From positions 1-52,132 of the forward strand of contig JAUNHC010000038.1 of the NCBI GenBank assembly GCA_030524175.1: DNA of 52,132 bases, written 5' to 3'. Under the pieces are notes generated by a model. It did no database searches and was not told the DNA's origin. It saw only the letters and a list, made by a program, of their open reading frames with translations. The translations under genes were made by a program, and so were the position numbers. The DNA is from Eubacteriales bacterium. Lineage in GTDB: Bacteria > Bacillota > Clostridia > Lachnospirales > Lachnospiraceae. This document shows, one piece after another, positions 1-52,132 of this stretch. Each line of letters opens with the position of its first letter. Position 1 is the first letter of the stretch.

Positions 1-101
1 AGGAGTAGGAAACCAAGAGTAGAAAACCAGGAGTTCAATTTATCCCAGGTGCAGAAAATATGAAAAAGCCCCCATAGAATGAGAGCAGACAAATAATTCT
101 C

Positions 102-130
102 TTGACTTTTAATTCTTACCAATGTAATAT
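102..130 (+). promoter_or_regulatory. Sigma-A promoter with overlapping BlaI operator 1
   Basis: A TTGACT -35 box (102-107) and a TAATAT -10 box (125-130) are separated by exactly 17 bases. The imperfect dyad TTACCAATGTAA (116-127) fills the end of the spacer and runs into the -10 box. It differs by one base from the BlaI/MecI-type TTACA-NN-TGTAA pattern. Bound repressor would cover the -10 box, so this should be the repressed promoter of the PBP operon. No other gene start lies between it and 227. Confidence 0.8.
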
Positions 131-196
131 TTAAACAATAAAACCTATACACAAAATTAGCAAACCTCGGAAAGGAAATTTTTTTGGGTTAAAATC

Positions 197-208
197 TTAC
201 ATATGTAA
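197..208 (+). promoter_or_regulatory. BlaI operator 2 in the PBP leader
   Basis: TTACATATGTAA is a perfect 12-bp palindrome that fits the BlaI/MecI operator pattern. It lies 81 bases downstream of operator 1 and just upstream of the ribosome binding site (AAAGGAGAG, 211-219) of the PBP. A repressor dimer here could block elongation or strengthen binding at operator 1. The regulatory effect is inferred. Confidence 0.75.
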
Positions 209-226
209 TAAAAGGAGAGATATTCA

Positions 227-2347
227 TTGAAAAATATAAAAAAGAATAAGAAACATAGAAAAAAGATAAATTGTTGCCTTAAAATTGCCGGGGCACTTTT
301 GGGAATTGCTGCTATAGGCTGCGGCCTATATGCTGGTGTTTTGGGCCGGATACATGATACGTGGGATACACCGAAGGAACTTTTGGCGGCATATATGGCC
401 TATATTCCAGATGCAGAGTATGAAAAAATGTATGAAATGCTGAATGTGGAAGCATCCGGATGTATTGAACAGGAGGATTTTATAAAGCGTAATTCGTCTA
501 TTTATGAAGGTATCGAAGTGCAGGATATGATTGTGAAAATCATGGAGTTTGATGAAGGAAATCTGAGTGTGAAATATCACACGTCTATGCATACGGTTGC
601 CGGAATTATTAGTTTTGAAAGTGAAGCGTATTTTATAAAAGGAGAAAAAGGGTATGAGCTGGTGTGGGATGATTCCCTGATTTTCCCCCAGCTTCGTAGT
701 ACAGATAAGGTCAGAGTTTCTGTTTCAGAGGCAAGGAGAGGACAAATTTTGGATCGGAACGGCCGTGTACTTGCAGGTACAGGAGTGGCATCTTCAGTTG
801 GAATTGTCTCCGGAAAATTTGCGGAAAAGGAAGAAGCATATCAGCAGGTGGCCGAATTATTGGAGATTGATTCCCAGGTGGTCAAGAATAAATTGTCGGC
901 AAAATGGATAACAGAGGATTCATTTGTGCCGATTAAAACAATACCAAAGATAAAGGAAGTAGAATTGTTGTCGTTTAGCCCGGATGCGGAAGTCCTAAAA
1001 GAACAAGAGCGTCAGAAAAAATTATTAGAGATTCCGGGAGTTATGATCACTGATATAGAGGTGCGGGAGTATCCGTTGGGAAAGGCGGCTGCACATTTGA
1101 CAGGATATGTTCAGGGTGTTACTGCAGAAGATTTGGAGGAGCGTGCCGGGGAAGGATACACAGCCAATAGTGTAATAGGCAGAAGCGGTATGGAGGGACT
1201 GTTTGAAAAGGTTTTAAAGGGACAGAATGGATGCAAAATTTATATTACGGATGAAGCCGGAAAGGAGAAGATCGTGCTTGCTTACCAATATATAGAGAAT
1301 GGGCAGGATGTACAGTTAACCATTGATGCTAACCTCCAAACAGCAATCTATGAGCAGTTTCAAAAGGACAAAAGCTGTACCGTGGCAATGAATCCTTATA
1401 CAGGTGAGGTGCTGGCATTAGTCAGCACTCCATCCTATGACAGCAATGATTTTATCCGGGGTCTGTCCGATGAGCAGTGGGCTGCCTTAAATGAATCAGA
1501 GGATAAACCAATGTATAACCGCTTTCGGCAAGTGTGGTGCCCTGGTTCTACTTTTAAGCCTATTACAGCTGCAGCCGGTCTTGAGTCAGGGGCGGTCGAT
1601 CCAGCAGAGGATTACGGAAATACAGGATTAAGCTGGCAGAAGGATTCTTCCTGGGGATCTTATTATGTGACTACCCTTCATGAATATGAACCTGTTATCC
1701 TGGAGAATGCCTTGATATATTCCGACAATATTTACTTTGCAAAGGCCGGTTTAAAGATTGGTGCAGAAAAACTGGAAAGCTTTTTGACAGAGCTGGGATT
1801 TAATGAAGAATTGCCATTTGAGATTAAGATGGCACAGTCACAGTATTCCAATACGGAAAACATAGAAGGTGAGATACAATTGGCTGACAGCGGCTATGGA
1901 CAGGGGCAGATTTTAATGAATCCGTTACATATGGCTTGCATATATTCTGCTTTTTGTAATGAAGGCAGTATCATTAATCCATATTTGGTCTATGAGAAAG
2001 AAGCAAATTCCGGATATTGGATTCCCAATGCATTTTCAACAGAAACTGCTGATCGAATATTGGAGGGAATGATTAAGATAGTAAACGATCCAAACGGGAC
2101 TGGATATGCAGCACACAGGGATGACATGGTTCTGGGGGGAAAAACGGGAACAGCGGAAATCAAAACATCAATAGAGGATACATCGGGTACAGAACTTGGA
2201 TGGTTTGCTGCCTTTACCACAGAGAGAACTGCAGAGCGGCCAATTTTATTGATCAGTATGACAGAGGATGTAAAAGAAAGGGGAGGCAGCGGTTATGTTG
2301 TGGAAAAAGACAGAGCGGTTTTGGAAAACTGGCTTAACAGAAAATAA
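227..2347 (+). CDS. MecA-like class B penicillin-binding protein (D,D-transpeptidase)
   Basis: This is a membrane-anchored peptidoglycan transpeptidase of the low-affinity PBP2a/MecA type. It starts at TTG 227, 7 bases after AAAGGAGAG. An N-terminal membrane anchor spans about residues 18-38. An NTF2-like MecA N-terminal domain (about 45-160) is followed by a PBP dimerisation domain (about 170-330, beginning EARRGQILDRNG) and the transpeptidase domain. All three active-site motifs are present: STFK (Ser441), SDN (499-501) and KTG (639-641). The length of 706 aa fits MecA-like PBPs (about 670). BlaI-type operators sit in its promoter and leader, and blaR1-blaI lie nearby, so beta-lactam-inducible expression is expected. 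Whether it really confers resistance cannot be read from sequence. It could instead be a housekeeping class B PBP, but the NTF2-like domain and operators argue against that. Confidence 0.9.
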   Translation: MKNIKKNKKHRKKINCCLKIAGALLGIAAIGCGLYAGVLGRIHDTWDTPKELLAAYMAYIPDAEYEKMYEMLNVEASGCIEQEDFIKRNSSIYEGIEVQDMIVKIMEFDEGNLSVKYHTSMHTVAGIISFESEAYFIKGEKGYELVWDDSLIFPQLRSTDKVRVSVSEARRGQILDRNGRVLAGTGVASSVGIVSGKFAEKEEAYQQVAELLEIDSQVVKNKLSAKWITEDSFVPIKTIPKIKEVELLSFSPDAEVLKEQERQKKLLEIPGVMITDIEVREYPLGKAAAHLTGYVQGVTAEDLEERAGEGYTANSVIGRSGMEGLFEKVLKGQNGCKIYITDEAGKEKIVLAYQYIENGQDVQLTIDANLQTAIYEQFQKDKSCTVAMNPYTGEVLALVSTPSYDSNDFIRGLSDEQWAALNESEDKPMYNRFRQVWCPGSTFKPITAAAGLESGAVDPAEDYGNTGLSWQKDSSWGSYYVTTLHEYEPVILENALIYSDNIYFAKAGLKIGAEKLESFLTELGFNEELPFEIKMAQSQYSNTENIEGEIQLADSGYGQGQILMNPLHMACIYSAFCNEGSIINPYLVYEKEANSGYWIPNAFSTETADRILEGMIKIVNDPNGTGYAAHRDDMVLGGKTGTAEIKTSIEDTSGTELGWFAAFTTERTAERPILLISMTEDVKERGGSGYVVEKDRAVLENWLNRK

Positions 2348-3674
2348 GGACGGAGGTGTGGAGTATGTATCTAATGGGATTATACCTTCCGGGAATAATA
2401 GTAAAACAGGAATTCTGCTGATATTGTTTCTGCTTGTAAACAGCTCTGTTTCTGTCTGTGGAAAAGACATAAAAAGGGAAAATATTTCTTATGAAACAGG
2501 TACTGAAGATATGGATTTGGAGGAACATATAGTCAGCGAAGAAGAAAAAACAGCAGAACAGTTAGAAAAAGGATATAACCTTCCGGTAGATGAAGAAGCC
2601 GGAGAACAAGCTAAAAAAGACTGCAGAGAGGTCATGGGAATGATCGCAGACATTTATAAATCTGCAGACAAAGGAAGTGCTTCCAATGTGGTGATTTCCC
2701 ATGAAGTTATGCTTCGGATGAAAGCCGTGATCAAGGAGACAGGCTACCCTGTGACCAGTTCAGAAACCTATGCCGTCATGGAAAATTACGAAAAAATGGA
2801 TACCTTTTTGCAGTCCTGTTTAGACGGAAAGAAAGGAACGGCCTTAATGTATCAAGTATATTCCAACGGTGGAATCGGGAGAATGGAGTATGTTTTTGAC
2901 GGAACAGATATGTATCTGTTGGCTGTTGGTGCTGCCTGGGATCAAAAGAATCAGCCGGAAATAACGTACCTTTCTTATACTCGGTTTAAGGAATGGAAAT
3001 ATACAGACAAGGGGTGGTTCTGCTATCAATTATGTATGCCGGAATACCCGGAAGTTACAGAAATGATGGACGGAAGCAGCATGGTGAGAGTAAAGCCCTT
3101 GACAGAGAGACAACGTGAATTATCAAAGCAGTGTGTGCTTCCGTTGGGGTATCAGGGGAACAATATCTTATGCTCCAATTGGAATACAGAAACCATGAGT
3201 GAGTTGGACTATAATGGAATGTATGAGTATCTGTATAAAATGAAATATGGAGAACGAATGGATGCTGAGGATTATCCCAACGGTATCCCGGCAGAAGAAT
3301 TTGAGAGTTTGATCATGGAGTATTTTCCGGTTTCTGCTGAACAGATCAGGGAGTGGGCTGTGTTTGATAAAGAGTATGGAACTTATAGGTGGACAAGGTT
3401 AGGCTGCATGAATTATGCTCCCACATTTTTCAGCACCTCTTTGCCGGAAGTTATCGATGAAAAGAAAAATGCAGATGGAACAATCACATTAACAGTTGAG
3501 GCTGTACGCGATATGATCATCTGTGACGATGGGGTAATCACACATGAATTGAAGATTCAGTTTGCAGAAGATGGCAGTTTTCAGTATTTGGGCAATGAAA
3601 TTTTAAACGGCGGGATTAATGACATACCCAAGTATCAGTATCGGTTTGTAGATAACTCTTACGGTAAGAAATAA
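2295..3674 (+). CDS. Secreted or membrane-anchored protein of unknown function in the PBP operon
   Basis: The function is not recognised; it may belong to a clostridial DUF (DUF6070 is my guess, unverified). A hydrophobic stretch (ILLILFLLV) near the N-terminus and a polar remainder indicate export or membrane anchoring. The cysteine after it (SVSVCGKD) does not make a canonical lipobox. The body is acidic, rich in Tyr, Trp and Glu, with no catalytic motif I can name. The start is uncertain. ATG 2295 has AAAGGGGAGG at good spacing but overlaps the end of the PBP by 53 bases. GTG 2358 lies right behind GGAGG (too close) but gives a more normal signal-peptide length. The gene is in tandem with the PBP and probably shares its BlaI-controlled transcript. 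Confidence 0.75.
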   Translation: MLWKKTERFWKTGLTENKDGGVEYVSNGIIPSGNNSKTGILLILFLLVNSSVSVCGKDIKRENISYETGTEDMDLEEHIVSEEEKTAEQLEKGYNLPVDEEAGEQAKKDCREVMGMIADIYKSADKGSASNVVISHEVMLRMKAVIKETGYPVTSSETYAVMENYEKMDTFLQSCLDGKKGTALMYQVYSNGGIGRMEYVFDGTDMYLLAVGAAWDQKNQPEITYLSYTRFKEWKYTDKGWFCYQLCMPEYPEVTEMMDGSSMVRVKPLTERQRELSKQCVLPLGYQGNNILCSNWNTETMSELDYNGMYEYLYKMKYGERMDAEDYPNGIPAEEFESLIMEYFPVSAEQIREWAVFDKEYGTYRWTRLGCMNYAPTFFSTSLPEVIDEKKNADGTITLTVEAVRDMIICDDGVITHELKIQFAEDGSFQYLGNEILNGGINDIPKYQYRFVDNSYGKK

Positions 3675-3703
3675 TCTGATCATGACTAAAGGAAAACGAA
3701 GAA

Positions 3704-3840
3704 GAAAGCCCTCCGGGGAATAGATACAATGGGCAGCAGAAAGCCCTCCGGGGAATAGACACAATGGGCAGCAGAAAGCTCTTCAGGAAATGCACACAAT
3801 GTGCAGCGGAAGGCTGTTTTCCAGCTGCACATTGGAGCAC
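3704..3840 (+). repeat. Three 35-bp tandem repeats plus a degenerate fourth
   Basis: Units begin at 3704, 3739 and 3774, each starting GAAAGC and ending near GGGCAGCA or GTGCAGCG. Units 1 and 2 differ at a single base; unit 3 is more diverged. The sequence from 3809 (GAAGGCTGTTTTCC...) can be aligned as a decayed fourth unit. The array lies between the convergent ends of the PBP operon and blaR1. The units follow each other without spacers, so this is not a CRISPR array. Confidence 0.8.
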
Positions 3841-3880
3841 AAAGTGTATAAGTCCCTTGTGAGTGAGGGGATCAAGGAGT

Positions 3881-5698
3881 TCAAGTGGACTTGCCCATTT
3901 TGTTTTGAAAGATATTCAGATCATTTAAGACAGACAAGGTGATTTCTGAAGCCTGCTTCCCGTCGGCATTGGCATTAGAGCGTATATTGGTGGCGAATAT
4001 ATACGTAGTATCTATACTTTCTACATAGCCAACAAACCATCCGTTCATGTTCCGGCCGTCTATACACCCTGTTCCTGTTTTCCCGTAAAGAGAGTCTGAG
4101 CCAGAAGCGGAAAGAAAGATGGCATCTTTGACTGCCTGTACGTTTTCAAGAGCAAAGGCAAAATTATTTTGGTACAGGTCAGTTAATAGTTTCACTTGCT
4201 CCACAGGAGAAATTTTCAGAGCCGATTCCATCCAGTAAGATGACAGATCATCGTTTATATTTTCGTTGCCATATCCGATTTCCTTGATATAGTCAGAAAT
4301 AATACCAGTACCAAGCTGCTCATCAAGATGCTGAAAATACCAGTTTACAGAGGCCGGCATGGCAGTCTGCAAGGTCTGATCTCCATTCCATAATTCAATT
4401 GGAAAGGTTTCTCCGTTCCATTCCATGAATGTATTATCAGGGGTAATGACACCTTCCTCCAGTCCGAACAGGGCGTCATATATTTTGTAAGTAGAGTCCG
4501 GTGCCACTCTCAGGAGTGCATGCTCCTCATCATAAATTTTCCATGAATCCTTTTCTGTATCATATAAAACAAAGCTGCCTTCGTATTCTCTGAAATAAGA
4601 GGACAGATCTATATTTGTAATTTCCTCGGCAGAAGAATCCCACTGGTAGTGGAGATTATCTGCTGCGTATGTAGAGATAAAAGGAGCAAGTCCTATGAGA
4701 AGAATCGCTGTCAGGATAAAAATGGTGATGCTTTTTAGTCTTTTCATCAAGGATGGTTTCTCATAGGAGGCGATATTGATAATCCTTCGTTTCATCTGTT
4801 TCATGCTTCCTCCAAGGCCGGCGGAAAATGGGAAAGGAGTAAAGGATACCTTTTCTGCAAAATTAATCAGCGTATTTCCATAATCTTCATAAGCATTTTC
4901 GTCAAGCATATTCAGAACGGAAGTGTCGCAGGCAACTTCTCTGTCATTGCGCATTTCTCTCAGAGAGTACCACACGAGGGGATTGAACCAGTAAATAATT
5001 CCTGCCAGGTTCATAAGACAGCTGGCAAAGGGATCTTTATGCTTGTAGTGCTGTAGTTCGTGCAGCAGCATGTATTTCATCTCCGATTCTTTGTGATCGG
5101 AGATTAAGTGGATTGGCAGATAAATGCGTGGTTTCAGAAGTCCAACTATGATGGGGGATTTCAAAAATACTGTGCTGTAAACTTGTATTTCTCTTACAAT
5201 ACCAATCTCTTTCAGACATTGCTCATATAATCTGCGGACGTTAGGATTTTGAACGGGGAGTGCAGATTGTTTAAGATTATGCAGCCGCAAATAGGACTTG
5301 ATCACTAGCAAAATCATTGCCAGAATTCCTGCTAACCATATTCCTGCTAAAAGATATCCGGTAACACCAGGTGCTCTGCTGTTTACAGAAAGTGTAAAAT
5401 CATTTATCCAGTTTGTATTTCCGGTTAGAGTTTCTACAGTTGTTTCACTCATAACAGCTCCCGCATCTGACAGAGAAAACCCACCCAAGGACTGGAACCA
5501 CAGTAATATTTGAGGTAATCCGGTGAAGTGGAAGGGCAGAAATGGAACTGCCAGCAATCCAAGCAGGACAAACCACAGATTATAGTGCAGCCGGCCGGAC
5601 AGATTATTTTTAAATAGCCGTTTGACTATTAAGAGAAGTCCGATGATACCGCAGATAAAAATATTACATATCAAAAAGCATATCATAAAATTTCCCAT
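3881..5698 (-). CDS. blaR1: BlaR1-type beta-lactam sensor/signal transducer metallopeptidase
   Basis: This integral membrane receptor senses beta-lactams and starts relief of BlaI repression. About four membrane segments surround an M56 peptidase domain with the zinc motif HELQH (213-217) followed by KHKD. A further acidic ligand lies in NDREVACD (near 252). After the last membrane segment (about 323-340) comes an extracellular penicillin-binding sensor domain with STYK (Ser402), SVN (450-452) and KTG (540-542). The length of 605 aa matches BlaR1/MecR1 (about 585-600). The start ATG lies one base after the end of blaI, so the two genes are co-transcribed and probably translationally coupled. 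In the known family, acylation of the active-site serine triggers the zinc protease. All residues needed for that are present here. Confidence 0.93.
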   Translation of the reverse strand: MGNFMICFLICNIFICGIIGLLLIVKRLFKNNLSGRLHYNLWFVLLGLLAVPFLPFHFTGLPQILLWFQSLGGFSLSDAGAVMSETTVETLTGNTNWINDFTLSVNSRAPGVTGYLLAGIWLAGILAMILLVIKSYLRLHNLKQSALPVQNPNVRRLYEQCLKEIGIVREIQVYSTVFLKSPIIVGLLKPRIYLPIHLISDHKESEMKYMLLHELQHYKHKDPFASCLMNLAGIIYWFNPLVWYSLREMRNDREVACDTSVLNMLDENAYEDYGNTLINFAEKVSFTPFPFSAGLGGSMKQMKRRIINIASYEKPSLMKRLKSITIFILTAILLIGLAPFISTYAADNLHYQWDSSAEEITNIDLSSYFREYEGSFVLYDTEKDSWKIYDEEHALLRVAPDSTYKIYDALFGLEEGVITPDNTFMEWNGETFPIELWNGDQTLQTAMPASVNWYFQHLDEQLGTGIISDYIKEIGYGNENINDDLSSYWMESALKISPVEQVKLLTDLYQNNFAFALENVQAVKDAIFLSASGSDSLYGKTGTGCIDGRNMNGWFVGYVESIDTTYIFATNIRSNANADGKQASEITLSVLNDLNIFQNKMGKST

Positions 5699-5699
5699 G

Positions 5700-6086
5700 T
5701 CAATTACCGCCCTTCTCTGACCTCTTGGAAAGAAGGGCGCGGAGCGTATCTATTTCTGTTTCAGACAGTCTGTCATTTTCTATATAGGAAGACAGCATAG
5801 CAGTAATGTCTCCATCGTAATAACGGCCCAGAAAGGAATTACTTTCCTGGTTGATATATTCACTTTCCTTTACTAACGGCGTATAAACAAACACCCTGCT
5901 CTGTTTTTCGTAGGCAAGAACACCCTTGGTCACTAAGCGTTTAATTAGAGTTTGTATTGTCTTAGGGCGCCATGAGGTGGTTTGCACTAATCGCTCTGTG
6001 ATCTCATTTGTGTTAATAGGAGCATATTTCCATACAATTTTCATCACTTCAAATTCTGCTTCTGAAATTTGCGGCAGTTTTGTCAT
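5700..6086 (-). CDS. blaI: BlaI/MecI-family winged-helix repressor
   Basis: This 128-aa DNA-binding repressor has the family N-terminus (PQISEAEFEVMKIVW) and a recognition region around TSWRPKTIQTLIKRLVTKG. A dimerisation half follows (residues about 75-125). BlaI repressors bind TTACA-NN-TGTAA-like dyads as dimers and are inactivated after BlaR1 signalling. A perfect dyad lies between this gene and its promoter, and matching sites precede the PBP gene, so it should repress both its own operon and the PBP operon. blaR1 follows one base downstream. Confidence 0.95.
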   Translation of the reverse strand: MTKLPQISEAEFEVMKIVWKYAPINTNEITERLVQTTSWRPKTIQTLIKRLVTKGVLAYEKQSRVFVYTPLVKESEYINQESNSFLGRYYDGDITAMLSSYIENDRLSETEIDTLRALLSKRSEKGGN

Positions 6087-6106
6087 TACAAATCCCTCCT
6101 GATATC

Positions 6107-6118
6107 TTACAAATGTAA
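6107..6118 (-). promoter_or_regulatory. BlaI operator 3, blaI-blaR1 operon
   Basis: TTACAAATGTAA has perfect TTACA and TGTAA arms around AA. It lies between the -10 box of the blaI promoter and the blaI start codon, where bound BlaI would block transcription. A partial second site with an ACATTTGT core (about 6130-6141) falls in the spacer of the same promoter. Confidence 0.85.
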
Positions 6119-6125
6119 TATAAAT

Positions 6126-6153
6126 ATTATAACATTTGTGGTATAAATGTCAA
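6126..6153 (-). promoter_or_regulatory. Sigma-A promoter of blaI-blaR1
   Basis: Read on the minus strand there is a perfect TTGACA -35 box (complement of 6148-6153) and a perfect TATAAT -10 box (complement of 6126-6131) with a 16-base spacer. The spacer contains an ACAAATGT half-operator. Operator 3 lies directly downstream. Confidence 0.8.
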
Positions 6154-6306
6154 ATGATTGTCAGTATGACTTTGATGAAAGGAAGTGCTTTTTTATAAAT
6201 ATTAGGCTATAATAAAAGCATCCGATTTAAGCAAATAAGTCCCGCACAAAAATAAAGAGTGGATCATAACTCAATTTCACCAAATGAAAGGTGGTGCAGT
6301 TCATCT

Positions 6307-7020
6307 ATGTATGCAATAATACGCCTGGGCGGCGGTAAGTATTATACATCAGCCGTCTTTGCCCATTACAATAACATTAGCGCAGCAGACGATTATGGGA
6401 AATATACGGAAGAGATTTACAGCCGTTTTTATATTGTACTTAATCAGGAGAAAACGGCTTTAATAAAGCAATATGTGTTTGACAGGAAAAATGAATATCT
6501 GGAGCCCTTGATCCTCATAACAGATTACAGTCATGATGATTGGAATATGGATGAGGATTCTGGATTTGGAGAAGTGAATACTGTAAGCAAAGAAGAGATT
6601 CTTTCTATGGCGGAAAATGGAACTGTCCCGGAGAAGTTTCTGGAGATGGACGCTGCCTGCCGTTTTGAAGAATATAATAGTATTTCCACAGAAAAGGATA
6701 TAGAGAATCTAATGTGTGTGTCCGGCGGTTTTCATGACGCATATATACAGGAGCAGAACGAAGAAAACGGAACTTTGAGGATTCTTTTTGAGGGCACTTG
6801 GGGATGTAAGATTGAAATGTTGTTTTCCGGAGAACTTACATATGATACCGCTTCACGCAATCCAATGGAAAGAGATCCCTATTGGTTTGGAGCAACATTG
6901 CTGATCAATAATGGATATATCTGTTTTGCAGATAAAGAAGACGTGAGTGTTGAGGATATTAAAGAAGGCTGCTGCTGGTTTAAGGCCCGAAATCTTATAT
7001 ACCGGGTTATACCGGAATGA
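6307..7020 (+). CDS. Hypothetical protein upstream of mcrBC
   Basis: I do not recognise this protein. From ATG 6307 (AAAGGTGG at 6287-6294) it has 237 aa; a GTG at 6259 would add 16 residues without a ribosome binding site. It is soluble, with no signal or membrane segment. The N-terminal part has LGGGKYY and the C-terminal half contains SGGFHDAYI and CCWFKARNLIYR. It ends 53 bases before the probable mcrB start in the same orientation, so it may be co-transcribed with the restriction genes. It could be an accessory or unrelated cargo protein of the defence locus. Confidence 0.7.
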   Translation: MYAIIRLGGGKYYTSAVFAHYNNISAADDYGKYTEEIYSRFYIVLNQEKTALIKQYVFDRKNEYLEPLILITDYSHDDWNMDEDSGFGEVNTVSKEEILSMAENGTVPEKFLEMDAACRFEEYNSISTEKDIENLMCVSGGFHDAYIQEQNEENGTLRILFEGTWGCKIEMLFSGELTYDTASRNPMERDPYWFGATLLINNGYICFADKEDVSVEDIKEGCCWFKARNLIYRVIPE

Positions 7021-7073
7021 ATAATAATTTGGTCATCACAGGCACTGGTTTTCTGCCTGTAAAAGGAGGGCAT

Positions 7074-9467
7074 ATGCTTAAGAAAGCTGTTCTGGCAGAT
7101 ATTATAGCTGCTTATAAAGAATATTTTCCATCCCACTGGAACGATGAAAAATATAAGTGGGAGGCTGTAAAGCATTTCCAGGATTACTGGGACATCAATA
7201 CCCCGGATTTTCTGAGAATGTTTATGTCTGCTACAGACAAAACCTTAAATCTGCTGGCAAATATGAATAACTATCCCCGGGGAATGATCAAATCCTTTGC
7301 TGAAGCAGATGCAGAAGCTGTCCGTGCCATGTTTATTTCCCTGTATGATGAGGGCAAAAGCCTTGGGGAACGTATTGAAAAGTTCCAGTCAGATGCTGAG
7401 GAATTAAGACTTAAGTATGACGACGGAACATGGCGGCAGCATTATCAGACACCCAATGCTGTTACTACATATTTGTGGCTGAGATATCCGGATAAATATT
7501 ATATCTATAAATATTCGGAATGCAGGGCAGCAGCCCAATTATTACAAAGTGATTTCATCCCTAAGAAGGGGGCATCTGTCTTCAATGTAGAGGGAGGAAT
7601 GAAGCTTTATGACGAAATCTGCAAAGAATTGTCAAGGGATGAGGAGTTAATTCAGATGTTCCAAAGCGCTAGAACACCTGAATGTTATCCTGATGAAAAC
7701 TATAAAACAATGACAATTGATGTTTGTTTTTTTATAAGCCGTTATTATGGAAAGGCAAATAATAATATAGAATGGTTTCCTGTGGATTATTCTCCCGAGC
7801 TGGAAGTAGCAGACTGGCTAGGTCTGCTCAATGATAAAGGAGTATTTACACAAAGCAGTCTTGAGATCATGAAACGGATGAAAGACTATGGCGGCGCGGC
7901 AACCTGTACACAGTTGTCAGTGAAATACGGAGAAACAATGAATTTTTATAATTCCGGTTCCTCCTCGCTGGCAAAGCGTGTGGCTGAAAAGACCGGCTGT
8001 CCGGTTATGACACAGCAGGATTCCCAGCGCTCTAAATGGTGGCCGGTTTTGTACCTGGGACATGAGGCTGGTAAGGGTGAAAAGGGAAACTTTATATGGA
8101 AATTACGGGACGAGTTAAGTGAAGCTCTGGACCAGATAGATATGACAGATATAAGGCTTTATGCTAATGAAGTGCTGGACAGAAACTCCTCTAATTACTG
8201 GTGGCTGAATGCAAATCCAAATATATGGAGCTTTGCAGATATGAAAATCGGTGATGAACAAAGCTATACTCTTTACAATAACAATGGCAACAAACGACGT
8301 GTGTTCCAGAATTTTTTGGATGCAAAAGCAGGTGATCTTGTAATAGGATATGAGTCTTATCCTGTAAAACAGGTGGTGGCTCTTGCTAAGATTTCCAAGG
8401 AGAATGACGGGAAGAATCTGTACTTTGAAAAGACAGAAGGACTGGCAGTTCCGGTAGATTACTTGGTGTTAAAAGGATTTCCGGAGCTTGCACATATGGA
8501 ATATTTCGTTTCGCCACAGGGCAGTTTGTTTAAGCTGACGAAAGGAGAATATGATTTTATCATGGATGTTATCCGTGAATTAAATCCAATCATACAGCAG
8601 ACAGAATCGGCAGACTTATATTCAAAAAAGAATTTTCTCAATGAGGTTTACATGGCGGAAGACAGTTACAATGTCCTGGTATCCTTATTGAAAAATAAAA
8701 AGAATCTTATTCTGCAGGGTGCCCCTGGTGTGGGCAAGACCTATGCGGCAAGGCGTCTCGCATATTCTATTATGGGGCAGAAAGATGATTCAAGGATTGA
8801 ATTTATACAGTTTCATCAGAATTATTCCTATGAAGATTTTATTATGGGATATAAGCCTAAAGAAGATGGATTTAAGCTAACTAAGGGTGTTTTTTATCAG
8901 TTTTGTATGAAGGCGGAAAACCATCCGAATCAAGATTACTTTTTCATTATCGATGAGATTAATCGGGGCAATATGAGTAAAATTTTCGGAGAGCTGCTTA
9001 TGCTGATAGAAAAAGATTACCGTGGTACAAAAGCAACATTAGCTTACAGCGGTACTGCCTTCAGTGTACCTGAAAATCTGTATATTATAGGAATGATGAA
9101 TACAGCGGACAGGAGTCTGGCTATGATAGATTATGCGCTCAGACGGCGTTTTAGTTTTTTTGAAATGAAACCTGGCTTCAGCTCTGAAGGGTTCAGGAAA
9201 TATCAGTCAGATTTTCATAATGAAACCTTTGATGCCTTGATTGAGAGAATAGCCCAACTCAACCGGGAGATAAAAAATGACGATTCCCTTGGGGAAGGCT
9301 TTTGCATCGGCCACAGTTATTTTTGCGGTCAGAGCACTTGTTCTGAGGAATGGATGAAGGAAGTGGTTTATTACGATATTATTCCCATGCTGCAGGAATA
9401 TTGGTTTGATGATAAACAGAAAGTGCAGCACTGGGAAAATTCATTAAGTGGTGTGTTCAATGACTAA
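7074..9467 (+). CDS. mcrB: McrB-like AAA+ GTPase of a type IV restriction system, with EVE domain
   Basis: McrB-type proteins recognise modified cytosine in DNA and use GTP to translocate and activate the nuclease McrC. The start at ATG 7074 follows AAAGGAGGG; an upstream in-frame ATG (7017) lacks a ribosome binding site. The N-terminal about 350 residues are of a kind often seen in Firmicutes McrB-like ATPases (YKWEAVKHFQ). An EVE/PUA-like domain (about 375-465, starting YWWLNANP) is a likely modified-base reader. The AAA+ domain has Walker A GAPGVGKT (549-556), Walker B with the IDEINRGN signature (about 626-633) and the McrB-typical MNTADRS (about 675). The gene overlaps mcrC by 8 bases, which indicates coupled translation. 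The modified base recognised is not predictable from sequence. Confidence 0.92.
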   Translation: MLKKAVLADIIAAYKEYFPSHWNDEKYKWEAVKHFQDYWDINTPDFLRMFMSATDKTLNLLANMNNYPRGMIKSFAEADAEAVRAMFISLYDEGKSLGERIEKFQSDAEELRLKYDDGTWRQHYQTPNAVTTYLWLRYPDKYYIYKYSECRAAAQLLQSDFIPKKGASVFNVEGGMKLYDEICKELSRDEELIQMFQSARTPECYPDENYKTMTIDVCFFISRYYGKANNNIEWFPVDYSPELEVADWLGLLNDKGVFTQSSLEIMKRMKDYGGAATCTQLSVKYGETMNFYNSGSSSLAKRVAEKTGCPVMTQQDSQRSKWWPVLYLGHEAGKGEKGNFIWKLRDELSEALDQIDMTDIRLYANEVLDRNSSNYWWLNANPNIWSFADMKIGDEQSYTLYNNNGNKRRVFQNFLDAKAGDLVIGYESYPVKQVVALAKISKENDGKNLYFEKTEGLAVPVDYLVLKGFPELAHMEYFVSPQGSLFKLTKGEYDFIMDVIRELNPIIQQTESADLYSKKNFLNEVYMAEDSYNVLVSLLKNKKNLILQGAPGVGKTYAARRLAYSIMGQKDDSRIEFIQFHQNYSYEDFIMGYKPKEDGFKLTKGVFYQFCMKAENHPNQDYFFIIDEINRGNMSKIFGELLMLIEKDYRGTKATLAYSGTAFSVPENLYIIGMMNTADRSLAMIDYALRRRFSFFEMKPGFSSEGFRKYQSDFHNETFDALIERIAQLNREIKNDDSLGEGFCIGHSYFCGQSTCSEEWMKEVVYYDIIPMLQEYWFDDKQKVQHWENSLSGVFND

Positions 9468-10518
9468 TGACAAAGGCATTTTTATTAAAAATATTTACTA
9501 CATGCTCACCTACGCTTTTCAGGTATTAAAGCACACAAACTATGAAAAAATTGCCTCTGAAGAGTTTGATAAGGTACAGGATTTGTTTGCGGCGATACTT
9601 GCAAAAGGGATTTCGCAGCAGTTAAAGCAGGGATTGCATAAGGAATATATCACAAAGAATGAGAATTTGTCTGTGCTGCGGGGCAAGCTTGACATACAGG
9701 GAACCATCAAAAATAAAATACAGCATAAGCCGATCCTGGACTGTGAATATGATGAGCTTTCACAGAACAATATATTCAATCAGATTTTGAAAACAACAGC
9801 ATTGGTGCTTATAAAAGATACATCTGTGAAAGCAAAATGCAGAGCTGAATTAAAAAAAACAATGCTGTTTTTTGATACAGTAGATGCAGTGGATCCGACA
9901 ACAATCAGATGGAATATGCTGAAATTCCAAAGAAATAATAAGAATTATGAGATGCTGTTGAATATTTGTTTTTTTGTACTGGACAATCTGCTCCAGACAA
10001 CCGGGAAGGGAAACTACAGGATGGAAGGTTTTTCAGACCGCCATATGGCCCGGCTGTTTGAACGTTTTGTTCTGGAATATTACAAGCAGCACCATACATA
10101 TTTGAATGAGGTGAAACCTGCACAGGTAAAGTGGAATGTGGACGGAGAGACGGATGAAAGTATGCTTAAATTCCTTCCGGTTATGCAGACAGACATTATG
10201 CTCCGGCTAAAGGAAGATATCCTTATCATTGACACAAAATATTACAGCCATTCTATGCAGAACAGATATGACAACTTTACTCTGCATTCAAATAATCTGT
10301 ATCAGATTTTTACGTATGTAAAGAACCAGGATACCTATAATACCGGAAAGGTATCAGGTATGCTGCTATACGCAAAAACACAAGAAACCATCACACCGGA
10401 TTGTGAGTTCCGGATAAGCGGCAACAGAATCAGTGTAAAAACCTTGGACTTGAATCAAGATTTTAAGCTTATAGCAAGGCAGTTGGATGAGATAGCAAAA
10501 CATCAATTTGCAGCATGA
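9460..10518 (+). CDS. mcrC: McrC-like nuclease subunit of the type IV restriction system
   Basis: McrC is the PD-(D/E)xK endonuclease that assembles on McrB hexamers and cuts DNA carrying modified cytosines. The protein of about 352 aa begins with GIFIKNIYYMLTYAFQVL, a familiar McrC start. Near the C-terminus LPVMQTDIMLRLKED and ILIIDTKYY supply the nuclease acidic and lysine residues (D...DTK). ATG 9460 overlaps the mcrB stop (ATGACTAA); a GTG at 9448 in frame is an alternative. The length matches the family. It functions only with its McrB neighbour. Confidence 0.92.
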   Translation: MTNDKGIFIKNIYYMLTYAFQVLKHTNYEKIASEEFDKVQDLFAAILAKGISQQLKQGLHKEYITKNENLSVLRGKLDIQGTIKNKIQHKPILDCEYDELSQNNIFNQILKTTALVLIKDTSVKAKCRAELKKTMLFFDTVDAVDPTTIRWNMLKFQRNNKNYEMLLNICFFVLDNLLQTTGKGNYRMEGFSDRHMARLFERFVLEYYKQHHTYLNEVKPAQVKWNVDGETDESMLKFLPVMQTDIMLRLKEDILIIDTKYYSHSMQNRYDNFTLHSNNLYQIFTYVKNQDTYNTGKVSGMLLYAKTQETITPDCEFRISGNRISVKTLDLNQDFKLIARQLDEIAKHQFAA

Positions 10519-10684
10519 TCCGGAAAAGCTGAAATGGTGGTATTGGAAAGATAAAGAATACCCGACGGAGGAGTAGAAAGACACAAAAGCACAGACTAAC
10601 TTTGGTGCCCAAGCGCAAGGCATATTATTTCCAAACCAGGAATGAAAAACAAAAGACAATATAGAATTGTGGAGGAATACGTTT

Positions 10685-10798
10685 ATGAAGAGAGAAATGG
10701 GAATTGCAAGATGTGGGCTTGCCTGCTGCTTATGTGCCCCAAATGACACTTGTGCAGGATGTAATTCCGGGGAATGTCCGGATATTAATAGATTTTGA
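10685..10798 (+). pseudogene. Truncated DUF3795-like cysteine-rich remnant
   Basis: A 37-codon frame starts at ATG 10685 behind GGAGG (10671-10675). It reads MKREMGIARCGLACCLC and continues with CAGCNSGECPD before a stop. This is the N-terminal cysteine cluster I associate with DUF3795 proteins, which are normally much longer. The remaining cysteines are missing, so I read it as a 3'-truncated gene. It might instead be an intact tiny metal-binding peptide, since its ribosome binding site is good. Confidence 0.55.
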
Positions 10799-10858
10799 AA
10801 ATAGATTTTCTAAAATGTAATTGACATAATAGAAATAAATCATTTATTACCGTAATGA

Positions 10859-10884
10859 GCCGGGGTGCAACAATACACCCCGGC
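10859..10884. terminator. Strong GC-rich hairpin between convergent genes
   Basis: GCCGGGGTG (10859-10867) and CACCCCGGC (10876-10884) form a perfect 9-bp stem with an 8-base loop. There is no clear T-run on either side. It lies between the mcrBC side and the convergent XRE regulator and probably stops transcription from one or both directions. Confidence 0.6.
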
Positions 10885-10932
10885 CCGTTATGCCAATATA
10901 CAGTATTTCTCAGATGTATCTAAAATCTACAG

Positions 10933-11388
10933 TCAATCTTTCTTTTTAAACCATATGTTTACCCAGATGAATATTGTGATTGCTGTGGCAATCAAAAACT
11001 CAGCAAGAATGACAGACGGATTCCAGATTTCGAAGTAAAAGTGACCAATCATATATACTACAAAAAACAACAGATATATTCCTAAAGAATACAAGCTGCA
11101 TCGAATGAGCTTGTTCCGTTTTTGTTCTCTGTTTAGGAGTTGCTGCTGTTGTTTCTCCAAAATTTCTGTTTTCACAGACAGTTCATCAATTTCTGAAGGC
11201 TTTAAAAGATAGTCTATAGTAACATCAAATATCTGACTCATAGCAACCACTTTTTCTAATTCCGGTACGGCCTGTCCTGATTCCCATTTTGATATAGACT
11301 GCCTTGAAACATTGAGCTGTTCAGCTAACTGTTCCTGTGTTAAATTTCTGCTTTTCCGCAGAGCGAAAATTTTTTCTGCAAAATTCAT
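10933..11388 (-). CDS. XRE-family transcriptional regulator with C-terminal membrane segments
   Basis: The 151-aa protein has an N-terminal Cro/C1-type helix-turn-helix (residues about 5-60: [20 protein letters not shown]). A basic linker rich in Gln follows. Two hydrophobic segments come next (about 95-117 and 124-143), so it should be a membrane-tethered DNA-binding protein. Such regulators are common in Clostridia. The target is unknown and no obvious partner gene lies beside it. It is preceded by AGGAGG (complement of 11396-11401). Confidence 0.88.
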
Positions 11389-11700
11389 TTGTTTTCCTCC
11401 TTAGGTTTTATGTATAAACAGTACCAGATTTTCCTCTTGTATACCATATAACGGGCTGTATCTTTGTGCAACCAGCGGTTGCCATATACTATCAAATCAA
11501 AAAAAACGTTAAGATGACCTTCCAATTCTAATTTCACAGCCTAAAAGTCCATGAAAATACTGCTTGAATCTAAGTGAGGGAATCCGGGACACCAAGTCTG
11601 TCCGGAGAGGACTGCGCCTGCCCGGCTCCCTTTTGACCCTGACATCCTATGTATAAAAATATCACGATTCTGATATAAATCAAGCCGGCATTTAAATATA
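11389..11700. other. Noncoding region between divergent regulators
   Basis: About 310 bases without a convincing gene. It includes GC-rich inverted stretches at about 11587-11625 (CCGGG...CCCGG, GTCC...GGAC). It also holds a TTTTGACCCTGACAT segment (about 11632-11646) similar to TTTTGACCCTGGCAT at 40912-40926, possibly fragments of one small dispersed stem-loop element. A short minus-strand open frame here has no family features and I do not call it. Confidence 0.4.
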
Positions 11701-11738
11701 GTAATAATTTTATACGAATTGGTAAAACGTTTCCATGT
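11701..11738 (+). promoter_or_regulatory. Shared 38-bp element, copy 1 (candidate YesN-type activator site)
   Basis: The element has the conserved blocks GTAAT-N-ATTTTATAC, TTGGTAA, GT-N-TCCATGT with identical spacing to the copy at 16533-16570; 30 of 38 bases match. It lies about 70-110 bases upstream of the binding-protein gene of the three-component sensor operon. Activation by the AraC-type response regulator encoded in the same operon is inferred. Confidence 0.7.
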
Positions 11739-11809
11739 ACAATTCCGCCTTTTTTTGGTATATTTCAACAAAATGGAAAAGTTTGAGAAAGGAAAGGCGG
11801 AGGTATCAT

Positions 11810-13087
11810 ATGATGAAAAAGTTGTCCGGGCTTATAGGGGTAATAATTATAATATGTATTTTATTTTCAGAGACAACTGTATTTGCCGGTAATGAAGCAG
11901 ATGATAAAATCACCATCAGGATTCTTCATTATTATGGTGATACGGACACAGACGCATCTGCACGGTTCTTGAAGGAGATTTTAAAAAATGATTTCCCAAA
12001 AGCATTTCCAAATGTGGAATTAGTCCAGGAAGTGTATGACAATCAGACATATAAAAGTAAAATCAGAGTGTTAATGGCGTCTGATGAATTGCCGGATATT
12101 ATGTTTGGATATGGGGCGGGATTTTCAGAGCCTTTTGTAAAAGCAGGTAAGCTGCTGGCTTTAGACGACTATCTGGAGGATTCTTATTTTGATCATATGA
12201 ATATGGAAATGCAGGAAAACTTTATTTTTGATAAGCATCTATATGGAATTTGTTTTACCTATTGGACTGGAGTTTTGTACTGTAACAAAGAATTGTTCGA
12301 TCAGGCCGGTGTGAAGATTCCCGATACATATGAGGAATTGATCGAGGTAAGCCGGCGTTTCCGCAAAGCCGGCATTGAGCCTGTTGCTTGTGGAATGCTG
12401 AATAAATGGCATGGGCAGCAATGGATCAATAATTTCACCATACAGCTTGGAGGGGCTTCCCTGTATAACGATATGGCGAAAGGAAAGCAAAGTCTGGATA
12501 ATCATATATTGGCCCAGGCCGCACAGCTCACATCAGATCTTGTCTCTGCAGATGTGTTTTGCTCTAATATGTATCAGCTTGCATCCAGCGAAGCAGAGGA
12601 AATGTTTTTAAACGGAGATGCAGCCATGATTTATATAGGAAGCTGGTATACCAGTGCTGCGGAAGAACGGCTGGGTGATAAACTGGAGGTGGCTAAAATG
12701 CCTGCAGTGCCCGGAGCACGTGAGTCAGGGGATTATCATGGCGGTGCCATTAATGGGTGGATGGTATCATCGGAAACGAAATATCCTGAGACAGCTGCAA
12801 ATATTGCCGCCTGGCTGGGGTATGAGTTAAGCTGCTGTCAGCCTCAGAATGCAACCTTTAACCTTGATAAGGGCGACGAGAGAGCAGAGATCAGTGCGGC
12901 GGATCAAAAGATACTCGATCTATACAGTGACAAAACAAAGGGCGGTGTTGCCTGGGACACGCTTATGTGGCCGGATAAGGCGGAGATATGGCTGAATACC
13001 TGCTCGCAGCTGTTTGAAGGTAAGCTGAACGGACAGGAATTTGCAAAGTTTCTGGGAAGTCATATTGATCAGGAGGGATATCATTGA
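11810..13087 (+). CDS. Extracellular solute-binding protein (family 1) of a three-component sensor
   Basis: This is an extracellular carbohydrate-binding protein of the SBP_bac_1 type, about 425 aa. It starts at ATG 11810 (or 11813) behind AAGGCGGAGG. A signal peptide (residues about 1-27, ending ETTVFAG) is cleaved before a mature domain starting ITIRILHYYG. There is no cysteine at the cleavage site, so it is not a lipoprotein. Features such as LPDIMFGYG and AMIYIGSWYTSAAEE match family 1 sugar-binding proteins. No family 1 permease genes are adjacent. Its stop overlaps the start of a YesM-type kinase, which suggests the protein presents ligand to the kinase rather than to a transporter. The ligand is unknown. 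Confidence 0.88.
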   Translation: MMKKLSGLIGVIIIICILFSETTVFAGNEADDKITIRILHYYGDTDTDASARFLKEILKNDFPKAFPNVELVQEVYDNQTYKSKIRVLMASDELPDIMFGYGAGFSEPFVKAGKLLALDDYLEDSYFDHMNMEMQENFIFDKHLYGICFTYWTGVLYCNKELFDQAGVKIPDTYEELIEVSRRFRKAGIEPVACGMLNKWHGQQWINNFTIQLGGASLYNDMAKGKQSLDNHILAQAAQLTSDLVSADVFCSNMYQLASSEAEEMFLNGDAAMIYIGSWYTSAAEERLGDKLEVAKMPAVPGARESGDYHGGAINGWMVSSETKYPETAANIAAWLGYELSCCQPQNATFNLDKGDERAEISAADQKILDLYSDKTKGGVAWDTLMWPDKAEIWLNTCSQLFEGKLNGQEFAKFLGSHIDQEGYH

Positions 13088-14853
13088 AAAAGAGATTTAA
13101 TAAAATGACTTTTTCAGAACAGATAAAATATTATTATGTGCTGCTCTTTCTGGTCATATTTATTTTATGCACAGTGTTTTATATAGCGACAGCCCGCAGG
13201 CTGATATCCACTTCTGAAAATAATACGCTGGAATATGGACTTCAGGTGGTAGAGAGCAATATGGAATCACTGATTAAAAATGTGAATGATTATTCCAAGG
13301 CAATAGCTTTTAACGATGTGATACAAGAAGCACTTCAGATGGATACGCCTGTGGGATATGAAGATAAAATGGCCCTTCAGGAATCAGTCATCCAGATGGC
13401 TGCCTGCTGTGACGGGGTATCATCCATTTATCTGTTTGACAACGAAGGGGAATCTTATATAGCCGGAAATATATATGAGATAGAGGCGATCCGTACACAT
13501 CTGGAGGATACTTCTCTGTACCAGTCTGCCTTGAAAAAACAAGAATCCAGTTCATCCGGACCTGTTATTTTTTCCTACCAGACGTATCTGGATGAGTATC
13601 AGCAGATTATATCCTTTGTAAGGCTGATCCGGAATCTGGACAATCTGGATGCCATGGGGGTACTGGCCATGAACATTTCAGCGGGACGGATCATGGAGAC
13701 TTTTGATTCTGTGTCTGCCCAGACCGGGATGGAAGTGGCAATTCTGGATAAAGAGGGAAGACCTATTGTATCCTCTTCCCAGGGGGCTTGGCTGGAGGAA
13801 CTTGTCACAGAAGAAGCAATGAAGTCAGGAGAAGAATCATATAAGGTGGTCAGCAAAGAAGGGAAGAAATACAAAGCAGGAGTAATGATACCTGAAAATG
13901 AAGCCTGGAGTATTGTAGGCGCTGTCCCAAGAAGTAAAACCCTTTCCCTAATGCAGCAATATACGGTATTTACGGTATTGCTTATGATGTTCGGCATGGC
14001 TATGTGCGTGTTCGGCGCATCTTTTATCACCCAGAGGATCACCAATCCTCTTCTGAACATTTTAAACTCTATGGAACATGTAAAAGAAGGAAAGATGGAA
14101 AGAGTACCTGTCATTGAGACAAATCAGGAAATGGATAATCTTCAGCAGCATTATAATCAAATGCTGGAGGAGACTGAAGAATTGATGTCCCAGAAGGTAG
14201 AAGAGCAGAGGACACGCAGAAAATATGAATTGGCACTGCTTCAGGCACAGATAAAACCACATTTTCTCTATAATACATTTGATTCCGTCTGTGCACTGGC
14301 CATGATGGGAAGGACTGACGATGTCTATACTATGATGCAGGCATTAGGACAATATTACCGCAACAGTCTTCATAAAGGACAAGAGATCATTACAGTAATG
14401 GAGGAACTGAATATTGTGGAAAATTATCTCATCATTCAGTCCTTCCGCTATGATGACGTATTTGATGTTGTTTATGATGTGGATGAAAGTGTGAAACCAT
14501 ATAAAATGATCAAGCTTATTTTGCAGCCGCTGGTTGAAAACGCCATTTACCACGGATTCCGGGAGCATGAGCTTCAGGGTACGATCACTGTCCGGGCAAA
14601 GGATGACGGAGATTATGTGAGACTGGAGGTGGAAGATGACGGTGTAGGCATGGAACCGGAAAAACTAAACGAGATTTTGAACAAGACATCAGAGAATCCA
14701 GGCAGACGTTTTGGACTGTTTGGTACAATTCAGCGCGTCAGTCTTTACTATCAGCATGAAAATCAGGAGCTGGTAAACATAAAAAGCCAGGCAGGGAAGG
14801 GGACAGTGATAACTGTACGGATACCAAAGAAGGAAGGTGAGGAGCAATGCTGA
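13084..14853 (+). CDS. YesM-type sensor histidine kinase
   Basis: This membrane kinase of 589 aa has TM1 at about 18-36, an extracellular Cache-like sensor region (about 40-290) and TM2 at about 293-316. A HAMP domain follows (317-370), then a His_kinase (LytS/YesM) domain with phospho-accepting His393 in QIKPHFLYNTFD. The HATPase domain (about 480-585) contains LVENAIYHGF and DDGVGM. It overlaps the preceding binding-protein gene by 4 bases and the following response regulator gene by 7, so all three are translated together. It should phosphorylate that regulator when its sensor domain, or the binding protein, meets the ligand. Confidence 0.93.
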   Translation: MKKRFNKMTFSEQIKYYYVLLFLVIFILCTVFYIATARRLISTSENNTLEYGLQVVESNMESLIKNVNDYSKAIAFNDVIQEALQMDTPVGYEDKMALQESVIQMAACCDGVSSIYLFDNEGESYIAGNIYEIEAIRTHLEDTSLYQSALKKQESSSSGPVIFSYQTYLDEYQQIISFVRLIRNLDNLDAMGVLAMNISAGRIMETFDSVSAQTGMEVAILDKEGRPIVSSSQGAWLEELVTEEAMKSGEESYKVVSKEGKKYKAGVMIPENEAWSIVGAVPRSKTLSLMQQYTVFTVLLMMFGMAMCVFGASFITQRITNPLLNILNSMEHVKEGKMERVPVIETNQEMDNLQQHYNQMLEETEELMSQKVEEQRTRRKYELALLQAQIKPHFLYNTFDSVCALAMMGRTDDVYTMMQALGQYYRNSLHKGQEIITVMEELNIVENYLIIQSFRYDDVFDVVYDVDESVKPYKMIKLILQPLVENAIYHGFREHELQGTITVRAKDDGDYVRLEVEDDGVGMEPEKLNEILNKTSENPGRRFGLFGTIQRVSLYYQHENQELVNIKSQAGKGTVITVRIPKKEGEEQC

Positions 14854-16436
14854 AGGTTTTGGTGATTGATGATGAGAAACTGGTAAGGCAGATGGTCATC
14901 AGGTGTATTGACTGGGAGGAGATTGGCCTTCATATTGTGGGTGAAGCCAGTTCTGCAAGAATGGGGCGTGAAATGATCGATGAACTTCAGCCGGATATTG
15001 TATTTATGGATGTGAGGATGCCCAGTATGGACGGCCTGGCATGCAGCCGTTTGGTTTTAAAAAAGTATCCTCAGATTAAAATACTGATACTCTCCGGCCA
15101 CGATGAATTTGAATACGCCAGTGAAGGGATCCGTATCGGTGTATTTGACTATCTTTTGAAACCTGTGAATGCGTCAGAACTGCGCAGTGCGGCGATCAAG
15201 GCCAGAGATGCTGTTCTTGAGGAACAGGATCATCGAAAAGAGTTTGAACGGTTCAAGGAAGAACTGGAGAAACATTCCAGCTATATTAAGGACAGGCAGC
15301 TAAGTGCACTGGTGCGCAGCAGAACCCCTCAGCAATATCTGGAATCTCTTTCATACTTCGGTATTGAGATTAAAGATAGGGTTTTTCAGGCAGCATTGGT
15401 GGAGATTAAGCCAAAGATAAGCAGCATTTATGAAGAAGAAAAAATCCTCATGAAAATGCATGCCGCTAAAATAGTTGAAGATTATTATGGGGATATGCCG
15501 GGAGTATTTGTGTTTGACAGCGGGGCTGACTGGCTCATATTGCTGAACAATGAATCGGAGACGGCCGTCTATGCTCACGGCGAAGACTTAAAGAAATATT
15601 TGGAAAACAATACGGAGTCTCAGGTTTGTATAGGGGTAGGGAATGTATATACAGAAATTGATAAAATCCGTGAATCATACAGGGAGGCAAAGGATGCATT
15701 AAAACATCGATTTGTCTCGGGCGAGGAAGCGGTGATCTGTTTTCGTGATATCTATCCTTATTATGATACAGAAAGTGCTGCTGAGATGAACGAAGAGGTA
15801 ATACATGAATTGGGCAATGCTATCCGTATCAGTGATGCAGATAAGGCAGAGGAAGTATTGGATGAAACATTAGATCATCTTAAAAAAGCAGGCGGTGAGC
15901 GTGATAAAGTCATGATTTTTGCAGTGGAAATTTTTGCGGAAATCATGAAAATATTATCTGAACTGAAGGTAGATATGCAAAGAGATTTGTTGAATTATCC
16001 TACTGTCATTGAAGGCGTTTTTTCCCTGAATACATTCGGGGAAGTGAGAGAATATATTAAAAAAATAGTGCGGAAAGCCTGTGTCACTATCAGTTCAGAG
16101 GTCTCAGATAAAGAGAAAAATCTGGTACATAAAGTGAAAGACTACATTACAAATCATTATTTTGAGGAGGATATATCTTTAAACTCTCTGGCACAGATAT
16201 ACTATGTGAATTCCAGCTATTTGAGCAGGGTATTTAAAGAAAAAACAGGCACAACCTTTACCGGATATCTTTTTGAAATCCGAATGAAGGAGGCGGAAAA
16301 TCTGGTTATGACCACAGATTTAAAGGCATATGAAATTGCAGAAAGAGTAGGGATATCAGATTCACATTATTTTAGTTCCTGTTTTAAAAAGCATACAGGA
16401 ATGTCAGTAGGTGAATATAAAAAAAGTAAAAAATAA
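14847..16436 (+). CDS. YesN-type response regulator with AraC DNA-binding domain
   Basis: The 529-aa protein has an N-terminal receiver domain (residues 1-120) with the acidic pocket IDDE and phospho-acceptor Asp55 (IVFMDVRMP); the conserved Lys is in LLKPVN. A long middle region follows, then a C-terminal AraC-type double helix-turn-helix (about 425-525: SLNSLAQIYYVNSSYLSRVFKE and YEIAERVGISDSHYFSSCFKK, shown here in part). It is the output partner of the overlapping YesM-type kinase. In the known family, such regulators activate neighbouring sugar-uptake operons. The 38-bp elements at 11701 and 16533 are the natural target candidates. Confidence 0.93.
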   Translation: MLKVLVIDDEKLVRQMVIRCIDWEEIGLHIVGEASSARMGREMIDELQPDIVFMDVRMPSMDGLACSRLVLKKYPQIKILILSGHDEFEYASEGIRIGVFDYLLKPVNASELRSAAIKARDAVLEEQDHRKEFERFKEELEKHSSYIKDRQLSALVRSRTPQQYLESLSYFGIEIKDRVFQAALVEIKPKISSIYEEEKILMKMHAAKIVEDYYGDMPGVFVFDSGADWLILLNNESETAVYAHGEDLKKYLENNTESQVCIGVGNVYTEIDKIRESYREAKDALKHRFVSGEEAVICFRDIYPYYDTESAAEMNEEVIHELGNAIRISDADKAEEVLDETLDHLKKAGGERDKVMIFAVEIFAEIMKILSELKVDMQRDLLNYPTVIEGVFSLNTFGEVREYIKKIVRKACVTISSEVSDKEKNLVHKVKDYITNHYFEEDISLNSLAQIYYVNSSYLSRVFKEKTGTTFTGYLFEIRMKEAENLVMTTDLKAYEIAERVGISDSHYFSSCFKKHTGMSVGEYKKSKK

Positions 16437-16452
16437 GAACAAAATAGTAAAA

Positions 16453-16500
16453 AAAAGCCATTGTATAACAGGAAAAAGAAGCCTGTATACAATGGCTTTT
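16453..16500 (+). terminator. Hairpin terminator of the sensor operon
   Basis: AAAAGCCATTGTATA (about 16453-16467) pairs perfectly with TATACAATGGCTTTT (16486-16500). The transcript runs into TTTTATATTTTTATT. The A-rich 5' arm and T-rich 3' side make it a bidirectional-looking Rho-independent terminator directly after the response regulator stop. Confidence 0.9.
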
Positions 16501-16532
16501 ATATTTTTATTGTTTGATTTAAGGGAATAAGA

Positions 16533-16570
16533 GTAATGATTTTATACCTTTTGGTAATCTGTCTCCATGT
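16533..16570 (+). promoter_or_regulatory. Shared 38-bp element, copy 2, before the sugar ABC operon
   Basis: This copy has the same blocks as 11701-11738 (GTAAT-N-ATTTTATAC, TTGGTAA, GT-N-TCCATGT), with 8 mismatches clustered in two 3-base gaps and two single positions. It lies 77-114 bases before the binding-protein gene at 16647, the same placement as copy 1. It is the probable site where the YesN-type regulator switches on the transport and catabolic operon. Confidence 0.7.
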
Positions 16571-16646
16571 GATTTACAAAGATTATATGGTACCTTTAAT
16601 ACATCAAAACAAGCAAAGAAATTACTAAGATCAAGGAGGAAACAAG

Positions 16647-17699
16647 ATGTTTAAGAAGAGAGTTATGGCAGGAATGTGTGCGGCAATTATGGCGGTAACA
16701 CCAGTTGTGGCAAACGCAGCAGTTGTAAAGGCAGAGGCATCTTCCCAGGAGGCAGAAAAGTCCAGAGAAGACCTTAAGATCGGTGTGTCATGGAAAACCA
16801 TGCAAGAGGAACGCTGGGTTACAGAGCTGGCTGAAATCGAGGCAGTATGTAAGGAACAGGGGATTGAAATGCTGTACCAGTGTTCAGAGAATGACAGCCA
16901 GAAACAAGTTGGGCAGATTGAGAATCTCATTTCCCAGGATATTGACATGTTAATTGTAATGGCACCGGAAAAAGGCGCTATGGATAATGTTCTTAAGGAA
17001 GCGCACGATGCAGGTGTTTTTGTGTGCTACTACGAGCAGGTAGGGGGCGAGACATACTTCGACATGTCCGGCGGCAATGACTATTATGAAGTGGGACAGG
17101 CGATCACTAAGACAATTGCAGATATGGATATTACCGGTGATATCTGCTATCTTCTGGGTGATTCAGCAGGAGGCTCAGGCGTTATCAATTTCAAGGACGG
17201 AATGCAGGACAGCATGAAGGATTGCGATGTAAATGTGGTTGGGGAGCAGTTTGTGACAAACTGGGATCCGGCAACAGGTATGGGATATGTAGAGAATTGG
17301 CTTTCCGAGTATGCAGATACTCTTTCAGCAGTCCTGTGTATGAATGATGGCCTTGCAGGCGGTGCAGTCCAGGCTCTTGAAAACGAAGGACTTGAGGGAA
17401 AGGTTCTTGTGTGCGGCCAGGACTGCGACCTTGCAGCCTGCCAGAGAATTGTAGCGGGAACTCAGGTATCTACCATCCGTAAGGGCGGAGCTGATTATGC
17501 AAGACAGTTTACTGAAACAGCAATCAAATATTATCTTGGAGAGATGACGGAAGATGATTTTGAGATGACAGATACCAATAGTCTTGGTGAAGAGAAACCA
17601 TTTATGTCTTACCCGGCAATCATCGTTACGAAGGATAATATTGATGAGACAGTTATAGATGCAGGCGTTTACACTCACGAGGATGTTTACGGCGAATAA
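16647..17699 (+). CDS. Sugar ABC transporter substrate-binding protein (Peripla_BP_4, xylose/ribose type)
   Basis: The 350-aa binding protein belongs to the ribose/xylose-type class (periplasmic binding protein 4 fold). Its signal peptide ends in NAAVVKAEA (about residues 18-32) without a lipobox cysteine. The mature domain starts LKIGVSWKTMQEERW; the hinge and ligand region includes GDSAGGSG and CMNDGLAGGAVQAL, as in XylF-like proteins. The start ATG follows AAGGAGG (16633-16639). It precedes the matching ATPase and permease genes, with a strong hairpin in between that may raise its expression over theirs. The sugar specificity is not certain; a pentose, hexose or aldonate is possible. Confidence 0.9.
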   Translation: MFKKRVMAGMCAAIMAVTPVVANAAVVKAEASSQEAEKSREDLKIGVSWKTMQEERWVTELAEIEAVCKEQGIEMLYQCSENDSQKQVGQIENLISQDIDMLIVMAPEKGAMDNVLKEAHDAGVFVCYYEQVGGETYFDMSGGNDYYEVGQAITKTIADMDITGDICYLLGDSAGGSGVINFKDGMQDSMKDCDVNVVGEQFVTNWDPATGMGYVENWLSEYADTLSAVLCMNDGLAGGAVQALENEGLEGKVLVCGQDCDLAACQRIVAGTQVSTIRKGGADYARQFTETAIKYYLGEMTEDDFEMTDTNSLGEEKPFMSYPAIIVTKDNIDETVIDAGVYTHEDVYGE

Positions 17700-17715
17700 T
17701 GAATAAAATTACGGG

Positions 17716-17768
17716 GCTGCTGTACGGCGCCTGTGCCTGATCAATGGGCATTAGGCCCGTACAGCAGC
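17716..17768 (+). other. Intercistronic stem-loop between binding protein and ATPase genes
   Basis: GCTGCTGTACGG (17716-17727) and CCGTACAGCAGC (17757-17768) make a perfect 12-bp stem with a 29-base loop. No T-run follows. Such hairpins can protect the upstream mRNA segment or attenuate read-through, giving more binding protein than transporter. A comparable hairpin occurs at the same place in the second importer operon (32835-32862). Confidence 0.7.
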
Positions 17769-17806
17769 GGCCTGGTATTAAAAACAGAAAGAGAGGGGCC
17801 TTGTTT

Positions 17807-19333
17807 ATGGAAGATTTTATCCTGCAGATGAATGATATAACAAAGGAATTCCCGGGAGTGAAAGCTCTGGATCAAGTCAATCTGAAGCTTCGCCGGGGAG
17901 AGGTACACGCACTGGTGGGAGAAAACGGCGCGGGTAAATCTACCCTTATGAAGGTTTTAAGCGGTGAACATACGGATTATACCGGTGAGCTCCTGCTGGA
18001 AGGAAAAAAAGTTAACTTTAAAGGTATCAAGGAAAGCGAAGCAGCAGGAATCGCCATTATCCATCAGGAACTTGGCCTGATCGAAACTTTAAATGTATGT
18101 GAGAATATTTTCCTGGGAGATGAGATTTGCCAGAACGGTGTTATCAACTGGGATGAGGAATACAACAGAACAAGAGCATTGCTGGAGGAACTGAAGCTTA
18201 AGGTGAATCCCAAGACAAGAGTCGGAAACCTTGGCATCGGACAGCAGCAGCTCATAGAAATCGCAAAAGCTCTGAATAAAGATTGTAAGATTTTGATCCT
18301 TGACGAACCCACAGCACCCCTTCCGGAAGATGATTCTGAAAACCTCCTGCAGCTTATGAGAGAGCTCAGGGACAAAGGGATGAGTATTGTATTTATCTCT
18401 CATAAACTGGGAGAGGTTTTGAGTATTGCGGATTCTATCACGATCCTTCGAGACGGTCATACCATCAGTACAAAACCGGCAAAGGAATACACGCAGGAAA
18501 CCTTGATCAACGGTATGGTGGGACGGCAGCTGGATGCCCGGTTCGAGTCCCGCAATTGCGCCATTGGTAAGGTGGCATTAAGAGTGACGGACTGGTCTGC
18601 ATACGATGGCATCAATGATAAGTGGATCGTGAAAAATATTAATCTTGAAGTGCATGAGGGCGAGGTTATCGGCATTGCCGGAATGATCGGTGCAGGCCGT
18701 ACAGAACTGGCAATGAGTATCTTCGGCTCTCTGGAAGGCGCTGTCACCGGAAAACTGGAATATCAGGGAAAAGAAAGACCTCATTTCAGAAATTCGGCAG
18801 AAGCCATTGCAGAGGGCGTGTTCTATTCAACAGAAGACAGAAAAAAATACGGATTGATCCTTTCTTCAGATATTGCATACAATACCTCACTTTCCAGTCT
18901 TGACAAATTCACCGACGGCGGAATCTTTATCAATAAAGACAGGGAACTGGGCACAGTAAAGGAAATGGTGAAAAAGCTTACTGTAAAGACGCCTTCTATT
19001 TTACAGAAGGTGGGAAATCTGTCGGGAGGAAACCAGCAGAAAGTTTGCCTGGCTAAAGCGATCATGACACAGCCCCGGGTGCTGATTCTTGATGAGCCTA
19101 CCCGAGGGATTGATATAGGTGCGAAAACAGAGATTTACCAGCTGATCAACCAAATGGCACAAGAGGGGATAGCAGTCATTATGATTTCCTCCGAGCTTCC
19201 GGAGATTCTGGGGATGAGTGACAGAGTTTATGTAATGCGGGAAGGTATCATCAGCGGAGAATTTGACAATAGAGAAAGAAAGCTTACGCAGGAGGATATT
19301 GCGCTGGCGGCAACAGGAGGTATCACAGTATGA
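17807..19333 (+). CDS. Sugar ABC transporter ATP-binding protein (double-domain, RbsA/XylG/MglA type)
   Basis: This cytoplasmic ATPase of about 508 aa powers the importer. It has two fused ABC domains: the first with GENGAGKST, a degenerate signature LGIGQQQ and LILDEPTAPLP; the second with a degenerate Walker A (GMIGAGRTE), LSGGNQQ and LILDEPTRGID. This asymmetry is normal for the RbsA class. ATG 17807 is chosen because GAGAGGGG precedes it closely; upstream codons extend the frame without a ribosome binding site. The stop overlaps the permease start (ATGA, 19330), showing translational coupling. Confidence 0.95.
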   Translation: MEDFILQMNDITKEFPGVKALDQVNLKLRRGEVHALVGENGAGKSTLMKVLSGEHTDYTGELLLEGKKVNFKGIKESEAAGIAIIHQELGLIETLNVCENIFLGDEICQNGVINWDEEYNRTRALLEELKLKVNPKTRVGNLGIGQQQLIEIAKALNKDCKILILDEPTAPLPEDDSENLLQLMRELRDKGMSIVFISHKLGEVLSIADSITILRDGHTISTKPAKEYTQETLINGMVGRQLDARFESRNCAIGKVALRVTDWSAYDGINDKWIVKNINLEVHEGEVIGIAGMIGAGRTELAMSIFGSLEGAVTGKLEYQGKERPHFRNSAEAIAEGVFYSTEDRKKYGLILSSDIAYNTSLSSLDKFTDGGIFINKDRELGTVKEMVKKLTVKTPSILQKVGNLSGGNQQKVCLAKAIMTQPRVLILDEPTRGIDIGAKTEIYQLINQMAQEGIAVIMISSELPEILGMSDRVYVMREGIISGEFDNRERKLTQEDIALAATGGITV

Positions 19334-20514
19334 CCGACAAAATAAAAAAGAAAGTTGATTTGTTCAGCCTGTTTTACAAAAACAGTCTGGCTGTAGAAAC
19401 GATTATTATATTTCTGGTTTTTCAGATTCTGACAAAGGGCATGTTCATGTCATTCCGAAATTTGTCAAATCTGCTGATGCAAGGGGCGATCTGTTCCATT
19501 ATTGCGATCACAATGTGCCTTGTCATTGTCACATGTAATGCGGATCTTTCCGCAGGGCGTTTCCTGGGGATGCTTGGAATGGTGGCGGCTCTTCTGCAGG
19601 TAAATACAAAGCTTCCGTCTATTGTGGTAGTCATCATCATTTATGTCATTGCACTGGCAGCAGGACTGGGACATGGTTTTCTGATAGGTTACATGAAACT
19701 GCCGGCGTTTATTATCACTTTGACTACCCAGCTGGTGTTCCTTGGAATTAATCAGCTAGTCAGCGGCGGTAAGATCATTGGTCCGGCTACAGGGATCATT
19801 GACCAGATGGGAAACGGATATATTCCCTCCATCAGTGGTAAATACAACGATACCACTATCATGATCGGAGCAGCACTCATTGCCGTATATATTGCAATGA
19901 CAATTTTCAAAGAGAATAAAAGCATAAAACAGGGGCTTACAGAGCCGCGCTGGGAGAAAATCATTCCAAAGACCATTGTTATCTGCGTACTTGCAGCAGC
20001 CGTCACATTTGTGTTGTATATGCATAAAGGATTTTCATATGCAATGCTCATATTGTTCGTACTTACCCTGGTGGTGTCTTACATAAGCAATAATACAAAG
20101 TTCGGCAGATACGTGTATGCCATCGGAGGGAACGCAAGTGCGGCATCACTCTCAGGCATCAATGTGTCAAAGGAAGTGCTGAAGCTATACACACTTCACG
20201 CAGTCATGGTTGCAACAGCAGCCCTTGTATATCTGGGGCGCCTGGGCTCCGCCACAACGGCAAGCGGCAATGGGTATGAGTTTACAGCGATCACCGGATG
20301 TGTAGTGGGAGGTACTGCCATCACAGGCGGACGAGGGACCGTTGCCGGTGCTGTCGTAGGTACTATTTTTATGGCTGCCATTGACAATGGCATGAGTCTT
20401 ATGAATGTAGACGCATCCCTTCAGTATATTGTCCGCGGTATCGTTCTTCTGTTTGCCATTATGCTGGATGCATATGCAAACAACAGAAAAGCTAAGACAG
20501 TACATGCCGCATAA
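19330..20514 (+). CDS. Sugar ABC transporter permease (BPD_transp_2, XylH-like)
   Basis: The 394-aa integral membrane protein has about ten hydrophobic segments and belongs to the branched-chain/ribose permease fold used with RbsA-type ATPases. The length (394) is closer to XylH (about 393) than to RbsC (about 320), which supports a xylose-type importer. Typical features are NLLMQGA, KLPAFIITL, ALSGINVSKEV-like cytoplasmic loop and GGTAITGGRGT. As the only permease of this cluster it should form a homodimer. It starts inside the ATPase stop and is followed after 44 bases by the dehydratase gene. Confidence 0.93.
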   Translation: MTDKIKKKVDLFSLFYKNSLAVETIIIFLVFQILTKGMFMSFRNLSNLLMQGAICSIIAITMCLVIVTCNADLSAGRFLGMLGMVAALLQVNTKLPSIVVVIIIYVIALAAGLGHGFLIGYMKLPAFIITLTTQLVFLGINQLVSGGKIIGPATGIIDQMGNGYIPSISGKYNDTTIMIGAALIAVYIAMTIFKENKSIKQGLTEPRWEKIIPKTIVICVLAAAVTFVLYMHKGFSYAMLILFVLTLVVSYISNNTKFGRYVYAIGGNASAASLSGINVSKEVLKLYTLHAVMVATAALVYLGRLGSATTASGNGYEFTAITGCVVGGTAITGGRGTVAGAVVGTIFMAAIDNGMSLMNVDASLQYIVRGIVLLFAIMLDAYANNRKAKTVHAA

Positions 20515-20558
20515 GAAAGTACGCCGCAGAAACAGGCGGCAGAATGGAGATCAGTGAT

Positions 20559-21674
20559 ATGAAAAATTATAAAATCAAGGATATAAAAGTTCATCTTGTG
20601 TCACAGCCCGTCACAGGCGGTTTTGCAGATGCCACAAGAAAAGTAGAATGCATCGGGTTTACCATTGTCCGGCTGACAACGGAGGATGGGATGGAAGGCT
20701 TTGGTGTTACATACCATGAGGTTGGCGGAGAGGCAACCAAGATGCTCATCGAAAAAAACATTGCGCCGAAACTCATAGGGAGAGACCCTTTTGAGACTGA
20801 AAAAATATGGAATGAAATGTTTGGATACCTCAGGGGTGTGGGGCGTAAGGGTCTGATGTTCTGCGCGCTCTCAGCCGTGGATATTGCCCTGTGGGATTTA
20901 AAGGGGAAAATCCTTGGAATGCCCCTTTATCAAATGTTTGGCGGTACTGAGACAAAAGTCCCGGTATATGGGAGCGGCGGCTGGACTTCCTACTCGGATG
21001 AGGAGCTGACAGAGGAAATGGTAAATCTGGTAAAGAAAGATGGGTATACCAACATTAAATTCAAGGTAGGAGTAGAAGGCGGGATGAATGTGAACCGGGA
21101 TCTGGAACGTGTGCGGAAAGTGCGGGAAGCAGTAGGCCCGGAAATCGGTATCATGCTGGATGCCAATAACTGCTGGGATGCAGCCACAGGTGCCAGATTT
21201 GCCAATAGGGTAAAGGATTATGACATTATGTTTCTGGAGGAGCCTATATTTGCCGATGACATGCCCGGCCTGAAGAAATACAAGAATACAACGGACCTTC
21301 CCCTTGCTACCGGAGAGCATGAGTATACAAAATACGGTGCAAGAGACCTTCTTCTCCATTCAGATGCGGACTATATCCAATGTGACGGAACCCGGGCAGG
21401 AGGGTTTACAGAGATGCTTAAAATTGCTGCCCTGACCCAGGCATTTAATGTGAAATTCGCACCTCATGCTATGGAAAATATTCATATCCATCTGGTCAGC
21501 GCTTATGGAAACGCACCGTTTTTAGAGAGGCTGAAATTGTTTGAAGGCATTACTGCAAATACATTTCTGGATGCTCCCAAACCGGTGAATGGCTTTATGA
21601 CAATTCCAGATCTGCCCGGTCTTGGATTGAAGCTTAATATGGATTTTATTGAGGCGTATGACGAGAAATTTTAA
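20559..21674 (+). CDS. Mandelate racemase/muconate lactonizing enzyme family acid-sugar dehydratase
   Basis: This enolase-superfamily enzyme of 371 aa probably dehydrates an aldonate to a 2-keto-3-deoxy acid. The barrel residues are in place: K167-F-K169 as catalytic lysines, metal ligands Asp201 (LDANN), Glu227 (FLEEP) and Glu253 (GEHEY), and His303 in PHAMENIH. GEHEYTKYG and the tail LPGLGLKLN resemble rhamnonate-type dehydratases, but specificity needs assay. ATG 20559 is preferred over ATG 20544 because GGAGA lies 8 bases before it. Its neighbours (importer, dehydrogenases, keto-acid aldolase) fit a non-phosphorylative sugar-acid route. Confidence 0.88.
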   Translation: MKNYKIKDIKVHLVSQPVTGGFADATRKVECIGFTIVRLTTEDGMEGFGVTYHEVGGEATKMLIEKNIAPKLIGRDPFETEKIWNEMFGYLRGVGRKGLMFCALSAVDIALWDLKGKILGMPLYQMFGGTETKVPVYGSGGWTSYSDEELTEEMVNLVKKDGYTNIKFKVGVEGGMNVNRDLERVRKVREAVGPEIGIMLDANNCWDAATGARFANRVKDYDIMFLEEPIFADDMPGLKKYKNTTDLPLATGEHEYTKYGARDLLLHSDADYIQCDGTRAGGFTEMLKIAALTQAFNVKFAPHAMENIHIHLVSAYGNAPFLERLKLFEGITANTFLDAPKPVNGFMTIPDLPGLGLKLNMDFIEAYDEKF

Positions 21675-21706
21675 GAAAACCTGAGCAGCAAGGAGGAAAT
21701 GCGAAT

Positions 21707-22783
21707 ATGAAAGCAGTTATCAAAAAAGATTATGGTCCTTTTCAGATTGAATACACGGACATTCCGAAACCAAGGGCTGAGGAGTATGACGTGGTGATCA
21801 AGGTAAAGGCGGCAGCTATCTGCGGTTCTGACCTTGGCCTTCAGTTTGACACTGTTGAGGGGAAAACAGTACCATATCCCATCGTGATCGGACATGAGTT
21901 TGCCGGCGAAATCTGCGAGGTAGGTTCCAAGGTGACACGGTGGAAGATTGGGGACCGTGTTGTATCTGACAACACAGGATATGTGTGCGGCGTGTGCCAT
22001 GCCTGCAGCAGAGGAGAGTATCTGTTCTGCGCGGAACGCAAGGGTATGGGAAACGATATGGACGGCGGGTTTGCCGATTATGTCAGGATTCCCGGAGATG
22101 TTCTTATGACTTTTCCTAATTGCCTGTACAGGATACCGGACAGTGTATCTTATGAGGCCGCATCTATGATGGATCCTCTGTGTAATGGCTATAAAGCTGT
22201 GATCCAGGAAGGAAATCTTCTTCCCGGGCAGAACGTAGTTGTATTCGGATGCGGTGCAATGGGTCTGTTTGCAATGAATGCAGCCCGTCTTGGCAGTGCC
22301 GGAAAAATTATTGCGGTAGGAATGGAAGAGGACAAAGCGGTCCGCTTTCCTCTGGCAAAGAAACTAGGTGCTACAGATTTTGTGGTGGCAGACAAAGAAG
22401 ATGTTGTTTCCAGGGTAAAAGAAATTGCAGGCCCGGAGGGAGTAGCTGTCATTATTGACGCAGCAGGTGCGCCTGTTGTATTGAAGCAGTCCATTGATAT
22501 TGTAAGAAACGGTGGAAAGATTGTGAAAATCGGCTACAGTAAGAATCCGGTAGGATTCTCCCTGGACACTATGGCATTGAAAGGGATTGTACTTATCGGT
22601 CATATGGGCTATGACAGCACATCCTGGAAAAACTGCCTGACGTTGCTGGAAAAAGGTGAGATAGATATGGAGACATTTATCTCTCACCGTCTTCCCCTCT
22701 CTAAATGGGAGGAAGGGTTAGAGCTGGTAAAAAACAGACAGGCTACAAAGGTGATCCTGCTTCCTGAAGCAGATCAGCAATAA
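21707..22783 (+). CDS. Zinc-dependent medium-chain alcohol/polyol dehydrogenase (1)
   Basis: A 358-aa NAD(P)-dependent MDR dehydrogenase of the sorbitol/threonine dehydrogenase group. Catalytic zinc ligands are Cys39 (ICGSD) and His63-Glu64 (GHEF). A full structural zinc lobe is present (Cys94, 97, 100, 108). The nucleotide-binding fold shows VVVFGCGAMGLFA. It is preceded by AAGGAGG (21691-21697) and lies 32 bases after the dehydratase gene. It probably oxidises a hydroxyl of the imported sugar, sugar acid or an intermediate. A second, clearly different MDR enzyme is encoded at 23736. Confidence 0.9.
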   Translation: MKAVIKKDYGPFQIEYTDIPKPRAEEYDVVIKVKAAAICGSDLGLQFDTVEGKTVPYPIVIGHEFAGEICEVGSKVTRWKIGDRVVSDNTGYVCGVCHACSRGEYLFCAERKGMGNDMDGGFADYVRIPGDVLMTFPNCLYRIPDSVSYEAASMMDPLCNGYKAVIQEGNLLPGQNVVVFGCGAMGLFAMNAARLGSAGKIIAVGMEEDKAVRFPLAKKLGATDFVVADKEDVVSRVKEIAGPEGVAVIIDAAGAPVVLKQSIDIVRNGGKIVKIGYSKNPVGFSLDTMALKGIVLIGHMGYDSTSWKNCLTLLEKGEIDMETFISHRLPLSKWEEGLELVKNRQATKVILLPEADQQ

Positions 22784-22847
22784 ATCAGCAGTAAGGTCAG
22801 CGGCCCCGGTGAGGGGGCTGGGTGAGCGCTAAGATGAAAGGGCAGCT

Positions 22848-23666
22848 ATGGGAAGATTTCAATATGGTGTATGTGAATGGTCAGTGAGAGCAAGGGGAAA
22901 GGAACTATGTAAACTGGCAGCTGATCTGAAATTGGATTGTATACAGCTTGGAGCCGGGGAAGAAATATTTGCAGGAAGAGGGCTTGGCAGCGGTAATATG
23001 TTGGAAGAGTATCTGGCTGCCAGTGAAAAATATGGTGTGAAGATTGAATCTCTGTCTCCGCAGTTTGTGGATCAGTACAGTTTTACAATGCCGAAGAACA
23101 TTTCAGAAGAACAAATTGCAGTGGAGCTGGTTAACAAAACTATAGAGCTCTGCACGGTTTTGGGGTGTCATTACTTTCTGCTGCCTATACTTTGTAAAAA
23201 TGATATTTGTGACGGCCAGTCTTTTCACAAGGCAGTGGAATATATTAAGCGATTCAGTGACAAGGCAGGGGGTAAAGGAATTGAGACATATCTTGAACTG
23301 AATCAGAATGCATCTCAGATACATGATCTTCTTGATGCAGTAGATGATCCGGCAGTGAAAATATTTTTTGATTCCCAAAACCTGTATGCTCATAACGGAA
23401 CATCAATGGCACGGCATTTTTCAGAGCTGGCAGAATTTATCGGGGGAATTCATTTGAAGGACGGCGCAGGCAGTGTGCTATCAGGTTCTCTTCTTGGAGA
23501 AGGGACATCAGGATTCTTCAAAACAGCTCAGGCTATTATAAACAGTGACTATTCCGGGAGTCTCATTATTGAAAATGTTTACGGAAAACCAACTGTCTGC
23601 TGTATGGGATCTGAAAAAGAACTGCTTGCGAAAGACGTGGAAACATTACATAGAGTTTTTGACTGA
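22848..23666 (+). CDS. Sugar phosphate isomerase/epimerase-like TIM-barrel protein
   Basis: The 272-aa protein has the xylose-isomerase-like TIM barrel (AP endonuclease 2 family). Acidic and His ligands appear in TYLELNQ, IFFDSQN, GGIHLKDG and LIIENVYG, where Glu, Asp, His and Glu would hold a divalent metal. Such proteins epimerise or isomerise keto sugars or their acids; some are dehydratases. The substrate is unknown. The start ATG follows AAAGGG at short distance. A GC-rich inverted stretch (about 22800-22830) separates it from the preceding dehydrogenase. Confidence 0.85.
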   Translation: MGRFQYGVCEWSVRARGKELCKLAADLKLDCIQLGAGEEIFAGRGLGSGNMLEEYLAASEKYGVKIESLSPQFVDQYSFTMPKNISEEQIAVELVNKTIELCTVLGCHYFLLPILCKNDICDGQSFHKAVEYIKRFSDKAGGKGIETYLELNQNASQIHDLLDAVDDPAVKIFFDSQNLYAHNGTSMARHFSELAEFIGGIHLKDGAGSVLSGSLLGEGTSGFFKTAQAIINSDYSGSLIIENVYGKPTVCCMGSEKELLAKDVETLHRVFD

Positions 23667-23735
23667 TGTCAGGACAGGATATGGCAGGTACTACACACTG
23701 TCCATGTGAAGAACACGGAAAGAAGGAACAATATT

Positions 23736-24776
23736 ATGGTGAATAAAGCAGCATTATTAATGGAAAACAGGAAAATAAAGATTGCCGATTCTCCTATGCC
23801 GGAAATGAAATCCGGATATGTCAAGGTAAAAGTGGAATATTGCGGTGTCTGTGGTTCGGATGTGCATTTTTATTCCTTTGGCGAACCGGAATTCCCGGAT
23901 GTTTATCCCTTTATTCTGGGACATGAATTTGCCGGAACTGTTGTTGAGACAGCTGACGATGTCACAGAGTTAAAGGTTGGAGACAGAGTTTGTGTAGAGC
24001 CTGGCACCTACTGCGGGAAATGTGAGTGGTGCAGAAAGGGAAAATATAATCTCTGCAAAAACATGGAATTCCTGTCTGCGCCAAGAACCTTAGGCGCCAT
24101 GAGAGAGTATATCACACATCCGGCGGAGCTTTGTTTTAAGCTGCCTGAAAATGTATCCACACTGGAGGGAGCTTTGGTAGAGCCTCTGGCAGTAGGTATG
24201 AGCTCTGTGATCCGTTCAGGGATCCATGTTGGGGATTCGGCAGTGGTGCTGGGAACAGGCTGTATCGGGCTTGTCACCGTCATGGCATTGAAGGCGGCAG
24301 GTGTCACAGACATTACGGCGGTGGATCTTTTTGACATCAGGCTGGACAAGGCGCTTCAACTGGGGGCATCCAGAGTGATCAACACAAAGGATAAGGATTC
24401 TGTTTCGGAAATACTGAAATATTACGGCGGCATTGGCCCTGATTATGTCTTCGAGACAGCAGGAAGCCGTTATACAGCCGAGTCAGCCGTGTATATCTGC
24501 AAAAAGGGCGGAATTATCATGCAGGTAGGGAATATAACAGGGGAAACCTCTCTTAATCTTCAGAGAATGTGCGACAAGGAGCTGACCCTTATGACGAACT
24601 TCCGCTACCGCAATGTTTACCCGGTTTGTATTGAAGCCATTTCCGCAGGAAGGATCCATGTGAAAGATATCATTTCAGAGATTTATCCATTGGAAAATGC
24701 AATGCAGGCCTTCGAGGATTGTATTAACAACAAGCAGTCCATGGTAAAGGCAGTGCTGAGGATCAGTGAGGATTGA
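23736..24776 (+). CDS. Zinc-dependent medium-chain polyol dehydrogenase (2), sorbitol/xylitol dehydrogenase-like
   Basis: A 346-aa MDR dehydrogenase. Catalytic zinc ligands are Cys39 (GVCGSD) and His63-Glu64 (LGHEF); the structural zinc cysteines are 93, 96, 99 and 107. VVLGTGCIGLVT is the dinucleotide-binding loop. The sequence is closer to sorbitol/xylitol dehydrogenases than the enzyme at 21707, with which it shares only family motifs. ATG 23736 is chosen because AGAAGGA lies 8 bases before it; the frame is open 30 bases further upstream. The PfkB kinase gene starts 4 bases after its stop. Confidence 0.9.
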   Translation: MVNKAALLMENRKIKIADSPMPEMKSGYVKVKVEYCGVCGSDVHFYSFGEPEFPDVYPFILGHEFAGTVVETADDVTELKVGDRVCVEPGTYCGKCEWCRKGKYNLCKNMEFLSAPRTLGAMREYITHPAELCFKLPENVSTLEGALVEPLAVGMSSVIRSGIHVGDSAVVLGTGCIGLVTVMALKAAGVTDITAVDLFDIRLDKALQLGASRVINTKDKDSVSEILKYYGGIGPDYVFETAGSRYTAESAVYICKKGGIIMQVGNITGETSLNLQRMCDKELTLMTNFRYRNVYPVCIEAISAGRIHVKDIISEIYPLENAMQAFEDCINNKQSMVKAVLRISED

Positions 24777-24780
24777 GAAA

Positions 24781-25722
24781 ATGAATAAAATGATATGCGT
24801 AGGCAATGCAGTAGTTGATATCATTGTCAAAAATGGGACGGAGCGGACACCTGACGGAATGACACAGTTTTCAGAGACAATTGATATGTATCCGGGGGGT
24901 GATGCGGTAAACGAAGCCGTAGGTATGTGGGCCATGGGGAATGAGGTAAAGCTTTACACGGTCATTGGTGACGATGCTCTGGGCAATGCCTTCACCAGTA
25001 TGGTGAAAGAGTACGGCATAGACACGGAGGGAATCATCAAGGACAAGGAGCATGGGACAACAGCCACGGTTGTGACAGTTGGCGCCGGTGGAGAGCATGG
25101 CTGTATGACCTTAAGGGATGGAGCCGCCGGAAATATGCATTACAGTACGGATATGTTTGACATTGATTTTACTCATGCAAAGCTGGTGTCAGTGGCAAGT
25201 CTGTTCTGGAGCAAGGGACAAAGGGATGAAGAGCTGACAAGGCTTTTGGCAGCTGCCAAAAAGGCAGGAGCACTTACTGCGGCAGATATGGTGCTGGATC
25301 AGTGGCAGATGACTTTGGATGATATTTCGGGAGCATTGAGATACATAGATTACCTTGTGCCAAGCTTCCATGAAGCTTCTTATTTCACAGGAAAGGATAC
25401 GCCGGAGGAAATCGCAGAGGAATTCCATAAAAGGGGAGTGAAAACCGTTGTCCTTAAGATGGGAGCAGAAGGTGTTTTTGCCAGCGAAAAGGGAAAAACC
25501 TACCGTGTGGGTACGATAGCTGACAGGGTGGTAGATACCCTGGGAGCAGGTGATAATTTTGTGGCCGGATTTCTCACCGCAATTGCAGACGGGCTTGGCC
25601 TGGAGGAGGCGTTATACTTTGGTTCAGCCGCATCGGCTATCGCCATCAGCCACTATGGTGCCAATGGAGCCATAAAGAGTAAACAGCAGGTTTTGGAATA
25701 TCTGGATGCACATAGAAAATAA
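24781..25722 (+). CDS. PfkB-family carbohydrate kinase
   Basis: The 313-aa ribokinase-fold enzyme phosphorylates a sugar, keto sugar or 2-keto-3-deoxy acid with ATP. The N-terminal signature GGDAVNEAVGMW and the C-terminal anion-hole and catalytic motif DTLGAGDNFVAGFLT (catalytic Asp in GAGD) are intact. ATG 24781 is used; a GTG at 24766 in frame overlaps the previous gene. The substrate may be the product of the neighbouring dehydrogenase or dehydratase. The presence of both a kinase and two aldolases leaves open whether cleavage acts on a phosphorylated or free intermediate. Confidence 0.92.
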   Translation: MNKMICVGNAVVDIIVKNGTERTPDGMTQFSETIDMYPGGDAVNEAVGMWAMGNEVKLYTVIGDDALGNAFTSMVKEYGIDTEGIIKDKEHGTTATVVTVGAGGEHGCMTLRDGAAGNMHYSTDMFDIDFTHAKLVSVASLFWSKGQRDEELTRLLAAAKKAGALTAADMVLDQWQMTLDDISGALRYIDYLVPSFHEASYFTGKDTPEEIAEEFHKRGVKTVVLKMGAEGVFASEKGKTYRVGTIADRVVDTLGAGDNFVAGFLTAIADGLGLEEALYFGSAASAIAISHYGANGAIKSKQQVLEYLDAHRK

Positions 25723-25738
25723 AAAGGAGTAGAGAAAT

Positions 25739-27187
25739 ATGAAAATGATAATTAATGGCCGGAAGACCAGCTCTTCTGACGGTAAGACCCAAAATATAGT
25801 TAACCCTGCCACACTTGAAGTGATCGACAATGTTCCCTGTACAACAGCAGAAGATGTCACAAAAGCAATCGACGGAGCCGTCTGCGCACAGGAAGGATGG
25901 GCTGCTCTTCCTGTCAGGGAACGCTGTGCCATTCTCCGCAGATTTGCAGATATGGTTATGGAAAGACGCCTGGAACTGGGGGAGATCCTTACTAAAGAAG
26001 CAGGAAAGCCATATATGAAGGAAGCAGTGTGGGAGCTGGATTCTGTTGCGTATGTATATCGGGGAGCTTGTGACGTTGCCCTTCATTACTATGGGGCAAC
26101 CATGCCAGTGGGAACAGAACCGGGATATGATGATGATCTGCAGCTCACCATCCATGAGCCACTTGGGACCTTGGCCTGTATTATCCCATATAATTTTCCT
26201 CCTGCAATCTGGGCATTTAAAACAGCAGCAGCTCTGGCAGCAGGCAACACGATTGTGGTGAAGGCACCTTCTTTTGACCCCATGACCTTACTTGTGCTTC
26301 ATGAAATGCTTCATGAGGCAGGACTTCCGGCAGGTGTGGCGCAATGCCTTACCGGCAAGGGTGCTCTGGTAGGTGATCTTTTAGTGGATGATCCCAGAAT
26401 AGCTTGTGTAAACTTTACAGGAAGTACGGAGGCAGGACTTAGCATTGCACAGACAGCAGCCAAACACTTGACGGATTATAAATTCGAACTGGGCGGAAAT
26501 GATCCCTTTATTGTATTTGAAGATGCTGATATGGAGCTGGTGATCAAGGAAGCAGAGGATCAGGCCAGAAACAACCGGCAATGCTGTACCGGCTCTAAAA
26601 GATTTATCGTTCATAATTCCCTAAAAGATGAATTTATAAAGAGACTGAGTGTAGAGCTTGATAAGCTGGTGATCGGTGACCCAATGGACCCTAATGTAAA
26701 TATGGGACCAATGATTGCGGAACGTGCAGCAAAAAAGGTGGAGGAGCAGGTAAACCTTACTGTATCCCAGGGGGCTAAGATTGTCAGGGGCGGTAAGAGA
26801 AAGGGCGCGTTTTACGAGCCTACGATTCTGTCTGATGTGACCCCGTCTATGGATATTGCACAGAATATGGAAGTATTCGGACCGGTTTGGCCCGTTATTG
26901 GTTTTGATACGGAGGACGAAGCGGTTGCCATTGCCAACAATTCACATTACGGTCTGGGAGGGGGACTATTTTCAAAAAATATTTATACCTGTCTTCAGAC
27001 GGCAAAGAGATTAAAAACAGGTCATGTGGCCATTAATGGCTCTGGTAATTTCAGAGCAGCAGAGCTTCCCTTCGGAGGCGGAAAGAAGATGAGCGGCAAC
27101 AGCCGGGAATCACTGTCCAAGGTAATGGACGAAGTGACTCAGATTAAATCAATTGTATTCAGATATGCTTTTGACGAACGGAAATAA
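25739..27187 (+). CDS. Aldehyde dehydrogenase (1)
   Basis: A 482-aa NAD(P)-dependent aldehyde dehydrogenase of the succinate-semialdehyde/lactaldehyde type. The oxyanion-hole Asn is in IIPYNFP, the general base Glu in FELGGNDP and the catalytic Cys in NRQCCTGSKRF. The residue normally Gly in GQxC is Arg here (NRQCC), unlike its paralogue at 28275. AAAGGAG precedes the start. A plausible role is oxidation of an aldehyde (lactaldehyde, glycolaldehyde) released by the aldolases. The two paralogues are about half identical by eye, so they may act on different aldehydes. Confidence 0.93.
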   Translation: MKMIINGRKTSSSDGKTQNIVNPATLEVIDNVPCTTAEDVTKAIDGAVCAQEGWAALPVRERCAILRRFADMVMERRLELGEILTKEAGKPYMKEAVWELDSVAYVYRGACDVALHYYGATMPVGTEPGYDDDLQLTIHEPLGTLACIIPYNFPPAIWAFKTAAALAAGNTIVVKAPSFDPMTLLVLHEMLHEAGLPAGVAQCLTGKGALVGDLLVDDPRIACVNFTGSTEAGLSIAQTAAKHLTDYKFELGGNDPFIVFEDADMELVIKEAEDQARNNRQCCTGSKRFIVHNSLKDEFIKRLSVELDKLVIGDPMDPNVNMGPMIAERAAKKVEEQVNLTVSQGAKIVRGGKRKGAFYEPTILSDVTPSMDIAQNMEVFGPVWPVIGFDTEDEAVAIANNSHYGLGGGLFSKNIYTCLQTAKRLKTGHVAINGSGNFRAAELPFGGGKKMSGNSRESLSKVMDEVTQIKSIVFRYAFDERK

Positions 27188-27303
27188 AGAAGCGTTGATA
27201 TGCTGCAGCAGTCTGTTATATGGGATTCAGGACAGCCGGGATAATTTTGCTGTCCGAAATATGGCATATGAAACACAATTATTAGAGAGAAGGATATAAA
27301 ATC
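27188..27303 (+). other. Intercistronic gap with stem-loop
   Basis: The 116-base gap holds GGACAGC (27230-27236) pairing with GCTGTCC (27249-27255), a 7-bp stem with a 12-base loop and no T-run. It may be an RNA processing or stability element. A ribosome binding site (GAGAGAAGGA) precedes the aldolase start. Confidence 0.45.
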
Positions 27304-28167
27304 ATGTTAATGAATATGAAGGACCTCCTGGAGGTTGCCAACAGAAATTATTTCGCAGTTCCGGCCTTTAATGTCAGTGACTATTCCATGTTTATGGGAA
27401 TCATGGAGTCCTGTGAAAGGACCGGATCACCTGTGATCATTGAAATCCATCCTCTGGAGCTTGATTTTACGGGAACAGATTTTACGGAAGCTATTGTAAA
27501 ACGAGCATATAAATCACCTGTTCCGGTTTGTTTACACCTTGATCACTGCGGAGATTTCGGAAAATTTATCTGTGCGATCCAGGCAGGTTTTACCTCGGTA
27601 ATGTTTGACGGCTCAGGTCTTCCTTTTGAGGAGAATATGGCAGGTGCAAAAAAGATTGTGGAAATTGCACATCCGGCAAATGTTTCTGTGGAGGCAGAAC
27701 TTGGCACCATCGGCTCTGCCGATGATCAGGCAGAGACGGGGGCAGAGCAGATCATTTATACAAATCCAGAGGATGCCGTGAAATTTGTGCAGGAGACAGG
27801 GGTGGATACACTGGCTGTGGCGATCGGTACCTCGCACGGTCTTTATCCTGGAGGTATGACACCAAAACTAAGACTGGACATCCTTAAGGATATTAAAGCC
27901 AAGGTCAGTATTCCGTTGGTCCTCCATGGCGGCTCCAATAATTCAGATGAAGAAATCAAGGAATCTGTGAAACTTGGTATTAATAAGATTAATATCTCCA
28001 GTGATATCAAGGCTGCTTACTACGATAAAATGCGGGAGGTATTAGAGGACCGGAGCCTCAGGGAGCCTAATATCATTCAGCCCTTCTGCATGGAAGCAAT
28101 GCAGAAGGTGGTGGAACATAAGCTGGAGCTGTTCCGGACTATGGGCAAGGCAGCATTATATAAGTGA
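27304..28167 (+). CDS. Class II aldolase (fructose-bisphosphate/tagatose-bisphosphate type)
   Basis: The 287-aa zinc aldolase cleaves a ketose (bis)phosphate or related substrate into triose units. Zinc and catalytic motifs are present: HLDHCGD (catalytic Asp and first His), EAELGTIG, GTSHGLYPGG and LHGGSNNSDEEI. The length matches GatY/KbaY/Fba enzymes. Which sugar bisphosphate it uses is not clear; its place behind the PfkB kinase makes a pathway ketose phosphate more likely than glycolytic fructose bisphosphate. The next open frame starts at the stop, but the true aldehyde dehydrogenase start is about 110 bases later. Confidence 0.92.
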   Translation: MLMNMKDLLEVANRNYFAVPAFNVSDYSMFMGIMESCERTGSPVIIEIHPLELDFTGTDFTEAIVKRAYKSPVPVCLHLDHCGDFGKFICAIQAGFTSVMFDGSGLPFEENMAGAKKIVEIAHPANVSVEAELGTIGSADDQAETGAEQIIYTNPEDAVKFVQETGVDTLAVAIGTSHGLYPGGMTPKLRLDILKDIKAKVSIPLVLHGGSNNSDEEIKESVKLGINKINISSDIKAAYYDKMREVLEDRSLREPNIIQPFCMEAMQKVVEHKLELFRTMGKAALYK

Positions 28168-28274
28168 AACCATGTAACTATTCAGAAGATTTGATGTGTG
28201 CACTGGGGCACAGTGACGGTCAAGGCTATGAATCGTTATTAAACAATTATCTTTACAGGCAGGAGAAAAACAGT

Positions 28275-29729
28275 ATGAAAATGTTGATCAGTGGTAATTG
28301 GGTGGATTCGTCCAATAACGAAACAATCGAAGTAACAAATCCATATGACGGCAGCTTCCTGGATTCTGTTCCCAATGGGGCAAAGGCTGACGTGGACAGA
28401 GCCATTGCAGATGCGGTTCAGGCACAGAAGGAATGGAATAAAATAATTGTCCGTGAACGTGCCGTGATTCTGCGCAGGTATCTGGGCCTTCTGGAACAAC
28501 ACCGTGAAGAACTGGCAAAGACGCTCACTCTTGAAACAGGAAAGCCGATTTTTGATTCCTATGGAGAAATTGATTCTGTGTATATGACGTTTGAAAGCTC
28601 CATTGAGATTGTGAAGCATCATTACGGAAAATCTATGCCAATGGGCATCGAAGGCGGCTATGACAACGACCTGCAGGTGACGATCCATGAGCCTCTGGGA
28701 GTGATCGCCTGTGTGGTTCCCTTTAATTTTCCTGCTGCATTGTGGGCATTTAAGGCCGGTCCGGCTCTTATGGCCGGAAATGCAATTGTTGTGAAGCCAG
28801 CAACATCTAATCCCTTGACAGTTCTTAAACTGATGGGGCTGCTGGTGGAGGCCGGCGTCACCAAAGGGGCAGTACAGTGTCTTACCGGACATGGAGCTAC
28901 AGTGGGAAACTGGATTTCCGATAATCCTGCAATTGCGCAGGTAAATCTTACCGGTGGTGTAGAGGCCGGAAAAGAAATTGCAAGACATGCAGCAGAAAAC
29001 CTTACGGCTTATAAATTTGAGCTTGGGGGAAATGATCCTCTCATTATCTGTGCAGACTGTGACATGGATCTGGCAGTGAACGAGGCAGGGGATAAAACCC
29101 GTAATGCAGGCCAGTGCTGCTCCGGTGCCAAGAGATTTATAATCCATGAGTCTATTAAGGATGAATTTGTGAAAAGACTGATCGAAGAACGTCTCAAGAC
29201 AGTGAAAGAGGGGAATCTGATGGATATCAATACGGATTTCGGTGTCTTGATCAGCGAAAAGGCTGCAAAAGAGGTGGAGAGTCAGGTTCAGCATACTGTT
29301 GACCAGGGGGCTGAATTGGTGTACGGAGGGATAAGAAGAGGGGCGTATTACATGCCCACCGTTCTGGTCAACTGTACAAAGGATATGGATATCTGCAGGA
29401 ATATGGAAGTGTTCGGGCCTGTTTTTCCTATCTTTACCTTCAAAACCCTTGATGAGGCCATCGAGATTGCCGAAACCTCCGATTATGGGCTGAGTTCCGG
29501 TGTGATCACCAATAATCTGCAGGATGCTATGAAGGTGGCAGCCAGCCTTCGTACCGGTATGGTGGCAGTAAACGGTTCCGGAGGATTCCGAGCACAGGAA
29601 CTGCCCTTTGGCGGCGGAAAGAAGATGAGCGGAAACAGCCGTGAGTGCATGTCTTCTGTACTTGAAGAAGTAACACAGGAAAAATCCATTATTTTCAGAT
29701 ATGCTATGAAAAAATACAACGAAGAATAA
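28275..29729 (+). CDS. Aldehyde dehydrogenase (2)
   Basis: A 484-aa aldehyde dehydrogenase, close paralogue of the gene at 25739. Key residues: Asn in VVPFNFP, Glu in FELGGNDP and catalytic Cys in GQCCSGAKRF, the canonical pattern. ATG 28275 is chosen because AGGAGAAAAA precedes it; a GTG at 28164 would add 37 residues not seen in the paralogue. Both end in a similar tail (EVTQ-K-IIFRYA type). Two such enzymes around the class II aldolase suggest two aldehyde products or partial redundancy. Confidence 0.93.
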   Translation: MKMLISGNWVDSSNNETIEVTNPYDGSFLDSVPNGAKADVDRAIADAVQAQKEWNKIIVRERAVILRRYLGLLEQHREELAKTLTLETGKPIFDSYGEIDSVYMTFESSIEIVKHHYGKSMPMGIEGGYDNDLQVTIHEPLGVIACVVPFNFPAALWAFKAGPALMAGNAIVVKPATSNPLTVLKLMGLLVEAGVTKGAVQCLTGHGATVGNWISDNPAIAQVNLTGGVEAGKEIARHAAENLTAYKFELGGNDPLIICADCDMDLAVNEAGDKTRNAGQCCSGAKRFIIHESIKDEFVKRLIEERLKTVKEGNLMDINTDFGVLISEKAAKEVESQVQHTVDQGAELVYGGIRRGAYYMPTVLVNCTKDMDICRNMEVFGPVFPIFTFKTLDEAIEIAETSDYGLSSGVITNNLQDAMKVAASLRTGMVAVNGSGGFRAQELPFGGGKKMSGNSRECMSSVLEEVTQEKSIIFRYAMKKYNEE

Positions 29730-29752
29730 ACAGTTGCAGTAAGGAGAAAAGA

Positions 29753-30631
29753 ATGAAAAAATTCACAGGGATCTACCCGGCCTTGATCACTCCCTTTGAT
29801 GAAAAAGGGAGAATCAATCCGGAAATGGTGAAAGCGGTGGTTGACAGCTGTCTGGCAAAGGGTGTGAGCGGATTTTATGTAGGTGGAAGTACAGGGGAAT
29901 CCTATCTGCTGTCTGCTGATGAACGAAGGTTTATGCTGGAGCAGGTTGTGAAAGCCGTGGACGGACGGGGAGCAGTTATTGCAAACATAGGTGTTTTTGC
30001 CACCTCACAGGGTATTGAACTGGCAAAGCATGCAGAATCTTTGGGTGTATCGGCAGTTTCCTCTGTCCCTCCCTTTTATTTTCCCTTTAACATGGAGGAA
30101 TATGTGCAGTATTACAATGACCTTGCCGGCAGTGTGTCTGTGCCGGTGATCATTTACAATATTCCCGCTATGTCAGGCATCACCTTCAAGACCAGCGATA
30201 TTCAGCGGTTTTTTGCCAATGATAAGATTATCGGTATGAAGCACACCAGCTATGATTTGTTTCAGCTTCAAAGAGTTCTGAAAGAATATCCGCAGAAAAG
30301 TATTTTCTGTGGTCATGATGAACTGTTCTTAAGCGCAGCGGCAGTAGGAGTACAGGCAGGAATCGGCTCCACCTTTAATTTTATGGCAGAGAAGTTTGTA
30401 AAAATACAGAAACTTGTGTCCGAAAACAAATGGACAGAGGCTGCAGATATCCAGGATGAAGCAAATGCCGTGATAGAAGCTCTTTGTAAGGTCGGTGTAT
30501 TCAAGGGAATTAAAGCAGCCTTGAAGCTTCAGGGATTCGATTGCGGTGAGTGCAGAAAGCCCTTTCAGCCATTGAAGAAAGAACAGATAAGTATGCTTGA
30601 GAAAGTTCTTGATGAGAATTGTTGTCTGTAA
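29753..30631 (+). CDS. DapA/NanA-family 2-keto acid aldolase (N-acetylneuraminate lyase-like)
   Basis: The 292-aa class I aldolase forms a Schiff base with pyruvate-containing substrates. The pyruvate-binding loop YVGGSTGES, Tyr135 (IIYNIP) and Schiff-base Lys163 (GMKHTS) are present. The region from DLFQLQRVLK to GIGSTFNFM follows N-acetylneuraminate lyases rather than dihydrodipicolinate synthase. In this setting, beside an acid-sugar dehydratase, a 2-keto-3-deoxy-aldonate is the likelier substrate; sialic acid cannot be ruled out, but no other sialic acid genes are nearby. AAGGAGA precedes the start. It is the last gene before a terminator. Confidence 0.88.
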   Translation: MKKFTGIYPALITPFDEKGRINPEMVKAVVDSCLAKGVSGFYVGGSTGESYLLSADERRFMLEQVVKAVDGRGAVIANIGVFATSQGIELAKHAESLGVSAVSSVPPFYFPFNMEEYVQYYNDLAGSVSVPVIIYNIPAMSGITFKTSDIQRFFANDKIIGMKHTSYDLFQLQRVLKEYPQKSIFCGHDELFLSAAAVGVQAGIGSTFNFMAEKFVKIQKLVSENKWTEAADIQDEANAVIEALCKVGVFKGIKAALKLQGFDCGECRKPFQPLKKEQISMLEKVLDENCCL

Positions 30632-30648
30632 AAATAAGATATTGTAAT

Positions 30649-30687
30649 AACAAGGCGTGGGACTTTAGAGTTCTGCGCCTTGTTTTG
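30649..30687 (+). terminator. Rho-independent terminator closing the catabolic operon
   Basis: AACAAGGCG (30649-30657) pairs with CGCCTTGTT (30676-30684) around an 18-base loop, followed by TT and GG. It starts 17 bases after the aldolase stop. Confidence 0.85.
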
Positions 30688-30804
30688 GTAGGAATCATTC
30701 TTTGAAATAGTCGGATATATACCAGCGAATTTGGATAAATTAGCCAAACTATAAAGCTAAAACAAAGCACTTTCACCAAATAATAGGAAATATGCGTAAA
30801 TATA

Positions 30805-30861
30805 TTGACAATTTAAAAATGCCAGTATATTATATAAGCAAGATGAGTAAACGTTTACTCA
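30805..30861 (+). promoter_or_regulatory. Promoter with LacI-type operator 1 for the second importer operon
   Basis: TTGACA (30805-30810), a 17-base spacer and TATTAT (30828-30833) form a promoter. The perfect 18-bp palindrome TGAGTAAACGTTTACTCA (30844-30861) begins about where transcription should start, with the central CpG typical of LacI-family sites. Binding here would block initiation. The half-site TGNGTAAAC recurs before the LacI gene at 37507. Confidence 0.85.
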
Positions 30862-30962
30862 AAGTTATGAAATAAAAGTCGAAATAACATATTTAGATAC
30901 ATTTTTTAACTGGAAATTACTGGAAATATGCTGATTTTAATAGAGGGTAATAAAGAGAGAAA

Positions 30963-30980
30963 AAAGTAAGCGTTAACATA
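30963..30980 (+). promoter_or_regulatory. LacI-type operator 2 (weaker)
   Basis: A site centred on GTAAGCGTTAAC (30966-30977) is an imperfect LacI-like dyad, 119 bases centre to centre from operator 1. It could serve as an auxiliary site for a looped repressor complex. Match quality is lower than for operators 1 and 3. Confidence 0.5.
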
Positions 30981-31051
30981 TATATTTAAAAATCACCCTG
31001 GCCATGGGAGTTTTATATAATGCTAAATTTGAAAAAGAAGGAGGTAACAAG

Positions 31052-31777
31052 ATGAAATTTGATTTGAGTAAGGTAAAAACTATTGATCTTTCGCATAGGG
31101 TAATCCCTTTGAAGGATCCGGTGTCTCCCGACGACATCGCAGAGGCAGTGGCAACAGAAGGGCTGGTGTGGCCGTTGTTTGAATACGGCTCCTATGTAGA
31201 TAATTCAATCGCTCAGGTTGTTAAGCTGAAAACGCATGTGAAAACGCATATTGAATCACCATGGCATTTGAACCATGCCGGAAAATGTATGAGTGATTAT
31301 ACTCCGGACCGCTTTTTTGGAAGAGCTGTAAATATGTATTTTGATGTGGAACCGGGAACACTGATCACCAGAGAGATGGCAGAAAAAGTTGATAATGGCC
31401 GATTGAGAAAAGGTGACATAGTGATTGTTCACACCAGCTGCGATGAAAGCCTGCATGAATCTGAATTCAGTTCTAAAATTGATTTTCCTATGATTTCTAA
31501 CGGATTTGCGGAATATGTAATTGAGAAGGGTATAAAGCTTTGGGGGCAGGATAATTCAATAAATGTAGGATATTGGGAGGATTATAATGGACGGAGATGC
31601 AGGGCTCATGATCTTATGCTTGAAAATGATATTCCGCTGCTTGAAATGATGACAAATCTTGATGCTTTAACCCAGGACACTGTCTTACTGCTGGCAATTC
31701 CAGGACTTATGAAATTCGAAGGCATTGATGCTTCTCCATGCGTGGCGGTTGCACTGGAAGGATTTGAATTACTTTAA
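31052..31777 (+). CDS. Cyclase-family (kynurenine formamidase-like) hydrolase
   Basis: The 241-aa metal-dependent hydrolase belongs to the cyclase family. The metal motif appears as HVKTHIESPWH, a variant of HxGTHxDxPxH with Glu where Asp is usual. A second region DIVIVHTSCDES and a C-terminal acidic patch complete the fold. Related enzymes hydrolyse amides, esters or lactones. As the first gene of the LacI-controlled importer operon it may open a lactone or amide of the imported compound; the substrate is unknown. AAGGAGG (31039-31045) fixes the start at ATG 31052. Confidence 0.85.
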   Translation: MKFDLSKVKTIDLSHRVIPLKDPVSPDDIAEAVATEGLVWPLFEYGSYVDNSIAQVVKLKTHVKTHIESPWHLNHAGKCMSDYTPDRFFGRAVNMYFDVEPGTLITREMAEKVDNGRLRKGDIVIVHTSCDESLHESEFSSKIDFPMISNGFAEYVIEKGIKLWGQDNSINVGYWEDYNGRRCRAHDLMLENDIPLLEMMTNLDALTQDTVLLLAIPGLMKFEGIDASPCVAVALEGFELL

Positions 31778-31819
31778 ATGATCGTATAGGATAGCAGTTT
31801 GAAAAGGAGGAATTTACAT

Positions 31820-32797
31820 ATGAAAAAACAAATAGGTAAGATGCTAACAGCCCTTCTGACAATTACTGTAATGGGTTCAATGGCGATTGTGCCTGCAAGT
31901 GCAGAGGAATCCGGGAAGGTGATCGCGTATATTACAAGAGAGATGGGGGACGATGCCGGACAGATCATTGTAGAGAAAGGTGTGCGCGAGGGAGTTGAGG
32001 ATGCAGGCTGTACATATCAGCTGATGACAGTAAATTCCATAAATGAGGTCTCTGAACAGGCTGATTTAATAGAACAGGCTATTGCGATGAAAGTAGACGG
32101 TATCATAGTTAATCCAAATGATGGGACAACTTGCCTGGAAGCCATTAAGGCTGCTACAGATGCCGGAATTCCGGTGGCAACAGTAGATGGCAGTCTGGAT
32201 TCAGGATATGAAGACTATTATGTGACCCAGGTAGCTAACGATAATGCAAAGGCCGGGAAACAGGCGGCTGAAATCCTGACAACGCTGTGCCCTGAGGGCG
32301 GAAAATATATTTGTGTCAGAGGGGTCAATGGTTCAGTGGTACTAGACACCAGGACAGACTGTTTCAAAGAGGGACTGGAAGGCTCGAAATGGGAATGCGT
32401 GGGCGATATGAACAATGAGAGTTCAGACAATGATGGCGCTATGACAGTAGTGGAGAATATGCTTGCAGCTGCCGCATACGATGTAGATGTTATTTTTGTA
32501 TCAGCTGACAGCTGGTTTCCAGGTATTGCACAAGCATTAGAAGATGCGGATATGACAGAACAGATAAAGCTGGTAGGAATAGATGCCTCCAAGGTCGGTC
32601 TTAGCTATATGGAGTCTGGATTATGTATCGGGGAAGCGCAGGTAAATCTTGGCGCATGCGGCGGTATGGCGGCTGAAATTGTATGCAGTATCGCAAAGGG
32701 TGACACAACAGCCGAGGATTATGAGCCAGTGACGATTGTAGACACGTCTATTGTATATGAAGAAGATATTGAAACAGCATATGAAATTGCATTCTAA
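31820..32797 (+). CDS. Sugar ABC transporter substrate-binding protein (Peripla_BP_4) of the second importer
   Basis: The 325-aa binding protein has a signal peptide ending in IVPASAEES (about residue 27) and no lipobox cysteine. The mature part begins VIAYITREMGDDAGQII, with VDGIIVNPNDGT, IPVATVDG and ICVRGVNGS marking the ribose-binding class. AAAGGAGG (31803-31810) supports ATG 31820. It is the second gene of the LacI-regulated operon. It differs clearly in sequence from the binding protein at 16647, so the two importers should take different ligands. Confidence 0.92.
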   Translation: MKKQIGKMLTALLTITVMGSMAIVPASAEESGKVIAYITREMGDDAGQIIVEKGVREGVEDAGCTYQLMTVNSINEVSEQADLIEQAIAMKVDGIIVNPNDGTTCLEAIKAATDAGIPVATVDGSLDSGYEDYYVTQVANDNAKAGKQAAEILTTLCPEGGKYICVRGVNGSVVLDTRTDCFKEGLEGSKWECVGDMNNESSDNDGAMTVVENMLAAAAYDVDVIFVSADSWFPGIAQALEDADMTEQIKLVGIDASKVGLSYMESGLCIGEAQVNLGACGGMAAEIVCSIAKGDTTAEDYEPVTIVDTSIVYEEDIETAYEIAF

Positions 32798-32834
32798 ATA
32801 TCGGTGCAAGGAATACACAATGCAGCAAGGAATG

Positions 32835-32862
32835 GGGACTTTTGCAGGATGACAAAAGTCCC
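32835..32862 (+). other. Intercistronic stem-loop between binding protein and permease genes
   Basis: GGGACTTTTG (32835-32844) and CAAAAGTCCC (32853-32862) form a perfect 10-bp stem with an 8-base loop, followed by TTATATAAAATATAGG. It can act as a partial terminator or mRNA-stabilising structure so that binding protein exceeds permease. Confidence 0.7.
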
Positions 32863-32885
32863 TTATATAAAATATAGGTGAGCTT

Positions 32886-33839
32886 ATGAAAAAAGAGGGA
32901 AAAAATAAAGCTATTATGGAAGCGGCACTTCTGCTTGCTCTATTTGCTGTCATATGTATTTTTGTGCCTGGATTTCTGTCAAAAGCTAATCTTTTGAACG
33001 TACTGCGACAGGCGTCTTATACAGTGATTCCAGCAGTTGCTCTCACCATGGTGATCATCACTTCCGGTATCAATTTGTCCTTGGGAGGAATTATGTCTTT
33101 GGCAGGTGTTCTTGGGGCAATTTTAATAAACAAGAATCTTTCGCCAGTTGTGGTCTTTATTATAGTAGGTGTGATGGGAATTGCCTGCGGCATACTTAAT
33201 GGTTATCTGATCGCCCAGATGCGTCTTCCTGCTTTTATCTGTACATATACGGTTGGTCAGATTGCCGCGGGATTGGCGTTGCTGATATGTAATGCCAAGG
33301 CGGTCAGAGTGTCAGATCCGGATTTTATTGCGTTTGGAAATGCAAGGGTGTTCGGAGTACAGCTGATTATTTTTATTGCTGCTATTTTTGCATTGGGTGC
33401 TTGGTTTTTGCTTCACCGAACTCCATTTGGAATCCGGGTATATGCGTTAGGCAATAATGAAACTATTTTAAGACAGGAAGGCATCAGTATTGTCAAACTC
33501 CAGATTATCATTTATTCGCTTAGCTGTTTATTTTCTGCTCTTTGCGGAGTACTTTTGATGGCAAGGCTGGGTTCAGGATCTCCTGTGCAGGGAGAGGATT
33601 ATACACTTACTTGTATTGCAGCATGTGTGATTGGCGGAGTGGATATGGCGGGTGGTTATGGACGGATTCCTAATACAGTGGTGGGATCAATTATTATCTG
33701 TATTATTAATAATATATTAAATTTACTGGCAATAAACAACAATCTTCAGCAAATCATATTAGGGAGCTTAATTATAATCCTTGTGGGAATGAGTGCTTTT
33801 TCCGCACAGGGGAGGCTGAAGCTGCAGGCAAAATATTAG
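32886..33839 (+). CDS. Sugar ABC transporter permease A (BPD_transp_2)
   Basis: A 317-aa membrane protein with about eight to ten hydrophobic segments, RbsC-like in length. Features include TSGINLSLGGIMSL, QMRLPAFICTY and the cytoplasmic loop YALGNNETILRQEG. It is followed after 21 bases by a second, different permease, which suggests a heterodimeric channel. The start ATG is preceded by a modest TAGGTGAG site. Confidence 0.92.
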   Translation: MKKEGKNKAIMEAALLLALFAVICIFVPGFLSKANLLNVLRQASYTVIPAVALTMVIITSGINLSLGGIMSLAGVLGAILINKNLSPVVVFIIVGVMGIACGILNGYLIAQMRLPAFICTYTVGQIAAGLALLICNAKAVRVSDPDFIAFGNARVFGVQLIIFIAAIFALGAWFLLHRTPFGIRVYALGNNETILRQEGISIVKLQIIIYSLSCLFSALCGVLLMARLGSGSPVQGEDYTLTCIAACVIGGVDMAGGYGRIPNTVVGSIIICIINNILNLLAINNNLQQIILGSLIIILVGMSAFSAQGRLKLQAKY

Positions 33840-33860
33840 TGTCTGGGATAGGAGCAGTTT

Positions 33861-34817
33861 ATGAGAAAAGTCAAAAAGAACATTATTGGATTTTTTTATA
33901 ATAACATGGCAGTTCTGTATTTCCTGATCATTGTTGTATTTGCAGTTTGTTTTTTGCCTAATTTTTTAAATGTGAACAATATTAATGCTCTGATCAGGCA
34001 GGCACCGGTACCGATCATTCGTGCACTCGCTGTGGCATTTATTCTGGTATTGGGAAATGTGGATTTGTCTCTTGGATATATAGTTGGTTTTGTCAGTATA
34101 AGTACAGGAATGATGCTGAATGCAGGAATGCCTCCCGCAGCAGTTATATTAGCAGCAATACTAATTGGAGTAGCATTTGGAATGTTTAACGGAATATTGG
34201 TTGCGGCGATGAATGTTCCATCTTTTATTGTGACGCTGGGGAGCGGCTATATTACATATGGGCTGGGGCTCATTATCAGCGGGGGAAAGCAATATTCAAA
34301 TCTTGGCAAAGATTTTCAAGCATTTGGAAAAACAAAGATTTTGGGCTATCCGTTGGCTGTTTACTATGGCTTGATTTTGGTGGTGATTGTGTGGATTGTA
34401 TTCAGAAAAACCAGGTATGGAAGGACATTGCTTGCAATGGGACAAAATAAAGAGGCAGCAAGACTTGCCGGACTAAATACCAAGGCGGCACTGTTAACCT
34501 CATTTATGATTGCAGCAGGACTGGCTGCGTTCTCAGGTGTGCTTCTGACTATTAGGGCTAATGTAGCACAGCAGTCCCTTGGCGGAGTAGGTGAATATAC
34601 ATTTGAAGGAGTCACTGCCTGTGTGCTGGGAGGGACCAGCCTGGCTGGAGGCAAACTACATGTGTCAGGAACTTTTTTTGCAGCACTTACGATTCTTATT
34701 ATTGAGAATGTTATTACAATTTTAGGTATCAACCGGTATTTTTACCAGCCTGTTTTGGGAATTATTATTTTGATTGCAGTTCTGATTGACAGTGCAAAGG
34801 AGAAAAGGAGTCATTGA
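33861..34817 (+). CDS. Sugar ABC transporter permease B (BPD_transp_2)
   Basis: The 318-aa permease shares the fold of its upstream neighbour but not its detailed sequence. It shows LGNVDLSLGYIVGF, MNVPSFIVTLGSGY and the coupling loop LLAMGQNKEAARLAGL. TAGGAG precedes the start. Only 3 bases separate its stop from the ATPase start, so the two are tightly co-expressed. Together with permease A it should form the transmembrane channel. Confidence 0.93.
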   Translation: MRKVKKNIIGFFYNNMAVLYFLIIVVFAVCFLPNFLNVNNINALIRQAPVPIIRALAVAFILVLGNVDLSLGYIVGFVSISTGMMLNAGMPPAAVILAAILIGVAFGMFNGILVAAMNVPSFIVTLGSGYITYGLGLIISGGKQYSNLGKDFQAFGKTKILGYPLAVYYGLILVVIVWIVFRKTRYGRTLLAMGQNKEAARLAGLNTKAALLTSFMIAAGLAAFSGVLLTIRANVAQQSLGGVGEYTFEGVTACVLGGTSLAGGKLHVSGTFFAALTILIIENVITILGINRYFYQPVLGIIILIAVLIDSAKEKRSH

Positions 34818-34820
34818 TCT

Positions 34821-36344
34821 ATGGAACATACTCTATTAAAAATGACAGGTATTAAAAAATACATTTTTGATCTCAGTGGAAAACCTGTAAGAGGTACTGA
34901 TGTCCTTATTTTAAATGACGTACACTTTGATTTGAGAGCAGGTGAGGTTAATGTACTTCTGGGTGAAAATGGTGCAGGCAAATCCACCTTGATGAAAATA
35001 TTGGCTGGTGAAATTCCTCATGATGAGGGCAGCGTGGTTTTGGACGGCGAAGAAGTGGAATTTAATAATCCAAAGCAAGCCCGAGCTAAAGGTGTGACCT
35101 TTATCCATCAGGAATTGAATTTGTGCACCAACCTTAATGTGGCTCAAAATATATTTATGGGCAGAGAATTTACAAAAGGCAGGATGGTGATTGACTGGAA
35201 ACGGATGTACGAGGAAAGCCGGAAGCTGATTCGTTCGCTGGGGTTTGAAATTGATGTACAGAAAAGTCTGGGAAGTCTGTCAACGGCACAGCAGCAGGTA
35301 GTAGAGATTGCCAAAGCATTTTCTTATCATTCTAAGATACTTATTATGGATGAGCCTACAGCGAGCCTGACCAGTCAGGAAATCAAGCAGCTTTTTCGTC
35401 TTGTGAAGAAAATGAGGGATGCAGGTCTTGGTATTATCTTTATTTCACACCGAATGGACGAGGTAGAGGAAATTGCAGACAGGGTTACAGTTATGAAGGA
35501 TGGTACTTCGGTTGGTATATTACAGAAAAGTGAATTTACTGTAGACAAAGCAATTCAAATGATGACAGGGAGAACCCTGGAAAATATTTATACTAACACT
35601 CATGTTGTCCAGAATGAAAAAATTCTAGAGGTGAAAAATTTTAAAATTGGTGACAAAACAGAACCATTTAATCTGTATGTTAAAAAGGGGGAAATTGTTG
35701 GTATTGGTGGTTTGGTGGGAGCTGGAAGAACAGAGTTTGCGAAAGCAGTCTTCGGCGCCAGGGAATATGGCGGAGGAGAGGTCTTTCTGGCAGGAAAAGT
35801 TTTGAAAAAAAGGTCTCCAAAATGCTGTATCGAAAAAGGAATCATTTATTTATCCGAGGACCGCAAAAGAGAAGGGCTGGTCCTGTCTATGCCTATTTCT
35901 GAAAATATATCCCTGGCCTCCCTCAAAAAAATCCTGGTGGGCGGATTGATCTCGAAAACTAAGGAAAAAAATTCGGCTATAGAAATGATCGACCGGTTTC
36001 GGATTTTGTGCAGAGATACAAATCAGAGGATAAATACCCTAAGCGGAGGAAACCAGCAGAAGGTCTGTTTTGCAAAATGGTATGTCACAAATCCTGAAGT
36101 ATTGATTCTTGACGAACCAACAAGGGGAGTAGATGTGAATGCAAAGGCGCAGATTTATCAGCTTATGGATGAACTTTCCAGAATGGGGAAAGCGATTCTG
36201 ATGATAACCTCAGAAATGAACGAGCTTTTAGGAATGAGTGACAGGATTTATATTATGCGAGAAGGAAATGTAGTCAAAGAACTTAAAGAACGTTCTGAAA
36301 TGACAGATGAGACAATATTGCAATATACCATTGGAATCAAATAA
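34821..36344 (+). CDS. Sugar ABC transporter ATP-binding protein (double-domain) of the second importer
   Basis: A 507-aa RbsA-type ATPase. The first domain has GENGAGKST, STAQQQ and LIMDEPTAS; the second has the usual degenerate Walker A GLVGAGRTE, then LSGGNQQ and LILDEPTRGVD. AAAGGAG (34797-34803) lies upstream of the start. It is the last gene of the operon, followed by a strong bidirectional terminator. Similarity to the ATPase at 17807 is only that of the family. Confidence 0.95.
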   Translation: MEHTLLKMTGIKKYIFDLSGKPVRGTDVLILNDVHFDLRAGEVNVLLGENGAGKSTLMKILAGEIPHDEGSVVLDGEEVEFNNPKQARAKGVTFIHQELNLCTNLNVAQNIFMGREFTKGRMVIDWKRMYEESRKLIRSLGFEIDVQKSLGSLSTAQQQVVEIAKAFSYHSKILIMDEPTASLTSQEIKQLFRLVKKMRDAGLGIIFISHRMDEVEEIADRVTVMKDGTSVGILQKSEFTVDKAIQMMTGRTLENIYTNTHVVQNEKILEVKNFKIGDKTEPFNLYVKKGEIVGIGGLVGAGRTEFAKAVFGAREYGGGEVFLAGKVLKKRSPKCCIEKGIIYLSEDRKREGLVLSMPISENISLASLKKILVGGLISKTKEKNSAIEMIDRFRILCRDTNQRINTLSGGNQQKVCFAKWYVTNPEVLILDEPTRGVDVNAKAQIYQLMDELSRMGKAILMITSEMNELLGMSDRIYIMREGNVVKELKERSEMTDETILQYTIGIK

Positions 36345-36350
36345 AAAAAT

Positions 36351-36410
36351 AAGAGCTGTTATAAAATGCTTATGGAGTGTGTTCTGTATGGCTGGATTAT
36401 AACAGCTCTT
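36351..36410. terminator. Bidirectional terminator between importer operon and LacI gene
   Basis: AAGAGCTGTTATAA (36351-36364) pairs perfectly with TTATAACAGCTCTT (36397-36410) over 14 bp. An A-run precedes it (36342-36350) and CGTTTTG follows, so it can stop transcripts from both convergent units. Confidence 0.9.
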
Positions 36411-36419
36411 CGTTTTGTA

Positions 36420-37448
36420 TTATTTAGTTTTTCCGAGGAATTCGGCATGTAGCTTTGCAGGAATAATATACTCGCGGGATATGAATAAATCATTATTGAT
36501 CCGTTCAAGCAGCATTTCAGCAGCAAGCTGTCCCATTTCTATCTCAGAACGATCCACATAATTAAAATTAATCTTCATATAATCAAGCAATTCCAGCTTA
36601 TCGAATCCCACGCAGACAATGTCCTCCCCGAGGATTAAGGGAGTTTCCCATAAAGCCTTTAGGAATCCTTTTGATACAGTGCCATTACTAAGTAGAACGC
36701 CGCTGCCTTTAGGAAGTTTTTTTAAAAGTTTCTTTGATAGTTGATAGGCATCATTGATTGAAAGAGAATAATCAACCGTGAGTGTATAATCTGAAGGATT
36801 TGATGGATGATGCTGTGCGATAGCGTCAGAGTAGCCCCGGTATCGTTGGATGCCAAGCTGGAGTTTCTGATCAGGGATGATAGCCCCGATATTCTTACAT
36901 CCAGACTGTATCAATGCCTCAGTTGCAATAAAAGCTCCCTGATAATTATTGAAAAGCACCGCATCCCCTGCTGCATTGTTCAATTTTCGGTCCACAAAAA
37001 CAACTGGGATACGAAGCTCTTCTAGGGCTTCCAACAGGGCAGTATTTTCACTTTGGTGCTCCTGATCAATTGCTGGTGTGATGATCAGTCCAGCTACGTG
37101 CTGGTTTGCGAGCATTTGGATTGCGTTTAATTCCTTGGCTGGAGAGTTTTCTGTATTACAGAAAATAAGGACATAATTATTTTTATCGGCCACAGAACTG
37201 ACTCCATCTAAAATCCTTGAGAAGAAATAGGCCGTAGGATTAGGAATCAGGACGCCTATCGCCCTGGAGTGCTGGGAAGAAAGGGCTCTTGCAGCCACAG
37301 AGGGCACATAGCCGCGTTTTTTTATAATATCTAAGATACGTTTTTTAGTCTTATCACTGACACGGCCATTGTTATTTAAAACTCTGGAAACAGTGGCGAT
37401 AGACACATTTGCCTCTTTTGCAATATCTACAATTGTTACATTGGACAT
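36420..37448 (-). CDS. LacI-family transcriptional regulator
   Basis: The 342-aa repressor starts with a LacI helix-turn-helix (VTIVDIAKEANVSIATVSRV) and hinge (AARALSSQHSRAIGVLIP). A periplasmic-binding-protein-like effector domain follows (about residues 62-335). The effector is probably the substrate of the adjacent importer or a metabolite of it. Operators with the half-site TGNGTAAAC lie in its own promoter and in that of the importer operon, indicating autoregulation and repression of transport. It is transcribed towards the importer operon and shares its terminator. Confidence 0.94.
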   Translation of the reverse strand: MSNVTIVDIAKEANVSIATVSRVLNNNGRVSDKTKKRILDIIKKRGYVPSVAARALSSQHSRAIGVLIPNPTAYFFSRILDGVSSVADKNNYVLIFCNTENSPAKELNAIQMLANQHVAGLIITPAIDQEHQSENTALLEALEELRIPVVFVDRKLNNAAGDAVLFNNYQGAFIATEALIQSGCKNIGAIIPDQKLQLGIQRYRGYSDAIAQHHPSNPSDYTLTVDYSLSINDAYQLSKKLLKKLPKGSGVLLSNGTVSKGFLKALWETPLILGEDIVCVGFDKLELLDYMKINFNYVDRSEIEMGQLAAEMLLERINNDLFISREYIIPAKLHAEFLGKTK

Positions 37449-37506
37449 TTTCTCAAACCATCCTTATTTTTATGATAAAAACCTGTGTAAAATACGATGT
37501 TTTGGG

Positions 37507-37553
37507 TGCGATAACGTTTACACAATCATAGCACAAAATTGTCTTTTAAGCAA
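37507..37553 (-). promoter_or_regulatory. Promoter of the LacI gene with LacI-type operator 3
   Basis: On the minus strand TTGCTT (complement of 37548-37553), a 17-base spacer and TATGAT (complement of 37525-37530) form a promoter. The operator TGTGTAAACGTTATCGCA (complement of 37507-37524) follows immediately. It matches operator 1 at 30844 in one half (TGTGTAAAC against TGAGTAAAC) and in position relative to the -10 box. Confidence 0.75.
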
Positions 37554-37616
37554 ATGAAATAATGAGGATATATAATGTTTTATGTAGTTTCTGGTGACGG
37601 TACAGATAGGTCTGTG

Positions 37617-37691
37617 CATTTACTGCGTTGATTGTACGAAAACTTGGTGGCCGCAGGCATTCTGCCCTTCATCGCAGACGAATTTCAATGG
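37617..37691 (+). repeat. Dispersed ~75-bp repeat, copy A
   Basis: This segment aligns with the reverse complement of 50595-50668, with about 55 of 75 positions identical by hand alignment. The best blocks are TTTACTG, GAAAACTTGG, AGGCAT, GCCCTT, CGCAGACG and TTTCAATGG. Both copies lie in noncoding gaps. One reading frame stays similar in both (ENL..GI.PF.AD.FQW) but has stops directly upstream, so it may be a fragment of a decayed gene. Confidence 0.7.
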
Positions 37692-37736
37692 TTGGAACAC
37701 AACAGGGCAGACTTGTGTGAACTGTTACACTTTCTA

Positions 37737-37760
37737 TTTTCAGTTATGATATACTGAAAA
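37737..37760. promoter_or_regulatory. Inverted repeat over a possible -10 region
   Basis: TTTTCAGT (37737-37744) and ACTGAAAA (37753-37760) flank TATGATAT, a -10-like sequence. The dyad is about 80 bases before the DUF1848 gene and could be an operator. No matching site was seen elsewhere in the window. Confidence 0.4.
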
Positions 37761-37842
37761 ACAGAAAGTATGCTGTAAGTGCAAATACAGCAGATATGGA
37801 CAGTATAAACAAAGAAAATACCGCACAAGAGGAAAATAAATT

Positions 37843-38793
37843 ATGATATTAAGCGTCAGCAGAAGAACGGATATACCAAATTATTATTCCGACTGGTTTT
37901 ATAATCGTATAAAGGAAGGGTTTCTATATGTAAGAAATCCAATGAATATCCATCAGATCAGCCGGATCGATTTATCGCCCCAGGTGGTAGACTGTATTGT
38001 ATTCTGGACGAAAAATCCGGAGCCCATGATGGAACGTCTTGAGGAATTGGGGGAGTATGATTACTATTTCCAGTTTACCCTTACCGGGTATGGAAGAGAT
38101 ATAGAACCGGGAATTCCCCGGAAAAGAACTGAGGTAATTGAAACATTCCAGAGATTGTCCGAAAAAACAGGAAAGTCCCGGATCATATGGCGTTATGATC
38201 CTATTTTGTTCAATGACAGATACACGGAAGAATATCACATAAGAGCTTTTGAGGAAATTGCGGGCAGACTGAAAAATTATACAGATAAAGTGGTCATCAG
38301 CTTTATGGATATGTATGTAAATACACAGAATAACGCCGGTATCTTAAAGCCTCAGAAGCTAAACCAGGAACAGACGCTTGCTTTTGCACAAAATATTGCC
38401 GATGCTGCGAGGAAAAACGGAATGTCAGTGGAAACGTGTGCGGAGCAAATAGATTTGAGTCGTGTGGGAATCAGGCACGGCGCATGTATTGACAAGAATC
38501 TCATCGAAAAAATTCTGGGATGCAGATTAAAAATAGGAAAAGATAAAAATCAGCGGGGAGAGTGCGGATGTTTTGAAAGTATTGATGTTGGAACTTATAA
38601 TACTTGCAGAAATGGCTGTAAATATTGTTATGCTGATTTTGACCATAAAACTGCAAAAGAAAATATCCGTTGTTATGATCCCGATTCACCTCTGCTGTGC
38701 CAGACGGTAGGTCCGGGTGATCAAATATCACACAGGAAAGTCAGATCCTTAAAAGACGGACAGATTCATCTTTTTGACTCCAATTTCCCCTGA
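37843..38793 (+). CDS. DUF1848 family protein
   Basis: The 316-aa protein has the family start ILSVSRRTDIPNYYSDWF and a motif DCIVFWTKNPEP. The C-terminal part carries a cysteine cluster in NTCRNGCKYCYAD, a CxxxCxxC pattern that suggests an iron-sulfur cluster. A fold related to radical SAM proteins has been suggested for such sequences, but the function is not known. AGAGGAAAA precedes the start. It appears to be a single-gene unit ended by a hairpin at 38794. Confidence 0.85.
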   Translation: MILSVSRRTDIPNYYSDWFYNRIKEGFLYVRNPMNIHQISRIDLSPQVVDCIVFWTKNPEPMMERLEELGEYDYYFQFTLTGYGRDIEPGIPRKRTEVIETFQRLSEKTGKSRIIWRYDPILFNDRYTEEYHIRAFEEIAGRLKNYTDKVVISFMDMYVNTQNNAGILKPQKLNQEQTLAFAQNIADAARKNGMSVETCAEQIDLSRVGIRHGACIDKNLIEKILGCRLKIGKDKNQRGECGCFESIDVGTYNTCRNGCKYCYADFDHKTAKENIRCYDPDSPLLCQTVGPGDQISHRKVRSLKDGQIHLFDSNFP

Positions 38794-38820
38794 TACAGAA
38801 TACTACAGTGCTATTCTGTA
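38794..38820 (+). terminator. Hairpin after the DUF1848 gene
   Basis: TACAGAAT (38794-38801) pairs with ATTCTGTA (38813-38820) around an 11-base loop, right after the stop codon. No T-run follows, so termination strength is doubtful. Confidence 0.5.
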
Positions 38821-38931
38821 TATTGAGGTGTGCTCAGGCAGATGCTATGATGAAACCATATGAAAACAGAGGGACAGGCAGCAGATCTGTACCGGAATGA
38901 AGCCGGAAAAAATACGGCTAAGGAGGAAATT

Positions 38932-40866
38932 ATGGAATTTAATATAGGATATGCCGAGGCAGATATTACACCGGACAGACCGGCAGAGTTAATAGGATTT
39001 TTAAGGCTGGACAATACTTCAAAAGGTATCCTGCACCCGCTGAAAGCGCAGGTTATGGTTATAAAAACCTTCAGGGAGATGTGTTGTTTGATTGCTATAG
39101 ACAGCTTGGGATTTACCGTTGAGCTGTCTGACCAGCTGCGAAGAAAGGCCGCAGAAACTCTTGGAACAGATCATAAGAAAATTATGATCTGTTTTTCCCA
39201 TACCCATTCTGCCCCTAATGCAGGTAACCATGACGGATATTACGAATTTGTCTGCAAACGTATATTAGGCGCTGTTTCCGAAGCTGCATCAAGACTATTT
39301 CCGGCTAAGGCAGTCTGGGGACTTGCCAGCAGTGAAATTGGTATCAACCGCCGGGGGAATGATGAACTGACCGACAGGCGTATCGGTATTCTCAAAATAG
39401 CAGACAGCATATCTGGGAAGGTGAAGCTTTTATTGCTGCGGGTGACAGCTCATGCAAATGTTCTTACAAGTGACAATTATCTTATATCCTCAGATTATTT
39501 CGGTGTTACCAGGGATTTGCTGAAGGATAAGTATGGATGCGGGGTAATGCTGGTACAAGGTGCCTCAGGGGATGTGCGGCCTAAATATCAGCAGGAAAAT
39601 GCAGAGGTTCTGGAAATTCATTCCAATGAAGAAGAATTCAGGAACTATACAGAGGCAGACAAGGAAAAGTATTTCAGTCAAAGCATGGCAGCGTTGGAAA
39701 AAATGGCTTATGAAATTTACGAATCCGTTAAAGGGGTGCTGGATGATTTAGTTCCCAGATCGGTGGACAAGTTCGGAATGTTTTCTGTGACAAAACGGTT
39801 TGCTGCAGATGTACCCTCTGTGGAAAAAGCATGTAAGATTGCAGAAGAGGCAAAGGCTATGGCGCAGATAGACGGTACGGGCTGGCTGGATGAGGTCAAG
39901 CGTCTCAACCGACAGCATGTCACCCAACAGTTTGCTGACATAGAAATACAGTATCTGGCTGTAAATGACGGCTGCATCTGCGGAATCCCAAATGAAGTGA
40001 TGTGCGGAACTGCACTTGATGTTACGGAGAAATCAGGGAACAGTCTTTTATTGTTTGGCGGCTATACAAACGGCTGCAGCAGTTATCTTCCTACGTCAGA
40101 TGAGTATGATAAGGGAGGATATGAGGTATTATGGTCCAATTTAATATATTATCAATACCATGGCAGGGTAATGCCGTTAAACCGGGAAACAGCGGATGAA
40201 CTGGCAGATGAAGCGGTAAAGAATTGGCTCGACTTTTTCAGGTATCCACGTTCCGGAGACAACCAGACGATTTATCTGAAATATGCAGTCACAAATCCGA
40301 ATATCACAGTGGGCGAGTATACGATGTATAACGATTTTGTCAATGATCCATGCTTATTTGAGAAAAACAACGTTTTATATCACTATCCTGTCAATCACGA
40401 TAAACTTATTATAGGGAAATTCTGTTCCATTGCCTGCGGCGCCCGGTTTCTTTTTAACAGTGCAAACCATTCCATGAGCTCATTGTCCACATATCCTTTT
40501 CCCCTCTTTTTTGAAGAATGGGAGCTTGACAGGAAAGATGTGGCTGCGTCCTGGGATAATAAAGGCAATATTGTTATTGGGAATGATGTATGGATTGGAT
40601 ATGAAGCAGTCATAATGGCCGGCGTCACTATCGGCGACGGCGCTGTCATAGGGGCACGTGCCGTCGTGACAAAAGATGTACCGCCATATACTATTGTGGG
40701 AGGTGTACCAGCCAGGCCAATAAGAAAGCGTTTTTCAGATGATAAGATTTCTTCTCTGCTTGAGATAAAGTGGTGGGACTGGTCAAAGGAGAAAATAAAA
40801 CAAAACGTGGAAGCAATCCAATCCGGATGTATTGAAAAATTAAGATTATCCAATCTCCACGATTGA
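38932..40866 (+). CDS. Fusion of neutral/alkaline ceramidase-like hydrolase and Vat/CatB-type acetyltransferase
   Basis: One uninterrupted frame of 644 aa starting at ATG 38932 behind AAGGAGG. Residues about 1-430 resemble the N-terminal domain of neutral/alkaline ceramidases: [17 protein letters not shown] at the start, [11 protein letters not shown] (zinc-type HTHSAP), [11 protein letters not shown] and [11 protein letters not shown]. There is no signal peptide, unlike secreted ceramidases. From about 435 the protein is a complete hexapeptide xenobiotic acetyltransferase like streptogramin acetyltransferases: [30 protein letters not shown], the catalytic His in [15 protein letters not shown] and a C-terminal DIKWWDW-type end (EIKWWDW here). 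I know of no such fusion with an established role. Amide hydrolysis followed by re-acetylation of the freed amine or hydroxyl is one idea. Confidence 0.85.
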
Positions 40867-40973
40867 TTAATTCTCTTAAATTGCTTATAATGATGTTGGG
40901 GTCAGAAGGTATTTTGACCCTGGCATTTTATAAAGATGCCATCAGCAATACAAGAGGACTGAGAGGAATTTTA

Positions 40974-42023
40974 ATGGAAAATAACGAACCGAAGCATAAA
41001 AGGCGTGTGCGGTACAGTGGGACTCATCCCAAGAGCTATAAAGAAAAATATAAGGAGCTGCAGCCGGAGAAATACCCGGAGACTGTGGCCAAGGTAATTA
41101 CGAAAGGGAGCACCCCTGCAGGTATGCACATTTCTATCTGTGTCAGGGAAATCCTGGATTTTTTGCAGATAAAGCCCGGGCAGAAGGGGCTGGATGCAAC
41201 TCTGGGGTATGGAGGGCATACACAGGAGATGCTGAAATGCCTGGAAGGGAAAGGGCATCTCTATGCCCTGGATGTGGATTCTGTTGAGATCGTTAAGACA
41301 AGGGCACGTCTGGAACGGCTGGGTTATGGTCCTGAGATTTTGACTATCCGGCAGTTGAATTTTGCTAATATTGACAAGGCGGCAGAGGAAGGCGGGCCAT
41401 TCGATTTTGTGCTGGCTGATCTGGGGGTATCGTCTATGCAGATTGACAATCCGGACAGAGGATTTTCTTATAAAAAAGAAGGCCCCCTGGATTTGCGGCT
41501 GGACCCGGCAAAAGGGATATCAGCGGCGGAACGTCTGCGTGATATCACCCGTGAAGAACTGACGGGGATGTTGTTTGAAAATTCTGATGAGCCTTACGCA
41601 GAGGAAATTGCCCGGGCTGTGGTTTCCAGGATAAAAAAAGGTGAGGTTGTTGATACAACCACAAAACTGCGGCAGATCATTGAGGATACCCTGAAGTTTT
41701 TGCCGGCAGATAAGCAGAAGGAGGCTGTGAAAAAATCCTGTCAGAGGACGTTCCAGGCTCTTCGTATTGATGTGAATAATGAGTATGAGGTCCTTTATGA
41801 GTTTATGGAGAAGCTTCCCGATGCCCTTCTTAGCGGAGGCAGGGCAGCAATTCTTACCTTCCATTCCGGTGAGGACCGCATCGTGAAGAAGGCGCTAAAA
41901 CAAATGTACCGGGATGGTGTGTACAGTGAGATTTCCACAGAAGTGATCAGGCCCTCCGAGGAGGAATGCAGGCTGAACAGCCGTGCCCGTTCCACTAAGA
42001 TGCGCTGGGCTGTAAAAGCATAA
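40974..42023 (+). CDS. rsmH: 16S rRNA (cytosine1402-N4)-methyltransferase RsmH
   Basis: The 349-aa SAM-dependent enzyme methylates N4 of C1402 in 16S rRNA. Family motifs are LDATLGYGGHTQEML (SAM binding), FVLADLGVSSMQIDNPDRGFS-type region (seen as DLGVSSMQIDNPDRGFSY), GPLDLRLDP, QRTFQALRIDVNNE and LTFHSGEDR. An unusual basic N-terminal extension (about 45 residues, KHKRRVRYSGTHPKSYKEK) precedes the usual start. The gene is not beside ftsL or mraZ, so it is probably a second, stand-alone RsmH paralogue. GAGAGGAA precedes the chosen ATG; the frame is open further upstream without a good site. Confidence 0.92.
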   Translation: MENNEPKHKRRVRYSGTHPKSYKEKYKELQPEKYPETVAKVITKGSTPAGMHISICVREILDFLQIKPGQKGLDATLGYGGHTQEMLKCLEGKGHLYALDVDSVEIVKTRARLERLGYGPEILTIRQLNFANIDKAAEEGGPFDFVLADLGVSSMQIDNPDRGFSYKKEGPLDLRLDPAKGISAAERLRDITREELTGMLFENSDEPYAEEIARAVVSRIKKGEVVDTTTKLRQIIEDTLKFLPADKQKEAVKKSCQRTFQALRIDVNNEYEVLYEFMEKLPDALLSGGRAAILTFHSGEDRIVKKALKQMYRDGVYSEISTEVIRPSEEECRLNSRARSTKMRWAVKA

Positions 42024-42071
42024 GGCGGTGATGATATGTGCAGGAATAAGAAAAGATCCAACGATGTTTGG

Positions 42072-42112
42072 CTCCATGCAAAGCCAGTATGACAAGCGAC
42101 GATTGCATGGAG
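42072..42112. other. Inverted repeat upstream of small HTH gene
   Basis: CTCCATGCAA (42072-42081) and TTGCATGGAG (42103-42112) are perfect 10-base arms with a 21-base spacer. There is no T-run. It could be an operator for the HTH protein encoded just downstream, or an RNA hairpin. Confidence 0.5.
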
Positions 42113-42187
42113 ATAATATAAATTAGTCGCTGATATAACATAGCTGGTTTTGCTGCTTGACTTTATTTGATCAAGGAGGAAGCCCGC

Positions 42188-42451
42188 ATGAAATATATAA
42201 ACGCAAATGAGATTCTCCCTGATAGTCTGATCCAGGAACTGCAGAAATATGTCCAGGCAGGATATATCTATATTCCGGCTAAAGATCAGCAGCATAAATC
42301 CTGGGGAGAGCTGACAGGCTATCGTAAAGAACTGGAGAAGCGTAATCAGGCAATAAAGACTAAGTACAGAAAGGGATGCTCTGTGGAATCCCTGGCAGAG
42401 CATTATAATCTTTCTTTATCAGCAATAAAAAAAATAATATATGCTTATTGA
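42188..42451 (+). CDS. Small HTH protein, CD3324-like (Mor-activator type)
   Basis: The 87-aa protein starts MKYINANEILPDSLIQELQ and contains VQAGYIYIP, both typical of a small clostridial family known as CD3324-like and related to Mor transcription activators. Its C-terminus CSVESLAEHYNLSLSAIKKI is a helix-turn-helix. It should bind DNA; targets are unknown, though the inverted repeat at 42072 is a candidate. AAGGAGG (42174-42180) sets the start. A clear terminator follows. Confidence 0.85.
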   Translation: MKYINANEILPDSLIQELQKYVQAGYIYIPAKDQQHKSWGELTGYRKELEKRNQAIKTKYRKGCSVESLAEHYNLSLSAIKKIIYAY

Positions 42452-42462
42452 AGTGTGAATAC

Positions 42463-42489
42463 GGGGCTGCTGAAAAGCAGTCCCTTTTT
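42463..42489 (+). terminator. Rho-independent terminator
   Basis: GGGGCTGCT (42463-42471) pairs with AGCAGTCCC (42476-42484, one G-U pair) around a short loop of about four bases and is followed by TTTTT. It closes the unit of the small HTH gene. Confidence 0.92.
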
Positions 42490-42711
42490 GCGGTTAAAAA
42501 GGGAAAAACAGTGCTTTAGGAGGAATTTTCCAGTGTACTGACCAGTCTGCTTTTAGTCATATTCAGTATTTCTATCATAAGGTGAAATATAAACAGGACT
42601 AAATTTGTGCAATATTATAGCTGGAAACGATTGACTTTGATTACTGTTACGGATATAATAACAGTTATAACAGAAGGAAACAGAAGAAATGTTGCATGGA
42701 GGTTGCAGAGC

Positions 42712-43716
42712 ATGGAGAATATCAAAGCGGGAAAGAATAATTTGCAGCCGGATTTCACTGACGGTTATATAGGGACTTATTTTTCAGAAGGAAGCCGGGG
42801 CATTTATCATTTTGCTTTTAATGAGGCGAATGGAGAGATGACTCAGCCGGAATTATTTTTCGAAGCCCGGGATGCCAAATGGGTCTCTTTGTACGGCAAC
42901 TGGATGACATTTCCCATACAGGAGGGGGATTCTGCCGGAATCTGCTTTGCCCGGCTTTTGAATGGCAGGATAGTGCAAACTCATAAGATACTGGAAGAAC
43001 GGTATACTCCCTGTTTTGTTGCCCAGGAGGATGAACTTGTGTTTACAGCTAACTATCATGAGGGCACAGTGATGATATACCGGGTGGAAACAGGGAAGCC
43101 TTCCGTTGCGGGCAGAATAGAGAATGGAGAGAAGGCCGGGTGTCATCAGATTTTGTTCCATAAATCTTATTTCCTGGTACCTTGTCTGGAACAGAACAGA
43201 ATCCGGATTTTTCATAAAAGTAACGGATTCAGGCCGGCGGGAGAAATTTCATTTCCCAAGGGAACGGGGCCAAGACATGGAGTGTTTAATGGTGCCCACA
43301 CGAAATTTTATGTTGTGAGCGAGTGGAGTAATGAACTTTTTATCTATGATGTAAACGGTCTGGATTTCCGGCTGGTGCAGTCTGTGTATCTTCTGCCGGA
43401 GAGGAACAGCAATGCAGCAGCTGCCGCAGTCCGGCTTACGGAAGACGAGCGTTTTCTATATGTGTCTGTACGGGGAGTGGATTTACTGGTAACAGTGGAT
43501 GTGAGCAGTGACAGGGCGTCAGTGACAGGGCGTGTATCAAGCGGGGGGATACATCCTCGTGATTTTATCCTCAGCAGGAATGAACGGTTTCTTCTTACAG
43601 TGAACAGAAAAGAAGGGGGAATCGTGTGTATGGAAAGGAACCGGGAAAACGGTGAAATAGAGAAAATCATCAGTCATGTCCAGTTACCGGAGGGAGTGTC
43701 CCTTTTACTGGCATAG
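42712..43716 (+). CDS. pgl: Lactonase family protein, probable 6-phosphogluconolactonase (beta-propeller type)
   Basis: The 334-aa protein belongs to the seven-bladed beta-propeller lactonase family (YbhE/Pgl type). It shows the repeated blade pattern and the conserved GTGPRHGVF and GIHPRDFILS regions. It hydrolyses 6-phosphogluconolactone to 6-phosphogluconate if it acts with its neighbours gnd and zwf, which supply the steps on both sides. ATG 42712 follows GGAGG (about 42698-42702); upstream frame lacks a site. A cyclic-lactonase role on another sugar is possible for this family, but the operon context is strong. Confidence 0.85.
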   Translation: MENIKAGKNNLQPDFTDGYIGTYFSEGSRGIYHFAFNEANGEMTQPELFFEARDAKWVSLYGNWMTFPIQEGDSAGICFARLLNGRIVQTHKILEERYTPCFVAQEDELVFTANYHEGTVMIYRVETGKPSVAGRIENGEKAGCHQILFHKSYFLVPCLEQNRIRIFHKSNGFRPAGEISFPKGTGPRHGVFNGAHTKFYVVSEWSNELFIYDVNGLDFRLVQSVYLLPERNSNAAAAAVRLTEDERFLYVSVRGVDLLVTVDVSSDRASVTGRVSSGGIHPRDFILSRNERFLLTVNRKEGGIVCMERNRENGEIEKIISHVQLPEGVSLLLA

Positions 43717-43751
43717 GAGAGCAAGGAATCTAATACAGGAGGTATATTCAG

Positions 43752-45167
43752 ATGGAGAGAACAGAAATAGGAGTTATCGGATTGGCAGTTATGGGAAGAA
43801 GTCTGGCGCTTAATATGGCGGACCACGGCTTTAAAGTGGGAGCGTACAACAGAAGCAGGGAGGTTACTGATACATTGATGAGAGAGCATCCCCACCGGAA
43901 TCTCAAAGCTTTTTATGATTTGAAGGAGTTGGTAGAATCCCAGGCCAGGCCCAGGAAATTTCTCATAATGGTGAAGGCGGGCAAACCTGTGGATATGGTG
44001 ATCGAGCAGCTTGTTCCTCTTTTGGAAGAAGGAGATATGATTCTGGACGGAGGAAATTCCTTTTTCCAGGACACGGTACAGAGGGAAAAGCGCTTGAAAG
44101 AAAAAGGTATTTATTATTTTGGAACAGGGGTTTCCGGGGGTGAAAAGGGTGCCCGCTTCGGCCCGTCGATCATGCCGGGAGGAGACAGAAAAGCATATGA
44201 ACATATTGCCCCTGTTCTGGAGGCCATTGCCGCCAGGGCAAAGGGTGAGCCGTGCTGTGCATATATAGGGCCTGACGGAGCCGGTCATTATGTGAAGATG
44301 GTCCACAATGGAATCGAATATGCGGACATGCAGCTCATCGCGGAGGCGTATCTCCTTCTTAAATACGCAGGAGGCTTTACCAACAGGGAGCTTGCAGAGG
44401 TTTTTGAACAGTGGGATCAGGGAGAACTGAAGAGCTATCTTATTGAGATTACAGCCGGAATTTTCAGGGAGAAGGATGACTTCAGCCATGGTGAGCTGGT
44501 AGATCATATCCTGGACAGTGCAGGGCAGAAGGGGACCGGAAGGTGGACAAGCCTGGAATCACTTAAGCAGGGTGTCAATGTATCCATGATCACCGCGGCC
44601 TGTAATGCCAGGATCATGTCAAACCGTGTAGAGGGAAGAAAAGCCGGAGAAAAGATGTTCCAGTCACCCCAGAGAAAGCAGGTTGCTGATAAAGAAAAGT
44701 TTATGAATCAAGTGAAGGAAGGTCTGTACACAGCGAAAATAGCAGCATATGCCCAGGGCTTTGATCTTCTGGCCCATGCTTCCGGGGAATATGGATGGAA
44801 TCTTGACTTCGGCAAAATTGCCGCTATTTTCCGGGCTGGATGTATCATACAGGCTGAATTCCTGGACGATATCACAAAGGCATTTGAGAATAACAAGGAT
44901 CTTGCCAATCTGATGATGGATAATTTCTTCCTGGAGAGGATCAACAGGGGACAGGACAGTCTGCGAAGTATTTTATGTATGGGAATCCAAAACGGAATCC
45001 CGGTGCCTGCAATGAGCCAGGCCGCTGCCTATATCGATGCATTCCGCGGGGCACCGGTGGGAGCTAATTTAATCCAGGCACAGAGAGACTGCTTTGGGGC
45101 TCATACTTATGAGAGAACTGACAGAGAAGGAATCTTTCACCACGACTGGAGGGTTGAGAATGAGTAG
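43752..45167 (+). CDS. gnd: 6-phosphogluconate dehydrogenase, decarboxylating
   Basis: The 471-aa enzyme converts 6-phosphogluconate to ribulose 5-phosphate, CO2 and NADPH in the oxidative pentose phosphate pathway. N-terminal dinucleotide fold GLAVMGRSLALNMADHGF, substrate motif GVSGGEKGARFGPSIMPGG, and the signature DGAGHYVKMVHNGIEYADMQ with catalytic Lys and Glu residues are intact. Length is that of standard Gnd (about 468). It overlaps zwf by 8 bases at its 3' end. AGGAGG precedes its start (43738-43743). Confidence 0.97.
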   Translation: MERTEIGVIGLAVMGRSLALNMADHGFKVGAYNRSREVTDTLMREHPHRNLKAFYDLKELVESQARPRKFLIMVKAGKPVDMVIEQLVPLLEEGDMILDGGNSFFQDTVQREKRLKEKGIYYFGTGVSGGEKGARFGPSIMPGGDRKAYEHIAPVLEAIAARAKGEPCCAYIGPDGAGHYVKMVHNGIEYADMQLIAEAYLLLKYAGGFTNRELAEVFEQWDQGELKSYLIEITAGIFREKDDFSHGELVDHILDSAGQKGTGRWTSLESLKQGVNVSMITAACNARIMSNRVEGRKAGEKMFQSPQRKQVADKEKFMNQVKEGLYTAKIAAYAQGFDLLAHASGEYGWNLDFGKIAAIFRAGCIIQAEFLDDITKAFENNKDLANLMMDNFFLERINRGQDSLRSILCMGIQNGIPVPAMSQAAAYIDAFRGAPVGANLIQAQRDCFGAHTYERTDREGIFHHDWRVENE

Positions 45168-46551
45168 ACAGCAGGTTTTTACAATTTTCGGAGGAACTGG
45201 AGATCTCACATTCCGTAAGCTGCTTCCGGCACTGTATAATTTAGAGATGACCGGAACCCAGGAATTCTGTACACAGGTGGTTGTCATTGGAAGAAGAGAT
45301 TACACAAGTGAGGAATACAGAGAGCTGGCCCGGGAATGGGTGGAAAAGTTTGCCCGGCTTCACTATAAGGAAGAAACGTACCAAAAGCTTTCACAGAGGA
45401 TCATTTATTATCACATGGATTTTACCGATGAGGCGGCCTATGAGGGATTGGATAGCTTTTACCGTGACATGGAGGCGGAAAACCATATATTCTATTTTGC
45501 AGTTGCACCCCGTTTTTTCCCAGTGATCGTCAATGGCCTTAAGAAGGTTGCAGGGGCGGAGAATGGGAAGGTGGTACTGGAGAAGCCTTTTGGGGAGAAT
45601 CTGAGAGCAGCGGCCAGTCTGAACGAAACCATGGAAAAATTTTTCCTGCCCGGACATGTATACAGGATAGACCATTATCTTGGAAAAGAAATGGTGCGCA
45701 ACATTCAGACGATCCGTTATGCAAATCCTATCTTCAGCAATCTGTGGGATGCAGAACATATTGAATGTATCCAGATTTCTGCACTAGAGGAAGTAGGAGT
45801 GGAGACAAGAGGCGGCTATTATGATCAAAGCGGTGCCTTGAAGGATATGATGCAGAACCATTTGTTCCAGATATTGACTATTGTGGCAATGGAGCAGCCG
45901 GGAAGCCTCACTGTAGAGGAGATGCACCGGGAGCAGATGAAGGTTCTTTCAGCCCTGCGTATGCCGGAAGATATTTCTGCAAACATGGTATTGGGTCAGT
46001 ATCAGGGATACCGTGAGGAAAAATCTGTGAGAAAAGATTCTGATACAGAGACTTATGCTGCAGTCCGGCTTTTTGTTGACAATGACAGGTGGAGAGGGAT
46101 GCCTTTCTATATCCGTACAGGAAAGAAAATGGAAAAAAGGGAGATGCAGGTGGCTGTGGTGTTTAAGAGTCCTCTGCCTGGGGTTGAGAATAATATCCTG
46201 AACATTAAGATACAGCCGACAGAAGGTGTATACTTGCAGTTTAATATTAAAAGGCCGGGGGAAGCAGAAGACATTATCCAGGCAAAGATGGACTTCTGCC
46301 AGAGCTGTTCCATTGTCCACCAGACTAATACGCCGGAGGCTTATGAGCGGCTTTTAGGTGCTTGTTTCCGGGGAGAACGTTCCTGGTTTTCACAATGGGA
46401 CCAGATTGAAGCAAGCTGGAAATATGTAGATGATATACGAGAGAAATACCGCCGCGGACAACTTCCTGTTTATGAATATGAGCCGGGAAGTACAGGCCCT
46501 GAGGCAGCATCAGAGCTTCTGAGCCTTAACGGGCATAGTTGGTTTGACTAA
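45160..46551 (+). CDS. zwf: Glucose-6-phosphate 1-dehydrogenase
   Basis: The 463-aa enzyme oxidises glucose 6-phosphate to 6-phosphogluconolactone with NADP. The coenzyme loop is FGGTGDLTFRKLLP (a GGTGDL variant of GASGDL), and the active-site signature YRIDHYLGKE is intact. ATG 45160 behind GGAGGG overlaps the gnd stop, so translation is coupled. An in-frame ATG at 45094 lies deep within gnd and is unlikely. Gene order pgl-gnd-zwf puts the whole oxidative branch under one transcript. Confidence 0.96.
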   Translation: MSRQQVFTIFGGTGDLTFRKLLPALYNLEMTGTQEFCTQVVVIGRRDYTSEEYRELAREWVEKFARLHYKEETYQKLSQRIIYYHMDFTDEAAYEGLDSFYRDMEAENHIFYFAVAPRFFPVIVNGLKKVAGAENGKVVLEKPFGENLRAAASLNETMEKFFLPGHVYRIDHYLGKEMVRNIQTIRYANPIFSNLWDAEHIECIQISALEEVGVETRGGYYDQSGALKDMMQNHLFQILTIVAMEQPGSLTVEEMHREQMKVLSALRMPEDISANMVLGQYQGYREEKSVRKDSDTETYAAVRLFVDNDRWRGMPFYIRTGKKMEKREMQVAVVFKSPLPGVENNILNIKIQPTEGVYLQFNIKRPGEAEDIIQAKMDFCQSCSIVHQTNTPEAYERLLGACFRGERSWFSQWDQIEASWKYVDDIREKYRRGQLPVYEYEPGSTGPEAASELLSLNGHSWFD

Positions 46552-46554
46552 AAT

Positions 46555-46591
46555 ACAGCCAGGGAGCAGTATGATGCTGCTTCCTGGCTGT
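46555..46591. terminator. Hairpin between zwf and convergent kinase gene
   Basis: ACAGCCAGGGAGCAG (46555-46569) pairs with the stretch up to 46591 (CTGCTTCCTGGCTGT) with one G-U pair. It is near-symmetric and lies between convergent genes, so it may terminate both. T-runs are weak. Confidence 0.75.
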
Positions 46592-46621
46592 GTGGGTATT
46601 TAGGGAAAATCCCATATTTAT

Positions 46622-49150
46622 TTAAAGTTTCAGATGTTTTTTTATTTCCCTCATCATGGCAGGAATATCCAGAGGCTTAGCAAGATGAGCGTCCATACCT
46701 GCATTTTTTGCCTCTTGGATATCTTCTGTAAAAGCATCGGCCGTCATGGCAAAGATAGGGATGGAGGAGGCATCCGGACGTTCCATCTTTCTGATTTTTT
46801 CAGTTGCCTCATAGCCATTCATCACAGGCATGTGGATATCCATCAGGATCAGGTCAAAATGCCCGGGTGCTGACTGCCGGAAAGCTTGTGTACACTTATA
46901 ACCGTTGTCAACAACTTCAACATAAGCACCAAGATTTGAAAGCAATTCACAGGCGATCTCCTGGTTAAGCTTGTTATCCTCAGCCAGCAAGATACATTTG
47001 CCGGAAAGATCAAGGACCTCATTCTTATCCTGGAGGGCACATTCTTCATGATACACGATTTGCCGGATGCAGTGATAAAGAGTAGATTTGAAAATGGGCT
47101 TTTGTATGAAACCGGCCACGCCTGCTTCTACAGCCTGTTTCTCAATGCTGTCCCAGTCATATGCGGAAGCGATAATAACCGGAATATCGTAACCCGTGTG
47201 CCTGCGGATCGTCTGTGCAGCCTGAAGACCGCTTATATCAGGCATTTTCCAGTCAAGAAGAACCAGACTGTAATCATTTCCGTCGGAATGCGACCGGATC
47301 ACTTTTTCTACAGCCATACTGCCGCTGTCTGCAATATCTGCCTTAACACCTAACTCGGTGAGGAATTTCCATACGGAATCCCGGGTGTCAGGATCATCAT
47401 CAGCAAAGAGAACACGGATAGGGGGCAGAGACATATCCGCCTCCTGAATTTCCACATCAGCGGGCAGGAGGAGATCAAGTTCCACAGTAAACACGGAGCC
47501 TCTATCCGGCGTACTCTCCACAACCACAGTCCCTTCCATGATATCAACGATCATTTTGGTGATAGCCATTCCCAGGCCGCTTCCTTCAATCTTACTGATC
47601 CTGTTATCCTGTTCCCTTGTAAAGGAATCAAAGATATGATTGAGAAATTCAGGCTGCATGCCAATGCCTGTATCCGCTACGCGAAAAGTAAAATGTGCGC
47701 AGCCTTCCTTCTGGGAGGGGCTTTCCGTCACATCTACACTGACAGAACCTCCGTCGGGAGTGAACTTGACAGCGTTGGACAAAAGATTAAGCATAACCTG
47801 GTTCAGCCGCAGTGAATCAAAGCAGAGAGTTTCATGCTCAATACTATGGAGACGGATGTTAAAATTCTGTTTTTTATTGGCCACTGTGGGCTGAATAATG
47901 TTTACAAGCCCGGTCATCAGCTCTTCCAGTGAGGCAGTGGCATTATTTAAAGTCATTTTACCGCTTTCGATTTTTGATAAATCGAGAATATCATTTATGA
48001 GACTGACCAGAAGCTGACCGGAAAGGCTGATATTCTTTAGGTATTCGCGCACCTTTTCCGGTTCCTCCACATGGTCGGAGGCAAGGCGTGTCATTCCGAT
48101 AATGGCATTCATTGGGGTGCGGATATCGTGGGACATATTGGAAAGGAAACGGCTTTTGGCAATGTTTGCGCTTTCCGCTGCTTTCCGGGCATTTTCTTCC
48201 GCCAGAAGTATCTGCTGCGTAGAATTCCTGTACAGGATGAGGAATGCTGTCATTATTAAAACAGCGCCCAGAATAACAATAAAGAAGCCTTTTGAGTTCC
48301 GCACAATTTTGTTTGCCTGTTCCATGATAACACGGTTGGGGACGATGGATACTACATACCAGTCAGCAGTGTTTTCCATAGGTACATAGCAGAATATATA
48401 ATTTTCTTTCTGATATTCAAAACGGGCAACCCCTTTCTGCCCTTTTTTCAAAGCTGTCTGGAAAGATTGTATTTCGTCAGTATCGTTTCCCTGGAGATCA
48501 ATAATGTCAAAAAGATTCTGGAAGGTGCGGTTGCTGTTGCGGTGAAGGGAACGTATCAGGATATTGCCCTCCCGGTTTACAACATAGGAGAAACCTGTGT
48601 TGTCATAAAAGGAAAGGGAAAAGCGGTCAGCTATTTCCAAACGGGGCAATGTTTTCTGTACAAGGCCTTCCGTACCGTCTGTCCAAGAAAAACGCTCATA
48701 ATACCCAAGGGTCCATATACCGGTACGGCCGTCCAGAAAAGGTTCACGGATCCCGCGGCCCTGAAGGGAACGAAATACCTCAAGCTGATCAGGATCAGTG
48801 ATCTGTCCGCTTTCGTTTTGATTGTCGTATACAGCACCGGTATCTAAATTCACACAAATATAATCAGAAGCAGAGGTACCGGACAGATTCATTTTATCCA
48901 TGATCGTATTCTCATCACGGGAATCCGCCAGAGACAATTCTTCGGTAAGCCAGTGCAGCATTTCCAATTCTTTTTCAGTATATGTATCAAGAGCATGACG
49001 GCCTTGGGCAGTTACCTCCAGAATGTCCGTCACTGTTTCGGTCCATAAGGAATCCTGTACACTTGTGATATAGTAAAACCCACCTGCAAGAATAGCTGCC
49101 GCTGATAAAAGGACAAGAAGAAACACATTTATTTTTTGCTTGGATTTCAT
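46622..49150 (-). CDS. Hybrid sensor histidine kinase with two receiver domains
   Basis: The 842-aa membrane protein has TM1 at about 9-29, an extracellular dCache-like sensor (about 35-285) and TM2 at about 288-307. HisKA follows with His341 in SNMSHDIRTPMNAIIG, then HATPase (about 440-560: DTGIGM, GSGLGMAI). Receiver 1 has Asp633 (LLDWKMPDISG) and receiver 2 Asp771 (LILMDIHMPVMNG). It has no Hpt or DNA-binding output domain, so phosphate must pass to partners elsewhere. Its start lies 6 bases after the stop of the upstream binding protein gene, so that protein is probably its sensory partner. Confidence 0.95.
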   Translation of the reverse strand: MKSKQKINVFLLVLLSAAAILAGGFYYITSVQDSLWTETVTDILEVTAQGRHALDTYTEKELEMLHWLTEELSLADSRDENTIMDKMNLSGTSASDYICVNLDTGAVYDNQNESGQITDPDQLEVFRSLQGRGIREPFLDGRTGIWTLGYYERFSWTDGTEGLVQKTLPRLEIADRFSLSFYDNTGFSYVVNREGNILIRSLHRNSNRTFQNLFDIIDLQGNDTDEIQSFQTALKKGQKGVARFEYQKENYIFCYVPMENTADWYVVSIVPNRVIMEQANKIVRNSKGFFIVILGAVLIMTAFLILYRNSTQQILLAEENARKAAESANIAKSRFLSNMSHDIRTPMNAIIGMTRLASDHVEEPEKVREYLKNISLSGQLLVSLINDILDLSKIESGKMTLNNATASLEELMTGLVNIIQPTVANKKQNFNIRLHSIEHETLCFDSLRLNQVMLNLLSNAVKFTPDGGSVSVDVTESPSQKEGCAHFTFRVADTGIGMQPEFLNHIFDSFTREQDNRISKIEGSGLGMAITKMIVDIMEGTVVVESTPDRGSVFTVELDLLLPADVEIQEADMSLPPIRVLFADDDPDTRDSVWKFLTELGVKADIADSGSMAVEKVIRSHSDGNDYSLVLLDWKMPDISGLQAAQTIRRHTGYDIPVIIASAYDWDSIEKQAVEAGVAGFIQKPIFKSTLYHCIRQIVYHEECALQDKNEVLDLSGKCILLAEDNKLNQEIACELLSNLGAYVEVVDNGYKCTQAFRQSAPGHFDLILMDIHMPVMNGYEATEKIRKMERPDASSIPIFAMTADAFTEDIQEAKNAGMDAHLAKPLDIPAMMREIKKHLKL

Positions 49151-49156
49151 AGAAGA

Positions 49157-50455
49157 TTACCTCTGTTCTTCAATGTTGAATTCATTGAGCTGCTTTTTCA
49201 TATTGGAAACGGCTTCTTCCGCACTGTCGCCGTTGAGCATTCCTGTCACACACTGCCGGGTCATTTCCCAGATGGGAAACAGAAGATTATCATCTGAACC
49301 GATCACGCTGCGTCCGTTGGTGAGATATGGTCCCATGGACTGGATGGCCTCATCGTCTGCCAGGCGGTTTTCCTTCAATGGGCTGAAAGAACTTTGGCTG
49401 TTGACAAATTCCCACATGGAATCGTTCTGGGTTAAATATTCCACGAATTTTTTTGATTCCTCCAGATGGGGACTGTCTGCATTGACACTGATGCGGGTAT
49501 CCACGTTGATGACGAGCACACTTCCATCTTCCATGACAGGATATGGTACAACCTGAAAATCGAAATCAGGCGTCAGCTCACGCAGCCGGGGAACCGCCCA
49601 GGCGCCTGTCAGCATAAAAGGCTGTTCACCTTTTGCAAACAATACTAAATCGTCTTTAGTCTTGGAAGTTTCCAGAGTCTGGGCCGGATTAACCCATCCC
49701 CGCTCCAGCATCTTCTCTGTGAGTTCAAAACCAGGGCGCAGAGTCTCAGCCAAATCTGCCTGCCCGGTATTAAAGGATTTCAGCATTCCTGCAGAATCCT
49801 CCTGCTGGTATACAGGAAGCATAGATTTTGCCAGGACAACTGTCTTAAGAGAAATATCATTATTTGCCACAATAGGAGTAATGCCCCGGGATACGAAATA
49901 ATCACACACAGATTCTAATTCCCTAAGGTTCTCCGGTACCTTCTGATCATGCTTCTTCAAAAGATCTGTGTTGCAGTACAGACCAAAGGCTGAAATGGAG
50001 GTAGGGAGATAATCGATGGTGGCGTCAGCGTCCATCTGACTCCTGGCTAAATCACTGAAATTATTTATGGCGGACAGATCAGAAAGGTCTGCAAGCTTGC
50101 CCTGTTCCCGGAGTTCCAGCACACGGGCATGATCCACCATGAAAATGTCATCTCCGTTGCCTGAGTCAAGTCTTTTTTCCAGAATGTTAAAATATTCAGG
50201 ACTTTTGATACCATCATAAGAGATGGAAATTTCAGGATTTTCGTCCATAAAGCTGTGCAGCGAGGTCTCGATTGCCATGACATTAAGTGCCTCATATTTA
50301 AAACCGAAAAAAGTCAGGTTAGTCTTTGACTGTTCTTCCGGTTCCTGGCTTTCAAAAATAATGTTTTTACTTTGCTGCGATGTACAGCCGGCGATACTGC
50401 CTGCCATAAGTGCAGCTATTATAACAGCTGAAAAAATATGTTTTAGCTTGCTCAT
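49157..50455 (-). CDS. Lipoprotein extracellular solute-binding protein paired with the hybrid kinase
   Basis: The 432-aa family 1 solute-binding protein starts MSKLKHIFSAVIIAALMAG and has a lipobox ending SIAGC (Cys24), so it is lipid-anchored outside the membrane. Mature features LTFFGFKYEALNVM, DDIFMVDHARVLEL and QPFMLTGAWAVPRL fit sugar-type family 1 proteins. No permease or ATPase is adjacent. The hybrid kinase gene begins 6 bases downstream. The pairing indicates a ligand-presenting role in signalling rather than transport. AGAAGTG precedes the start. Confidence 0.92.
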   Translation of the reverse strand: MSKLKHIFSAVIIAALMAGSIAGCTSQQSKNIIFESQEPEEQSKTNLTFFGFKYEALNVMAIETSLHSFMDENPEISISYDGIKSPEYFNILEKRLDSGNGDDIFMVDHARVLELREQGKLADLSDLSAINNFSDLARSQMDADATIDYLPTSISAFGLYCNTDLLKKHDQKVPENLRELESVCDYFVSRGITPIVANNDISLKTVVLAKSMLPVYQQEDSAGMLKSFNTGQADLAETLRPGFELTEKMLERGWVNPAQTLETSKTKDDLVLFAKGEQPFMLTGAWAVPRLRELTPDFDFQVVPYPVMEDGSVLVINVDTRISVNADSPHLEESKKFVEYLTQNDSMWEFVNSQSSFSPLKENRLADDEAIQSMGPYLTNGRSVIGSDDNLLFPIWEMTRQCVTGMLNGDSAEEAVSNMKKQLNEFNIEEQR

Positions 50456-50701
50456 TCACTTCTCCCGATTTTGACAGTTGCTTATATTATGTCTGCTTTT
50501 ATTTTTATATCATAACTTTTATTTTACCATAACCTGATTGCAGTTACCAGCGTATTATGTAAGTTACTCAAGTTTTCAAAATTACCTATCCGGTCCATTG
50601 AAAGCCGTCTGCGGCAAAGGGCCGGATGCCTGTAAGCGCCAAGTTTTCCTACAGTCTGCCAGTAAACGGGCAGACCTGACTGAGCTGTTTTGAAGTGAAC
50701 G
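50456..50701. other. Noncoding gap carrying the repeat copy B
   Basis: The 246-base gap between the binding protein and glycosylase genes contains the upstream region of the former and repeat copy B. GTCTGCC (50654-50660) and GGCAGAC (50669-50675) form a 7-bp hairpin. A minus-strand open frame (50524-50751) spans the repeat and runs into the glycosylase gene; I do not accept it. Confidence 0.6.
50595..50668 (-). repeat. Dispersed ~75-bp repeat, copy B (inverted)
   Basis: On the minus strand this segment aligns with 37617-37691 (copy A). The frame ENLALTGIRPFAADGFQW here compares with ENLVAAGILPFIADEFQW there. A stop (TAG) lies directly upstream of this frame in copy B. Identity at DNA level is about 73% by hand alignment. 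Confidence 0.7.
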
Positions 50702-51553
50702 TTAACAGCAGCGTTCGTAGTAAAACATGTATTGCTGCATAACTCCGGCATAGCCTTTATACCGGGAAAAATATTTATGGATCAGAGTTTCGCAGACACG
50801 GGTTTGGGGAACTTTTTTGATGCCTCGGCAGCGAGGGGCGTACTCCCGAAGGAGAATTTTGTGGATCCAGGTGTCCACGGGAAAGGCGTTAATATGATGC
50901 AGGCTGAACAGGCAGACACAGTTTGCCACTTTTTCGCCGATTCCGTAAAAGGTCTGAAGATAATCCATGGAACCTTTATAATCAAGAGACTCCAGATATT
51001 CCAGATCCAGAATACCGCAGCAGGCATCTTCGCAGATTCTTTTTATGTATTTGGCCCGGTAACCAAGTTTCAGTGCCTGAAGATCCTCAAGGGATGCTTC
51101 ATTGAGCTGTTCCGGGGAGGGGAAAGCATTTATCTTATCATTTAAAGGCGTTCCGTAACGGCGGCAGAGTGCCTCCACCAGACTTTGGATGGCAGGAATG
51201 GTTTTCTGCTGTGAAATGACAAAGGTGATGATCATTTCCCATGGCTCCTGGCGCAGGATCCGGATACCCTTTCCGCAGGAGGCTGCCTGGGTGAGGTAGG
51301 TGTCTTTAGGATCTATGGATGCTATCATAGATGCATAGTCTGTATTTAAATCAAAATAATCTTGCCAGTATGGGATTTCCTTTTCAGGACAGTGGAGAGT
51401 AAGTGTATCCTCCTGCTGGTAAATTTCAAGATAACGGCCTCTGCTGACAACAGAATATCCAGGTTCGCTGCCCTGTAGAGGGAGCATTCGGAAGCATTGG
51501 CCGGAATCAGCAATCTGCTGTAAATTAAAATAGTCTGTCTTAAGTATTGTCAT
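50702..51553 (-). CDS. OGG1-type 8-oxoguanine/3-methyladenine DNA glycosylase
   Basis: The 283-aa base-excision repair enzyme combines an N-terminal OGG1-like domain (FNLQQIADSGQCFRM) with an HhH-GPD domain. The helix-hairpin-helix FYGIGEKVANCVCL holds the catalytic Lys, and NAFPVDTWIHKI the catalytic Asp, matching the K249/D268 arrangement of OGG1. Two further cysteines near the C-terminus (YERCC) are not an iron-sulfur cluster. The start ATG is at 51551-51553 on the minus strand with AGGAGGATATT before it; the frame is open 195 bases further upstream but without a site. It probably removes oxidised guanine and carries AP lyase activity. Confidence 0.92.
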   Translation of the reverse strand: MTILKTDYFNLQQIADSGQCFRMLPLQGSEPGYSVVSRGRYLEIYQQEDTLTLHCPEKEIPYWQDYFDLNTDYASMIASIDPKDTYLTQAASCGKGIRILRQEPWEMIITFVISQQKTIPAIQSLVEALCRRYGTPLNDKINAFPSPEQLNEASLEDLQALKLGYRAKYIKRICEDACCGILDLEYLESLDYKGSMDYLQTFYGIGEKVANCVCLFSLHHINAFPVDTWIHKILLREYAPRCRGIKKVPQTRVCETLIHKYFSRYKGYAGVMQQYMFYYERCC

Positions 51554-51672
51554 AATATCCTCCTGAGTGGATTTATAGTATATTTTGGCGGAAAAGTCAA
51601 GGTACAAAATCCTGGCACTAAGCAGCGGAACATCGTATCTGTTACTTTTCACCGGTAATATCCCGCGAGGTG

Positions 51673-51696
51673 TTTTCATGCATATATGCATGAAAA
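51673..51696. repeat. Perfect 24-bp palindrome
   Basis: A perfect 24-base palindrome, reading TTTTCATGCATA up to its centre. Without a T-run and far from any start, it may be an operator or a mobile-element relic. Confidence 0.7.
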
Positions 51697-51716
51697 TCCC
51701 GAGATATACAACGTGC

Positions 51717-51741
51717 GAAATTATGCAGTATGCATAATTTC
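51717..51741. repeat. 11-bp inverted repeat with 3-base loop
   Basis: GAAATTATGCA (51717-51727) and TGCATAATTTC (51731-51741) are perfect complements around GTA. It lies 20 bases from the 24-bp palindrome and shares the ATGCA core, so the two may belong to one element. Confidence 0.7.
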
Positions 51742-52028
51742 TGTACATCGCGAAGCGTGTTACTGATCACGGAGCAATGTCAGTTAGTTAAGAAGACGAA
51801 ATAAGATGTCCTCTGCTAAAAGCTACTTGTGAGGCACGGAAGAAGGGCGTTAGACATAGAAATACAAGTTGGATTGAACATGGTCGTTTTGTTTTGGACA
51901 TGACAAAAAGACAGATTCACATCTGCTTCAAAATGGGATATACTGATTGTGGTTAGTTTCATATTATGAAAAACGGTAGGTGAAGCTGACTGGTACACGG
52001 AATCTGTGCTGACGGGCATAGTTCCGCT

Positions 52029-52129
52029 CAGGCCTGATAGGCAGTGTATTCTGCCCTATCAGGCTTTCTATATCAGGCGGTTTCTCTCCTTCGCGCAGTC
52101 GTAAAAAGTAGTGACAGGCCTGATAGGCA
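52029..52129 (+). repeat. Terminator-like hairpin and 15-bp direct repeat
   Basis: GCCTGATAGGCAG (52032-52044) pairs with CTGCCCTATCAGGC (52051-52064, one bulged base) and is followed by TTTCTATAT. The 15-base sequence CAGGCCTGATAGGCA occurs at 52029-52043 and again at 52115-52129, so a second hairpin may continue beyond the window. Confidence 0.7.
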
Positions 52130-52132
52130 ACT

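Follow-up and report, generated by a model that had tools for sequence, protein, structure and literature searches.

A single gene on the forward strand (38932..40866) of the window, that is, the whole 52,132-nucleotide stretch of DNA from a gut-type bacterium analysed here, encodes in one chain of 644 amino acids (about 72 kDa) a short ceramidase-like zinc hydrolase and a Vat/CatB-type hexapeptide acetyltransferase. In the reading that we prefer, to which we assign a probability of about 0.5, this gene is a natural fusion that arose by deletion where two translationally coupled genes meet, and its product would be a cytosolic module inactivating a small molecule of the gut, with a DNA-binding protein of the CD3324 family probably acting as activator. 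The evidence for the fusion itself, for the completeness of its two halves and for the genes that accompany their relatives is laid out below, together with the alternatives that have to be weighed.

Two complete enzyme halves in one frame

The frame is open throughout from 38860 to 40866 on the forward strand and spans 668 amino acids. The ATG at 38932 is its likely start, as an AGGAGG lies 5 bases upstream, and residues are counted from this codon; on that numbering the motif HTHSAP occupies residues 90-95 and NSANH residues 509-513. The N domain (38932..40227) corresponds to residues 1-432, the junction (40228..40242) to residues 433-437 with the sequence LDFFR, and the C domain (40243..40866) to residues 438-644. 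Within 40150-40420, in-frame ATG, GTG or TTG codons are found at residues 414, 460 and 465 only. Since there is no in-frame start between residues 414 and 460, the acetyltransferase half should arise only within the fusion.

The N part alone barely exceeds the cut-off of the Pfam family Ceramidase_alk (PF04734), with 34.9 bits against 32.1, and its best stretch covers positions 1-108 of the 509 of the profile. A seven-row profile of the N half retrieves the neutral ceramidases of Pseudomonas aeruginosa (2zws, E 3.6e-10) and human (4wgk, E 4e-4). The structure is confidently predicted over residues 1-435, and the top Foldseek match of this model is again 2zws (E 1e-21), with 15-16% identity over the structural match. 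The zinc ligands of the Pseudomonas enzyme, which we take to be H97, H204, E411 and Y448, have their counterparts by profile alignment in H90, H174, E355 and Y385, each of which is kept in all 45 relatives compared, these rows having been picked from 78 hydrolase loci. More generally, the N half keeps all 64 positions at which these 45 other hydrolases reach a conservation of 95% or more.

The pocket residues of human neutral ceramidase, a His, an Arg and a Tyr in a published account (PMC6952831), are matched by H92, R140 and Y397, the first two present in 45 of the 45 relatives and the third in 43. Fold, zinc ligands and pocket residues are therefore common to the N domain and the neutral ceramidases, and three features set them apart. 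First, the GDVSPN motif of the ceramidases reads GDVRPK in the fusion, with R216 in the place of the motif serine; in the 45 relatives this position is mostly Ala, Arg or Lys (A 25, R 12, K 5, S 1, I 1, E 1). As the same account describes this serine as assisting the pocket arginine, its loss is compatible with catalysis. Second, the Ig-like C-terminal domain is absent, the N domain stopping at about residue 432, where the acetyltransferase follows; most stand-alone hydrolase relatives, a family that occurs mainly in Bacillota, also end near the equivalent of this residue. Third, no signal peptide is visible by eye and in the model a first strand starts as early as residue 4, which agrees with the cytoplasmic location proposed from the sequence-only reading. 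The designation neutral-ceramidase-like, put forward in that reading, is justified by the fold and by the zinc and pocket residues. To speak of a ceramidase would be too strong, given the lost serine, the missing Ig-like domain and the marginal PF04734 score: the N half is predicted to work like a ceramidase, and its identity as one is a matter of likeness.

The C half scores 40.2 bits against the Pfam Hexapep cut-off of 27. Residues 438-644 match the NCBIfam models Vat_ABCDEFH (NF000311) and CatB (NF000490) over nearly their whole length, with scores that remain under the respective cut-offs (240.6 bits against 300, and 188.4 against 350). VatA structures are matched at an E-value of about 4e-51, with NSANH aligned to the NGANH of VatA and with His513 as the presumed catalytic residue; the C half thus shares with the Vat and CatB acetyltransferases the architecture of a full-length hexapeptide enzyme carrying the NxANH histidine. 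Its identity is 49.5% to plasmid vat(A) and 44.8% to catB3, and compared with VatA a loop near residues 468-482 is a few residues longer. In a tree of 24 rows it falls inside a clade of 15 rows (support 100/98), apart from vat(A) and catB3, around which the program warned of long branches meeting. To the earlier designation Vat/CatB-type it has to be added that the protein, a complete hexapeptide enzyme with NxANH, stays below both family cut-offs and belongs to a separate clade. Two predicted models are without confidence for most of the C half, the alignment rows of the first being probably misaligned there and the second drawing on four C relatives only, so that the fold of this half rests on sequence identity to solved structures.

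By identity, the nearest relatives are a stand-alone protein of a congener (L006, 79.2%) and that of Emergencia timonensis (77.2%). Eight other congeneric genomes have stand-alone relatives, at 10 strong places in all, in frames of 209-271 amino acids that are 63-80% identical. Further Vat-like relatives are carried by a Bacteroides fragilis plasmid and by IMG/VR contigs. On the plasmid (L269:3543-4618) the Vat-like gene shares 4 bases with a GNAT gene, and the two are flanked by two IS1187 transposase genes. At one further locus (L179:2977-3606) the Vat-like gene lies in what appears by eye to be a prophage tail region, directly 5' of a tape-measure-like frame, and is possibly phage-borne cargo.

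Among the 108 ungapped positions invariant in seven congeneric stand-alone acetyltransferases, a count that excludes one row of 47% identity (L014), 105 are kept in the C half and three are lost, one of them at the junction. With both halves complete and conserved in one open frame, a chance read-through can be rejected, as the sequence-only reading had maintained when it described a single frame joining two complete domains.

Relatives of the fusion and origin of the junction

The same domain pair was sought in other genomes, and a second fusion of the hydrolase to a Vat-like domain was not found. Scanning genome contigs with two peptide patterns, and taking the best 80 of 88 relatives, yielded 78 hydrolase loci, none of which has a Vat-like fusion partner. 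Of their hydrolase frames, 76 reach a stop within the locus, those of L098 and L135 before the match ends, and two run off. No Vat-like match at E 1e-3 is present within the stretch taken from 75 of the 78 loci, which suggests that the two enzymes usually act apart; a close Vat-like gene is found in two (L058 of E. timonensis and L122, where it is 2 kb downstream), and a weak match of 29% in L130. Likewise, no fused relative is listed among 64 genomes of the genus, 397 of the family, 391 of the class (E 1e-30), 398 of the phylum (E 1e-20) and 148 of the family of Emergencia (E 1e-30), sets that overlap and that each include the query genome or, for the 148 genomes, Emergencia. Viral contigs scanned for hydrolase relatives gave none, and none of 2729 matching plasmid records contains 80% of the query. 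Among the matches listed, the literature had nothing about the fusion, about bacterial operons with PF04734 or about CD3324. Matches to the N half are patchy, being present at E 0.001 in 16 of the 397 family genomes, the genome under study included. No strong match to it is listed in the other 63 genomes of the genus, so that acquisition of the pair, or of the hydrolase, is probable.

Two other frames of more than 600 amino acids occur among the 78 loci. In an uncultured Lachnospiraceae MAG (L119:3475-5220) a hydrolase frame of 604 amino acids continues into an acetyltransferase of the GNAT type (PF00583, 33.4 bits against a cut-off of 20.7). The hydrolase family is hence met twice in frame with an acetyltransferase, here and in the window, and the two partners have unrelated folds. 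The joining in L119 could be due to chance, as GNATs are common and the locus is known from one MAG. The other frame (L094:5001-7262, 771 amino acids) extends the hydrolase by some 340 residues, which include a zinc-ribbon-like region scoring under the Pfam cut-off. Outside these two, a distant relative (L046, 27%) has a frame of 904 amino acids with another extension, by eye without an acetyltransferase, and the genome of L060 has one of 627 amino acids that contains masked bases.

In E. timonensis the two genes lie side by side in the same order as in the fusion, with the hydrolase at 4998..6335 and the acetyltransferase at 6332..6946 of the locus, so that they overlap by 4 bases. In the N tree the hydrolase of this pair groups as sister to the N half of the window (98/88), and common descent is well supported for this half. 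In the C tree the acetyltransferase is likewise sister to the C half, with a support of 87/81 that is under the 95/80 mark; for this reason, and because L006 is nearer by identity, common descent of the C half appears only probable. Between a shared Trp codon and a shared TATCC there are 15 bases in the window and 41 in Emergencia. The window is thus shorter by a net 26 bases (2 modulo 3), a difference that removes the stop, the ribosome site and the start and puts both frames in register. The fusion therefore most likely originated when a short segment was deleted within a pair of translationally coupled genes, and the occurrence of the two genes side by side in a distant relative and fused here suggests that both enzymes act together. 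A similar arrangement is known from the streptogramin-resistance pair vgb(A)-vat(A), in which the gene of an inactivating enzyme is directly followed by a Vat-type gene. There the genes overlap by 4 bases by the RGI coordinates, whereas AMRFinder places the vat(A) start 9 bases later, with no overlap; unlike those of the window, they are unfused, and Vgb is a lyase of another fold.

Two explanations would deprive the fusion of a joint function. The one that survives better, although we hold it to be rather unlikely, is that the fusion is real, recent and near neutral, with the halves keeping separate jobs or with one of them already useless. No other fused copy was found, and at the 10 strong places in 8 congeners the acetyltransferase stands alone, with no strong hydrolase match listed there, as this explanation would expect. 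Against it, the N half retains every one of its 64 conserved positions and the C half loses just 3 of 108, one at the junction itself, and in relatives a CD3324 gene adjoins both genes. Less likely still is an error of assembly or consensus, whereby two adjacent overlapping genes, as in Emergencia, would have lost 26 bases in the assembly. The draft genome comprises 119 contigs that total 5.95 Mb (completeness 90.7%, contamination 2.67%), the window being one whole contig, and no relative was found fused to a Vat-like partner; however, a loss of 26 bases that deletes stop, ribosome site and start and at the same time restores the frame is an unlikely error. The homologues are separate genes throughout what was searched, a pattern that the earlier reading would have taken as a sign of artefact. 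By itself this does not prove one, because E. timonensis has both genes adjacent and in the same order. As the gene order of the window matches that real pair, a chimeric contig at the junction is also thought unlikely.

The CD3324-family protein and the gene neighbourhood

A third partner, missed in the sequence-only reading, is a helix-turn-helix protein of the CD3324 family. The window encodes one at 42188..42451 on the forward strand, with 114.3 bits against the NF040785 cut-off of 65; its match to the Mor transcription activator family (PF08765, 21.7 bits, E 2e-4) is under the cut-off of 24.9. CD3324 relatives are present in 24 of the 78 hydrolase loci taken from the best 80 of 88 relatives, and in 21 of the 78 they lie on the same strand 141-431 bases upstream of the hydrolase, measured from match to match; the loci that bear them include close kin, for example those of Lacrimispora. 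In the genus the family is rare, with 12 copies in 10 of 64 genomes, the own genome included. The five congeneric copies most similar to that of the window (56-71%, out of 11), in G015, G006, G002, G008 and G003, have a Vat-like gene at a distance of 161-878 bases. Around the remaining six (38-45%), neither a Vat-like nor a hydrolase match is present in flanks of up to 1.5 kb. CD3324 is also absent from the flanks of four Vat-like loci (L007, L010, L012 and L013) and of L273, a hydrolase relative of 59% identity. Loci in which it stands beside Vat-like and/or ceramidase-like genes are L258-L262 and L178, and L058, L060-L062, L064-L066 and L068-L075. Such proteins may indicate the presence of accessory modification genes or switch them on. 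In the window itself the CD3324 gene is 1.3 kb downstream of the fusion and behind rsmH, and the case for control is weaker there for this reason.

The immediate neighbours, both on the forward strand, are a gene for a DUF1848 protein upstream (37843..38793) and one for an RsmH-type 16S rRNA methyltransferase downstream (40974..42023); a neighbourhood conserved with DUF1848 or rsmH was not found among the relatives' loci examined, and most genes downstream of the hydrolase relatives are unrelated. Between DUF1848 and the fusion (38793-38821) there is a ten-base inverted repeat with a nine-base spacer; as a hairpin it was discarded, for the gap folds no better than shuffled sequences (z -0.96). 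The RsmH type of the window is found at 66-76% identity in 28 other congeners and a second type at 36-38%, G030 having both. In six loci of gut or rumen type (L095, L106, L126, L115, L124 and L132) the hydrolase is followed, by eye, by esterase-like genes, a possible second acylation context.

A predicted two-step modification module

The best-supported prediction of function is a cytosolic module for the two-step modification of a small molecule, combining zinc-dependent N-acyl hydrolysis with acetyl-CoA-dependent O-acetylation. Proteins of the Vat/CatB family are trimeric, and the chain of about 72 kDa would form a trimer through its left-handed beta-helix domain. In the N domain, one zinc held by H90, H174, E355 and Y385 would activate a bound water for the hydrolysis of an N-acyl amide. 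In the C domain, His513 would act as the base for the acetylation of a hydroxyl by acetyl-CoA, the acceptor being the same molecule, the product of the hydrolysis or a partner compound. The hydrolase-acetyltransferase pair would belong to a small accessory cassette, often accompanied by a CD3324-family DNA-binding protein that is probably an activator.

As to its use, the most likely one would be the inactivation of a small molecule met in the gut. Detoxification is probably the role; the patchy occurrence, the mobile surroundings of some C relatives and the kind of enzymes that make up the C family speak for this prediction. A role in lipid or cell-envelope metabolism, with the N half acting on sphingolipid-type N-acyl lipids and the C half acetylating the product, would fit neutral ceramidases as the nearest solved structures of the N half, but is improbable in view of the signal peptide not seen by eye, the replaced motif serine, the lack of any lipid gene among the 10 neighbours scanned and the patchy occurrence in 16 of 397 family genomes, the own one included.

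A more specific and doubtful proposal is that the single chain both hydrolyses the N-acyl amide and O-acetylates the hydroxyl of one and the same N-acyl-amino-alcohol, or else inactivates both components of a synergistic antibiotic in the manner of Vgb and Vat, as part of a CD3324-activated and partly mobile cassette. The N-acyl-2-amino-1,3-diol core is common to ceramide and chloramphenicol, and is thus one that both parent families already recognise.

The fusion ties a short cytoplasmic ceramidase-like hydrolase to an unnamed clade of relatives of drug acetyltransferases, a clade with further members that are plasmid-borne or adjoin transposase genes. With the CD3324 association added, the fusion defines a testable module in which substrate and regulator would be shared. 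If detoxification is its true role, this would represent a resistance-type mechanism in which two chemistries are united in one chain.
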